NCBI RefSeq assembly: GCF_000711695.1
Contig: NW_013547015.1
Span: 62,001 to 126,000, forward strand
Length of the DNA: 64,000 nucleotides
Direction of reading: 5' to 3'
Source: Tilletiaria anomala UBC 951
Lineage: Eukaryota > Basidiomycota > Exobasidiomycetes > Georgefischeriales > Tilletiariaceae
Position numbers and translations under genes: made by a program. Under the pieces are notes generated by a model. It made no database searches, was not told where the DNA came from, and saw nothing but the letters and a program-made list of their open reading frames with translations. Position 1 is the first letter of the stretch. Each line of letters starts with the position of its first letter. Positions 1-64,000 of the stretch are shown here, in pieces.

Positions 1-2921
1 CTCGACTTCGCAGCCGCATGTGAGCAGCACCAACACGATGACGCACTATCGGACCTCGAAGCGAATCTGCGCTCTGCCGTGCGCTCTGGTCGCACCGAAG
101 CAGCGCACGAGATGGTGCGTATCTGCGAGCAGAATGAAGACCGCACCAATGTCTCGCGCATCGTCTGGGACGCCTTACTGCGTGCGCCGCAAGATTCGAT
201 CAAAAAGGTCCTCGATGCCAAGATTCCCGATTTCACCTTTGTGGACGACATTAACCATCGGACTGGCCTGCACGAAGCGGCTCTCGCGGGGAGCGTCTCG
301 CTCGTCCGTGCTGCTATCGCTAATGGCGTCGATGTCAGTGCGCGTGATATCTACGGCCGGACAGCCGTCTCGTATGCTGCGCTCAACGGGAACGCAGAGG
401 TTTGCCAGTACCTACTCTCGCTTCCTAATGTCGATGCGGCTGCTGTCGACCTCGACGGCTTCTCTCCGCTCGTCCTGGCCGTCATGAATGGCCGAACGGA
501 TGTTGTGCACATTCTGCTCGAGCATGGCGTCAAGGTCGACCCGCTGGAAAGCTCCGAACTCATTCCTCTTTGTCTCGCCTCGCAAGGCGGCCACGCGAAG
601 ATCACGCAGCTCCTCCTCTCTGCAGGTGCCAAGATTTTGCAGAACGCAGAGGGACTGACGCCACAGGCACTAGCGGCAAGGCAAGGCCATGATGACTGTT
701 TACGTCTTCTCCTCGATGCCAAAGCGGACTGCAACGTTGTCGAGAAGGGCGCTCTGTGGACGCCGATTTTCTTTGCAGCTGAGAATGGGCATGTCAAGTG
801 CATCAGGACGCTGCTCCAATACGGTGCCAAGGTGCATGTGGTGGATGAAAAGGGAAAAAACGCGGCGTTCTACGCGGCTTGGAATGGAAAAGCGGAGTGT
901 CTCTTATTGTTGCTCGAGGCCGTTGTTAGGCAGGGCGATACGGGAGATGGAATGGATGCGGCAACGGCTGGGCAGGCAGGGGTATCGAAAGCGTCAACTG
1001 CATCGCAGCGGCCTAAAGCGACGAATCAAGATGTAGACGACATGAACCTGGATGAGGACATCGACGGTATTCCATCGCTTTCGCTGCCTCCGCCGATCAT
1101 TCCCTTCCGCACATACGGACACAACTACCTCGATAAGCACACCCTCGTCTCTGTTTGCCTGACCAACTCATCGGTAAAGCTCTACAAGCAGAATGACACC
1201 AATCGTCCTGAGCAGTTTCCAACCTCCTCTCTCAAGCTCGTGATGAGCTCACGTCCAGACGTGGCCTCCGCATCCGTGATACCGCACAATATCAGTCTGC
1301 CCCTCGCAGAAGATAACGAGGTGTTTTCTTTCCAAGTTGACAATCTCGAAAAGTTCTCCATCGAATGGGAACTGATGCCGACTTTCGGATCTAAGGTTAT
1401 CGGCAAGGCTGTCGCGCTGCCCAGCTCCTTCGAGGGGATGAAGGAGAGGAAGCGCTTTGTCTTGCCTTTGCAGGATATCTACCTGAACGTCGTCGGGGAA
1501 GTGTCGTTCGAGCTCGATTTCGTCAAGCCTTTCGATAGCGTGCAGCTTGAGATTGGTGGCCGTGTTGAGACGTACTGGAAATCCATGCTGCCAAGCGCTG
1601 CGAATCCACCGACAATTCCTGCTAGCGTCAGGATGACGCCCAACGCCGTAGCGACGAATGGCCAATTAGCTACCACAACGGCATCCTCTGCTTCCACTTC
1701 GGCAACGACAGCCATCGCGGGAAGTCAACAGAACTCGCCCCTGTGCGCCGTTCACGGAGCCAATGCGCTGGGTGCTGCAATCAGCTCCTCCGGTGGCGTC
1801 ATGGGCCAGACGAGCTTTGTCACGGCCTCGTCGCTTTCAGGGGAGTATCTCCGTGTTGCAGTGCAAGTAACGCGGGATGATGTACCGATCGTGCTGGCAA
1901 GCGATACGCTGCCTGTTGCGGGTCTGGACGTGTACACGGGTAGTGTCAGCGGAGCGCAGGTTGACGAGCTGGCGAGAGTGACTGGCAAGCAGCTCAAGGT
2001 GACCAAAGAACAGGCAGCGCAGTTGTCGATGGAGGACTGGCAATCAACTCTCACCAACACTTTGTCCTCGCTCAAGAATCTCCTTGAGGTGCGTCTCCCC
2101 AGAGATCGACAAATGATAAAGGGTATGACTAATGCTCTGTTGTCTGCCGTCATTTGAACAGGTCCTTCCTGTCAGCATCGGTATCGATGTTCATGTGCTC
2201 TACCCATCGACAGCAGAAGTACGCGCAAAGCCGAGCATGCAAAAGGCGGAAGTAAACCTTTTTGTCGACGCGATTCTTCGCACTGTCTATGATGCAGGTA
2301 CGCAGTATCGCTCACAAAGCCGAAAGATCATATTCAGCAGCTACAGTCCGACGGTGTGCACGGCGCTAAACTGGAAGCAGCCAAATTGTGGGTGATGGCC
2401 CTTGCTCTGCTCTTTGATCACGTGTACAAGCTAACTGCTTACGTCGCACCTTCAATGTTCACTGCATAGACGCCGTCTTCTTCTGCTCTGACTGCGGCCT
2501 GGACCGGGCAGCAGCGGTGAATGGCAGAGTGCAGCCCTCAACCCGGCATGAGATAGATCCTCGACGGCAAAGCCTGCGTGAGGCTGTCTCGTTTACCAGG
2601 AGCAACAACTTGCTCGGCATCGTCGCCCCATCTGTCTTGCTTGTGAGTGAAAATCGAGGGGCGGACAATCGGGAGTGGTGCCGGACGAAGCTAATCATTA
2701 TCACTCACTAGGACGCGGTTCCCCACCTCATCGCGAGCGTCAAAGCTGGCGGCCTACTTCTGATCACCTCGGGTTTGGGCACTACGTCTCGTTTAGCAGT
2801 TACGCCATCGGTCGCGGCGACAACGATGATTTCGCCTTCGTTTGAAGGCGCTAACGAGGGGGCCACATCGGCGTCGCCGGACGGATACTCCTCTCAAAAC
2901 TTGCTCGTGTGTCGCAGCTGA
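1..2921 (+). CDS. PHO81: PHO81/NUC-2 phosphate-sensing CDK inhibitor, 5' partial
   Basis: The reading frame is open from base 1, so the N-terminus (where the family carries an SPX domain) lies left of the window. Model: exons 1-2088, 2162-2387, 2470-2642 and 2712-2921, giving 898 visible residues. Ankyrin repeats fill about residues 80-310 (for example HRTGLHEAALAGS and YGRTAVSYAALNGN). A C2-like stretch follows (PIIPFRTYGHNYLDKHT), then a low-complexity linker and a glycerophosphodiester phosphodiesterase-like C-terminus with the NUC-2 signatures FSSYSPTVCTALNWKQPN and SLREAVSFTRSNNLLGI. In yeast and Neurospora this protein inhibits the Pho80-Pho85 (PREG-PGOV) cyclin/CDK when phosphate is low, which activates the PHO regulon. 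Known PHO81 proteins have a GDPD-like rather than proven catalytic domain, and I see no obvious catalytic His pair here. Family assignment is secure; splice sites are inferred. Confidence 0.9.
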
Positions 2922-3391
2922 GTTCTGTACAATTCAATTTGTACCTTTTCCTTCATCGCAGGGGTGAATTAGATGTTCCATTGATCCAGAGCACCAGCGG
3001 TGACGATCACCATTCTGAGAGAGGAAACTTCTACGGTTCTAACAAGGGCTGCTAGATTACACAGGCCATGCTTACGTTTGCAGGTTTCGGGTTCATTCCG
3101 GAGCGACATTACCCCTGGGCGCGCCTCCGCCAATCTCGCTGATGCCTTGCGCATCCTGGCTCGCAGCGCCGACACCGCTTTCGGCCCCCGTGTTTCTACC
3201 GAGACTGTCGAGCATCTTGTCTGGTCCGCGATTGGCGGATGAGACGTTGTTGTTCTGCTCGTTGGTCGGATGAGGCGCAGAGCTCGCTTGCGATGTCCGT
3301 ACGATATCCAAGAGGTTCGGAGTGCATTTGTGTATCTCTTTGTTTCGTTCACCTTACATCAACCTCTTTCCTCACCGGGGGTCTACGCGCT
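2922..3391. other. Intergenic, convergent 3' ends
   Basis: This stretch lies between the end of PHO81 (+) and the end of the small gene on -. The minus strand holds a 72-codon open frame (3093-3311) of Gly/Ser/Asn-rich composition that could be a further exon of the small gene at 3392-3830. No acceptor joins it convincingly, so I see nothing firm here. Confidence 0.4.
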
Positions 3392-3830
3392 CTAATCCTG
3401 GTCATCGGGCATACCGATGCCTGTGTTTTTGTCCGACTTGCTGCCCAACAAAATGACATCGCCCTCTCTGATGGCCTGCGCTCGCTCACGCACAAAGTCT
3501 GCCGCGCCGCCCAGCTTGATGCCCAGCTGCTCGGCGCCAAACAGGCCATGCGAGGCCTTGTTGGGGCCACCACTGGAATCAGGACCATGGCGTGACACGT
3601 GGTAATTATTCTGCGACCCAGCCTGCGTAAAATGGTAAAAGAAATGAAGCACGAAGGAAGCGAGCAAGCTGGCATCCGCGCCTCTGAACTCGGACCTGAC
3701 TTGCCCCGTCCAAGCCGGAACTCGCGATTGATGACGGAGATGCCTCTGCGCGCATGATGTTCACGGTGTAGGTGTCGCTCAAAGGTTGAAAGTAGTCTGA
3801 GAGGACAGAGCTGAAATCTGGGTGCTCCAT
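3392..3830 (-). CDS. Small unrecognised protein, splice structure uncertain
   Basis: I do not recognise this protein. The ATG at 3830 begins MEHPDFSSVLSDYFQPLSDT, and a TATATAA sits about 45 nt upstream (3875-3881), which supports this start. The C-terminal frame ends at 3392 with GIGMPDDQD and includes NYHVSRHGPDSSGGP and FVRERAQAIREGDVILLGS. The two parts are in different frames, so an intron is required. One phase-consistent choice is 3623-3695 (73 nt, acceptor after a long pyrimidine run ending ACGCAG), giving 121 residues. Its donor, GTCCGA, is weak. A different junction would instead keep the pyrimidine run as coding (SLLASFVLHFFYHFTQ). It is convergent with PHO81. That a gene exists here is likely; the exact protein is not settled. 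Confidence 0.45.
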
Positions 3831-3870
3831 AACAAGCCAAAGAGACTAGAAAGAAAGTCTAGGTCACGAT

Positions 3871-3886
3871 CACCTTATATATGGTG
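3871..3886 (-). promoter_or_regulatory. TATA-type core promoter element
   Basis: The bases CACCTTATATATGGTG form an A/T core flanked by a CACC/GGTG inverted repeat. Read on the minus strand it gives TATATAAGG about 45 nt before the ATG at 3830. The position fits a TATA box for the small gene; its use is inferred. Confidence 0.4.
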
Positions 3887-4874
3887 CCCCCGAGGAGCTG
3901 CTGTGCTTTGAAAGACGAGATTCTGCACCACCGAGACGCAGCGTGATGTATCTAATTGTGATGCATGGGTCATGGTGCCATCTCTTGGCAGGAGCCGAAA
4001 AAGGGGTGCAGCTCAGTCGACAGCATGAGGTGCCGGAAAAGAAGAGCAGGGGTGTGAAGAGATCGCTGGCCGTTATTGGAACTTGGACGACCTTGGTCTC
4101 GCGCTCCGCCCTTCCCGCCTCCGGAGGTCCGAGTGATGACGTTTTCTGTTCTGTTCGTTCTTTGGTCATCATTGGTCAACCGCTTTTGTGTGGTTGAGAG
4201 GGAGTGGATGATAGACGGCTCACGGCAGGGTGCAAACGACCATAACTGCTGGGAGAAGAAGAGGTGTCCTTGACCTGGACCTTCAGCAGCAGCTGGTGGC
4301 GGAGATGGGTCGGGCCAACGTTCAAATGTGGACCTAGGGCGACCTGTTATTCAGTGGCACTGATCATCCAAAATGGAAGCGCTGCGACCTTTGAGAGGAA
4401 GAAGCTCGATGCTCGAAGGTCGAAAGGTGAGATGCTTACTGTCCCATATCTGACTAACAGCTGGTGTTCCCGAATGTTCTTGTTTTCGGATGACCTTTGC
4501 CCCTTCTACGAAAGGCTGCCAATCATTCGACGACTTCACCTCGACTGTCCTCGATCTCTTCCCAGCAATTTGCCCACACCCCGGCTGCTGCAATCGCACA
4601 AATCACGATGCTCGCTGGGCTGTCCACGGCGCTTGACGCACTGCGGGTGCTGATGCCAATGCTATTATTGTACCAACACCAGTCGAAGGTCTTTATTGAC
4701 CTGTGTTCGCTTCGAGAGCGGATGTCTATGCTACATCAAAAACTTGCTGGTGGGAATTTGTGCTTAGTGATGAGTTCTCTAAAAGGCAATGTGCTCCGAG
4801 CTGTATGCAAAGTGGTTGCGTTCGCTGTCTATTATTGATCACGCTGATGTGATGCTGATAGACGGATGTCGTTC
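3887..4874. other. Intergenic, no supported gene
   Basis: This lies between the small minus-strand gene's promoter and the 3' end of CCH1. Only short open frames on both strands are present, none with recognisable motifs or matching splice context. Confidence 0.5.
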
Positions 4875-7800
4875 TCAAATGTGTCCGTATGGGTCTCTCT
4901 GGCCCCTCGCTTGCTTCCAATGACTTCCGGTATCTTCATCTTCCGGGAGTCCTTGGTACTGTCCTTCGTACTCTGCAGAGAGAGGTTCCGCCATGCCGAC
5001 GTTTTCTCCTTCCTCCTGCTGAAAGCCAGTATATGATGTGGACAAACGACGCATGATGTGGCCCCACGCTGTGGCTTCGAAGTGACTGAGAGCGCTGTTA
5101 CCCTGCGCAGAGTCGCTAGTCTCATCGAGATCCCTGCTTGGTGGAGCTAACGAACCAGCGTCTGCAGATGGCAAACCATTCCATCTGGGCGATGAACCTC
5201 GTGGCGACAGATACCCTGCTGGCCCCGCGCCGTTATCGCTAGCGCTTGTCGGTTCCATCGGCGATAGCGAGCTGTCTCCGTGCTGCAGGTCTTGCGTTGC
5301 AATACCCAGGTGCTGCGGACCACTGTTGCCGTCGTCAAAGCCAGCCGGGGCCCCGAACCGATTAGTGAGCAAGACGTTCGGCAAAGGCGCAGATGGGTGC
5401 AGCTGTCCTTGCTTCTCTGCTTGATGCGCTAAGAACCTGCGCCGGAGGTAGACCATCTTCAAAACGCCACGTACCCGCTCCAAGCTGATCTGATTCTCCA
5501 CCTGCTCCACAACCGCGCGGCGCTCAATCAAGTCCTTCACTTCAAGTGCATGCACCTCGTTGATCAGCTTGTAGCTGGACAAAATGAGGAGCATCTTAGT
5601 GAAGGAGACACCTTTACCCCGATCATCTGCCAGCAGTGCCTCGTGGTAAAGCCGATTCAATCGAGCTCTGCGCCTTCGAATTTCCACCACATCCAACTTG
5701 TCTATAGCGTGGTTGAGATCCTCCACCATGAAGGGGGGTATATCACAGTGGCGTCTCATGTCACGTTGCGTGCGCAGAAACGCGCTGCCGTCGCCTGCCG
5801 CACGCGGGTTGTCGAAGCCAGGAAATGCGGCCGACATGAGTTGTTGCAAGCTGCACTCGCCTTGGTATATCCGCACCTCAAATGCGCCAGATAGGCGCGC
5901 CAAGAATGGTCCAATCTGGTTTCGCGTGATGTAGCCAGAGCGGTGAACATCGTACTCTGCCCACAGCGCTTTGAAGTCGCGGATCTGTTGCCGTGTTAGG
6001 AGGGGCTTTCCGCCAAGCTGAAAGACGTACGAAAAATTCTCGACGACAGTACCAGTAAACACTGTGGAGTGGGTGTGTGGCAATGGGTAAGTGGAAGTCG
6101 AGGGCAGGGATATCCATACGCTAGCTCACTGTTCAGGAAGATGTACATCGAAATGATGTTCCAGGAGATGAAAAGAAAGTACGCCCATGTCGAGCTGCCG
6201 CAGTCGGAGAAAAGGTAGTTACTGTTGGGCATACAGTGCGGCGGATCGAGGGCATAGTCATGCATGTACTGGTTCCAATTCTCGCCTGTCGTCATTCTTG
6301 CCAGGAACACGAAAGATGCCCAGAAGGTGGAGAAGCTTTGAGCGTACGTCTCATTTGGGCCCCAACGTGTCAAGCCGAAAACTTCGAGTAGAAGGATGGC
6401 CCAGACGAGAAAGAGTACCACCCAAAGTGCGAAAAGAGACAAGATTGCCTGCACGACGGAACATGTCAGAGCTGGCTCGCCGCATGTCCTTGATCGGTGG
6501 AGCGACTCACCGGAAGACTGGCGATTGCAGTCTTGAACAGCTGATTGAGGCTGTCGAACTTCTGCACCAGCTTGAAGCAGCTGGCTGTCAGGAATACCTT
6601 TTGCGCATCTTTCATGCCTACGTTACCACTGCCAGCGAGCAGCGGTAATGTGGTGATCACAATACCAGTAATGATGACGACGTCATATGTACTCCACCAC
6701 GTTGCGAAGAAGTTGCGTGGACCCAAGCCTACGAGGCGCACAAAGACATCAACAGTGTAGCAGAACGCGAGCACGAGATAGATAGAGGCTGGTGAAAATC
6801 AAAGTGTATTAGAATGAGGGGCGCGTCGCACGGCTGCAAGCAGATGGCTCACACTTGATGACGTCGGCAAGGCCAGTATCGTCGTAGGTCGAAGTCATCA
6901 AAAGGATTGCATTGACAATGTAAAGCAGGGTGAAAGATCTTGACCACCAGCCACTCTTGTGTATACTCCGCTTGTAGCACCACAAGCGAAATGCGTCCGT
7001 CGGAGGGCTCCTCGGCCGATGCGAAGGCCGTTGCCTGAAGATGAGCCGCTTCAAATCAATCCATTGGCGCTGCTCTGTTGTCAAGAACGCAGCGCCAGAG
7101 AATGTCCGGAAGTTTTCGATGATCACGCTGACGAAAAGTGTCAGGACAATGACGGCACCGATGAGGTTATAGATGACGAAGAAGATTGCATTGACCTGGC
7201 GGTTGTCGTGTTGCAGCTGCTGATCTTTCCCTGCAATTGACATTGCAGTTGACATGACATTGGTCCAACCTGTATAATTTGACAGTTTAACACACGAAAA
7301 ACCACGATAATCAACTCGGGTGAAGGCCACTCACCTTCCAAGCTAACAATCTCGAAGAGAATCAGAAGAGACGACTTGAAGTCATCAAACGAGTAGCGTG
7401 ATCCTTCTGTTGGGTTTTGCCAGACTCTTGGCGCATAGAAGGTCCAGTCGCCAATTGGGCTGGATTGAAACTCCCCAGAGCAGTCGAGTTTGGTAGCGAT
7501 TCCGGCACCCCCGTCATTGCACGAGTACAGAAGTCCTGCAAATAGGTTCTGCCCCCAAACTGCATAAGGAATGATATAAAGGATGGCGAGCACTGCTGCA
7601 TCAATCATCCTTAGCAAGCCGCTTTGGAACATGATCTGAAAGGTTTGACGCATCACAGCGGACAAATTGATGAGGCGTAGCGCACGGACCGCACGCGAAG
7701 CTCTTGCCAAACGGCTCTCTCCGGCGAATATGTTGACGAACATTGCGAGAAGGACAAACAAGTCCAGCAAATTCCAGCCGCTGAGGAGATAGGCGTTAGG

Positions 7801-10800
7801 CGTGAAAATGAAACCGTCCGCGACGACTTTGATCAGAAGCTCAATCAAGATGAGCGTGGCCAGCAGAGCATCCGCAAGAACGAACCACGAAAAGTAGCTG
7901 CTATTCGAGTACTGTATGTCGTACCACTTCCGGTATGCCGGTGTGGCAAAACCAGCGATCGCGATAGATGCAATGATGGAGGCAAGGAGCAGCGCTTGAT
8001 AGACGCGAAATCGCAACGGCGCCACAGGCCTGCCAAAGAGCCTCTCCCCATGGCTCGAAGGAACGATCGACTGGCAAAAGCGTCGAACCGGCGATGCGTT
8101 AGAAAAGATGAAGAGGGACTTGTCATAGCTTGGATACTTGGCTAAGAAGCGTGCCATAAGCATCCGCGGGTCATTGGTGACCCGGGCAGCATACTCTGCA
8201 TCGATATCGGCTTGTGATGGACCTTGCACCCTATGGAGGCCGAGCTCGCCACGCGTCCGGAGCATCCGCCCATGGCGGTCGATACGTTGGAATTGCGCGG
8301 ATTGTCCGGGCAGATCACTGAAGTCCATGTCCAGAACCGATTGTGGCCGCCCGCTTGTGCCAAGCATATCAGCAGCACTGAATGAGCTGCGGCTCCGCCG
8401 GCCTTGTACCAAGTTGAGGTTAATGACGTCGGAACGTTGCTCCAGGCCAAAGTGCTTCCGAGCAACGCGTGCGAAAAAAGAAGCCGTGGTGGAAAACTTG
8501 GCGAAGGTTTGGCCGCCAAAGGTTGGTTGGCTAGCGCCATTTGAAGCGTCGGAGTACCCAGGCTGAGGCCCTCTAGCACGAAGTTCAGCTTCGAATGCCT
8601 CCCAGCGACGCCCATAGGGACTGAGTTTCTTGAATATCTTCTGGCGAAAGCCCTCCTTCGGCGCTTCGTGGCGTTGTAGGTACGCTTCAAGCTGCTTCTG
8701 GCGTTTTTCACTTTCTGCAACCGTGAAATTTTCGTTGATGACAGCAATGAACATTTGGAGCATAATGACTGGTAGACAAATGACCATTCAACCCTCGGTT
8801 CACAACTAAGATACGGAAACGGCTCACAGTTCGAGAAAAAGAACCAGCCGCACAAGAAAATGCCGGCAAGGACCGCCTGATGGAACTGTTCTTCGCTTGA
8901 CAGAACGCTCCATAAGACAGTGGTCCAATTCTCGGATGAAAATATCTGCATCCAACATATGGTGTCAGCACGAGGTTCTAGCGACATCTGTCTAAAGACT
9001 CACTTGGTACATGGCCAGAAAGCCATTGTACGTCTGCTTGAAGGTCATCTCAATCGCTTCACCATCTGGCTCTGGCTGAATGTCTCCACGAAATAATTGC
9101 ATGGCAATGAGACATGCAAGGCCCACCATCAGACCCAAGAAAAGGATCATGTTGAGGAGCCCAGCGACGGAGCCAAGCACTGCCTTCAGCAGATTGCCCA
9201 TTCGCGGCACCGCCAAAATCACACGGTAGAACCTAGCGAGAGAAAAGATGGTGAGCCAAGGGTAGACTGGCGAGAGCTTGACAGCTGGAATCTGCGCGAT
9301 CGATGCAAGGACTGCCAAAGCAAGATCGAACGAGTTCCGCCCGCGTTGAAAGAAGGGACGCCAGCCGCCATCGAGCAGGGGAACGCTGAAACGAAAGAGC
9401 ATCTCGACATCAAACGCGATGGCGAACCACAAATCTCGATCGACTGTGAGAACATCTCGTCAGATCACAGCCAGATGCCTTCGTATTGAGAACAACTCAC
9501 CGACGCTGACCTGCTCCGCATCGGTCCAGTCGGTGGAGCCTTGCAGCGCAACATCTACGACAATGAGCAGAACCCAGAACCACCTGGAGTGCCACACGAC
9601 CTTGGCCCAAATATGGGCTACATGCCTAGCTCGTCTCAAATGGGTGCTTCCCTCCGTATGCGGGACAATATGCTTCTCATACCCAACATTCTCGGCAGCA
9701 AAGGCGGAGCGATTGGTTTGGGATGTGATCGACGCGAATGTGTTGGTGATGACTGCGACGAATAAGTTGGCCATCCAAAAGTTGGTGACGATCAGGCCGA
9801 TAATGAAAAAGATAGAAGCGGCAGAGTAGTTTGCATCTACCATGTCGTACAGTGTCTGTGACCATCCATTGGAGGAGATGATGATGAAGGCTTGCAGAAG
9901 GGATTGGAAGATGTTATCGAACCCTTGGGTGCCAGCCTGAGGGTCGCTACCCTCAATACATGCTTGACCGAGAGGGCATTGGTAGCCTTTTGCTTGTGTC
10001 GACAGCATAGATCCGTCAGGTCGCACATGGCCATACACCTGTCCGCTGAAGGGATCCGTGTATGATCCACAGATCTGGCTCAGTGTCTGGTTTCCGTCAG
10101 TTGGCAGCGTGTTGTTGTTCCACTCAACGATCCACATGCAGGATCGGCGATAACTGCCTTTGAAAGCCTGCGTGCCGATGATGGAGAAAAGCAGAAGTGA
10201 AAAGACAGTGAAGAAGGAGACATTGACCAAGAGCGGTCCGGCCTGTTTGAGGGAGGCGAGGATGGTGGCGGTCCCGCTCGTAATTGCAAGCAACCGCGCG
10301 CATCGAAGCACGGAGATGGCGCGAAAAACGAAGATGTGGTAGTTCGGCGTGATTTCATGATGAACTTGGGCGAGCCAGAAGCACGCCCAGTAGGCGACTA
10401 CGGCGACCATATCAATGCGATTCCAAGAGTGGCGCAAGTACGCATAGTAAGGTGCTTGGGATCGCTGGATCACAATAGCTTCAGCAAATGGTAGCACACG
10501 TTGACGCCGCATCATAAAGTCGTCCGCGGTGGTCTGCCTGAAAGGTTGTGAAAGCGTGCTTTGCATGCTTGTGGAGCCGTATGTTGCCTCTCGTTGAGGA
10601 TGAGAAAGTGTGGCCGCTCGCTCCTGTGATTTCACTTCTACATCTGAGGCGGTCGAAGCTGCAGGCGCATAATCGAAAGGGCGGCCAGTGAAGGTGTTGC
10701 GATTTGGACTGATCTGGGTTTGCCTAGAAGTGTCGAATGCATCTGGTTTGAGCGCTTTCTGCGCAGAACGTTTGAGGGTATCGCCAAAGTATGCAAGCGA

Positions 10801-12595
10801 CTCCAATGTGTTGCTTTGAGAGCCCTCGCGCCTGTGGTGTCCGGATGCAGCCTTTTCTCGGAGCAAGTGAGACGGCAGTGAGGCGCTATCTCCATGAGTA
10901 GCCTTGTCGTCTACCGAGTGAAGTACCTCCGGCAGCGAAGGCGGATTGATGATCAGACCCGACACGATAATCTTTGCCATAATCTCAATCCTGTAGAGTG
11001 GTCCAGCGTGTTTAGCTAGATATCAAGGATCGAAGGCAATGACACACGTACGTAAAAATGCAGAAGATAGCAAGCAAGGCATAATCCTCCCAGTGGTCGA
11101 AATAGCCAGGCGATCTCGGGCGAACGGCGACATCGCGAGCAGATTGAATGATGAGCACGACCGCGTTGAAGGCAATCATGGCAAGGATGAGGGGTTCAAT
11201 CCACCAATGAGAGAGCAGTCTGGCCATGCTGATCCGCACAGGGTTTGTCGACGAAAAGACACCCAAGCTCTTTCCCCTGAGCAAGCTCGTATTGAGTTTG
11301 ACACGTGCTGGTGGGTTGGCAGACCTGTCTTGTTCCCTGCGCACACCATCGCCATCCACATGGTACGCCGGGCCCGCATCTTCGTAGTAATCATCCTCAT
11401 CTTCTGTATCTTCGTTGCCCAGCGGCTGATGCTGGTGGGTGGGGCTGAAAGCTTCTTGACTGCTGTTGGCAACCCGTCGCGATATACGCTTGACGGACTT
11501 GCTCAACTTCACCAAACCTTGTCTGGCATTGAAGAAAGTCAGGTTCTCCCCGCGCACATAAGCGAGCACTTCTGTACTGTTCCGTTGCTGCTGCGGTAGT
11601 TCGCTGCCCTCGACATCATCCGGATGCAACTCTGATGTGCCGCCATCTCCCAAATAGCCTGTTACCGTTTCTGAGTGTCCGCGGGTGAGAGGCGGCGGAT
11701 ACGCGTAAGTATGGTTGCGAGACATTGAAGACGTCTGCGCGTACATCTTTCCAGCTGCAATCGATGCGTCATCTTCCGGAGCATAGTCTGGTCCTTCAAC
11801 ATCATCCCACCCATTGGCACCTTGCCCCATGACCTCCGGCGAAGGATGCGATAACGTGTCCAAGCCGTAGAGGGAAGCAGTCCGAACGAAGCCCGCTTCG
11901 TTCGGTTGTGGTTCCGCAAAAGTAGGTATAGGAAGAACTCCTTCACGTGCAGTACCAAGGAACTGTGCATCTGAGCTGCCCTGTCTCCAGTAAGAAGATT
12001 GAACACGTCCTGCACCTGCCGCTGGCACATCCAGCCCCTTGGCAATTCCGCTTGTATCGGTTCGTCCGATTTCTTTCTGCTCGCCAGATAGTTCAAAGCT
12101 GGACCTTGCTGGTGGTGCGAACACCGATCTCCCCGAAGGCAATTCCTCAAATTGCTGATTGACGAACGTACTTGGCACTCCCGAATTACCTTGCCTTGGT
12201 GTTCCTGGCGTAGAATGTTCCATTCCCAGCTTGGGCGAGTTCGCTTGGCTTGCAGCTGCCAATGGCATTAAAACGGCGTCTGCTTTCTGCGGAGAATCAA
12301 TGGAGCTCAATCTGTGCGCGCGGCTTGCCGAGGCTGAGGCAGACGCCTGCGATTGAACGCCCAATGGCCGCGAGACGTTGGAAGGAGAGCCGAGGTGTCC
12401 GTTATAGTATGAGCTAATCCCTATGGATCCCAGGTCAGAATTAGCAGATGGAAAGGAAGATTCTGCGCTCGACGTGACTGAAATGTGTCGCCCATGCTGC
12501 TGCGCAGAGTCCTGAACAGATCCCTCGTTTTGCCGCGACCACTCCCTCGCCGGGGACCGAGGCTCCATCTTGGCTGGGAATGAGTGACAAGCCAT
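4875..12595 (-). CDS. CCH1: CCH1 high-affinity calcium channel alpha subunit
   Basis: This is the pore subunit of the fungal plasma-membrane voltage-gated-like Ca2+ channel, a partner of Mid1, admitting Ca2+ upstream of calcineurin. Nine exons keep phase: 12595-11052, 10990-9501, 9443-9004, 8945-8828, 8768-7335, 7269-6853, 6788-6511, 6448-6130 and 6061-4875, giving 2408 aa with all introns 57-68 nt. The first ~500 residues are disordered and Ser-rich. Four six-helix repeats follow. Pore loops read [10 protein letters not shown] (I), IFSSENWTT (II), IVSLEGWTN (III, spanning an intron) and [10 protein letters not shown] (IV), so the selectivity positions are N/E/E/E. An S4-like arginine ladder is clear in repeat III ([13 protein letters not shown]). 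The C-terminus after the last helix holds an EF-hand-like/IQ-type helical region and a disordered tail. The start is the first in-frame ATG. Length and order match fungal Cch1. Confidence 0.95.
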
Positions 12596-13114
12596 GCATC
12601 TAATCCATCAGTGCTCAGACACTTGTCTAGCAAGGTATCTCTTCAAGCAGGCCCTTGCTTCTCTGTGAGGCTGCAAGTTGCACCACGGCATGCATTCGTT
12701 GAGCACAGCTTGCGTTTGTCTAGTGAACTTAGCTGTAGGAATGAGAGTTGCAAGTCCAAGGCACCGAGTTATCGCCAGTGCACTCAACTCATTTTTTGGA
12801 TTGGCTGCGCCCACACTCTGAATCTCGGGCATAGCCGGTGCCATTCAAAGACATCCTCACCACAATAGACTGTTCGACAACTCCAATTGTTGGAATTGTC
12901 TTGAAAACAGGCATTGACTGGCGTGGATTCATCAATGCTGCGCATGGCTGTTGTGAATAATTGACGAAGTCGCCCGCTACCATCACCAGATCTTCAGCTT
13001 GGGAGGCACTGCAGGCCTGCAACGTGCGCCATGCTGAATGGGCAGAAAGCAATTGGATCCTGCTGTTGACATCGCTCGTGTCCCTGACTAACACCGGAAC
13101 GCGATGTGTGCAAG
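12596..13114. promoter_or_regulatory. Divergent intergenic region CCH1 / RING E3
   Basis: About 520 bp is shared by the start of CCH1 (-) and the RING gene (+). I see no clear TATA box. An upstream ATG at 13104 lies just before the RING start (see that entry). Confidence 0.5.
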
Positions 13115-13172
13115 ATGGACTCGGCCACCAGTTCGGACGCGGAGCCATTCTGTCTCATCTGCTTGGGACTGA
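13104..13172 (+). promoter_or_regulatory. Overlapping upstream ORF on RING E3 mRNA
   Basis: An ATG 11 nt before the main start opens a 22-codon frame that ends with TGA inside the main coding sequence. Its context (G at -3) is weaker than that of the main ATG. Such overlapping uORFs usually lower expression. This applies only if transcription starts upstream of 13104. Confidence 0.4.
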
Positions 13173-14730
13173 TAGTCGACAGGACGATCCTCCCTTCCTG
13201 CTCCCATGGCCAATTTTGCTTCAACTGCATACACAAATGGGCTGCTTTGCGGCGAACAGTGAGTGGTGGCTAGTGCAGCGCTTCTTTCTCTTGACGAGGA
13301 CCTTGTGTAGAGACTGATCAGTATGCTCCGTACAGTGTCCGCTTTGCAATGCCCCGATGGGTCCGTTCCTCATCCATGACATACACGGCAAGCACGACTA
13401 CTCAAGATTCTACCTGCGACCAGCACCTGAGACGACCGTCGACGAGTACTTTCGACACCTGTTGGCAAGCACGCCATCTTCGTCACGCCAGCCAGCTTTG
13501 TCCGAGTCGACACAGCGCAGCCGCAAAGGCCACCGTGGGAATTACCAGTGCAGAGACGGTCGCGCATTCTGCTCCCCACCTATATCCGAAGCAACACTCG
13601 CCGAAGCAGGGTTTCAACGGGTGGACGAGGAAGTAGCGTTCAGGCGGCGCATCTACCGTTGTGAAGCGTATGCAAAGCATGTGGGCTGCAATCGCTATTC
13701 GCGCTATTCAGCTCCTCTCAAACCTGACCAAATAGCCAAGGATACCGATGCGCAACATCGAGCGACAGTGTTTATTCGGCGGGAACTTCGTGTGTGGCCG
13801 AACCTTGATATCGAATTTCTTACATCCTATTGCGTGCAGATTCTCAAAAGCATCGACTTGCAATCCGATACTGCGCTTCGCCTACTTGGCGATTTTTTGG
13901 GCGACGAAGTGGCACATCATTTCGTACATGAAGTCATACATTTCCTCAGGAGTCCCTTCAGAACGCCACAGGAGTGGGATCGGACTGTGCAACATGCTCC
14001 GCCCTTGATCGAACCTCATCGCGATGGCAACAGACGACGGCACGACGAAGAAGCAGACCGCAGGTGCGACAATACCATGCACGGACGCACAGGCAAGCGA
14101 AACAGTGACGGTAATATAGAACGGGACTACCCAACGCGGCCATTCTCGGATCAGGAGCCATCGCGAGACTTTGGTTCCAATCACGACGCGGCGCAGCCAC
14201 CGTCGACAAGGAATTCGTGTGAGACCGACGTTCTGTCAGCAATGGCAGAGCAGCCGACTTCGTTCCTTTCGAAAGCATCACCTTCATTGTCACGTTTGCC
14301 TTCTACTGAGCGCAATCGGATCCTTGCCCAGCGCCAAGAAGTGAGTCAGCGACGCGCGAAGCATCTAGCCCGGCTCGAGCGAGAAAAGCAGCAAGTGGTT
14401 GCCACCCCCCCACTTCAAGCGCCGAACACAGCGGTACCAGTCACGCATACAGTCAGCATAGAGTCTGCTGCTCCATATGAGTTCACCTTCCCGCAGCGGA
14501 TCCCATCATTAGAAGCAGAAAGGGCAAAACGAGAAGAAGAGCTCCGTGGGAAGCTGAAGAAGAAGAAAGAGGAGAGGCACGAAGTGGACATGTGCAGGAG
14601 AGCTAGGGAAGCGAGGCTGAAGTGCCTACTATTGACCCAGCGACGGAAGGAGGGAGAGCTACTCAACGCAACTGGCGAACGACATTTGCGAGATGTCATG
14701 AGCACAATGAAAGGCGAACTTGTAGACTAG
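13115..14730 (+). CDS. RING-finger E3 ubiquitin ligase, TOPORS-like
   Basis: Two exons, 13115-13258 and 13336-14730, give 512 aa. The intron splits a C3HC4 RING finger. Exon 1 has FCLICLGLIVDRTILPSCSH and GQFCFNCIHKWAALRRT, and exon 2 opens with CPLCNAPMGPFLIHDIHG, supplying the last cysteine pair. A RING followed at once by a hydrophobic/aromatic stretch resembles the TOPORS-type ubiquitin/SUMO ligases, but the RS-rich tail of animal TOPORS is not seen. The middle is disordered. Residues from about 400 form a charged coiled coil (RAKREEELRGKLKKKKEER) that may bind a partner. The ATG at 13115 has a strong context (A at -3, G at +4). A second ATG at 13104, out of frame, overlaps it and could dampen translation. 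The E3 role is inferred from the RING alone; the substrate is unknown. Confidence 0.8.
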
Positions 14731-16645
14731 GATTTCCTTATTGTAACGCATGTACTGAGCATGGCAGGCGTTGCAAAGACCTACGTGGTCATTCGCTCGG
14801 ACGGAGAATCTTGCAAATGATGCCCGGTATGCCGTTTAGTACATGTCCAGGTACATAACAGAGAAAAGCGCTTGCTGCGTCTCGCGCTTTGAGCTCACTG
14901 CTATGTATACGGAATCTGTGCCCAGCGGAGGCTATCTGTGAGCACCTGATTGCAGACCAGTCGCTATTGATCACACTGTTGCTGAATGTGGCTTGTCCCC
15001 TCATCAGCGCATCGGCAGATGGGTTTGAAAGGTGCAATGACGACGGGTTGAAACACTGAATACGGGGCGAACATGAATCGTGTAGACGATGGACATAGAG
15101 AGAGTGATGTGGATGACATTGTCAACTTGCTTGGAAGCTGTGGGATCTGCTGTGATACATTGGAGGATTTCGCCGGAGAGAACTGAAATTGACTTGCACT
15201 ACATTTACCTGAAAACCATGGCCTCCGCCACGGGATGGGCCACTAGAGCCTCCACTGCTGGGCAGTTCGCAGTGCGCACATATGTACGTACAAGTACATG
15301 ATGCTCGTGACGGGTGGCCACTTCGGTCCCGCGGACCTGCGGCAACCTGCGATGTCCGTAATTTGAAAAAACGACTGCGGAGGCCCGGAACGCTGGACTC
15401 GAACAAGCTTTAGCCTGGAGTCATGGACTGTCGAGCCCCGCTGACTGCTGGATTGCCTTTGGCTGGTCGGGAGGGGTGTCGATTCGTGTAAAAATCTGCA
15501 GTCCACCAGAGCCTACTCATCGCGGGGAAACAACTGCAAGCACAGCGACGTGGGGCTGTAAAATACTCTTCAAATTTTTCTGCTTAGTCCAAGCACTTGG
15601 GTCTCATGCAGGCTAATACCATATATTCTAACCGGGAATGGGGGTGGAATGGCATGCGGCCTGCTTCAAGGTGCCCATGCGCACTTCAGACTTGTAATGC
15701 CCACTCCCTTGCTGTTGCAAGCCCACTTACATAACCAATGCCCAAGTCATGGGCCAAGGACGATGGTCTCAATTGAACAATCTGGAGTTTGGCGGCTGGC
15801 CATGTGGTGGTCACTGTTATGACTTGATGAACTCTGCCTGGTCCATGCAGACTGTGAGATCGTGAGGCGTGAGGCGTGATATGTGAGACATTCTGGGAGA
15901 GTGTAGGAATAGCATCCAAAATTGGGTTGGTGCCTCGTTCCTATCTTGGAAGTCAAGAAATGGGCACAGACCTCGAAAAGATCTCATGGAATCCGATCGC
16001 TGAGCATGTAAGCAGCTCCGTGCATGCACGCGCCTACAAAATACAAAGTGAAAATACTTAAAAGATCCCGGACGCAGGACAAGTCAGCGACTTGTCCAGT
16101 GCTGCTTGCCCCCCACCACCTGAATACTTCCCCGAAACTCGTGAATGTTTTTTTGCCCAAATTTTGGTCGATTGCGCTGAAGCCCCAAAGGTGTCGGGCT
16201 TCCGAGCGCTCTCCACTCTCCACCAACAACACTCGCAGGAGAGATCCATCCGCATTTCCCCATCCTCAGATGCTCAACGACGTCGGCACCTCACCTAATC
16301 CACTTCCTGACCCCTATCGAATTTGGTAGAAAGCATATGTTTGGTCAACTCTTTCCTCCTCATTCTCTCACCGCCCTCTCTACAGCTTTCTCTCATACCC
16401 ATCCTCCCTCGTTTCGCTCTCTCCGCTCACGTCTCAAAGTCATCGACTTGGCAGCCCAGTCGTAATCGTCCAAGCAGCACCGAGTCTAATTCCTACCCCC
16501 ATTACCGCTACTCGGCGACGGCCTGCAGCTCGCAAGCGGTTCAAATCCCCTTACTTCCAATTGATCAACGAACAGACATCTGGTTCGGATTATTCATTTA
16601 AAGGCGCCCTACTTGTTTCTCCTTCCATCGAATCCATCCGCTACT
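14731..16645. other. Long intergenic region with CT-rich leader
   Basis: This 1.9 kb separates the RING gene from the GH5 gene. It has no supported coding. Around 15848-15880 there are short GTGAG-type direct repeats. From about 16335 to 16460 the + strand is strongly pyrimidine-rich (CTCTCACCGCCCTCTCTAC and similar), typical of the 5' leader/promoter of a well-expressed fungal gene, here the glucanase. A tRNA-like B-box motif near 16540 lacks a matching A-box and stems. Confidence 0.5.
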
Positions 16646-18585
16646 ATGTCATATGCTGACCGCTCTCAAACACCTGAGCCAGGGCTGTACCCCCACAGCC
16701 CGGGCAGCGCCACGCCCCAATACCGATACAGCACGGCGGCTGACAGCTATAGTCCAAGTGACGCTGAGAACGAGAAACTCTTCGGTGGAGCAGCTGCAGC
16801 AGGAGGCGCCAAAAGACCAGTCAGCACCCTCATGCAGCAACTCAACCTCGACGACTCGGCGCAGCCGGGGTACATCCCTGTCGCGACAGGCACTCCAACC
16901 GCACCCAACTTTTCTATCTCCGAGGACAAGTCATCAAGCGAAATGTACGAGCAGGGACGCGGTAGGTTTAGCGAGTCATATCCCTACGTGAGTTTCATTG
17001 TTTACGATGGGGAAGATCGTTGTCCATAGTTCGGGACAAACATTGGCTGACTCATCGATTTCGCTGCTTGCAGGCCCAACAACAATACCGGGACGCACCA
17101 ACGCAGGACAGTGGATATGGCGTGCTGGAACAATCTTCATCTTCACCAAAAGCCGGCGCTGGGCGGAGCGGCTTCGCAGGCTTCATTAGGCGTAAGCCAG
17201 TTTTTCTTTCGCTTATCGCCCTGCTCATTCTCGCTGCCGCCGGTGTAGGTCTTGGTGTTGGCTTGACGAAAGGCCTGGCCAATAAGAAGGCAACAACTGG
17301 CGTGACCGGCCTTGCAGACTCGGATGGCAAGACCAGCCCAGGGGGCAGCAGCGGCAGCGGCCACAACGGCGGGAGCAGCGGCAGCACTGCACCCAAGTTG
17401 GACAGCTCAGGCAATGACCCTTCCAATATCAAGCCCTTTGCCCCCTGGAACTACTCAGATCCACAGGCCAAAGTAATTGGCGTTTCACTTGGAGGCTGGC
17501 TTGTGCTCGAGCGATGGATGTATGAGGACTGGTTCACGGCGAATGCTGGCAACGACGCACTGGACGAGTGGTCGTTTGTGGCAAATACTGGCAAGAATGC
17601 GGCTAATCTGCTCGAACAGCACTGGAGCACCTGGGTCAACGAGTCAGATTTCGACACGCTTCTTAGCGTCGGCGTCAACCACATTCGCATCCCGCTCGGC
17701 TTCTGGACTATGATCCCGACCACGGGTGGGGAGCCGTACATCAACACGACCCAGCTTGATCATCTCGAGCAGGTGCTGGGCTGGATGTACAAGCGCAACA
17801 TGCGTGCGCTAATCGACATGCACGCCATGCCGGGCTCGCAGAATGGAGATCAAAGCAGCGGTCACGTCTCCACCCCGGGATGGTTCTCGCAGGACAACCA
17901 GGCCCGCTCGGACACCGTCATCGATAATTTGATTAGCTGGGTGAATGCTAGCCCATACAAGAGCGTCGTTTCTTCCATCGCCCCCGTTAACGAGCCCTGC
18001 GGACCCGGACAAGCGACTTCGGACAGGCTCAGTACGTACCAATCATTCTTGGGGCGGACGTACCCTAAGATCAAGAAAGCTGGCTTCGCGACGTGGTTCC
18101 ACCACGGCTTTGTGCAGAACCCCTCTTCCTACTGGAATGAATATGCTTCGACGCTTGACCCGGCATGGGCCGTCATCAACGACAATCCTTACCCTGGATA
18201 CTTCCCCGCCGTCAACGACCAGAGCACTATCAACAACAGGGTCTGCAACAACATACAAGGCTGGGCATCCTTCCCTATTCCCGCAGTCATGACCGAATGG
18301 TCGCTAGCTAGCGGGATCCACGACGCCGACTGGAATCGGCAATACTTTGCCACGCAGGCCAGTGGCTACGCTTGGTCGGCCGGCTCGATCTTCTGGAACC
18401 TGCGCATGCAGAACAGCAGCAACCCAGTGCAGGCTGCACCCTCGGCTGTGCAGTACCAGTACTCGATGATTGACCTGATCAACAACGGCATCATTCCCAA
18501 GATCAACCAAGGCCAAAGTGCGCTAGACTACCTCCGCGCGCTGCCTAACCCGGCGTGCGGCTCGATCAAGCTGAGCAAATGGTGA
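16646..18585 (+). CDS. Membrane-anchored exo-1,3-beta-glucanase (GH5)
   Basis: Two exons, 16646-16987 and 17074-18585, encode 617 aa. The N-terminal ~165 residues are a Pro/Ser/Tyr-rich cytosolic tail, followed by a single membrane helix (FLSLIALLILAAAGVGLGVG), giving type II topology, and then a Gly/Ser-rich linker. The catalytic domain starts near GVSLGGWLVLERWM, the GH5 subfamily-9 (EXG1/EXG3-like) opening. The acid/base Glu is in IAPVNEPCGPG and the nucleophile Glu in VMTEWSLASG; HIRIPLGFW is also typical. The enzyme hydrolyses terminal glucose from beta-1,3-glucan and acts in cell-wall remodelling at the cell surface. The ATG at 16646 is the first in this frame. No other wall gene is adjacent. 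Confidence 0.92.
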
Positions 18586-20390
18586 GCTTTCTGAAAGCGA
18601 AGAGAAAAAGGGAAACGTCTGGCACGCCTCCTTGGCGATTAGACCCGGCCCATCACGTCAGCTTTGTCGAGCTTTCCCCGAGTTCCTTCTATTGGTACAC
18701 AAGCATACATGCAATAAAACGGAAAGCCAGCACGCGCATCGAACGGTCATGAGCAAGCATCGCATCACTCACTCAGCACATTCTGCGGACCCCACTTCTG
18801 GACAGATCCACATATCTCGCCGTCCCACGTCATCTCGGTGAGCAGGAGTTTGAGGATTGCTCCTGACCAGCCGCAAAACACATCCATCACATTCGCAGCC
18901 GCCTTGCTACATACACCCTTTACGCCGTGGGATTCGGCGCCCTGGCGCCCCTGACTCGACCTGAATACCTTCCCAAAATTACCGACACCTTGTAACTAAG
19001 CGGATTAGCATCAGGCCGCACTCGCAAACTCGCCATCAGTCGCATTTCCTACGATTTCGCCTGGTGGCCCGATAGTTGATTGTCTACCAGACCGCACCGG
19101 TTCTCTCTCTCTCATTCTTTCCCCTCACGCACGCTCCTGGGATTGTAGCTGTACTTTTATCTCAAGATGCAATCTCCTAGCAGAATATCGTTTGGCGACC
19201 AAAGTCCATCGTGACTATATGGTGACTCGTGACTCGTGGTGAGTTGCGGACTCGTGAGCGCGTAAACATCGTTGTCATCTCGTCGCTCCAGGAACTAGGT
19301 CATATCGGCCAGCGCACAGCTGCACAAGGCTGCCTATGTCGGGAAGCCAGCTGAGGGCGTGAGATAGTTTGGAGACAGAGCAAAGAGGCAGAGGTGAGAC
19401 GGGGCTGCTGACTGGCTGACTCTCTCTTCAATTGACAAACGGGAGAAAGGGAGAGTCACCTTTTGCATTCTGGAGCCTGGTGTGCACTCTTTGCTGCTGT
19501 CTGGAGTCCTCTGGCGTCTTGAGAGATGTCCAAAAGGTCGGGAGACTGTTGTGGGAAGTGAGAATGCACTGTGGCGCGTGGCTTTTCTGCAAGTGGATTG
19601 TGGCGAATCTGCTCATACACACATACGCACTCACAGACTCTTGGCCGTTCGCAGAGACTGGCGCTGGTCACGTTATTCGACTGGAAGTCACAAGAATGAG
19701 TTGGAGTATCCTCGGCGTCTTGACACCATTCCCATCCATTCAACACCGTCTGATGCTGGCGCTGGAAGGCCAACAGCAGCAGCAGGCACGGCATCGCAAC
19801 ATGGCTAAATCTTTAACAGCGTGCCTACTGCGCAGAACTACAGTTCCTAATCATGTCGATTCTCTCCGAGGCTCGCCCATCGCCCCATCCTATTACATGA
19901 ACAATTCAGCCGTGTCCGTCGCCCGTTGGACACTCTGGTCCTCTCTGCTCCTATTGGCATTTCTCTTCGATGGTCGCAGGTCAATGCATACCCGTCCCGA
20001 AGCTCGGGCACACTTCGCCTTCATAGCGTGACTCTGCGTTGGCTACTGGCTGCGAGAGCGTGACCATGGGCCGCTGATTGGATTCGGAGCGCGACTCAAC
20101 ACCATTAAGGTTGAAGCACTAAAGGCTCTTGTCAACTGACCAGCTCTTTCCTATAGCCTGAGCCATTTCCTCTCTGATAACCAAACGTATCGCCGCCGTG
20201 CCGTCTGGCTTACTGCCCAACAAAGCTCACCCTTTCATCCCCCCCTCCTGGCCATAAATGTGCTACCTGCATATCACGCGTTAGCTGCACCTCGAGGCTC
20301 CCGCGTCTCCGCGACCGGCTTGACGTACCAAATAGGATCAAGCTGTATGCAAAGTTCGCAGTGCCGCTCGAGCTGCTTTTGCAACAACGG
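18586..20390. other. Long gene-poor intergenic region
   Basis: No supported gene in 1.8 kb. Short direct repeats occur near 19205-19260 (GTGACTCGTGACTCGTG). A 199-codon + frame at 19432-20031 has no domain-like composition and is probably chance. Confidence 0.5.
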
Positions 20391-21745
20391 ATTTGCGCGC
20401 CCAAGCGAGCCAAAGGCAAGAACTGCCGCAAAGGATTAGCTTGCACGTAAGGTACATGCTACAAGCGCGCATGTCTGGGCAGCAAAGATCAGTGCAATGC
20501 AGTTCCTTGCTCACAGAGTGCGCGGTGATCGTCTGGATACTATGGCCGGAGCGCGTGCAAGCCAAAGGGGGGCCTTCATGCGTCGTGCTACAAGGACGCA
20601 GGGGGTAAGAGCGGGACCTGCCAGAATTGCAAGTGCGCCACAGGATTGGCGATGTCGACGCCGACGCCAACTTCGAGCTCTGGAAGCCCCTTTGGGGCCC
20701 TATCCACCAGCGTAGCGGCTTCCATCGCTGGCGCCAGCCTGCCCGATGGTGCAACGCCAGACGGCGACTTCTCCACCGGCAGTTTCAGCGATTTGACACC
20801 AGTCGGCAGTGTGCAGTTCGTCACAGAAGTCGCTGCCATTTCTTACGCTCAATACAACATCAGCGCCATCCAGGGAGTCGGGATCAGCAAGGCAATCGAC
20901 AGTCCTTCTCCACGTCGGCATCAAGCGCCGGACCCTTCCATGACGCAAGCGACGACAGCCACGTACCAGTACCAGGTCCAGTCTTTTTCCATCGAATCTG
21001 GCACACGCGGGAAGACATGCTACATCGGCTGGCAGCTCGACGACAACCTCAGTGGCAACGTGCCCATCACCGCCGTCGATGTCAGCTCCAGCTGGAATAC
21101 GGGTAGCATCCGTGCAACATGCCGCTTCTCCCTGACCTGAGCAGCAACTGCCGGTTTTCGAACTGCGCCTACAGAGTCTCTGCCATCATCAACATCGCCA
21201 AGGTCGGGCCAGCGCAGGCCACCCGGGCGACCCTGACCCCGCCTTCGCTCGGGGTGGAGGAGATCCGGGCTTTGAAACGGGCTCGCTGACCAATTGGGGC
21301 GTCACGGGCGCAAGGAACGTGCACAGCAGCACGCACGCCGCCAAGATGACCGTCAACGCGGGATACGCCAACGCTGCGATCCTCGGCCAGTCCTTCAATG
21401 CAGCTGGCGCGGCGACGCGATCTGCAGACCATTCAGCCACGCCAAGCATCGACACTGAGCAGGGACATATCTCTCTAGTGGAAGATTAAAAGATTCATCT
21501 ACTCGACACCTGGCGCCGAACATCGCTATTGCTATTGGCGCAGCGTTCCGGATAACACGCGGACGGCGTCAATGCGTTCGCGACAAGCAATCTGGCGGAT
21601 GGGTGGAAGCAAGTACAAAACGCTCAACTTTCAGGTTCCCGCCTCGGAGGTTGCGAACCCACATCCTCAATTCGTTCGACGTGGAATTATGGTGCAACAG
21701 CGGTATCATTGCCGAGGTCATTCTGGATGACTTCAACGCTGTAAC
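20391..21745 (+). pseudogene. Decayed secreted protein with CBM_4_9-like domain
   Basis: Protein-like sequence continues across at least three frames. A Cys-rich start is visible (CYKDAGGKSG, TCQNCKCATGLA, about 20580-20650), as in knottin-like repeats of fungal secreted proteins. A Ser/Thr linker and a small domain follow in frame 20652-21140 (TPTPTSSSGSPFG, TPVGSVQFVTEVAAISYAQY, KTCYIGWQLDDNL). A beta-sandwich stretch comes next in another frame (DPGFETGSLTNWGVTGARNV, TVNAGYANAAILGQSF, about 21260-21390), and its end in further frames (LADGWKQVQ, LNFQVPASEVA, VILDDFNAV). This order fits a carbohydrate-binding jelly-roll of the CBM_4_9 type. No single set of plausible introns restores one frame, and stops fall inside the domain, so I call it a pseudogene of a host secreted or surface protein. 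Unrecognised introns could account for part of it. Confidence 0.5.
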
Positions 21746-22035
21746 TTGTACAGCCCGTCATCGGAAAGGTGAAAAGAGACGTTACGCTTCGCTTCTGCAG
21801 CATATTTCCCATATAGTGAATGCGATGTATGCCAACATAGGTCCATTCGCTGCCTGTGGTAGAACCGCCAAAATAACGTTCACTTGATTTCTGCGTCGAC
21901 AACCGATGTGATGCAAGCGTCTGTCGAAATGATCTGGATGTATGCAATGCGGATTATGAAAAGTACACGCAACATCTGGCTATGGCTGCATGCTTCATCA
22001 GCAAAGAGACAAGCAGCGAAAGCTCCACCGAGCGT

Positions 22036-23651
22036 TCACTTGTAGTAGTGAACCTCCTCGCGCTCGCGTCCCCTCATGTACGCAGGCTCGCTGCCAGGGT
22101 AGCTGTGAGGATAAAAAGATGATAGCAAGGTCAGTGTGAGATGATCGGGAGATCACGCAAATTCGGCAGGGCCACTCACTAGATGTCGTCCCACAGCGTC
22201 TTCTCCGCAGGCCAGTCGCTCTTTTTGGCCTCCTCGACAGCCTGGTCCACCTCTTCCTTGGCGGCCTTGTCAATCTTCTTGAGCGACGACTCGTCGATGA
22301 CGCCCCACTCGAGGATCTTGGACTTGAGCCCCTGAATGGGATCCGAGGAGGAGCGCATAGCCTGGATCTCGTCACGTGTCCGGTAGGTAGTGCCCGGGTC
22401 CGAGAGCGAGTGGCCGCCATAGCGGTAGGTGACGAGTTCCATGACAAGCGGGCCCTTGTCGGAGAGCGTAAACTCGCTCGCGAACTTGGTTGCCGCCGCA
22501 ACGGCGAGAACATCCATCGCGTTAACTTGCAGGCCAGGGATGACGTCGCCACGGGTGTAGTAGGAAGTGTTCATACTGCTGCGCTCGGCTGGCGTGCCCA
22601 TACCGTATCTGCAGAACAATGGCAAGTAAGACTTTATACCCTTTTCAGCAGGGCCTTGTACACACTGCCAGCTCACTTGTTGTTCTCGCAAATGAAGACG
22701 CAGGGAAGGTTCCAAAGCTTGGCCATGTTGTACGCCTCGAAAACTTGACCCTGGTTGGAAGCACCGTCTCCATACATGGCGAAGACCGCGTTCTTGTCGC
22801 CGTTGTACTTTTGCGCAAAAGCAAGACCAGCTCCAACTGGGACTTGCGCACCGACGATACCATTGCCGCCAAAGAAAGTGGGCGTGAACATGTGCATCGA
22901 TCCACCTTTACCCTTGCTAATGCCCGCTTCGCGACCGAAAAGCTCGGCAATGACAGACTTGATCGAACCGCCACGCATGACGGTGAAAGGGTGGCAGCGG
23001 TATGCTGTGATCAGCTTGTCTTCCGCCTTCATGGAGGCCTCCATGCCGATGGCAACGGCTTCCTGACCGATGGCCAAGTGACAAAACCCGCGAATGAGCT
23101 TTTGCTTGTATAGGCTGTCTGCAGCCATTTCCATCCTGCGCATCTTGACCATGCTCTCGTACATCCACACGAGCTTCTCCTTGGAAGTCTCGTACTCGAG
23201 TGCGGGGCCACCTCCGTACCCATCCAACCGGTACTCTTTGAAAGAGTCTGGGGAGAGCTGGACCTTGAATGCGTCTGACTGGGACTCTGGAATGCTGGAC
23301 GGGTCGGCCGAGGAAGCATCCGCAGTGATGTGGACAGAGCGAGAAGACGCAATCGACGAGCGGAGAGACTGTGTGAGAAGCAATGGATGGGACGCATTAG
23401 CATGCGGCTAGAGGCGGTCTGTTATTGTAATGTGGCCAGTGTGATGAGCTTCCGACTGGTCCCCCCCCTCATCCCCACGCTGGTAAACACCCAAAGGACT
23501 GGAAGCTATTTCTTCGCGCTACGCAGATGAATGACCGATGTCCATCGAGTGAAGTGTATCATAGAAAGACGCAACTCACCATCGATGCTCTGCTCATTGC
23601 TGTCGCCCGTGCTGGGCGAAGCAGCGAGCGCAGCGAAGAAGCTGAAGCCAT
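22036..23651 (-). CDS. PDA1: Pyruvate dehydrogenase E1 alpha subunit
   Basis: This subunit catalyses the thiamine-diphosphate-dependent decarboxylation of pyruvate in the mitochondrial matrix, with E1 beta. Four exons keep phase: 23651-23580, 23368-22677, 22608-22180 and 22102-22036, giving 419 aa. The first exon (24 codons, MASASSLRSLLRPARATAMS) is an Arg/Ala/Ser-rich mitochondrial presequence, cut from the body by a 211-nt intron. The body has RRMEMAADSLYKQKLIRGF, the thiamine-diphosphate motif YGDGASNQGQVFEAYN, and the regulatory phosphorylation loop YRYGGHSLSDPGTTYRTRDE. The last exon ends EEVHYYK. Length matches yeast Pda1 (about 420 aa). No broken or missing catalytic motif is seen. Confidence 0.97.
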
Positions 23652-25004
23652 GGCGGAAGTCAGCAAGCTGCAGAAGAAGAGTGGCGAAGGGTGGATGAGG
23701 AAGCTGCAGAAACGAGAGAGCCAACCAGTGTGACTTCCAGCAGCACGGGCTCCTGCCAGGCTATCGATAACAAGGAACGTATCGCGGAGGGAGTGCAACT
23801 TCAGGCAAAGGGAGAAGCGCAAGCCAGATCCAAGATTGGCGGTCGAAAGGATGTCCTGTGCGAAGATGGTGGGGATGAGATCTCGCCCCAGCATGCTGCA
23901 CATACAGCTGGCGCCCTTTTCTCGCGTGCAGTGCCGAAATTTCAGTTGGGAACCCACAGGCTGATTTTGGGATCCACAACGCGCACTTTCCGAGTCCCGA
24001 AGATGCGAGCGTTCCGCCCCCTTTTCGTTTCGTCGTCTTGACTTTTCTCCAGTTTTCTATTTTGTCCTCTTCTCCAAATGCTTCGTGTATAACTCAAAAC
24101 CCTATCCCCCGACGGCGGGCCTGTGGTCGGATTAGCATGACAAGGTCATGTAGGAAGCCACTCCGCTACCGCACACAGGGCACGCATGGCAAGTGCATCG
24201 TCGGATCCAGTGCCTCTGTCACGGTGGGCTTATCCAAGGATTCCCTTGGAAGCCTCACCGCTGGATACGATGAAGTCATTGCCACGTGCGCTGGTGCGGT
24301 GGTCGTCTTTCTCAATACGGACAGGACGGCAAGAGCAGGCTTCATGGTGGAGAGAGCACTTTCATTTGCGTAGGAGAACACGAAAAGGATGATTACCCAT
24401 TATAGAGTCAAGCACGGATCCATCCTCTTCATTGAGGATGATGCCGAGAGCTTCGAAAGAAGCAAAACTCCTCTGAACCAAATCTCCCTAACTTGGTCAT
24501 CTTCAAGTCGATGACTCATATGTGCTGCGCTCTCTCCTGGCCTAGACTCCAGCTCCCATGTTAACCCTTGTAATCTTATAAGTTGAACATGTCTCCCTTC
24601 CAAAAAAATATATAAGCCCGTGCGCCCCAGATGTACCGTAGTAACCCAAAAAGCCACCCCAAGTTACAAAGCTACAATGTATGGTTACAGTCAATTTACT
24701 TCGCCCCCGTCAGTCTCACCTCGGCTGCTTGTCATGGACTGGAGGATAAGCGGGAGCCGCAGGCCTTGATGGCGGAAAGAAGATTGGAAGGAATCCTTGA
24801 GCGACAAATCCTCCTGATGATCCAACGCGGATCCGTTACTAATGCAATGATGCTTCTGAGCTGCTAAGCTTTGTTCTGCGCGGCGTTTGAATGTTCCATG
24901 CACAACACCGTGCTCCGGCTCTGCAGCATTGAAAGCAAAGAGCATCTCTCATCGGCAGGGGAAGCGCTGGATAGCACAGAGTGCTCTAGCGACAGACGTC
25001 CATC
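23652..25004. promoter_or_regulatory. Divergent intergenic region PDA1 / NUC1
   Basis: 1.35 kb lies between two divergent genes for mitochondrial proteins. A good TATA-like run (AAAAAAATATATAAG, about 24602-24616, +) sits about 390 nt before the NUC1 ATG. A 78-codon + frame starts at 24631, just after it. The region 24038-24380 is open on both strands but carries no recognisable motif. Confidence 0.45.
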
Positions 25005-26481
25005 ATGTCACAGCTCCTCCACCTCGGCATCTTCACGGGCGGTCTCGTGCTAGGTGTTGCTGCAGGGAGCGCAGTTGTTTCCAGGTCCGGCATATCTCAA
25101 TCTAACAAATCGCAAGCCCACGCCCAAGCTACACCTGGGCAACCCGTGGTGGCTTCCGGGGGGTCTGCTTCTTCCCCGTCGCCGAGCGTTGTAGTCGACA
25201 GCGGAAGTAGCACGGGCGTGCTCCCGTACTTTAGCCGTGATATCCTCAAGCACAGCCAAGTTGTTCCCGGGCCGATCGCTGATCTGCTCGAGCACCAAGC
25301 GTACATTAGCGCATATGATCGCAGACTGCGACACCCATCGTGGACGGCCGAGCACTTGACGGCTGCTTCCCTCCTGGCCGCACCTGGACCACCTACCCCT
25401 GCGCAGATAGGCTCCGCCTCGTCCCAACAAACCTCACAGCCAGCTGCCCCCGGCAACCGCAAGTTTTCGGTATTCAAGGAGGATGAGCGCATCCCAGAGC
25501 TCTTCAGAGCCAAGCTCGCGGATTATTTCAGGAGCGGGTACGACCGAGGTCACATGGTACCCGCTTCCGATGCCAAGAGAAACCAGGTCGCAATGGACGA
25601 GTGAGTGTTTTTCAGCAGACATCATGAACATCTGGAATACATCAGCTCACATGCAGCAATCATATAGGACCTTCCTCTTGACAAATATCGCGCCGCAGGT
25701 TGGTAAAGGTTTCAATCGAGACTATTGGGCGGGAGCGGTGCGTCTCTCAGTGTGCAGTGCAAGCCTTATGCATGGCTCATCGTGCTAACACATACCACCT
25801 TGCTCAACTTGAATCACACAGGAAGAATTTGTCCGCAGTTTAACGAAGAAGTTCTCCGATATCTACGTCTTCACTATACCTTTGTACCTCCCGCAGCCAG
25901 ATCCGACGAGGCCGGGGAAATGGCGGGTCACGTACGAGTAAGTTGGACTGCAGAGCCGACCACGTTTCTCCACATTGCATGCATCTGAGATCGGAGCGCA
26001 TCTTCCCTTTTTACCTAGGGTCATCGGAAATCCGCCAAACGTTGCAGTGCCGACGCATTTCGCAAAGGTCGTCCTCGCTGTCAGTGGCCCGCAGAGTCTT
26101 CCATCGCCAAGCACCACGGCACCAGCGCCTGTGCCGGTCAGCGGCAGGAATAACGCGGCAGGAACCTCCTTCCTCGGCCTGCAACGCACAAACAGCTTCT
26201 CGCTCGCAGCATTCGTCATTCCGAACGCTGCGGTACCCAACCATGTGCCTTTGACTAGCTTCATCGTCCCTGTCGACTCCGTCGAGCGTTCCGCCGGCCT
26301 TAACCTGTTCCCGCCGGCGATTAAGTCCAGCGCGAAAGCGTTGTGTGATGTCGTCAAGTGTGATATTATCGTCCGTGACTTCTCGGATAGAAACGAGCAG
26401 ATCGCCAGTGGCTCCTTTCCGAACCAAAAATACCCCCCGGGTAGCAGTAGCGCACCGCAACCCCTTCCAGCACGAACGTGA
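25005..26481 (+). CDS. NUC1: Mitochondrial DNA/RNA nuclease, endonuclease G family
   Basis: Exons 25005-25600, 25668-25737, 25822-25937 and 26019-26481 give 414 aa. The N-terminus (LLHLGIFTGGLVLGVAAGSA) is a hydrophobic membrane anchor/presequence placing the enzyme at the inner membrane or intermembrane space. The catalytic beta-beta-alpha-metal motif is DRGHMVPASDAKRNQ, followed by the family signatures TFLLTNIAPQVG, NRDYW, IYVFTIPLYLP, KWRVTYEVIGNPPNVAVPTH and FAKVV. Nuc1/EndoG is a Mg2+-dependent nuclease with roles in mitochondrial DNA turnover and cell death. It is longer than yeast Nuc1 (329 aa) because of a Pro/Ser/Ala insert after AVSGPQS and a C-terminal tail. All catalytic residues visible are intact. 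It is divergent from PDA1. Confidence 0.95.
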
Positions 26482-26591
26482 TTGAGTTCATGTCACCGTA
26501 TGTCCACGGTATCACAGCGCATTTCAGCCCGCCACAAGCTGCGAGGGTTAGTGATAGCGCCGAATGTACATTACATTGCACCTGCTGACGC

Positions 26592-27962
26592 TCAGAAAGA
26601 CTGGTCTCTCTTGCCCATGTCCCATTCACGTGTCTTGGGATATCGCATTTCTATGAGCTCTGTGCTAGAAGTAGGCTTGCGGCTGTCGCTAGCCTCTTCT
26701 CTGACACTTTGCAGCTTCGACCGATGCGGAGACGGAGAAGGCGATCGAGAGGGGAGAATATCACTGTGATCGTGCCCGTGGGTTCGATCTCCTCGTTCGC
26801 TGTCTCTGCTTCGTTTTTTACTCTCCTTGTGCCTGTCCCTGCCTGAACTTCCCTTGCGTTGACTCGTTGCACCATCGTCCTCGCTGCTGCTGGAGGCGCG
26901 AGACCGGCGCTCCCTCCTCCTACGTCTCTCCTCGCGTCTCGCTTCCTTCTCACATCGCCTTTCCTCTTTCTCCAGCCGCCGCCGCTCGGCCTTCGCATCC
27001 TCTTTCTCAAGGATGACGCTAAGCATTTGATCCCAGCCGGCATCGCCTACAAGGCCTGTTCTTGGGTCTGTGACTGCTTCGATCGAGTCTCTTCCAATGT
27101 CGAGACGCGGATCGTAGTCTGCGGCAAAATACTTATCCATCTTGGACGGTGGCAGATCTGCAGAATGGCTGACATTGCCTCTTTCGGGGAAAATGTCCCT
27201 GGCAGAAGTCTTTCTCGGTGGCGGTGATGCAGAGCGGGACCCGCCTCGGTAACGGTGGCGTCGTGGCGCAACAGCATCGCGCGTCCGCTCTTCGGAACGG
27301 TCCCGAACGCCATGTCTTGATCTTGGCATACTGGATTGAGCGGGTTTAGCGCCCCTAGGATCGTCAAAGATCACTTCCCGACTGTGCTCTGAATCTTCTT
27401 CATCCGAAAATGCTCGCATCTTGCCTCTCGCTTTGGCATCTGAATGGCCCATTCGAGTTGACATTCGCGTTGACGGTTGTCGAGGATGTCCATTTTCCGG
27501 CACACGGCCCAAAGCCCTCGTGCAGCGATTCGGTCCTTCTTGTGAACGATTCAAAAGGTCTTGTCTTTTGGGGCTGCTTTGAAAAAAGGTCAGGTCGCTG
27601 TCACCGTGCTGCTCCGCCCGTGTCCGCTCGCGCTGTCCTGCATGTGCTTCCTTTTCGAGATGGCGAATCACAGAACGATTGTGGCCTTCAGTCGCGCGGA
27701 TCAAGTTACTCAAAAACTGCTTATTGGTGGGAGCAGCTCGAGTTGTCGATGGCTCCTCCCGAGCGTTGCGCGACGAACTGATGGTTGGATCATTGCGCTG
27801 CTTGGCCTCTTTCGCGATCAGGTCCGCAATGTACCTGTCCAAATCGTCGCCTTTGAGGCCGGGTGGGATGGATGAAGCATCCTGCCCGAGCGAGGAGCGC
27901 ACAAGGTTGGACACGACATCTGAGAGGTGGGATCGCGGCCTTGTGTTGCCTTTTGATGTCAT
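26592..27962 (-). CDS. Uncharacterised charged, RS-rich nuclear-type protein
   Basis: A single open frame of 456 aa; the ATG at 27962 is the first. I do not recognise a named family. The N-terminus is ordered-looking (HLSDVVSNLVRSSLGQ, then PPGLKGDDLDRYIADLIAKE). The middle is rich in Arg/Ser/Asp. Residues near 290-330 (FAADYDPRLDIGRDS, TGLVGDAGWDQMLSVILEKE) look conserved. A highly charged RE/RR helix and an RS/HD-rich tract follow, and the protein ends with YPKTREWDMGKRDQSF. REWDxGK-type ends occur in some coiled-coil proteins linked to splicing, so a nuclear RNA-processing role is possible but only a guess. It is convergent with NUC1, 110 bp away. Confidence 0.75.
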   Translation of the reverse strand: MTSKGNTRPRSHLSDVVSNLVRSSLGQDASSIPPGLKGDDLDRYIADLIAKEAKQRNDPTISSSRNAREEPSTTRAAPTNKQFLSNLIRATEGHNRSVIRHLEKEAHAGQRERTRAEQHGDSDLTFFQSSPKRQDLLNRSQEGPNRCTRALGRVPENGHPRQPSTRMSTRMGHSDAKARGKMRAFSDEEDSEHSREVIFDDPRGAKPAQSSMPRSRHGVRDRSEERTRDAVAPRRHRYRGGSRSASPPPRKTSARDIFPERGNVSHSADLPPSKMDKYFAADYDPRLDIGRDSIEAVTDPRTGLVGDAGWDQMLSVILEKEDAKAERRRLEKEERRCEKEARREERRRRRERRSRASSSSEDDGATSQRKGSSGRDRHKESKKRSRDSERGDRTHGHDHSDILPSRSPSPSPHRSKLQSVREEASDSRKPTSSTELIEMRYPKTREWDMGKRDQSF

Positions 27963-28546
27963 GTTGGCCACATTAAGGATCTATCCCCTTCAATATACGA
28001 GATAAGAGAAATGATCAGGTCGTGTCACACGCTGCTCCTCGTGATCAATGATCGCCAGTCGTTTGCAGAATTGAAAGTCAAAGAAGGGCTTGTAGGGTGG
28101 CAAACATATCATCTTGCAACCCAAGCATCGGTACGCAATGGCCCACTGAGGGTTTGATCTCCCAATGACGCTTGAAGATTCGGGTCGACCAGATCATCTT
28201 CGATCTCGGCGACTCGGGCCATCTGAAGCACAGCACTCAGATCAGTTGTATAATGAGCGTCGCGGGACTCGGACTCCAGGCGTCGAGCTTTTGCCGTTTC
28301 GCGTCTCTCAGCTCATATCCTATCTTGGCTCTCTTTTCGCGCGGCAGGGAGACCTCGGCATCTTTCGAATGTAAGCTCGGCATCTTGATTCAAAAATTGC
28401 CTCCGAAAAACAGACATCTCCAATAAACCGTTTCTCAACTGGCTTTCTAACATTATGCTCCTTGATGCGAACGTGGCGTGGTCATCGCGTTCTCTACTCC
28501 AGGACCACGATCGCACGAGGAGGTACAAGAGCGACTGTCTAACAAG
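27963..28546. promoter_or_regulatory. Divergent promoter region
   Basis: About 580 bp between the divergent RS-rich gene (-) and RRP17 (+). No clear TATA box or gene is seen. Confidence 0.45.
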
Positions 28547-29497
28547 ATGGACGCTCCACTACAAGCTTACACTGAAAGCAGCCAGCGAAATGGCCGAACC
28601 GGTCCGTCTGCGCACAAGTCAAAAGGCAAGGGCAAGGGGAAAGGCAAAGCAAGCTCAGCACGTCCAGCCGGCCCGATCAAATACAGCAGGAGCGCCAGGC
28701 GCGTGAACACCGTGACGTTCGACGATGCGGCGCGCGCAGAATACCTCTCTGGGTTCCACAAGCGCAAAGTCCAGCGCAAGGAGAAGGCGCGCAAGTATCT
28801 AGAGGAGCAAAAGAAGATCGAACTTAAGGAGAATCGGCGAGAAGCTCGGGAGGCGCGGAAGGAACAGGCCAAGGAGAACGTCAAGGCTGAGCGGGCGCTT
28901 TTCGGTGATGCGTACGAAGGAGGGCTAGGAGAGGAGGAGGATGGCAAAGGCGGCAACGAGGTAACACCAGAAGGTCCAGAAGAGGAGTACGATTCAGATC
29001 AACACTTCACTTCTGTCGTCGTGCAAGATTGGGATCCGGATGCAGATCCAGATGATGCAGGGCCTTCGAAAAATGCTGCACAGCCGGTGTTGACGTCTAG
29101 CAACGACCCGGCGAAACGGCGAAAGAATGGGAGGGAGCACAAAACAGTGCCACCGGCCAAGCCAGCGACAGCGGCCATTTCTGACCTCATCGAACCAGAA
29201 GCAGAGTCAATACTGCGTGAAGCAGATCAGATTCTCTCGCAGCACCAAGCGCATTTGGCTGATGCGTCGTCCTCCAGCAAGCCAAAGGCATTCCACTATG
29301 AGACGGCGGCCGAGCGTGCGGCGAACCGATTAAAAGTGCGTGAGAAGAGAGCCAAGCAAGCTGCCAAGCGCAAGGAGGAGAACCGCGAGGCGCTCAAGGC
29401 AGGATCGAAGAAGGGCAGCAGCAAGCTCAAAAAGGCGGGCAAGCGAGGGAAGGGCGGGATCGGCAGCGGCGCCAAGAAAAAGGCCAGCAAGTCGTAA
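28547..29497 (+). CDS. RRP17: Ribosome biogenesis 5'-exonuclease, Rrp17/NOL12 family
   Basis: A single exon of 316 aa; the ATG at 28547 starts MDAPLQAYTESSQRNG. The defining Nop25/NOL12 block is NTVTFDDAARAEYLSGFHKR followed by KVQRKEKARKYLEEQKKIEL, a long basic coiled coil. The family acts in the nucleolus on 5' end trimming of 27S/5.8S and 25S rRNA precursors. An acidic stretch follows, then a second basic helix (ANRLKVREKRAKQAAKRKEE) and a Lys/Gly/Ser-rich tail suited to nucleolar retention and RNA binding. It is longer than yeast Rrp17 (235 aa) because of the C-terminal half. No neighbour is functionally linked. Confidence 0.88.
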   Translation: MDAPLQAYTESSQRNGRTGPSAHKSKGKGKGKGKASSARPAGPIKYSRSARRVNTVTFDDAARAEYLSGFHKRKVQRKEKARKYLEEQKKIELKENRREAREARKEQAKENVKAERALFGDAYEGGLGEEEDGKGGNEVTPEGPEEEYDSDQHFTSVVVQDWDPDADPDDAGPSKNAAQPVLTSSNDPAKRRKNGREHKTVPPAKPATAAISDLIEPEAESILREADQILSQHQAHLADASSSSKPKAFHYETAAERAANRLKVREKRAKQAAKRKEENREALKAGSKKGSSKLKKAGKRGKGGIGSGAKKKASKS

Positions 29498-29810
29498 AGA
29501 GCGACTCTTTTTTCCATCTTGCTTCACAATGCTGTTTATTTGTCACGCGCGCAATAATGATCATCACGCGGCAGTCTCTCGCCTGCGTTCAAAACGATCG
29601 TAGGTTTGCTTTCGAGTACATGCTTCAGATTGGGGTCTGAGGAGGATACTGTTTGAATAGTTTACAGTTGGTTCGCCAAGGGTTGGATCGCGTTAGGAGC
29701 GGTCATGGGGGTTGCATGCATGTGAACAATCGATAAGAGGGCGCATAGTAAAGGAGGGCTGTGAAGGATCGGGCATGCGCATATCACGAGAGATTATGTC
29801 CTCAAGATCG
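29498..29810. other. Short convergent intergenic region
   Basis: Between the 3' ends of RRP17 (+) and the next gene (-). Nothing recognised. Confidence 0.5.
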
Positions 29811-30757
29811 TCAGAAGCCTTCCTCCATGTTGGCAAATTTGCCAAATTCGACACTTCGCCACGGGGCATGCGTTTCCGCCTCGTCATCGAGGTCAGCGAG
29901 GTACGATTGCATTTGCTTGCTGCCTACCGGCGCCGAGGCGGCGCTGCGGCTGAAGGGAGCGCGAGGATGGTGCTGTAGCGTACGGCCGGCGCTAAAGGGG
30001 TGGGCACGCGTCGATACTGGTGGAGCGAACGATTTGGTATGTGCAAAAGAGCGTTTGGGCAGCGATGAGATCGTGCGTTGCTGTGAATTTGCGTCTGCCT
30101 CCATTTCCGAGCCGTTGGACGAGTCTTGTGTCGAGGGTGGTGATGAGTTCCTGCGTGCGGTCAAAAGACTGATAAGTACAGCTGGAGGGAGTTGAGCCAT
30201 TGGCTCGGCGATGCTTACTCTTCTTCTTCCTCGGCCCATCGTGCGAAGACCGAGTCCTTATCGTCTTCGCCTGAAGCGTCGCGCGTGCGCTTTGGGAGGA
30301 CAGGCATCACGCTGACCTGATCGAGCTCATTTAAGGTACCCAGCTCCTCCTTCTGCCATGCCCACGGGGCCGAACGCTGTCTGCCGTAGCCCCCTTCCAC
30401 GTCCGCCACGTTGGCCAAGGGCTGGACCTCTCCGACCCGTTGATCAACTGGCATGCTCTGCGTTCGCGCAAACATCGAGCTGCGCTCATTCAGCCTTTGC
30501 AGAAAGGAGCCATGGTCCTCGAAAATGGCGTGACTTGCGGTCGAAGCAGCGCTTGTGCTGGTATTGGAAGGCGACTTGTAGCCTTGGTGAATCCGGAAAC
30601 GGATATTGGCAGGATAAGTGTGCAGCCGTTCGAAGAGATCTCGCTCAATCCGATTGTTGGCCGTTTCCGAGCCGGTGTAGGACCCCGCTGGCAGAGAGGA
30701 GAGCGGGGAAGAGACGGCGGGCCGCAGGGCTTGGCGCTTGTCGATATGTTGATCCAT
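29811..30757 (-). CDS. Unrecognised protein, mostly disordered
   Basis: Two exons, 30757-30219 and 30168-29811 (50-nt intron with donor GTAAGC), give 298 aa. I do not recognise the family. The N-terminal third looks ordered (ERDLFERLHTYPANIRFRIH), followed by Ser/Thr-rich sequence. The intron follows a run of glutamates (FARWAEEEEE). The C-terminus is again conserved-looking (QMQSYLADLDDEAETHAPWR and VEFGKFANMEEGF). No signal peptide or membrane segment is present. Phase agreement across the intron and the low-redundancy C-terminus support a real gene. Function unknown. Confidence 0.65.
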
Positions 30758-31960
30758 CTCGTAGATGAGCACCCACGCTGAAGGTTTCACCAATGTTCAG
30801 CGAGGTCCTCGCGTTGGCTGGTCCCCACGAATGAGCCTTGGGAGCTATTTACCTCGACATTGGCTTGGGCTGAACTCGACAGGGGGGATCGTGACGAATC
30901 AAAATGAGAGGCGAAGAGGTGGCGAATGTGTCGCGACGCGCCTGCTCCGCTTCCGCGAGCACACACCCTTACGCGACGTGTCACAGTGCCGTCACGTAGC
31001 GAGCACTTGCAATTCTGTCAGTACAGCAGGGGCCAAGATGCCAGGGTTGGGTGTTTGTTCCCTTGCAGGTTATTAAAGGCTCTCGTAAAGAGCATTGTAG
31101 GTGGCCCCTGAGTGGAGTGTCTGGATGTCGAACTACTTCACCACATGTGCTCCAGAAAGATACCTACCTGCGCCAACGCTGTCCGTATGCGTGAACTGGC
31201 CGCCTGCACCCCCTGCGCCGTTGCCTCTGGTCTGCGTCTGCGGCAAGGAGGGGACGCACGGAGGGCAAGTCTCAGCCAAGTCATATTTGTCCTTGCTTGT
31301 TGCCAATCGCGGCCAGACCCAGCTAACTTTTGTTCTGTGGTTGCCCTCTCCACGGCCAAGGCGCTTCTTCTGCCCACCCGCAGCCAGGCCTGCAGCAGCA
31401 ATCATAAAGCAGCAGGGATAAGCCATCTGACTCGGGCGTTCAGGTTTGGCTGTACCAGCCGGCGCGGGGTGTGATCTCGGTTCCGGCTGCTCTCACTACC
31501 GCATTGTCGCAATGGTTCGCAAGCGTGAAGTCCGTTTAGGCATCACTGCCGAACCCAACCAGGAGGTTCTTCAATGCAGATTATCATGAAACTGAATGCT
31601 ACTCATAAGAGCAACGCCCATAATACATATCATTTAGAGGATCAATGGCTGAACAAACCAGCTCGGGCAGGGAAGAGGGCGGGGAAAAACAAAAGATATG
31701 TGCTGGAAGCATCATTGTGCTAGAACATGCGAGGGTGCATCCTCCTGTCAAGCCAAATTGAACATGGGGCGGACGCATGATAATCAGGCCATTTCGCGAC
31801 TTCGAAGAACATCCTAAATATGCGCAGACCACTAACCATATTTGTTTCCTCGATAACCTTGCGAATCTTGTCCACTTCGCTCCTGTGTGAAGCGCCGCTA
31901 AAGAATAACCCACGTGGTCAAATAAGCTGCGACAAATAACTCCCACGACGCGCAAAGCAC
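30758..31960. other. Intergenic, no supported gene
   Basis: 1.2 kb between the unknown gene's start and the CaM-kinase 3' end, both on -. It contains only short, overlapping open frames on both strands. Confidence 0.5.
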
Positions 31961-33242
<1,282 letters not shown>

Positions 33243-34187
33243 CTTTTCCGGCCTGTACTATGGAGTATTCGTCTGCCAAGCGTCAGGTGGAGGGGCTGAC
33301 TGATAATGTCGGAGCTGAACGTGAAGAGCGCGGAGCCGCCTCGAGCTTTGGGCGAGCGCAACTAGCTGATCAATGCAACACTTCGTTTCAATCGGTCAAG
33401 AGGAACTTCAAGCGCAAATAATACCTGAAGACGTGCCCTTCAATGGTTCTTCTGTGCTTGCAATGTACTATAAGGACGGTAGAATGTGTGCAATACAAAT
33501 CCAGGGAGAAACGATCGACGTCTGGACAAGCTGCGACGACGATACCTGACGCTTCACACCGCAAAGTGCTGGGAGCAGCGGGAATTGCATTCGAGGGTTG
33601 TGTGTTGCATAGTGTGCGCCGTGATGGGGTGGGGCGCTGGGCGCCGGGGTTCCTTGTGGCTTAGGCACTGTTAACCGCGCTGCCCTGCCCGCCCCGCCCA
33701 GCCGCCCCAAGCGCTCAGGAGAGGCGCTGCCGTAGCGCTGCTAAATTCGGGGACCATTCTCGCTCATGGCTAGTTATTCGGCTTACTTACCGAGAGCGCG
33801 CCCTCTTCTCAGTCGAGGTGGAGAAGCAATGGAGCAAGGTATTATCGACACTCCATCAATTCATCAAATGCGTGGCCGCGACATGTAGAAGCATATACAA
33901 TGACTGGGAGGCTTTCGCACAGTTGACAACCGTGAGGGCTGTTAGCCCGAGCAACTGCGGACGCAGCCTCAACCTGGCAGGTATAAAGCCTTAGAATGCC
34001 CTCTGCTGAGCCGGGCGTGACAGCCTCTGCGGCTGCGAAGACCTTTACTTGTGTCGTATTCTTCGGACAAGCCTCTTGCAAGGCTCAATGGCTGCACGCG
34101 AGAAAGCGGGCGCCAGCGCAATGGATGCGCCTATCCGGACGGGAAAGAGAAGCTGCGTATGCGGAATAAATCAGCAGGTTTTGGGCG
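33243..34187. other. Intergenic, no supported gene
   Basis: 0.95 kb upstream of the CaM-kinase start and downstream of the SerRS fusion. It includes a GC-rich palindrome-prone tract near 33685-33730. No coding is supported. Confidence 0.5.
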
Positions 34188-36623
34188 TCAGGTCTCCTGC
34201 AACAAAGTGGCATATGGGGATTCGGAACTACTCGCCTTGATAATGACGTAAGCAGCAACTGCGTCTGCAAAGGCACCGGCCAGTACTTTGCTGGCCCCTG
34301 CTCCCGTTGCTTGATCCTCGTCGGTTGGCGCAACATCCTTCTGGAAGCCAAAGTACCCTTTTCGTCGTCCATACTTCTCCGCACGTTTCATGCCCTCGTC
34401 CAGCCAATCCTGCAATTTCGCTGTCAGCCAGAAGTGCTGTACTGGTTCGGCAGCGCCGCTTCCAAAGGTGGCCTTGTCTACAGCGTCTGTGTCGAGTTGC
34501 ATGAGGCCGGGAAAGAGCCAATGGAGCACTGTCGCGCCTATCCCGAGAAAAGAAAAGAAATAGAATAGCACCACCAATGGCAACACGGCTGTCAATTCGT
34601 GGAGGATGAGGAGTGCCATCACCAGGCTGGCGGGATCGGTCCCAGTACGCTCAGCAAGAGCACGAACATGAGTAATGGCAGACCTGATGGGAGATTCCTT
34701 TGGCTTGTGCGAGGAAGCGCTGTATGAGCGCCTTGGTATTCGCGGGATCTCGCGTGCTTGAAGGGGGGCGGCGTATGGCAGGTTGCCAATAAACGGTCGC
34801 GCACCGATGCGCCCAAAGTACGGCTGCAATGGCCCTGGCAGCCACTCGACATTTAAATCTGCCTCTCCTCCTAACCAGAACTTCCGAAGGCAAATTGGGA
34901 GGCGCAACCTGCCACCTTCTGCTCTCCCGTAATTCTCGAGCAGTGCCACGACGAGTCTTGGGATCGCAGCGGCTGTCCCGTTGAGAGTGTGCGCAAAGTC
35001 TGCCTTGCCATCGCTGTTGCGCGTCTTGTGCTTGATGTGCAGGCGACGGGACTGGTGGTCGGTGCAGTTGGAAGCAGAGCTGATCTCACCCCAGCTTCCG
35101 CGTCCTGGCATCCAAGCTTCGATGTCGTACTTGCGGTATGCGCTCGCGCCGAGCTCCTCAGATGGCATGTTGAGCACGCGATATGGGATTCCGAGCGAGC
35201 TGATGATATGTTCTTGCAAGCTTCGAAGCTCCTCTAGTATCTCGTCTGACTGTGAGGCATTGCAGACGACAAAGAGCTCGGCCTTTGCGAATTGGTGTAC
35301 GCGATAAAGACCGCGCGTGTCGGCGCCACGGGCACCGGCTTCGGCACGGAACGAGTGAGACAATGCCACGACCCGCAGCGGTAGCTGCTGCTGGCTCAAT
35401 GACGAGGATCCGGAAGATTGCGCTGTAGTCTCTGTCGCGCTCGATGATTTTCCCGTTTGCAGAGGCGCGGGGAAAGTGCGGCCGGCTAGCAAGGCGGCGA
35501 TCGAGATTTCAGCCGTACCCACGAGGCACAGCTCCTCTCCAGAAGAATCTGTACGGCTCGTACTGACAAAGTACGTCTGACTCGCCTGCTCGTCTCGAGG
35601 GTTGAAGCCGCAGCGTGCCGCAATGTCCGTCTTGACCACCTCAGGCGGCGAGACAAGCACGAAGCCGCGATCGCAAGCTGTGGCCAATGCGTATTGAGCA
35701 ATGGCGTGCTCGAGCATGGCGATGGTTCCGAGTAAAAAGGGCCATGATGACCCAGTGGAGACGACACCGGAGCGCAGATCAATGCCACCGTGGCCACCTA
35801 CAACGCCGTCCGCGACAGCCAGGTGGTCGGGCGCGGTGTCTCTCTCGATGGGGGAGGGATCTGCCTCCGCGATGGTTGCATTCATATGTTTGTCGAAGCC
35901 TTTGGGTAGCAGATGCGCAGGCCCTCCAATACCTACGATACGAGCATTCGGCTCAGGTCCTCGCGGCGTGTCACGATGGGTTCGATTTGGCAGTCGAAGT
36001 CGGAGCTCGAGGCTGCGTGCCAGCAGCTCTTCTTGTTCCTTTGCCATTTCCTTTCCTTCTTTCCTTGCATCAGCTGCTTCACTCTGCGCCTGTTGTAAGG
36101 TCATTTCTAGCGTGACCTCTTCTTTGTCCGCCTCCTTGCTGTCTGCCTGCTCTTTCGCTCGCATCTGCAAAGCCCGCACTGCCAAACCAAGTGTCTTTTG
36201 CTTGGCCGAAACAGCCGCATGGCGCTCCTGCAGGAGCTTGGAGCGCTGTCGCAGGTACCGAAGCTCCTCGAAATCTTCTGGTCGGAATGCAGCTTTGCGC
36301 AGTGCCACTTCCTCCGCCGCGGCAAGTAGGTCGGGCTCGTTCCAGGACCAGTTTGTGCCTGGTACAGGAAGCCGCGGCGGCCCGGCGCCTGCAGGAGTGT
36401 TACAGCCCATGTTGTCGTCGGCCTTACTGGCATATAGCCGGCGCTGACCCACGGGCTTTGCCCGGTTCGTTGACGAAACGGTCCTGCATTGGCAGACACA
36501 TGCTTGAGCAGTCGGAGGCCGCAACGTGGAAGGGGTGGAAGATCCGAGGTGGTTCCAAGAGCCAAGTCGTCGCGACGGCCGAGCTTCGGCGCGAAGAAGG
36601 TCAGACAGGCTTCGGAGAGCCAT
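34188..36623 (-). CDS. DIA4: Mitochondrial seryl-tRNA synthetase fused to DUF1279/FAM210-like domain
   Basis: One uninterrupted frame of 811 aa from the ATG at 36623 (MALRSLSDLLRAEARPSRRL, a presequence-like start). An in-frame upstream extension to 36761 is hydrophobic and less likely. Residues about 100-240 are the tRNA-binding coiled-coil arm of class II SerRS (FEELRYLRQRSKLLQERHAA). The catalytic core carries RGFVLVSPPEVVKTDI, LVGTAEISIAALLAG (motif 2 vicinity), SHSFRAEAGARGADTRGLYR and motif 3 (AIPRLVVALLENYG). SerRS proteins normally end soon after a final IPxxL segment. Here the frame continues through an Arg/Ser-rich linker (IPRIPRRSYSASSHKPKES) into a DUF1279/FAM210-type membrane domain (LVMALLILHELTAVLPLVVL) and a C-terminal tail (GYFGFQKD, AYVIIKASSSE). 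The linker resembles the mitochondrial presequence of the free-standing second protein. It acts in the mitochondrion, charging tRNA-Ser, possibly tethered to the membrane. Confidence 0.85.
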   Translation of the reverse strand: MALRSLSDLLRAEARPSRRLGSWNHLGSSTPSTLRPPTAQACVCQCRTVSSTNRAKPVGQRRLYASKADDNMGCNTPAGAGPPRLPVPGTNWSWNEPDLLAAAEEVALRKAAFRPEDFEELRYLRQRSKLLQERHAAVSAKQKTLGLAVRALQMRAKEQADSKEADKEEVTLEMTLQQAQSEAADARKEGKEMAKEQEELLARSLELRLRLPNRTHRDTPRGPEPNARIVGIGGPAHLLPKGFDKHMNATIAEADPSPIERDTAPDHLAVADGVVGGHGGIDLRSGVVSTGSSWPFLLGTIAMLEHAIAQYALATACDRGFVLVSPPEVVKTDIAARCGFNPRDEQASQTYFVSTSRTDSSGEELCLVGTAEISIAALLAGRTFPAPLQTGKSSSATETTAQSSGSSSLSQQQLPLRVVALSHSFRAEAGARGADTRGLYRVHQFAKAELFVVCNASQSDEILEELRSLQEHIISSLGIPYRVLNMPSEELGASAYRKYDIEAWMPGRGSWGEISSASNCTDHQSRRLHIKHKTRNSDGKADFAHTLNGTAAAIPRLVVALLENYGRAEGGRLRLPICLRKFWLGGEADLNVEWLPGPLQPYFGRIGARPFIGNLPYAAPLQAREIPRIPRRSYSASSHKPKESPIRSAITHVRALAERTGTDPASLVMALLILHELTAVLPLVVLFYFFSFLGIGATVLHWLFPGLMQLDTDAVDKATFGSGAAEPVQHFWLTAKLQDWLDEGMKRAEKYGRRKGYFGFQKDVAPTDEDQATGAGASKVLAGAFADAVAAYVIIKASSSESPYATLLQET

Positions 36624-36925
36624 ACTCAGCACAAGCGAGTATGCGGTGCATACCCCGTTGAGAGTCGGCTCAGAGGATTGAGTGTGCTGTAGGTACTCAA
36701 ATGCGAGAATGAAGAGCCAGAAATAATGCCGAAGACACGTCTCGCGGGTGTTTGGCCGCACATCGCGTCACAATTAACACCACACGCCAAGACGTCTTTT
36801 TCTCCAACTTCCTAAGCCGATCCGGAGGCAAACAGGAAGGTGGTGCATGAGGCAAATAAATCTAGCAGCATTAATCGTGTATGATCAAGTACAAATGGAT
36901 CTCTAGACAGAAGCCTGTATGCAGT
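36624..36925. other. Short intergenic region, SerRS promoter / ERG1 3' end
   Basis: About 300 bp between two minus-strand genes. It holds the SerRS promoter and the ERG1 terminator region. No clear motif is seen. Confidence 0.4.
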
Positions 36926-39162
36926 CTATCCTCGCACCCGCGCCAGCGCCCGAGGGAACGTGAACCAATCCTCGAGGGCGCCTCTCCCTCTGGAGGCAAC
37001 GCCTTTCTTGACGCCATGCATGATCTGCGAAGCGTGCGATCCGCCGAAGCTGAAACCAAAGCCGCCACCGCTAATACCGCTGCCGGTACTGGTAACGGCG
37101 CCGTGCTGGTGGCCCATGTACACCCACGCGAGCACCACGACAGCCGAGAGCAGGAGCAGCGTCGTGCGATCCCCAAGCGCGCTTGCGAAGTCGTTCAGCT
37201 TGTCGCTCTTTCCTTTGCTGTATGGTGATGATGATGACGATGCTGATGGCGAAAACGTCGAGGGATGAGATGTGAATTTTGGAACGTTCGAACGCAGCTC
37301 GGTGAAGATGACCGGTAGCAGGACGACGCAAGCAGTGTAGAAGACTACGGCGCTCTTCACAAGTAGTGCTGGGTATTCGAGCAAAGAGGGCTTGGCCTTG
37401 CTCCCATTCGCAGCCGTCCGCTCGTTGGTGAACAGACACCAGATCGAGTACAGCGCGACGGAGAAGAAATGATAGACGAGCAGTAAAGGCTGTGGTGCGA
37501 GGCCCGAGAGCAAACGCACCGGCCCACCGACGCATTCGCCGCCGAGTTCAAAGTACTTGAAGCAACCCTCTCGAAGGACTTCAAGGTTCTCGTCTGTATG
37601 AACCGGATAGCGAAGTGTCAGCAAATGCAAACTTGGTCTATTCACGTGTGGGCTCAGTGAGCGTACCACTCACCATCAGCTCCAAAGAGGCTGTATAGCG
37701 CCTGTGCGAGAATGTTGATAACGCTCGCGAGTCCCTTGCGATTCCAGTGCCAAGCGCGAAGCGCTGGCCTGACCTGAGCGTCCCACTGGTCGAGTTTAAT
37801 CACCGCAGCCTGCGTTGTGGAAACAGCGTCGCCTTCAGAGGGGGGCCACTTCCCACCCCCAAGGGCGTTCGTGAGATGTACCACGTCCCAAAGGCCTACG
37901 GACATGCCGCCTGTAGATGAAAGGAAGATATATCTTTCGTGTCAGCTGTCAAGTCTGGGCGAACGGAATACAGGAAGCGACTCACCGCCTGTGAGAGGAT
38001 GCCGCATGTTCATGGCGTCGCCAACGACAATGACACCCTTCCTGTCGCTCCGCTGTCCTTGCATGCTTGGCGGCAAGAAGCTGTTCGGCATGCTCCGCAA
38101 CCGTTGCTTCTGCGCGTCGAGCTCAGCAAGTAGGTTCGCGCCCAGCGGTGTCGGTGCCGATGGCTTCGCCTGCTGCGGCCGATCTACGGCATGTGACGGA
38201 GTGTCAGGAAGGTAAGGCACGACATTATCGCGGATGTGCTTCTGCAGCTCGCCTTTGGCGGCGCTGGGGAGCTTCTCGCCGGGCACGTCGATGAGAATGC
38301 GCGTCATGGTGCTCGAAATCTGGTAGAGAAGGATCGGGCCCGATGGTGCAAGGACAACGTGCCCGTGCTTGGGCGCAGGCAGTGGGGCGTGTTCCAGCTC
38401 CAGGCCTACGAAGTTGGAGCGCACGATTGGTGCGATGGACGATCCGAATTGCCGGCGGAACTTGCTGAAGCAGCCGTCAGCAACGATGGTAATGGAGGCA
38501 CGCAGCTCCAATGCCTCGTCGCTGTTTGCACCAGCTTCTCTCACTTCTTCCGGCGAGTGTTGCGGTAGCTTGCGCGTGGCAGAGACGCCAACGATCTTAT
38601 TGCCGTCGGCAACGAGGTCCCTGACGGTCGCCTCAATAAGCGTGACGTTCTGTTGCGCCGATGCGAGAGTCCTGAGCGCCTGGACAAAGTTTCCGTGGTG
38701 GAAGCTGCGTCCCTCGACTTTGCCGCTGGCGCTCTCGATATGTTTGCCCTTGTCGTAGGCGAGTGCGCCGGCCTGGGCAGGGTAAGGGATGGGCACACTG
38801 CGCGGGCCATAGAAGACTTGGTAACCTTCAACGGGGATGGCGTCGATGTCGCGCAGTGCGTCCTGCAAACCGAGCATGCTGAGCGCCATGACGCCGCCTG
38901 GCTGCAGCAGCTCGCCGACGATGCGATCTGGGTGGGAGAGGTCGCGCTCGAGCAGGGCCACGCGCCGACCGGAGCGGGCGAGCGCAGAGGCGAGAGCGGA
39001 GCCGACGACGCCAGCACCAACAACGATCATATCGTAACATTGCGTGGAGAGCGCTTCACTAGAAGCCTGCGTCGGCATGACGGCGAAATGTGCGCTACCT
39101 ACGCCGTTGTGGCTGCTGCCTGAGGCAGCCGCCCGATTGCTGACGCTGGTCGAGGCAGTCAT
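36926..39162 (-). CDS. ERG1: Squalene epoxidase (monooxygenase)
   Basis: This ER-membrane FAD enzyme converts squalene to 2,3-oxidosqualene, an oxygen-requiring step of ergosterol synthesis. Exons 39162-37986, 37910-37674 and 37593-36926 give 693 aa. The N-terminal FAD dinucleotide fold is DMIVVGAGVVGSALASALAR, followed by VALLERDLSHPDRIVGELLQ (family-diagnostic), the DG-type motif IVADGCFSKFRR, and GVIVVGDAMNMRHPLTGGGM, whose last Gly residues span intron 1. The C-terminal half has ECVGGPVRLLSGLAPQPLLL and membrane helices. It is much longer than most fungal Erg1 (about 480-500 aa). The extra length is an Ala/Ser-rich N-terminus, a loop near HAVDRPQQAKPSAP, and a roughly 110-residue tail with a Ser run, another helix (LLLLSAVVVLAWVYMG) and a Gly/Phe-rich tract. 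Confidence 0.96.
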
Positions 39163-40366
39163 CCTGAAGGGGATGGCGTCCCACGTGATAGTGTTCCACT
39201 GGACAGCTCGCGGCTACCGATTCGCGTATGGGCCTTCCATGAGAGGTAGTTCATACGGCCCTCTCTACGCTCGAGCATGCAGTCGAGGGTATATGTAGCA
39301 GCTCCCCCGCCTGCAGAGACTCTAGAAGATTGGCGTGATGATGAGGTTGCCCATGTCTGGTGGAGAGTGTATAGTGTTGTGGTTCGACTATTTCTCTTTG
39401 GTGGCATAAACTTTGCGACAGTGAAGTGTGCAGGCAGGTGGAGAGACTGGGCTCATGCCTCGCATTGCGGGCATTGGCCTGCTACTGAGCAAAAACGCGA
39501 GGAGAGGCACCCCACGACTTATTGCCTTCAGTGGCGATTCCAGCTGGCTACGCGCCGACGGCGGCGTTAGAGCACAGTCAAGCTCACCATGCCCGGCTGT
39601 GTGCGGGCATTGCATCAGACCAGCGTCCATTTTCTTCTTCCAAATTAAACGCCGGTTGGCTTATTTTTATTAGGGTTAGTAGTGCAAGCTTTCTTGCTGG
39701 GGGGGGGGGTAAGTTGGGTATTATGTAATTGTGGTCGATACATGGACCTGGTAAATATAAGCTTGCGGTTTCCAGGCTTGCCTTGTCTTCCGTCTCATCG
39801 ACTTCTTGTCAAGCAGTCGACTCTATCGTTCATCCCCATCGCTCCTTGCAGCAGGGCCCAGTGCTCCCAGCCGCAATGCACCGTTGCGCGTCATGCTCAT
39901 CGCACCGGGCAGCGACTCGCCTACAGAGGATGTCTGCGTCTGGATATAGAACTGTTGCAATGGGCCAAGCCGTGCAGCCCAAGCCTGTTCAAATCTAACC
40001 GTGCAAGCTGTAAACCATCGCTGATGAATGCACCGCGAACGAAGACTGAGACCAATAATATCTGTAATCTCAATGGGGACACCTTCTGAAAAACTCAGGC
40101 CGGACGAGCAGAAAAAGGTGGAAGAGCAGCTTCGTTGCGTCGCATCCCGACATTGCCACCAAACTAAGGCGGGGTCTCTCTTGGTCTACCCCAAGCGAAC
40201 GTGCCCTACTCCAAGCCGCCCTAGTATCTGGCGAGGGCGACAATTTGCAGTCTTGATGACGCAGACGAACGAACACAGCCTTGGACAATTAATACCACAG
40301 AAGTAATTAATTAAAGGTGGTAAATAACCTTCTGCCTGCTGGTCATAGGCATGCTTGTCCCTACCC
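39163..40366. other. Intergenic region upstream of ERG1
   Basis: 1.2 kb between the ERG1 start and the ALG3 3' end. It contains a CACGTG E-box at 39182-39187, a telomere-like TTAGGGTTAG at about 39671-39680 and an 11-base G run at 39699-39709. No supported gene. Confidence 0.5.
39699..39709. repeat. Poly-G mononucleotide run (G11)
   Basis: Eleven consecutive G on the + strand, the longest homopolymer I noticed in the window. It lies in intergenic DNA 20-30 bp after a TTAGGGTTAG motif. Its length may be uncertain in assembly. Confidence 0.9.
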
Positions 40367-42050
40367 TCAGTCATTTCTCACCCCCACCCCCCGCTTTGTC
40401 CTTTCCGCTTCGTGCTTTCCCGCTTTTTGCCCTTGGACATCCTCATCAAGCCGTCTTGTCAAACGCGACCGTATCCCGTCCGTCAGCGCATCGCCGTCTT
40501 CGCTGCGCCACACACCGTAGAGCAGCACCAGATGCGCTGCGAACAGCATACCCGATGAAAGGGAGGTAGACGGGAATGTCTCCCAGCCGTACGAGATCGC
40601 AACCGGCAGAGCTAGCCTGATCGAGTGCAAGCTTTGATCAGCACGTGGGATAAGAGTTGAAGACACGTTCCACGCGCGGCCGCTCTCACTTAACAGGTAA
40701 TGGGAGATCAGCACTCCATAGCAGAAATGGGATCTGGTGCGCGTACCAGCTGAAGAACTGGTAGTGCAAGCTGCGGCTGAACGTGATGCCGATCAAATTG
40801 GCCGTAAACAGCGTCGTGACGATGTCTTCGAAAGGGTAGGCGCCCATAAGAACGAGAGTGCCAAGATCGCAACTCGCTTCAAACTCACAGCGCGGCGTTG
40901 GCCATCCTCGAATCTCATTTCTCCCGCCGTCCGAATTCTTGAGCAGGATATCCTCTCTGAGCCACCGCACGGGGCCTTTCCGCCCAAGTTCCGTCCATTT
41001 GAAAGCTGCAAAGCACAGCAGCGCGAAGACATGGCATGCGAGAAGGCAGTGCGCAAATCTTGACGACATAAACGAATCTACAGAAACAAAGCGCCAGTTG
41101 ACGGTCCATTCGTACATGAAGGCTCGTCTGAAGTCGAATGCTTGCCGCAAGTACGCCTTTGCATTGTGTTCCAGGAATGGGTACCCAAGAACGAGCTGCA
41201 CAAGTGGGATAAGTAGAGTCGGGATATCAGCGGAGATGCCGTAGGCTCGAGCGAGGATCAGGCCCCACGCCGGCAGGAAGAGAAGGAGGTTCATCTTGAT
41301 GCTCAAGGCAAAGCTGCGAGGGGAGATCGAGAATTAGCCGTGTAAAGACATCACATCCAGCGAAGGCACCCACCTGTACAAAAGGCATGCGCTGATGACG
41401 GCTCTCTTGCACAGGAGCACGGTAGCCAGATAAAAGACTGCCATGGCCACTGGGTCGTTGAACAGGCGTAGCACAAAGATGCTGTGCAGACGCTTGGACA
41501 TTGCGAACGTGACAAGGTGCAGCGCCGGCGGGAAGGACCGACTTGCTAGTGCAAGCGCCGACCGGGAACTGCTGACCTTGCCCGGCTTCTCGTGCTGGTA
41601 GCTAAAAGATGCCATGTAGTAAATGTTCATTACGAGCCGAAAGGTCAAGAGGTACAGTCCAGCGAAGAAGTACTGCACCGTGCGGAGGCCCTCCGGGGGG
41701 ATCTCTGACTTATTGCCGAGCAGTCCTGCTGGCACCAAGGGACGGCTCTGTTCGATGATCCGCAAGATCCAGCCGTACACGAACAAGTGTCCGGCTGGGT
41801 ACACACACGGCCCCGAGTCACCTTTGATGGCGGCATAGTCGCGCACACCTTGGTTGACGTATAGATCAGCTTGCTGGAGGTATGTTGAGAAATCAATCTC
41901 CGTGTAACGGACTTTGTGGATGATCGCTATCAGCAGAGTCCCTTCAACGAGCAGGAAGAGAGAGGTGAACGTGCTGCTGTAGGCATGTGTGAAGAGGAAG
42001 TCGTGAATGAATTGAAGAAACCGCCGCATTGGCCGCTGAGGTTGTGCCAT
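40367..42050 (-). CDS. ALG3: Dol-P-Man:Man5GlcNAc2-PP-Dol alpha-1,3-mannosyltransferase
   Basis: This ER multi-pass enzyme adds the sixth mannose, from dolichyl-phosphate-mannose, to the lumenal N-glycan precursor. Exons 42050-41374, 41313-40690 and 40616-40367 give 516 aa. The diagnostic lumenal loop is RYTEIDFSTYLQQADLYVNQ followed by GDSGPCVYPAGHLFVYGW. Later signatures are RLFNDPVAMAVFYLA, SIKMNLLLFLPAW, GYPFLEHNAKAYLRQAFDF, FMYEWTVNWRFV, and near the C-terminus NLIGITFSRSLHYQFFSWY with HQIPFLLW. The last exon completes a membrane helix (LALPVAISYGWETFPS) and ends with a basic tail. It is intact and somewhat longer than yeast Alg3 (458 aa). It is divergent from TFB3. Confidence 0.96.
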
Positions 42051-42534
42051 CTTGACAGGGTCGTACGGGTCGGGCGAAGGTCTCTCTGTGACGTAGCGAG
42101 GCCCCTCCTTCGCATTAACCCTTTCAGACCATTCCCTGGATACTAGGATGGTGTTCTGAGCAGATTGGCTGGGCGGTACGAGCGTAAAATCCGGCGCTTA
42201 TTCAAGGTATAGCTGAAAAAGCACAGTCAAGTCTCACTTTGGGCTTCGTCGTAGCTTCGCATATGTAGATGGTGGTACTGCACAAGTAGTCTTGCCGTAA
42301 CTCCGAGAGTGGGAGAGGTCACGTGTCTTGTCTCCCCTCAGGAAATGTATTTAAGTACAAATGTGCAGCACAGCTCACACCTCTCGATTGGCAATTCACA
42401 TTCGCTGCATTCACCCCTCACTTATCTTCGGTACCATCAGAGGTGGACAGGTTCTGCTTGCGCTTATCGGCCAGCATAAATTCAAGCTTGCACTGCTGGG
42501 CTGCGTGAAATTTATCGATCAAACCTGCCTTGGT
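42051..42534. promoter_or_regulatory. Divergent promoter ALG3 / TFB3
   Basis: 485 bp is shared by two divergent genes. A palindromic CACGTG (42320-42325) lies near the middle. Such E-boxes bind bHLH factors (Cbf1/Pho4 type) in fungi, but the motif also occurs by chance about once per 4 kb. Confidence 0.4.
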
Positions 42535-44044
42535 ATGTCTCGTCGCGGCGGACTCGTGGGCTCCTCTCGCGGTGGCCGCATCTCAAGCGCTGGAGGCAGC
42601 GTTCGGGGCACGCCTGACCCGAACTCAGCTGCGGGCCCCAGCACGAGCGCGAGCGCCAGCTCCAGTCGAAACACCGCGTCTACGATCTTTGGCGCATCGT
42701 CCATCATTGGTGCTGGTGGCGCGCGGCAGAAGGACCCTAGCGGCCGCATCCAAGAGTGGAGTGTGAGTGGATTTGAGCCGCTGCGCATTCGAAGCCTGTT
42801 CTTGTCTATGTGCTGGGCCAGGTAGTTGCTTGCTCTGATTCGAGGTCTGAATTGCCATTTTGCCTTGGCAGTCTCCCGATGACAAGTGCCCGCAATGCAA
42901 GACAGATCGGTATCTCAACTCAAAGCTGCGGCTATTGGTTGGACCGTGCTATCACAAGATGTGCGTACGCAATGCGATTTATGCGACTGGTGTTATGCCT
43001 AAGGACGCTGACAATTCCCTTTGGTGCGCCAGGTGCGAGTCATGCATCGACCGCATCTTTGCTCTAGGCCCGGCGCCTTGTCCCGTTTGCCGACGGACGT
43101 GCCGCAAGAATCAGTTCGGTTTCCAAACGTTTGAAGACCTGCAAGTCGAGCGTGAGGTCTCTATCCGGCGCACCATTACCAAGAATACGGCACGCAGTCT
43201 GGAGACGGACTTTGGTGGCGACTTAAAAGCATACAACGATTACCTGGACAAGGTCGAGTCGCTCACCTTCAGCATCGTCCACGGCAGCGAGGCGGAGGCG
43301 GACGAAGCGTGGCGCTGGATCAACGGGCAGGAAGGCGTAGCGCGCAACAGCATCGGCCTGCAGGCGCGCTACGCGGAGCGCGAGAGCGAACTGGCGCGCG
43401 AGGCGGAGGAGATGGAGCGCAGCGAACGCAAAGCCAAGGGCGAACGTTTGCGCGCCATCGAGGCGCGCGAAAAGCTTGAAAAGGAGCAGGAAGACAGAAT
43501 GCTGGTCGAGCTCATGGAGAAGGGGAAGATTGACGCGCAGGAGGTGCAGAGGAGGCGAAGAGAGGGCGCACGGAAACGCGAGCGAGATCGAGATCGGGAG
43601 GAGGCCGCCGTCGAGCGTGAATTTGCCACTCGGGCGGGGGAGCGGCTGGGCGCGGCAGGCAGAGGCAAATCTGGCGGGCCCGCTGCGAAGGGCGGCTGGA
43701 GCGAGGCGAACAAAGCTGCGAGGCTCTGGGGCCCAGCGGGCTACCAGCCTGAAATGCTGCTTGACTACCGCGGCCCGCTCGCGTACCTGGACGACGGAAG
43801 CGCGCTGCTGCCCGGCGGCCGGTCTATGTTCCAGCCGCATGAATCGGCGCACGATGCAGCGAGGCTTCTCGCGTCTACGGGCATCGCGAGCGCAAGTGCG
43901 CTTGCGCAGATGAGCAAGGACGATGCACAGCGTATCACGGCCGGCGGGTACTCATGGACAAAGGCGTTGGGCAGGGATCACCTAGCCGGATTCGCGACGA
44001 TCAGATTTCAGACGCCGGAAATTGCGGCTGGTCGAGTTGAGTAG
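42535..44044 (+). CDS. TFB3: TFIIH/CAK assembly subunit MAT1 homologue
   Basis: Tfb3/MAT1 bridges the CDK-activating kinase (Kin28-Ccl1) to core TFIIH in the nucleus. Exons 42535-42762, 42872-42960 and 43033-44044 give 442 aa. The N-terminal ~70 residues are Gly/Ser-rich. The RING finger is split by intron 2: DDKCPQCKTDRYLNSKLRLL and GPCYHKM, then CESCIDRIFALGPAPCPVCR, then KNQFGFQTFEDLQVEREV. A MAT1 coiled coil with acidic/basic repeats follows (about residues 180-300) and then a C-terminal CAK-contact region. Intron 2 (72 nt) has no stop and is a multiple of three, so its retention would insert 24 residues into the RING. It is longer than yeast Tfb3 (321 aa). Confidence 0.96.
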
Positions 44045-45323
44045 GCACGTACTGAGTCGTCGTCGTCGATCTGTAGAGCGTCGCGGTCATTGGAGCGCAT
44101 GCCCCCACATGCCACATGCAATTGCGCAATGCAACTCGCTTTCTCTCCCCGCGACGAAAAAGGATCACGGACTGGCATATTTGCCCTCAAGATGCCGTGA
44201 CCAAAGCCTGCGGCAGCTCCTGCTATGTATGCATTTCCTGTTCCTGGCACCGCACCGGCCGCCTTGCGCATCTTATCAGAACTGCCTCATGCAGAATCTG
44301 CATCGCACAGAGTGTCATGCATTGCAGATGGGCATGGAATGGCTGCTCACCAACCCAAGCCATACAGAGTGTACATGTATGTGTAATAATGACTCGCATG
44401 CGCATGCAGAGTGCGCTACCCCGGCCGGGCACGTATACATGCTGTGAAGATGTTCCATGGAGACCAGCAGTTGGCAGATGCCGCGAACGGGCGATGCGAT
44501 GCCCCCATGTGCTCGCTCACATCCCGCTTTCGGCCGACAGAAAGGGCTAAGAGGGGGAATGCGGTCATGAAGGGGACTGTGAGTGCGCCGAGGAGAGATT
44601 GAGAGCGAGAACGAGAGGATTGATAGACCACGACTCATCACGTGTTGCTGCTTCCGCCAGGTTCCACTGCATTCCAGCGAGGCGCACGCGAATGTAAGAG
44701 ACGGTAACCAGAGCAGTCTGCAAGGCTGTGCCTACCATGGACGCGGCGGTATATCTTATCGTGCGTTAGTGCATAGTATGTATGTGCACGATGCCTCTCT
44801 CATACTGTTCGGCTGTGGTTACTCGCAATCGATCAATCCATCTCCCAATCTCCATGGCATGGCGTGACTGGCTCTTTATCGAATGAGCGAACTTGCTTGT
44901 GTGTTGCTGTGTTGTGCTGTGCTGCGCACCACTAACTCCGGGGGCGGGCCGCCCCGCCCCCTGGTTGTGCCGGATGCGCGGACCCGACGCCCGACGGCCC
45001 CTCGCGCGCCGCGCCGAGACGCCCCCCAAGCGATGAGCTCCATTACAGCGTTGGCCATATGTTAGCTTGGGCGAGGCGGACTTAATGAAAGGAGCTTTCC
45101 CATGGATGAAACAAGCTGCGCAATACATCACGGTATTTAGTAATAGATGATGGAGCATGGGTGGAAAACCACCCCATCCACCCCGTCCAGCCCTCCCACA
45201 TCGTCTGCCTCGCAGCACATCCATAAGAGCAAGCGCCGTATCCCACCCACCCATAGTTGCTCCAGCCCGCCTCACACTCACTCCTTCAACCCATCCCCGA
45301 AAACCTACCCTCCGAGCGCCAGC
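44045..45323. other. Intergenic, no supported gene
   Basis: 1.3 kb with only overlapping chance frames. Alternating TGTGTTGCTGTGTTGTGCTG-like sequence occurs near 44895-44930. Confidence 0.5.
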
Positions 45324-46058
45324 ATGTCGACCGCTGCGAGCATCTTGATGCCCTACACGCTCTCTCTCGGCGCAGGTCTCACCAGCGCCGCCAGCTCCCT
45401 CTTGGGCAACTACGGCGCGGCCAACCATGGCGTCCCCCCGATGGGCGCGCCCAAGAACCTCCCACAGATCCAGGTCGATAAAAGAAAGGCTGTCCGCGAC
45501 TATATGCACTCTTCGCACGTCTCCTCCACCAGAAGCAGTAGCAACACTAGTGGCACTAGCGAGCACCAGCGCAGCATGACGGCAGCAGCGGCCGAGGCAA
45601 ATGCACAGAGCAGCGGATCTGTGCCAAGCCGCAGTGTCAGCCGCGTTGTTCAAGAGCACCAGCAGCGGCTGCATTGCGGCCCCGCCCTGAGCGTGTCCTC
45701 TTCTGCATCGTCCTCGCCGCTGGCTTCCCCGCGGCTGTCGCCGTCGCCGTCCTTCGTGACGAGCCCGAGCACGCTGGCCTTCGAGCCGTCCGGGAACATG
45801 CACATCAACGCGCTCGGACACCCGTACAGCGCACCGCACTTTGTCGCCGTTCAGCGTTCCCGCTCGGACGTCTGTGCTCGCGCAATCGGCGCGGCCTTCT
45901 CCTCCAGTGCTCTCCACGCACCGAAAGACGATCCTGCCCCCACTGACGTAGTGGCCCCGCCCAAGAGACGCCGCGCCAAGTCGAGGAGCTACAGCTCGCC
46001 AGCACTCTTCTTCCCTGATCATGCCGACTATCACTTTACGTTCGGCAGGGTCGATTAG
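45324..46058 (+). CDS. Hypothetical Ser/Ala-rich protein
   Basis: I do not recognise this gene. The frame from the ATG at 45324 (MSTAASILMPYTLSLGAGLT) is 244 aa with no intron needed; the frame extends upstream without a better ATG. A region KNLPQIQVDKRKAVRDYMHS is lysine/arginine-bearing and looks ordered. The middle is a Ser/Pro/Ala-rich disordered tract. The C-terminus has a possible nuclear localisation signal (PPKRRRAKSR) followed by SYSSPALFFPDHADYHFTFG. A CT-rich leader precedes the ATG. The opposite strand is also open across most of it (44766-46034), but that frame is Arg/Gly-rich and reads as a GC-driven shadow. Moderate confidence that this strand is coding. Confidence 0.5.
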   Translation: MSTAASILMPYTLSLGAGLTSAASSLLGNYGAANHGVPPMGAPKNLPQIQVDKRKAVRDYMHSSHVSSTRSSSNTSGTSEHQRSMTAAAAEANAQSSGSVPSRSVSRVVQEHQQRLHCGPALSVSSSASSSPLASPRLSPSPSFVTSPSTLAFEPSGNMHINALGHPYSAPHFVAVQRSRSDVCARAIGAAFSSSALHAPKDDPAPTDVVAPPKRRRAKSRSYSSPALFFPDHADYHFTFGRVD

Positions 46059-47841
46059 CTGTGCTTCGGCAATGGCTCACTCGCACTTTTAACCCTCGTC
46101 ATTCGGACTGTCCATTTCGAACTGGCAACCATCGACCAATGCATTCGTCGACCAAACACGCTCACGCCCGTCCCGCAACCTCGCGATATCACCAGCACCT
46201 GGACGCCTACCCTATACTGTTTGGCTCACACGCCTTGCGGCCGATCGCTTGCTCTACTCGTGCTGCTCTGAGCAAGGCTGCCTCCGCACGAGCTCGCTAG
46301 CGCCTGCTCTTGGCATGTGTAGCCAACAGTCCTGCGATGCAGAAGATGCACAGCTCACTGCCTTTCCCTCCGCTTCTGACAAATGACCAAAAAACGACCA
46401 GCCCTTTCGAATTTGTCTGCTGCGATGGACCGCGGCATATCAACCGCACCCCACCATGAACCCCGCATCCAACCCCCGCCGCGCCGTCGCGCTGCCACAC
46501 TACTGCAACCCCAACATGCAGAGTTCTTCGCCTGGTCCTTGGAAGCGGTCACGCTGCAAATGGTCAGCTGGGTGCTGCACAGCGGCGCCGCATGCACCTA
46601 CACTGGTGCACGCGCCGCGGCTGCTGCCCATCCACCCCGCCTGTGAAGCTCAGTAAGGCGCTGTACGGCGCCGCGGCGTCGCTCATTGGTATTGTTGCGT
46701 ACACCTGCATCGTCGATGTGTCGTACCTTGCTTGGCCAAGTGCTCACCTGGACAGAAAGAACAAGGCAGGTCATCCTGGTGACGCTCATCCCCCTCCGTT
46801 GCCGCAGCACTCGACGCCGTCTGCAGTGCTTGACAACAGCAAGAATCTCCGTGTGCACTCCGACCGCGCGAGAGAGGCCAACCGCAAGTCCGTCATGAGC
46901 ACGTCTGCAGCGGCGCCGGTGCCTGCCAACACGAGCATGACACACGACCCTCATGCTAGGGACCACATACAGCACCTGGTGGTCTAGAACACGCAGTACA
47001 CCTCGCGCTTAGCGCCGTCGCTTACGCCGTCGGCCTGTATGCGGCGCTCGTCGTGTGACGGACACTTCAATCGCCTTCGGAGTATCTCTGCGTTCGACGC
47101 TGAGCCGCAGTACGTGCGTGCTTATATGTACGTTTCACCCACCTAAATTTCACACTTCTGAGCAGAGGGGATGATGTTTGAACGCCAGTCTATGCTATAG
47201 TGTACACGAATCCCGTGTGAACTTTTGCAGATGTTGTTGTCATGGATTCAACTCGACTCCAGCGTGACTTTCGGCTCAGGGAATGAGCCGTCCGTATCGG
47301 CGACCTAATGGGAAGAGATGCTGCTTGGGCTTATTCAGCGTACCTCATGCACCGTGGCCGTAGCGCTGGCAGCGCGGCACTGCCCGCCCTAAATCCCCTC
47401 GTAGGGGCCCAGCGCAGCCCGGCCGCAGGTAGGGAAATAGACCCCGCCCACCTGCCGAAGAGCTAGCGACGGGATTGCGGCAGAGACAAAGACAGCGAGA
47501 GAGCCCCATATAGTGGCGGGTAGCCACCTCGCCAGCGCTGTTGGGTCGATATGACGCACCCGACTGCCTGAACGCTCATCCGCGCAGGTGGACTCCCCCG
47601 GGCAGTTTCTCCATTTGCACCGATTGCACCGGACTTTTGTATGTGCCATTATTATCCGTTGTGCTCACATCTAGTCATTTGGCGATGAGCTTTCTTGTGA
47701 GTCACGACATACATGGATATAGTCTGCATGGCTCCCTCGGACAGACTTGTTCTCCGTTCTTTTCATTGCGATTCCAAGACGTCTACTTCGGTCAGACACC
47801 CTGCTCAAGGCACCTGGTCCCTCCCCGTCCTCGGTAGCAGC
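46059..47841. other. Intergenic, possible but unresolved coding fragments
   Basis: 1.8 kb. Around 46440-47060 the + strand has fragments with membrane-helix character (KALYGAAASLIGIVAYTCIV at about 46653-46712 and HLALSAVAYAVGLYAALVV ending near 47058) and a good donor GTAAGG near 46652. I could not join them into a consistent model. The SER1 promoter lies at the right end. Confidence 0.35.
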
Positions 47842-49314
47842 ATGAGCACGCAGCCAGCAGCAGACCGCGCGCCCGGCGCCGCCTCGATGTCGACGTCGTC
47901 AGTGACACTCGATGCAGGCTCGCGCACACGCACGATCAACCTCGGTGCCGGGCCATCCATGCTGCCCACGCCGGTCCTCTTTTCCGCCTCTCAGGCACTG
48001 GTCGACTACCAGAACCTGGGAATGGGTGTAACGGAGATCTCGCATCGTTCCTCCACATTCCAGAAGATCGTCGAGGAGGCGGAGCAGGATTTGCGCCAGC
48101 TGCTCGGCATCAGTGACGAGTTCGCCGTCTTCTTCACCCAGGGCGGCGGCACGGAACAGTTTAGCGCCGTCGCTCTCAACCTGATGGCAAGGCACATGGC
48201 CAAGTACCCAAAGTACTGGCAGCGCCAGCAAGCTTCGATCGCAAAAGCTGCAGCCGCGGCCACTGGGGCCGATGGACCCAGCCAACTGCGGCCGTGCGGC
48301 CCACCAGCAGACTATGCAATCTCAGGCTCGTGGTCTGCCAAGGCATCCAAGGAAGCCAGTCGCCTCGGGTTCGATTCGCGCGCCGTCTTTGACTCGCGAA
48401 AGGATGTGGAAGGGTCACAAGGGAAGTTCGGCGCGATACCGCCTGTACACACCTGGCGCCTCTCTCCCATCTCATCAACGGATGATGGAGTGGATGCGCC
48501 ACCTGCATTCCTCTACTACTGCGATAACGAGACTGTCGATGGCGTTGAGTACAATTTTCCCTCGAACGACACGTCCGATGGCGGCGGCAAGCGCGGGTTC
48601 CCGGTCGACGCGCTACCTGCCTCGTACGTAGCCAACGTGCCGCTCGTCGCAGACATGTCTTCCAACATCCTCTCGCGTCGCATCCCGCACCTCTCCTCCC
48701 ATGCGCTCATCTTTTTTGGCGCGCAAAAGAACGTCGGACCGTCAGGCGTGACAATCGTGATCGTCAAGCGCCAATTCATTGTCGACCCGGATGAGGCCCT
48801 GCGCGCGGCAGGCCTCTGGTCCGCGCCGCGTATCCCGACGACACTGGTGTACAAGAACCTGCTGGACAACAGCAGCCTGTACAACACGCCACCAATGTTC
48901 AGTATCTACGTCAGCGGCCTCGTATTCAAGGACCTGCTCCAACCCGCCCATGGAGGCGTGCACGGCGCAGAAGAGCGCAGCGAGCAAAAGGCACACGCCA
49001 TGTACAGCCTGATCGACAGCAGCCTCGTCTTCGTACCGACGGTGCGCCAGAAGGAGGTGCGCAGCAGGATGAACGTCACATTCCGCCTGCAGCGGCCACC
49101 GCAGTCTGGCGGGGCAGCAGCAGGCCCAGACGAGCAGCTTGAAGCCGCCTTCGTCAAGGCGTGCGCTGCGGCGGGCATCGTGCAGGTCAAAGGGCATCGC
49201 AGCGTTGGCGGCATCCGAACCAGTCTATACAATGCCGTCACGCTCGAGCAGACCGACAAGCTCGTACAAGTCATGCGCGACTTTGCCGCGCAGGTCGAGG
49301 CGGGCAAGGTGTAG
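47842..49314 (+). CDS. SER1: Phosphoserine aminotransferase
   Basis: This PLP enzyme converts 3-phosphohydroxypyruvate and glutamate to phosphoserine, the second step of serine synthesis, in the cytosol. A single exon of 490 aa from the ATG at 47842; an in-frame ATG at 47713 would add 43 residues with no clear role. The N-terminus of the fold is TINLGAGPSMLPTPVLF, then GMGVTEISHRSSTFQKIVEE and FFTQGGGTEQFSAVALNL. The PLP lysine is in IFFGAQKNVGPSGVTIVIVK. Substrate-loop residues are in YYCDNETVDGVEYNFP, and the C-terminus has GHRSVGGIRTSLYNAV. It is longer than yeast Ser1 (395 aa) because of the N-terminal region and an Ala/Ser-rich insert after KYPKYWQRQQ, where fungal homologues vary. It is convergent with the VTT gene, 136 bp away. 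Confidence 0.95.
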   Translation: MSTQPAADRAPGAASMSTSSVTLDAGSRTRTINLGAGPSMLPTPVLFSASQALVDYQNLGMGVTEISHRSSTFQKIVEEAEQDLRQLLGISDEFAVFFTQGGGTEQFSAVALNLMARHMAKYPKYWQRQQASIAKAAAAATGADGPSQLRPCGPPADYAISGSWSAKASKEASRLGFDSRAVFDSRKDVEGSQGKFGAIPPVHTWRLSPISSTDDGVDAPPAFLYYCDNETVDGVEYNFPSNDTSDGGGKRGFPVDALPASYVANVPLVADMSSNILSRRIPHLSSHALIFFGAQKNVGPSGVTIVIVKRQFIVDPDEALRAAGLWSAPRIPTTLVYKNLLDNSSLYNTPPMFSIYVSGLVFKDLLQPAHGGVHGAEERSEQKAHAMYSLIDSSLVFVPTVRQKEVRSRMNVTFRLQRPPQSGGAAAGPDEQLEAAFVKACAAAGIVQVKGHRSVGGIRTSLYNAVTLEQTDKLVQVMRDFAAQVEAGKV

Positions 49315-49450
49315 CGAGCGTGTAGTCCATTAGCATGTAGATACAGTAGATCAAAAGTTTTTAACTATGATACAATCGTGTAGCCCCTTGAAACAAGCGG
49401 AACAGTGCCCTGAGGCCAGCCTGGAGCGCCCAGCGCCGACTCCCATGCGA

Positions 49451-51522
49451 TCAGTGATGGTTGTTGCTCAAACCGAGTACTTTCGCTGCCTTGTTCGTCA
49501 CATTGCCGATTCCGAGCGTGCGGGCAGCCTTGCTCGCCTGAAAGATCGACGCGGACCCGGCACGTCGTTGCTCTGCGCGGTCCGGGAACCTGCCACGCGC
49601 AGAGAAGCCGCCGTCGTACTCGTCGTCATCGGCATCCGAGTCGAATGGGTTCTGCATGACATCGTCCGCATCGCACTCGCGCTCGATGGCAGTAAGCGCG
49701 TGCCGCATCGCCTGCGGCGGATGCCACGGCGAGCTGGTGTCTTCTGCGCCGCTGATGCGGACACGCGGGGTGAGCTTTCCAATGGTGATGGAGGGCAGCT
49801 CGTCATCCGACCTCTGTTCTTCTTCGTTGGCATCATCGTAAAGAGGGCTGGCGGTCCCCGAGCAGGCTGTCCCGCGGGAATGCGAAGACCAAGGCCTCCG
49901 CGCCGGGCGACCAGTCGCGCCGCCTGCATTCAATACGGTGCGCTCCCCTTCCTCTCCCGGCAGCGCGATTTCGCCGTGCCCCTGCGGCTCCTCGAGCGGC
50001 GCCGCGCCCGAGAAGCGCCGCACGGCGATCGGCGTCATGACCGCGACGCAGACGCCGGCGAGAAGGAAGAAGTTCTGCCAGCTAGCCAGGTGGAAGTCGT
50101 CCGGCGACGTCATCTCGTCCAGCTTGGCGCCGATCGTCACGTGGATAAACGAGATGGCCATCACGCCAACGGCTGTGCTGAGCCAAAACAGTGGGATGGA
50201 GATGCCGAGGTGCGGGGCGATCACGTTCACCACCCAGTGTGGCGGTAAAGGCAGATGCCGAATGAAGACGAGGTAGGAGAACAAGTTGGACTGCGCGCTG
50301 ATGCGCCGCTGCCAGCTGTCGACGCGCGTCTTCCATGAGGGGACAGCTACGAAGACCTCACCCATCTGCCGGCTGATCACGTAGCAGATCGTTGCGCCAC
50401 TTGCGATGCTCTGATGATCGTGATCATGCGAATGTAGCACTCATAAGACTCTGCACGCAAGCTCTCCAACGCCAAATCGGATGGTCGGACTCACGCAAAT
50501 GACGATCGGGAGTGAGAGTGCAACGCCCCAGATGGCACCTGCGAGGATGCTGAGATACATGGATCCAGGGATGGAGAACGCTTGGAGGCTGTGATGGATG
50601 GCGAGCGTTTGGGTATGTCAGTAGAACAATCCAAAAGCGCCACAGGTTGGGTCACCCGCCTGACGCACAACAAGTAGATGACCTCCCAGCAGACAAACAC
50701 TCTAAAACCATGATGTGTCTTGTAATGTTGAAGTACGCCATTGAGCGCTTTGAATTCTTCGAATGACCGCGGAATCTTGAATGCAGGTCGGTCCGCCCTG
50801 CGCACAAGCAGTCGGTGCGCGCATCAGTGTTGAACATGGAGCTCGCCTGCACAAGCGTGTTATATGCGCAGAGTACGGAACTGCAAAACTCACTCATCTA
50901 TTTCTGGAAGCCCGAGCCACAGAGTGCAGAAGAGAGCGACGAAGCAGATCATGAACAGGAGTAAGATCTGACTGCCGACCCTTACAAGCACCCTTCGACG
51001 CTCCTGTATGATCATCGCCTTCGTCTCGGCGTTGGCAGCATCATCCTCGTTACCATTGATGGTGATGCGCACGGTTTGATGCTGTGGTACAGGGGTACCA
51101 GAGAGGTCGGTCCAGTGTGCCTCGTCGTCGCTGTCGGAGTAGGGCCGCGGTAGGTCAGGTCGCGCAAAGCGACTGCCAGTAATGGTATTCCGGATCTCTG
51201 GCTCGTCGTCATCGCCATCACTGCTGTCAGGAAGAGCCGCAGCGTTGCCCAGGATCAACCTAGAATTGTTTTCCGTATCGGCGGCAAACGGCGAGGGCAA
51301 GGACGGGGCGGGCCCACCACCATTGGCGAGGGTCTTGAGCGAGTGCTTCGAGACGAACGATGCGTCGTCGTCCACCTCGGAGATGGCGTCCGATTTGGAG
51401 ACAAGAGCGGATCTGTCGATATCCATGGCTCTTGTTTTCCCTGCAATTTCTAACCCTCCTCCTCCTCCAGCAGCACTGGTGTAAGCGAGCCCAGCGGCCG
51501 CAGTGCTAGCGGAGCCACTCAT
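49451..51522 (-). CDS. VTT/DedA-domain membrane protein (TVP38/TMEM41 family)
   Basis: A multi-pass membrane protein. Four exons keep phase: 51522-50894, 50797-50669, 50588-50495 and 50410-49451, giving 603 aa. The first ~175 residues are acidic and Ser-rich (DRSALVSKSDAISEVDDD), then comes a membrane helix (ILLLFMICFVALFCTLWLG). The VTT core shows AFSIPGSMYLSILAGAIWGV and, after an intron, SIASGATICYVISRQMG, then WQRRISAQSNLFSYLVFIRH with LPLPPHWVVNVIAPHLGI and SFIHVTIGAKLDEMTS, the family's re-entrant-loop and Gly-rich patterns. Related TMEM41B/VMP1 proteins are phospholipid scramblases of the ER, and TVP38 proteins are Golgi/vacuole. The ~190-residue C-terminus is disordered with acidic patches. 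The start chosen is the ATG at 51522; an in-frame GTG-led extension upstream is unlikely. Confidence 0.88.
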
Positions 51523-53322
51523 GAATATCCTTGCCGCGGCGGGTTGCCGGATCGAAAGGACGTTGCTAGACGTGATCTGGCGGGAGGGGTGCCTCCCGCT
51601 GCCGCAATCGTGCACCTTTCGTAGGCTCCCTTGCAATAGATGATTGGCGAGGTCTACACCAAGCGAACCGAGGTAGCTTTCGGCCCTTGTCCATGCGCAT
51701 GTTTGTGGACGTACAACGTCACAAATGGTCATTTTCCATCACATACGCATACTAGTATATATGGAGCTGCTGCACACGGGCCAAACGTGGCCGCTGAGCC
51801 GCCCAGCTGCCGTGGGGGGGGAGGCACTTGACGAGTGTCGTATCGTGATATCTGTCGCCCCCTTGCCTTTGTCCGCACAATCTCGATGTAACTCCCGCTG
51901 CGACGCGTCGCGCTCTTTCTTTCCAGCGAAAAGCGACCAAAAAGAAAGAATGTGAGAGAGCCGTGTGATGAGCGCTTCGTTGGATGCCTACTGCTTTGAA
52001 CTCATCGCGCTGCTCGCAACCGCGTCGGCTTGCTCGCACTGCTCATCGATATGTTTTAGCCATTCGGGGGTTAGAGGACAGCCTCCGACGACTTTCAAGC
52101 TGGCGCAGCGAAAAGGGAGCGGCAAACCTGGGGTATAAATGACGCGAGTTGTGCGAGAGCGACTGCAGAAGAGGCCAGATCGGACGTCGCGCTGTGGCCC
52201 GTGAGCGGGCCGGCACGCGATGAAGACGAGGAAGATGCGAATGCCGCATCGAGCCTGCGTGAAGAGAGGCGAAGCGATGATTATAGAACACGGTAATTCT
52301 ATCGAGATGATGCGCTGCCTTGCAGCCCGCTATCCTGATTCTGGCCGCACACCGAACGATGCCGCGACACCCCAAAGTGGTACCATTACTAATCTCCGTG
52401 CAACGCCCAGTTATGCAGCATGCAGGTTCAAGCCTTCATGCCCTCCCAAGTTTCAAGGGCGATGATAAAGCGCAAGCAACGACGCCAAAACAGTTCTTTT
52501 GGGACACACGACATCGAAGCCCTGCTCAGCTCAGCATCCGATGTCAAGCAAAATTGGCTTGTCGCCTCTTCGCTCCCTTGCCAAGCGGGTCCCTGCGGAT
52601 TTGCGAATTGATTAGTGTTCCCGTCGTTCCTTCTACAAGCACCACAGGTATATCCTTTTTCCCCGTCTACATCTCCACAAGTGTCCTCAAGAAATCAATC
52701 TCTCCGCAACAAACTTTGCGCGGCTTACATATTGTTGACTAAGCACGTGGGCAACTCGGGCAGTCAGACTTGCCCTGTAATGAGAAGCGTCTAACGTTGT
52801 GCCTGTGGCTGGTGGGCTTCCGAACATGTCAGAAGAAGGTGGTAGCGGCTTGTACCAGAGCGGCGGAGTGGGGGTTGCTGGGCTGCGCGAGTGAAAAAGG
52901 AGACATCGACCATCCATGCTCGCTCTCACGCACGGCCGAGTTTGCCAGCTTGCAGCCATCCTTCTTTGCCATGTCTCTTCGTCCTTTCTCTATAAAGACG
53001 TATCCTTTCCTTGCCCTCACCCTTTCTTTCAGTACTTTCATCTCTTACTTTGTCAAGCCCAACGCCGCGTCCCTGGCAGTTGTGTCAGCGCCGTCTTCTC
53101 ATCGTCTTCCTCCTTCTTTCCTCTTCTACTCCCTCGCGAGCGCCTGCCTGTCTCTGTCTCTGACCAGCACGCCATATCTTGAAGACTGCCTTGCCCACAA
53201 CATTAGAAGATAGAAAGACTCATCCCAGCATAGCAGCGCTCCCACAACGTAAATCTCCTCCTTTCTCCTCTCGTTGTGCGCGCACACACTCTCAGTAGTA
53301 ATATACTTTGTCAACTTTCAAG
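51523..53322. promoter_or_regulatory. Divergent intergenic region VTT gene / PUF gene
   Basis: 1.8 kb between divergent genes. From about 52980 to 53310 the + strand is strongly CT-rich (TTCCTCCTTCTTTCCTCTTC and similar), the usual look of a long 5' leader before a fungal gene, here the PUF gene. No supported coding. Confidence 0.5.
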
Positions 53323-56099
53323 ATGCAACAGAACACCAGTCATCATCGTTCTCAAGCTGCTGACGATGATGGACGCCAAATTGGCCCCATGCGTACTCCG
53401 TTGGCTCAGCAGCAGGACTTGGCACCTGATTCAGCCATGTCGCAGACACAAGAGCTTCCACCGCCCGGTACCCAAGCTTTCAAGCTGTCTGGCCTGGCCA
53501 GCATTCCCCCGCTGAGCCTGCCGCATCCTTCGAGCCTGCAGCAGCACATTAGAAGCAAGACCGAGCAGCCGTCCGCTTCGCCACCACAGCATCACCTTGT
53601 TCACGACCCTTTTGGCTTCAATCGCAACCGCCACGTGGCCGCGGGTGCTGGCGGTATCAGCAGCAGCGACGGTGGTATACAGCCAGCACCTGACGTCTTC
53701 TCTCAGCGTCCGCCGCACAGCGACCCTGCATACGACATTCGCATGGGTATAGGAGGCCCTCTGGATGACACGGGCATCTCATCGCCATGCGACACGGTCC
53801 CGCCTCATGCTAGATCGCAGACTGCAGCCACGGATGAGGCAGCGCTCAGCTATGGTATTTCTGACGGCCGCACAGCATACAGCCAGCGTCTGCATGAGCC
53901 CCAGGTCGGCGCGTCATCCCTTCAGTCGGGTTTCACGGTATCTATATTTCCAAGAACAGCTTCCGTCGAGCCTAGAGAACTGAATCGTAACACACAAGGC
54001 GCCCATGTCGGCGAGCACAGCGTCCTGCCAGTGTCTGTTTCTGCTGCTGTTGGGAGTGCTCTCCGCCTGCACGATCATAGCACTGACGCATCTCAGCACG
54101 GTGGCTCTGGCCTTGGCACTGCTGGACTCGGCACAGGCTGGACCTCCTTCGACACCAGCGGTGCAAAACAGGCCGAGGCCTCCACCAGCGGTACCCTCGT
54201 CTCAAGCATCGATTTGGATGAACAGATGCGCAAAGATGAGAGCAGAATTTTTCACTCGACGCCTCCAGGACCCACGCGTGCCGAGATGCTCAGGTACAAC
54301 CCGCCCATTGCGTCGACTCCGCTGAGTGGCAAAGTCATGCGCATGAACCCTCACGTCCGGCAATCGACCAACAGCACTGTATCCCTTGGCTCGGACTCGG
54401 ACAGCGTGCAGCAAGCCCAGGTGAGCGGGTCCCTACCGTGCGCCAATCCTGGAAATTAATTCTGATTGACATGAGAACCCCCAACAGGCGGAGTTCGACC
54501 TGCGCAAAGAGAATTCAGAGCTGCGCTCCCTCGTCGGCAAAATTGCAGCGCAGCTTGACTATGCCCATGCGCAACTTCATGTCGCGAACGAACAGATTCA
54601 GCGTCAACACCCTATTCAAGGAACTTCGAGAGACTCTGCGAGCCTGTCGCAAGGCGGCGGACCGAGACCCGTTCCGATGATCAATCCTGCTTTGCATGCT
54701 GCTCTTATGCAGGGTGGACAGCCGTTTCTGCCTGTTTCGTCTGCCAACGCTGCCGCCACGGCTGGAACACCGCCGAACGCGCAGCAGCTGTCTGTCGTAA
54801 GTCACACTTCGCTGCTGCATTCTTCTGCCCCGTCCAAGCAATCGCCGGCACTCCTGTTTCGTCCTACCTTCAACACACCTGCTCAAGAAATTAGCTCGGC
54901 CACAACCCCACCGAGAATCGCGGCTCCTGCAGCGACCAGCAGGTCTGGTGCGGACAGATGGGCTGCGCTGAAGGAGGACGGTCCGATCAGAAGACGAGAT
55001 ACAGAAACGTCAGCGGAGACTCTGATCGCCCAGGTTCTCTCTGGCCGCAATGGACAAGATACGTCGATATTTCTTCAGCAGCAGCTCAAAAACTGCACAG
55101 ACGAACGCAAGAAGGCTATCGTCAAGGCGATGAAGCCCGTACTCATCGCTCTGTGCGAGGACAAGCACGGCAACTTTCTGGTCCAGCGTGCGATTGGAGT
55201 CGACGCATCCCTCGCTTGGGACCTCAAGGAGAGATTTGTCGACCTGGCGCTGTCGCAATTTGGTTGTCACGTGGTGCAGCGAGTGCTTGACGAGGAAGAA
55301 CCCATTAAAATGGCGGTAGTTGAAGCATTGCTTTCGGACCGTCTCATGGACACGCTCGCAGCTCGTAGCTCGGTGCACATCTGGCAGAAGGCACTGGAGA
55401 TCACCTGGACCCAAGCCTCATTCCGCGCCAAGATCTTCCAAGTCCTTAACGATAGTCTTCGTGCGAAGTGGGCCCTAACAGCCATGCAGGAGACTGGGAG
55501 CATTATCTGCCAAAACATTTTCGAGAGCGCCGATGCCAGCGAGAAGGGAGAGTGCATCCGGGAGATTCTCGAGCGTATCCCCGACTGCGCCAACAACCAG
55601 TGGGGTGTCTGGGTCGTGCAGCATATGATCGATCACGGTGAACCAGAGACCCGGCAGACCGTTTTTCAGCGGCTACTCGAGCAAGCGGTGCAGCTCACGC
55701 TCTCGCAGTATGGCCAGAAGGCGATCATGACAGCTCTCAAGACGAACGATCCTGCGTTCATGGTGCCTTATGTCGATATCCTGTGCAACAGAGACGGAGG
55801 CGGCCAGGCGTCCGGCACGTCGAGCCGCCGCTCGGTCTTGATCGACATTGCCTGCGTCCCGCAGGGATTCAACATTGTCACACAGCTGCTCACCAACGTC
55901 GACATGGAGCAGCGCGAGCGCATCGTCTCCACCGTGCGTCGCAACTCGGTCTTCCTGAAAGGCAGCAAGGCAGGCTTACGCGTGCATACATTGTGTGGTG
56001 AGTTTCCGTCGTTTCCACGCTGGCTTTTGAGTTAAGTTTGGCTACTGACGAAGTTGTCACGGTTGCACAGAACGTGCTCGCGCTTACAGCGGATATTGA
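53323..56099 (+). CDS. Pumilio (PUF) family RNA-binding protein
   Basis: A cytoplasmic post-transcriptional regulator that binds 3' UTR elements and promotes mRNA decay or repression. Exons 53323-54420, 54488-55997 and 56071-56099 give 878 aa; the last exon is only 29 nt (ERARAYSGY then stop). The N-terminal ~360 residues are Gln/Ser/His-rich and disordered. A short coiled coil follows (FDLRKENSELRSLVGKIAAQ). The PUF domain runs from about residue 540: ALCEDKHGNFLVQRAI, ALSQFGCHVVQRVLDEEEP, AARSSVHIWQKALEITW, QETGSIICQNIFES, NNQWGVWVVQHMIDHGEPET and LSQYGQKAIMTALKTND. Several repeats keep the NxxxQ/CxxxQ-type recognition triplets while the AARSSVHIWQK and YGQKAIM repeats diverge. The architecture is closer to the divergent fungal PUFs than to canonical Pumilio. 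Target RNAs cannot be predicted by eye. Confidence 0.93.
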
Positions 56100-56233
56100 G
56101 GGGGATGTACTTTTGGCTCATCCTGAATTTCTGTATGCATGAAAGCAGCAACCACAGGTCTGTTTATGTACGAAACGGTACGTGGCAATTGTCGCGCACG
56201 CCTAGATCATGTCTCCGCTCGCAAGTTACCAGA

Positions 56234-57231
56234 TCATTTGTTCGGTTTGAAGGCAATTACACTGTCCTGCCCGAATTCACGCGTGCAGTGATGGATAAGG
56301 TCGTGTAACCCGATGCCTTCGTACCCGACTCCCTCCTTTCCCAGCATGGTCTTGCCGATGGTGACCACTAATGCGTCCACTTGCACTGTCAGCATCGCAT
56401 GTGCCTGTAGCAAGCTGCTGATGACTTCGGAACCGCCTTCGATCATAACAGAGCGGATTCCGTGCTCGTACAACGTCTTCAGCACGGAGGGCCAATCTCT
56501 TGTTGATGCACCTGCAGGCACGTCAGCTACAGTGGCTCCAGCAGCTTGCAAAGCGAGTCTCCGTTCGTGCTCCTGTGAGTCGACTGAGGCATCCGCGGCA
56601 CGGCACACGATCAAAGGTGCCTTCCCTTGGCCAGTTTGAGCATTGCGGATGACCTTACAGTCGGGAGGCGTGCGGCATGTGCTATCTAGAACGATGGGTC
56701 TGGGAAGGCCATCCAAAGCAGGTGGGCTGGCAAGCTGCCGTGCTGAGGAGACGCAGAGATGAGTGCCGGCCAGCTTCACCACGCCGAGTGGTATTGGCTT
56801 ACCATTCAATTGTGGATTATCATTGAGCAGGGTACCAATACCGACAAGAATCCCGTCGTGCATTGCCCGCATCCTGCAGTATACAAAGTACAAGTGCACC
56901 GAGGGGTCAGCCATTCGAGCTCGGGTGAAGCGAGATACGCGCACCACCCTAACACATGAGTCATCTTGAGGCTCTCTTTTCCGCTAATGGCCACCTGTTT
57001 TCCATGTTCGCCCGCGATCTTGCCGTCGAGCGACTGGGCAAACGTGAGCGTCACCCGTGGTCGATCCGCGGTGGTTGCCGGCGACGGCGCATGGCTAAAC
57101 AGTTCCTCGAGAAAGAGCCGCGCATCTTGCTCGACTGCGTCCATTCCACTGTTTAGCAATGGCCATGTCATCGACACGGGACTGCTGCTCCTGCTAGCAG
57201 ATCCTCCTTCTGCCTGCGCATCACTGCCCAT
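56234..57231 (-). CDS. RIB7: 2,5-diamino-6-ribosylaminopyrimidinone 5'-phosphate reductase
   Basis: This enzyme reduces the ribosyl side chain to ribityl in riboflavin synthesis, NADPH-dependent and fungal-type. Exons 57231-56954 and 56873-56234 give 305 aa; the ATG at 57231 starts MGSDAQAEGGSASRSS. Family signatures are RPRVTLTFAQSLDGKIAG, KESLKMTH just before the intron, and RAMHDGILVGIGTLLNDNPQ just after it, then GIRSVMIEGGSEVISSLL and VDALVVTIGKTMLGKEG. The intron (80 nt) begins GTTAGG; an overlapping GT two bases upstream is an alternative donor but breaks phase. Length is near that of yeast Rib7 (244 aa) plus an N-terminal extension. It is convergent with the PUF gene and divergent from dynactin. 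Confidence 0.95.
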
Positions 57232-57640
57232 GAGCAAGTGCGATCCGTGGAGCTATGAAAGCGAGAGCGTCACTTCCGATAAGTTCGAAGGCTGGTGAGC
57301 ATTATTTCATTTCTTTCTTCGTTCTTTCTTTTTCGTTGCGCCGCCTCGCGTCGCGTTTCGAGGACCACATTTGCCAGGGAGTTTGGAGAGTGCAACATCA
57401 AGGTCCGAAATACATGGATTGCGGCATTCCAATGTCCATAGCTTGAGTACTGACCCCATGCGGACCAGACTCACGTTGGCCTGCATTACAATCGAGCAGA
57501 TTGTGAATAAGCGTGCCACTCTGAGCCCGGGATTATGCTGAATGCCAAGTTCGCCAAACGCCAACTCTACTGGTCAAAAGAGCTGCCGTAGTCTGCAACA
57601 AGTGCGTGAAGGCTGCCGAGCTCCTTAGGCGCCCATCAAG
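57232..57640. promoter_or_regulatory. Divergent promoter RIB7 / dynactin p150
   Basis: A 409-bp shared upstream region. It contains a TTTC/CTTT-rich tract at about 57303-57335 (TTTCATTTCTTTCTTCGTTC). No clear TATA box. Confidence 0.45.
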
Positions 57641-60600
57641 ATGACAGCTCCATCGACAGGCCTCATCGAAGGCCTTCGAGTCGAAATTGCCAGCCTGGGC
57701 ATCGGAACTGTGATGTTCAACGGCAAGACGGGCTTCTCAATAGGCAGTTGGGTCGGGATCTGCTTGGACGAACCGAACGGCAAGAATGATGGCTCGGTCC
57801 ACGGGAGAGTCTATTTCGATGCGCCGCCAAACCATGGTGTCTTCGTACGGCCAAGTCAGGTGCACGTGCTACCCGACGATATGCAGAATCCTCGGCCTCC
57901 AAGCAGTTTCGGGGATGCAGCGTCGGAACACGAAATTGACCTCGAACAAATTCAAGTCGGATGTAGCAAAGAAGGCGATTTGCTACGGGAAAGCCCTCCG
58001 CCGCCAGCTACCCCCCGAGGCCCCATGCAAACTGCCACAAACTCATTGCGATCGCTCAGCCGACAGGCCAGTGCCCCTCGCAGGAGCGTCAGTCCGACAA
58101 AGACCTCCGCACCTGTGAGCTGATCGTAAGAAGCGGACCTCATCGGCGCACAAGTGGAAATTGACATGCTTCCGTGCTCACAGTCCAAGGCGTTGATGAC
58201 TCCTGGTCTGCGACCGAGAGGCTCAATAGCTTCGGGGTCTTCCGCGCCGACTACTAGGCCTCCTTCGACAGCTCCAAGGATCGCTTCTCCTATCAACTTA
58301 TCCGCTGCCCGCTCATCGGTCACGACACCCGTCTCACGCCTAGCTCCCGGTGGTCGCCGATCGCCCACAAAGCCAAGCACGGGTCGTCCCACGCCATCAT
58401 CCCGACCGATGTCGGCTCTTTCTTCAGGCGCGAGGCCGTCATCTGCATCCTCGTTCTCAGCTGCCCGAGGAGCGACGTCTGTGTCCACGCCTGCTTCCAG
58501 GACCGCGACCCGGCCCGCAGGGGTCACAACAGCCGGTGCAACCAAAGCTACACCAAGTACGTCAGTGGCAGCACGCTTGCGAGCGACACAACCAGCAGCA
58601 CCGGCGACAACAAATGCAGCGCGTGCAGCACTTCGCCCTGTTCCGACTGCGCGACCTTCCATGCGACCCGTCCCCGCCGTTGGTGTTACATCCAGAGCAA
58701 TTGACGGCGAGAAGAGTACTGCAAGATCCAAGCCTCGCGCTGCGCCGCAGTCCCGTCCCCCACTATCAGCCCCACTGCCCAGCGCACGCAGCGCTGTGTC
58801 TGCTGACAGAGAGTCAGAGTCCGACTTTGGCATGGCATCACCAAGTCTGCGAAAAGCTGCCGCCCTGCGAGCCGCATCGAGGCAAAGCTATGTCGATGGC
58901 GACTTGCTCTCAGATCACGTTCGCTTAGAGGATGCAGAGGACTTAATGGACGGGTCAGTCCAGGATGACGAACAGTTTAGGCGAGATTCGATGGATGCAG
59001 ATGCAGAGCTCGACGGTGATGACACACTGGGGCTGCTCTCGACAAGCGAGCGAGCCGATTTCACTTCTTTAGAAAGCAGACAGCGACAACTTCGAATGCT
59101 AGCAGATTCTGGTATGCAGAAGGAGCTGACGGATCTGCGTAAGAAGGTCACCCTACTGGAGAGGCAGAGGGAAGATGATCGAGAGAAAATGAAGGAGCTG
59201 AAACAGTACAAGGAAGATGCGGACAAATTCTTGTCACAAAAGCCGAAGATGACAGGTGCGCTCACTCACGCGCTGGGTACCAGCAGTATTGATCAACTAA
59301 TGTCCCTCTGCCCTTTACAGAACGCTTGCAGGACCTGGATCAGGATCTCCGCAACTACGAAAAAATGGAGAAGGAGTGGCTTGCTCAAAAAGATTCGTAC
59401 GAATTGCAAATCCAGGATTTGCAAGAACAACTCGAGATGTCGACCCTGGACAAGGAGATGGCCGAAGAGAGAGCTGATGCTGCAGCTGAGGAGCTAGCGC
59501 TAGAGAAAGAGCGCGCAGATGAGCTGCAGATCGATCTGGAAGTTCTGCAGGAGCAACAAGCTGCAGCAGCAGCACCTGAGCTTGCCGAGCCAAGAGCTGA
59601 GGGAGAGGAGCGCGACGAGTCTGAAAAGCCATCGGCCACCATCATTCAACTGGAGAGGCAGAACGAACGACTCAAAGAGGCTTTGGTTCGCTTCCGTGAT
59701 ATCACCAACGAGAGTGACACAGTGCAAAAGCGCAAGATCGCAGAAATGGACAAGGAGCTGGCGGCGCTTTCGAATATTCAAGCTCAATATGAGACTGCTT
59801 CAGCACGTCTTGCTGATTCAGAAACTCTGATTGAGGATCTCAAGTTGCAGCTTGATGACGCGTTGCATGCAGAGGAGATGCTGGAGGAACTCACAGAGCG
59901 AAACCTCAGCTTAAGCGAAAAAGTAGAAGCAATGAGGGCCATCATTGAAGACTTGGACGCTCTGAAGGAGCTCAATGACGAGCTTGAAGAGACACACATC
60001 GAGACCGAAAAGCAGCTGCAAGAGGAAGTTGACCTGAAAGACATGCAGCTGCGCGAGCAGCGCGTTCGCAACGACACTCTGAATGCCAACATTGCTGATT
60101 ACGAGACGACCTTTGGCCAGTTCCGCGAGCTTATCCTGAACTTACAAAGCGACCTGGAGACCCTGCGGACTGAACGAGCACAGGTCAGGGACAGAGATGA
60201 GCAAGGTGCTGGTGGCGACCTCAACAGTCAGAGCCAGGCAATGCTCAATCTCAACATGAAGCTGCAATCGTCAGTCTTAAAGTCGCAAGCAAAGACAATC
60301 GATCTCGAGCTTGGCAAGCTGGCCGCATCGCAAGCTCAAACGAATTTGGACATTATTAGGCCCTACTTGCCGAGCATTTTCTTCGAGCAGGACGCAGATG
60401 CAGTGAACTCTCTGCTCTTCTTCAAACGCATCGGGCACAAAGCCGACGTCATCAAAGTCGTCGTCGAGACGAGTCATGACATTCAAAACCAGCTAGCTAG
60501 CGGTGCATCAGAATCTCTGATCGCCGTGTGCCAGATGCGTCATTCGCTCGCGCACTTCTCGGCGCTTTCGAAACAGATCGCTGCCATGATCGGTCAAGGG

Positions 60601-62354
60601 ACGACGGAGACGTTCCTCAAAGCAGGGCGAATGTTCAGAGAGTTGCTGTCGATCGAGAAGCGCGTCGACATGTACATCGACGCACTGCGCAAGGAGGAGC
60701 TCAAGGAAACAGAGTGCGCGTCCGACTTTCAGCGCTTCATCCATCAGCTCGAAGAATTCTCCTTTACTGTCAGCGAAGATGCTGGCGACGCAGACCTGTC
60801 AGCGAAAGAAGTCGGCAGTGCCACTCTCTTTGAGCACGATCTGGACACGCTCTACGCCGCGCTAGGCTTCACGAAGCAGACTCTAGCAGCCCTGCACGTC
60901 GATGCCAGTATTGAATGGGAGCTGGGCGGCAAGACAGCTGACGACGCGATCTTCACACCACTTCAAACACTCATTGACAATTTGAAGGCTGCCAAGGTGC
61001 CAGCACGAAAGCTCTTGCGGCGCCTCGAAGTCCTATATTCCAGTAACGAAGCTGTCAAGATGGAAGCTATAATGGCGCTGCCTGGTTTGGGCCACACCAG
61101 CTCTCAGCTTGTGACGTTTGCCTCCCAATTGGCGGTCAAGTCGAATGCCTATGTTCACGAGGTCCGCACCGCCAAGATGCCTTTCATGCTGTCGACCTTC
61201 TTGCGCTTGGTATCCGACGCGACCAGTGAAGGCTTGTCCATGAGTGACCATGAGCCATGGGAGACTTCTTTGACCTGGACTGTTCAGCTGGCCAGCAAGG
61301 TCTCCTCCCTCTTGAGCACAGCTTTGGAACATGAGAACACTATCTCAAGTGAGTACTCTCGTCCGCTGGATGAAGGCGTCATCATCTGATTAATCTTTTC
61401 TGCCTGTCAGTTGTCGGTGACGGACCATGGATCGCGCGTGTTCTACAGGTCAAGGCCGACGCGTCGCGCAACCTTGACGTGGAGCGGCAGGTCGCAAAGC
61501 TGCAGGATGAGGCCAGAGATCTGTATCGTGAAATCAGGTCACGAGACGAACGCTTGCAGGAGGAAGCCATCAAGGTCGAAAGACTTGGTCGTCAGCTGAA
61601 GGCAAGTAAGGAACAGGCTGATCAGATCCTCAGTTTGCGCCATGACCTTGGGGAGACGCAGAAACAGTCCAAGGCCTATCAAGAGGCCAACGAGACGATG
61701 CAAGGCGACATTGACAATCTGGAGAAGCTTGTACAACGACTGCAGAAGCAGCTGCCTTCCGCACAGGCAGAACAGACCGAAGCCGGAAACGCCAGCAACC
61801 GCATTGAGGACATGCCGAACCTTGCCGGAGCCAACTACGAAACAGCATATCTTGTGGATCAATTGAAGTCACTTCGCGGAGCTGTCAAGTACCTCGTCGG
61901 CGAGAACGCCTATTTGAAGAGTGTAGATTTGCTGCGCGAGTTTGCGTTACTTCCGCCGCTGAACTCAGTAGCTTCAGAAGTGCAAGAGGAAAGCGCAGCT
62001 TCCCGAAGGAAGGAAAATGGTGTGCCAGTACCCTTAGATGCGGGTGACAACGACATCCCCGATCTGCACTCAGCCTTACTCAGGGTTAAGGCGCTTCGCA
62101 GCAAAGCGCTCCACATGGCGGCCTCACCGAAACTCACTGACATTTCCTTCAGAACGGCGTCGAACGAAAGCGCCGCGCCGAAGAAATGGACGCCAGCCGC
62201 ACTTTCGCCCGCACATCAATATGCCGCACAAAGGCGAGCCATGCTACAGGTGCAAAGGGATGTGCAGAAGCTTAACGACAAAGTGAAGCGTCGCTGGGTC
62301 ACACCGCGCGCGCATTCGATGGAGCACACCCTTCTGCTCGGCGGGTTTGCATAA
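57641..62354 (+). CDS. NIP100: Dynactin large subunit p150Glued
   Basis: The largest dynactin subunit, linking cytoplasmic dynein to microtubules and cargo. Exons 57641-58114, 58184-59255, 59321-61348 and 61411-62354 give 1505 aa. The CAP-Gly domain is at residues about 10-80 (GTVMFNGKTGFSIGSWVGIC, LDEPNGKNDGSVHG, YFDAPPNHGVFVRPSQV). A basic Ser/Pro/Ala/Thr/Arg-rich region follows to about residue 380, matching the microtubule-binding stretch of p150. Long coiled coils cover residues about 470-740 (the dynein-interacting CC1 region). The conserved dynactin domain follows (YLPSIFFEQDADAVNSLLFF, IGHKADVIKVVVETSHDIQN), then a second coiled coil in the last exon (VERQVAKLQDEARDLYREIR) and a C-terminal helical region. 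Its length is near filamentous-fungal homologues (about 1,300 aa). Convergent with the DMT gene, 56 bp away. Confidence 0.95.
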
Positions 62355-62410
62355 GGACGTTGTCATGAGATTGAGACACACCTGTACCATACACATTACA
62401 ATATGCTACA

Positions 62411-64000
62411 TTATTGCACATGTCGCGCGCGGCTTTCGCCAAAGATGAGAACAACGAATCCGCAACCGATGAAGATGCAGCCGATCAGAGAAAGTACCTT
62501 GAGCTGTCTACCAAGAAGAACGTCCGCGATCTCCACAAGTACCGTTGTCAAGAGGCAAGACACGGAAGCCAACACCGGTCCCCAAATGCTCAAGAGGATC
62601 ATAAAGCAGGCATTGAAGAAGACCCCGCAGATGGCAACAATAGCTAGAGAAGCTACGGTCGCAAAATTGTAAGGCCATTCGAAGGGCTCCCAACCCGCAA
62701 AGTGCGCAATGACCACGCCCAGCCATAACGATAGGGCTGTTACGAGGCCGATGCCGCTGGTCATGATGTTAGAATGCATGCCCCATGGAAGCGGAGGTGG
62801 CACGTCGTCGAGCAGACGTTTTCGGCCATTCGTGTGCATGGGCGTGGAAAACGCCGAATGTTGTTTTAATCGAGTGCGTGAGCTCGTCCGCGAAAGCCGG
62901 GTCGTGCCGCCGGTCGAGAGCTGGGCTAATTCTGCTTCATCCAACTCGCTCTCTGATTCAGAGGAAAAGTCATCGGCTTCGCGCGAATATGTAGTCGGAC
63001 CACTGCTGTTCTTGTTGCTTCCGGCCTGCTTGGCCTGCTTCTCTGTGTCCTCGTCGCCGTCGAACGATGATCGGCTTGAGGTGGAACGTGATTGCGATGG
63101 CGACGTTCCCGTCGCCTGGTAATTGGTGTCTCCGCTGAGAGCATTGCCTTCGGCTTGATCTTCATGCCGGCTCAATCCATCTGCGGCGTTGACAGGGCGG
63201 TACTCGATGGAGCTTTGGTGGCCGCGGCTTCTCCGGTGGCCGCCGGCAAGTGCGCCGCCCTTGCCATAAAGTTGAAGTTGTAGCTCTTCGTCTGGCAGCG
63301 TACCGACGAGCTTAAAAACAATCTCGTAGAGACCCATAGTAACAGCGCCGAGCAGAGCGAGCATGTCGCCAACGAAAGGATGTGGGAGCTCCGCAACAGC
63401 GGCTGTGTCTGGCTTTCCTTTCACTGGGTCCAAGAGTCGAGGCGCCTTCTTGTGCTCTGCGCCACCGTATGACACAACAATGACGCCCCCAACGGCGAGC
63501 AAGACAGAGACGACTTTGTACTGGACAGAAGATAAATGTGAATATGCGTGGTCTGGAATCAGTGATTGACCAAGTGGTCAAACTCACTGCTTGCCAGCGG
63601 TCGCCAAGGAACCATACACTAAAGACAAGTGCCGAGACCGCAAAACAATTGTACAAGGCAGTAATATCTGCCATGCTCGTCAGGGGTACAGCGGCGTACC
63701 TGTGCCGCATCGAAAGCGTCAATACACCATTGAATATGCCTTCGTCTCCGCGATACTTACCAGCTGAGTGCGGGGACGGTAATGCCGATCGTCAACAGCG
63801 CCAGGATAGACAAAATCCTGAATGCATCGAACCCGCACCATCCATTGAAAGAGCTCCTGATGCGCCATAGGGTGCTTTCAGCAACCACTTCGTGCTGTAT
63901 TGGCGAAGGTAGCGAGAGCCCACTGTCCTCTTGGCCTCCCTGCAGCAGAGAGCTGCGAATCGTGCGGGACTCTGTCTGCCATCTCAGATTCTCTACGATC
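62411..64000 (-). CDS. DMT-superfamily membrane transporter, 5' partial
   Basis: Exons 63520-62411, 63699-63588 and from 63761 to the right edge are in phase, and the frame is open to base 64000, so the N-terminus is outside. The visible part has about 490 residues. Membrane segments include FRILSILALLTIGITVPALS, TALYNCFAVSALVFSVWFLG, VVSVLLAVGGVIVVSYGG, and in the last part IMTSGIGLVTALSLWLGVVI, SLAIVAICGVFFNACFMILL and LSLIGCIFIGCGFVVLIFGE. The VLASVSCLLTTVLVEIADVL segment is typical of the EamA/SLC35F-like group (yeast YML018c relatives). A hydrophilic Ser/Gly-rich loop of ~150 residues separates the two halves. The substrate cannot be told from sequence; vacuolar or Golgi location is usual. 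Confidence 0.85.

What the first reader, a model, noticed from the sequence alone, without database searches (positions are those of the whole stretch)
34188..36623. Seryl-tRNA synthetase and DUF1279/FAM210-like membrane protein in one frame
The synthetase core ends normally near FWLGGEADLNVEW, but the frame then runs without a stop through an Arg/Ser linker resembling a mitochondrial presequence (IPRIPRRSYSASSHKP) into a two-domain membrane segment. A fusion would tether tRNA-Ser charging to a mitochondrial membrane, or give a polyprotein cut at the internal presequence-like site. FAM210 proteins are linked to mitochondrial translation, so the partnership makes sense.
Basis: partly seen in the sequence, partly recalled or inferred. 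Interest (0 to 1): 0.75.

Follow-up and report, generated by a model that had tools for sequence, protein, structure and literature searches.

The report
Mitochondrial SerRS fused to membrane protein
In smut fungi and their yeast-like relatives, the enzyme that loads serine onto mitochondrial tRNA is encoded as one continuous protein with a likely inner-membrane protein; some species carry a cutting-type signal between the two halves and others do not, so some may hold the enzyme permanently on the membrane.

Summary
The fusion is real. On the minus strand, one gene of Tilletiaria anomala (36623..34045, 831 aa, two exons) joins a mitochondrial-type seryl-tRNA synthetase to a membrane domain. 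The membrane domain is FLILHELTA (PF10306), not DUF1279/FAM210, but profile comparison makes it a distant relative of FAM210. A true FAM210 gene lies elsewhere, and this is the only FLILHELTA found in the genome. The fusion occurs in 73 of the 80 best-scoring homologues, including 27 named smut-lineage species; the other 7 (five Tilletia, two metagenomic) and rows 81-120 lack it. The linker is mostly disordered and has no Met. In Tilletiaria and three relatives it carries a presequence-type cleavage site; such sites recur at a near-constant distance from the membrane domain in 12 of 24 long linkers. Linkers of 14 Ustilaginomycetes are 12-40 aa, with no site at that place. Best reading: one precursor, probably cut by MPP in Tilletiaria and left uncut in Ustilaginomycetes, which would be a membrane-tethered mitochondrial synthetase. 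Import, cleavage and localisation are inferred, not shown.

The parts
34045..36623 (-). Whole gene: mitochondrial-type SerRS-FLILHELTA fusion, 831 aa, two exons (36623..34236 and 34152..34045)
   Evidence: splicing of the window gives the deposited protein P0001 letter for letter
36432..36623 (-). Presumed N-terminal presequence (residues 1-64), with cleavage-type site RLY/AS at residues 62-66
   Evidence: Disordered in the model (pLDDT under 50 for residues 1-78); site listed; targeting itself inferred
34842..36356 (-). Seryl-tRNA synthetase (about residues 90-594), coiled-coil arm plus class II core
   Evidence: TIGR00414 308.3 bits (cut-off 301.65); best solved relatives are mammalian mitochondrial SerRS 1wle, 7tzb
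34929..35399 (-). Class II synthetase core match (PF00587, residues 409-565)
   Evidence: 104.8 bits, cut-off 29.3; many residues of this part are nearly invariant in the 40-row alignment A4
34692..34841 (-). Linker (residues 595-644), no Met, mostly predicted disordered
   Evidence: pLDDT under 50 for residues 601-642; sequence
34713..34730 (-). Internal presequence-type cleavage site RSYSAS (residues 632-637), predicted cut RSY/SAS
   Evidence: 26 residues before the conserved GTD; counterparts at 22-28 residues in 12 of 24 long linkers
34236..34691 (-). FLILHELTA domain, exon-1 part: first helix, TM1 with LLILHELTA, middle helices, most of TM2
   Evidence: PF10306 52.7 bits, residues 654-760; helices and hydropathy
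34587..34613 (-). LLILHELTA signature (residues 671-679)
   Evidence: L40-H41-E42 and A45 invariant in the ten rows of A1
34153..34235 (-). Intron of 83 nt, GC-AG
   Evidence: read-through after the same Lys is seen in fused relatives and in stand-alone P0127 and P0130
34045..34152 (-). Last exon: LLFPVRIGASIALAPAFSR... C-terminal helix, 35 aa plus stop; the part most like FAM210

Best explanation
One gene makes one precursor. Its N-terminal presequence brings it to the mitochondrion; the first part is a mitochondrial SerRS that charges mitochondrial tRNA-Ser; the second is an inner-membrane protein, probably with two membrane helices, of the FLILHELTA family, a distant cousin of FAM210. In Tilletiaria and its order the precursor is most likely cut once more, by MPP (with Icp55 or Oct1 trimming), at the presequence-like site in the linker (RSY/SAS), giving a matrix SerRS and a separate membrane protein in equal supply. 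In Ustilaginomycetes, Exobasidiales and some Malassezia, where the linker is short or the site missing, the same fusion probably stays uncut and holds SerRS at the inner membrane, where mitoribosomes work. Shown: fusion, families, distribution, site pattern, intron. Inferred: import, topology, cleavage, tethering.
For: Fusion in 73 of the 80 best homologues, 27 of them from named smut-lineage species, against 0 of rows 81-120. Only FLILHELTA copy found in the genome; a second, separate SerRS sits on contig C63. Linker disordered between two confident parts. Cleavage-type sites: 12 of 24 long linkers have one 22-28 residues before GTD, shuffled mean 0.36, maximum 5 in 5000; with two textbook patterns 17 of 24, expected 4.5, maximum 12 in 2000; a similar motif 19 times in 2,599 linker residues against 6 times in 30,276 residues of the SerRS part. 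Sites by clade: Georgefischeriales 4 of 4, Ceraceosorus 1 of 1, Microstromatales-like 3 of 5, Malassezia 10 of 22, Ustilaginomycetes 0 of 14, Exobasidiales-like 0 of 11. Precedents: S. pombe Rsm22-Cox11 and yeast Arg5,6.
Against: Motifs are not cleavage. The loose motif and the 22-28 window were set after seeing the linkers; the shuffles treat related linkers as independent; Tilletiaria's RSYSAS fits neither strict textbook pattern. Only 7 of 67 fused proteins show a like motif within their first 90 residues (many models may start late), and none of 4 stand-alone proteins shows the loose motif at its N-terminus, though P0130 has the near-miss RSFSRS, so the linker as a relic of the partner's presequence is a guess. 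The fusion is kept where the site is lost, so cutting cannot be essential everywhere. Five Tilletia SerRSs and P0005, P0019 are not fused. No transcript or protein data were available.
Confidence: 0.5

Rival explanations
1. Uncut tether also in Tilletiaria: the mature protein remains one chain, and the linker is only a flexible spacer.
For: Fusion is kept in lineages where the site is gone, including Pseudozyma flocculosa with a 12-residue linker; FAM210A, a remote relative, binds EF-Tu and supports mitochondrial translation (PMC7863409, passages), so co-location makes sense.
Against: Site-like motifs are far denser in linkers than in the rest of the protein and in half of the long linkers keep a set distance to the domain, as expected of a used site.
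Confidence: 0.38
2. Fusion without functional meaning (compatible with either form above): two mitochondrial precursors were joined once and stay joined by inertia, each half working as before.
For: Site state changes 8 times among 57 fused rows with the fusion kept, so either form is tolerated; Tilletia lives without the fusion.
Against: 58 of 65 ingroup rows of the tree are fused, with 3 changes of fusion state on the whole tree; both partners would belong to mitochondrial translation if FLILHELTA acts like FAM210.
Confidence: 0.3
3. Gene-model artefact: two adjacent genes read as one.
For: Automatic gene calls merge neighbours; two Malassezia models (P0038, P0042) run on into a biotin-protein ligase (P0038).
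Against: In the window the join is an unspliced open frame without a Met between SerRS and TM1; the same join is in 73 listed proteins of several sources, with linkers as short as 12 residues.
Confidence: 0.03

Closest known systems
Rsm22-Cox11 of Schizosaccharomyces pombe and Arg5,6 of Saccharomyces cerevisiae (mitochondrial tandem proteins cut inside after import; passages read in PMC12375894 and PMC8847149)
   Same: One precursor; in Rsm22-Cox11 a matrix, translation-related part first and an inner-membrane part second; in Arg5,6 MPP makes the inner cut.
   Different: Other partners; here several lineages seem to lack the cutting site and keep the fusion. Cleavage not tested here.
Membrane-anchored aminoacyl-tRNA synthetases of cyanobacteria with the CAAD domain (passages read in PMC4893482)
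   Same: A catalytic synthetase joined to a domain with two transmembrane helices; [quoted passage not shown]
   Different: Other synthetases (Val, Glu, Ile, Leu), other anchor domain, thylakoid rather than mitochondrial membrane; our scan names FLILHELTA and no CAAD.
Stand-alone FLILHELTA proteins of other fungi (P0123, P0124, P0131-P0134 from Agaricomycetes, P0129 from Verruconis; classes recalled)
   Same: Same domain and signature; unnamed stand-alone P0127 and P0130 show an apparent intron at the same Lys.
   Different: 170-215 aa, no synthetase. I recall that yeast Mrx11/YPL041C, a mitoribosome-associated protein, belongs here; no call confirmed it (listings only).
FAM210A/B (PF06916), in Tilletiaria at G000:C83:42274-42735
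   Same: Two hydrophobic stretches and a C-terminal K-x-LLPVR-like stretch; profile score 55.2.
   Different: Below the FAM210 cut-off (13.8 against 26 bits); separate gene.

Membership tests
Serine--tRNA ligase (TIGR00414 / mitochondrial SerRS) | Whole-protein match above the curated cut-off | tested here: met
   308.3 bits, cut-off 301.65
Serine--tRNA ligase (TIGR00414 / mitochondrial SerRS) | Closest to mitochondrial rather than cytosolic SerRS | tested here: met
   First five solved sequences are mitochondrial SerRSs (1wle named so); first seven structural matches likewise; a second SerRS gene is on C63
Serine--tRNA ligase (TIGR00414 / mitochondrial SerRS) | Charges tRNA-Ser in mitochondria | not testable with these tools
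   Needs an assay; core residues are nearly invariant in A4
FLILHELTA (PF10306) | Pfam match above gathering score and L-H-E-L-T-A signature | tested here: met
   52.7 bits, cut-off 25; LLILHELTA at 671-679
FAM210A/B (PF06916, DUF1279) | Pfam match above gathering score | tested here: not met
FAM210A/B (PF06916, DUF1279) | Common ancestry at profile level | tested here: met
   hhalign 55.2, probability 93.8 over 158 columns; 84 window-ORF controls up to 21.1; reversed 13.7. With the ten fused rows alone only 35 C-terminal columns aligned, probability 65.4. One FAM210 sequence only was used
Mitochondrial tandem precursor cut by MPP | One open frame encodes both parts | tested here: met
Mitochondrial tandem precursor cut by MPP | Internal presequence and cleavage site | tested here: inconclusive
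   RSYSAS at the shared position, but it fits neither strict pattern
Mitochondrial tandem precursor cut by MPP | Two mature products | not testable with these tools
   Needs protein data
CAAD-anchored synthetase | CAAD domain | tested here: not met
   Pfam scans up to E=1 list no such domain; FLILHELTA instead
CAAD-anchored synthetase | Synthetase held on a membrane in the mature state | not testable with these tools
   Inferred from architecture only

The most novel reading that the evidence does not exclude
In Ustilaginomycetes, Exobasidiales and some Malassezia the fusion stays uncut: a mitochondrial SerRS is bolted to the inner membrane by a domain of FAM210 kinship and feeds Ser-tRNA to membrane-bound mitoribosomes. 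It would be a membrane-anchored synthetase outside cyanobacteria, with sister lineages that cut the same precursor as a natural control.
Probability: 0.45. Interest if true: 0.78.

Novelty: new variant of a known kind. Interest (0 to 1): 0.6.

Why it matters
[quoted passage not shown] Here a fungal subphylum has joined a mitochondrial synthetase to a membrane protein and kept the join, with and without a cutting-type site. That offers a natural test of whether placing a synthetase at the membrane-bound mitoribosome matters. By the usual logic of gene fusions it also ties the little-studied FLILHELTA family, and through it FAM210, to mitochondrial tRNA charging and translation.

Full report
What is in the window. 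On the minus strand an open frame runs from ATG at 36623 to a stop ending at 34188, 811 codons. The deposited protein of the same locus, P0001 from Tilletiaria anomala UBC 951 (Georgefischeriales, Ustilaginomycotina), is 831 aa. It follows the frame for 796 residues and then uses an 83-nt GC-AG intron (34235..34153) and a last exon 34152..34045; splicing the window this way gives P0001 exactly.

What the two halves are. The first part matches serine--tRNA ligase above the curated cut-off (308.3 against 301.65 bits), and its nearest solved relatives are mammalian mitochondrial SerRSs by sequence and by structure of the model. A second SerRS gene, presumably cytosolic, is on contig C63. The second part is FLILHELTA, PF10306, 52.7 bits with cut-off 25, the only copy found in the genome. 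It is not FAM210/DUF1279, which is a separate gene on C83. Yet a profile of 21 FLILHELTA sequences (10 fused, 11 of the 12 stand-alone ones) aligned with that one FAM210 protein over 158 columns at score 55.2; 84 window ORFs reached at most 21.1 and the reversed protein 13.7. The ten fused rows alone aligned only 35 C-terminal columns, probability 65.4.

The join is old and clade-wide. The search gave 550 homologues and listed 120. Of these 120, 73 carry both Pfam domains: 73 of the first 80 rows, the seven exceptions being five Tilletia proteins and the metagenomic P0005 and P0019, and none of rows 81-120. I count 27 named species of Ustilaginomycotina among the fused ones (taxonomy looked up for four of them; the rest recalled), plus one entry labelled as a fern that is probably fungal contamination. 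On a SerRS-core tree of 74 rows (65 of the first 80, 9 of the other 40) fusion state changes three times, twice without P0005 and P0019. Placing Tilletia outside all others is not rejected (p 0.379), while one fusion without loss is rejected (p 6e-5), I think because P0005 and P0019 nest beside Tilletiaria. Those two may be fissions or truncated gene calls.

The linker. In the model of the full protein (mean pLDDT 79.4, pTM 0.66) the SerRS and FLILHELTA parts are mostly confident, and residues 601-642 fall under pLDDT 50, like the N-terminal 78 residues. The linker holds no Met, so an independent start in frame would have to begin inside TM1. I measured 72 of the 73 linkers from the SerRS end to the conserved GTD; P0065 escaped the pattern. 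Forty-eight are under 45 residues and 24 are longer. With two textbook patterns (Icp55 RX[FYIL][SA][ST], given for plants and called much like yeast's in PMC8847149; Oct1 RX[FLI]XX[STG], recalled), 17 of 24 long linkers match, expected 4.5 and at most 12 in 2000 shuffles; of the short ones 2 of 48, expected 6.0. Tilletiaria's own RSYSAS matches only a looser form, R-x-[FLYI]-[SHAT]-[STA], chosen after looking. With that form 12 of 24 long linkers have a site 22-28 residues before GTD, shuffled mean 0.36 and maximum 5 in 5000; of 28 sites 12 fall in that window, expected 3.4. The window too was set after looking, and related linkers are not independent. A similar form occurs 19 times in 2,599 linker residues, 6 times in 30,276 residues of the SerRS part beyond residue 100, and once in 11,920 residues of the membrane part (67 proteins). 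At the N-terminus the same protein has RLYAS at 62-66, but in a first scan only 7 of 67 fused proteins had a like motif in their first 90 residues.

By clade: Georgefischeriales 4 of 4 with a site 20-52 residues before GTD, Ceraceosorus 1 of 1, Microstromatales-like 3 of 5, Malassezia 10 of 22, Exobasidiales-like 0 of 11, Ustilaginomycetes 0 of 14; 8 changes of site state over 57 rows. Clade names for unnamed metagenomic rows follow their place in the tree. The shortest linker, 12 residues, is in Pseudozyma flocculosa, which leaves no room for a presequence.

How it arose. Stand-alone FLILHELTA proteins exist in Agaricomycetes and an ascomycete. Two unnamed stand-alone proteins, P0127 and P0130, appear to read through an intron after the same Lys at which Tilletiaria splices, as do several fused gene calls such as P0002, P0071 and P0072; this is read from protein only. 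That supports joining at the DNA level of a FLILHELTA gene with its intron. Whether the linker is that gene's old presequence is open: P0130 has RSFSRS in front of the domain, but none of the 4 stand-alone proteins checked matches even the loose motif at its N-terminus.

How it works. The precursor enters mitochondria by its N-terminal presequence (inferred). Where the inner site is present, MPP should cut there as in the tandem proteins Arg5,6 and, by analogy, Rsm22-Cox11 (passages in PMC8847149 and PMC12375894), releasing matrix SerRS and a membrane protein (hydrophobic windows over 668-702 and 780-798). Where it is missing, SerRS should stay on the membrane. FAM210A, the remote relative, binds mitochondrial EF-Tu through its DUF1279 domain and raises mitochondrially encoded proteins (passages in PMC7863409), so a role of FLILHELTA in translation is plausible. 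I recall yeast Mrx11 as a member found with mitoribosomes, but no call supports it.

Verdict. Real fusion; new variant of known kinds (tandem mitochondrial precursors; membrane-anchored synthetases). The striking point is that one fusion seems to be held in both a cuttable and an uncuttable form. Product state, localisation and benefit remain untested.

Noticed in passing
P0038 (Malassezia brasiliensis, 1417 aa) and P0042 (M. furfur, 1350 aa): Gene models run on from SerRS-FLILHELTA into a biotin-protein ligase (PF09825, PF03099); the close relative P0039 (737 aa) ends normally, so this may be a merged gene model (P0038).
   Followed up: partly
P0043, listed as Adiantum nelumboides: A SerRS-FLILHELTA fusion filed under a fern, with a linker closely like that of P0055 (Meira); probably fungal contamination of the fern assembly.
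   Followed up: no
P0005 and P0019 (metagenomic, 543 and 609 aa): SerRSs that nest with Tilletiaria but stop soon after the core; either a fission of the fusion or truncated gene calls.
   Followed up: partly
window 34153-34235: The gene's intron begins with GC rather than GT; read-through as V-S or V-x in several relatives suggests GT at the same position there.
   Followed up: partly
window 36926-39162, minus strand: Open frames that look like a squalene epoxidase (recalled resemblance, no search run), upstream neighbour of the fusion gene.
   Followed up: no
P0080 (Ceraceosorus guamensis): Its SerRS core has by far the longest end branch in the tree (2.25 changes per column), so this copy seems to evolve fast.
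   Followed up: no
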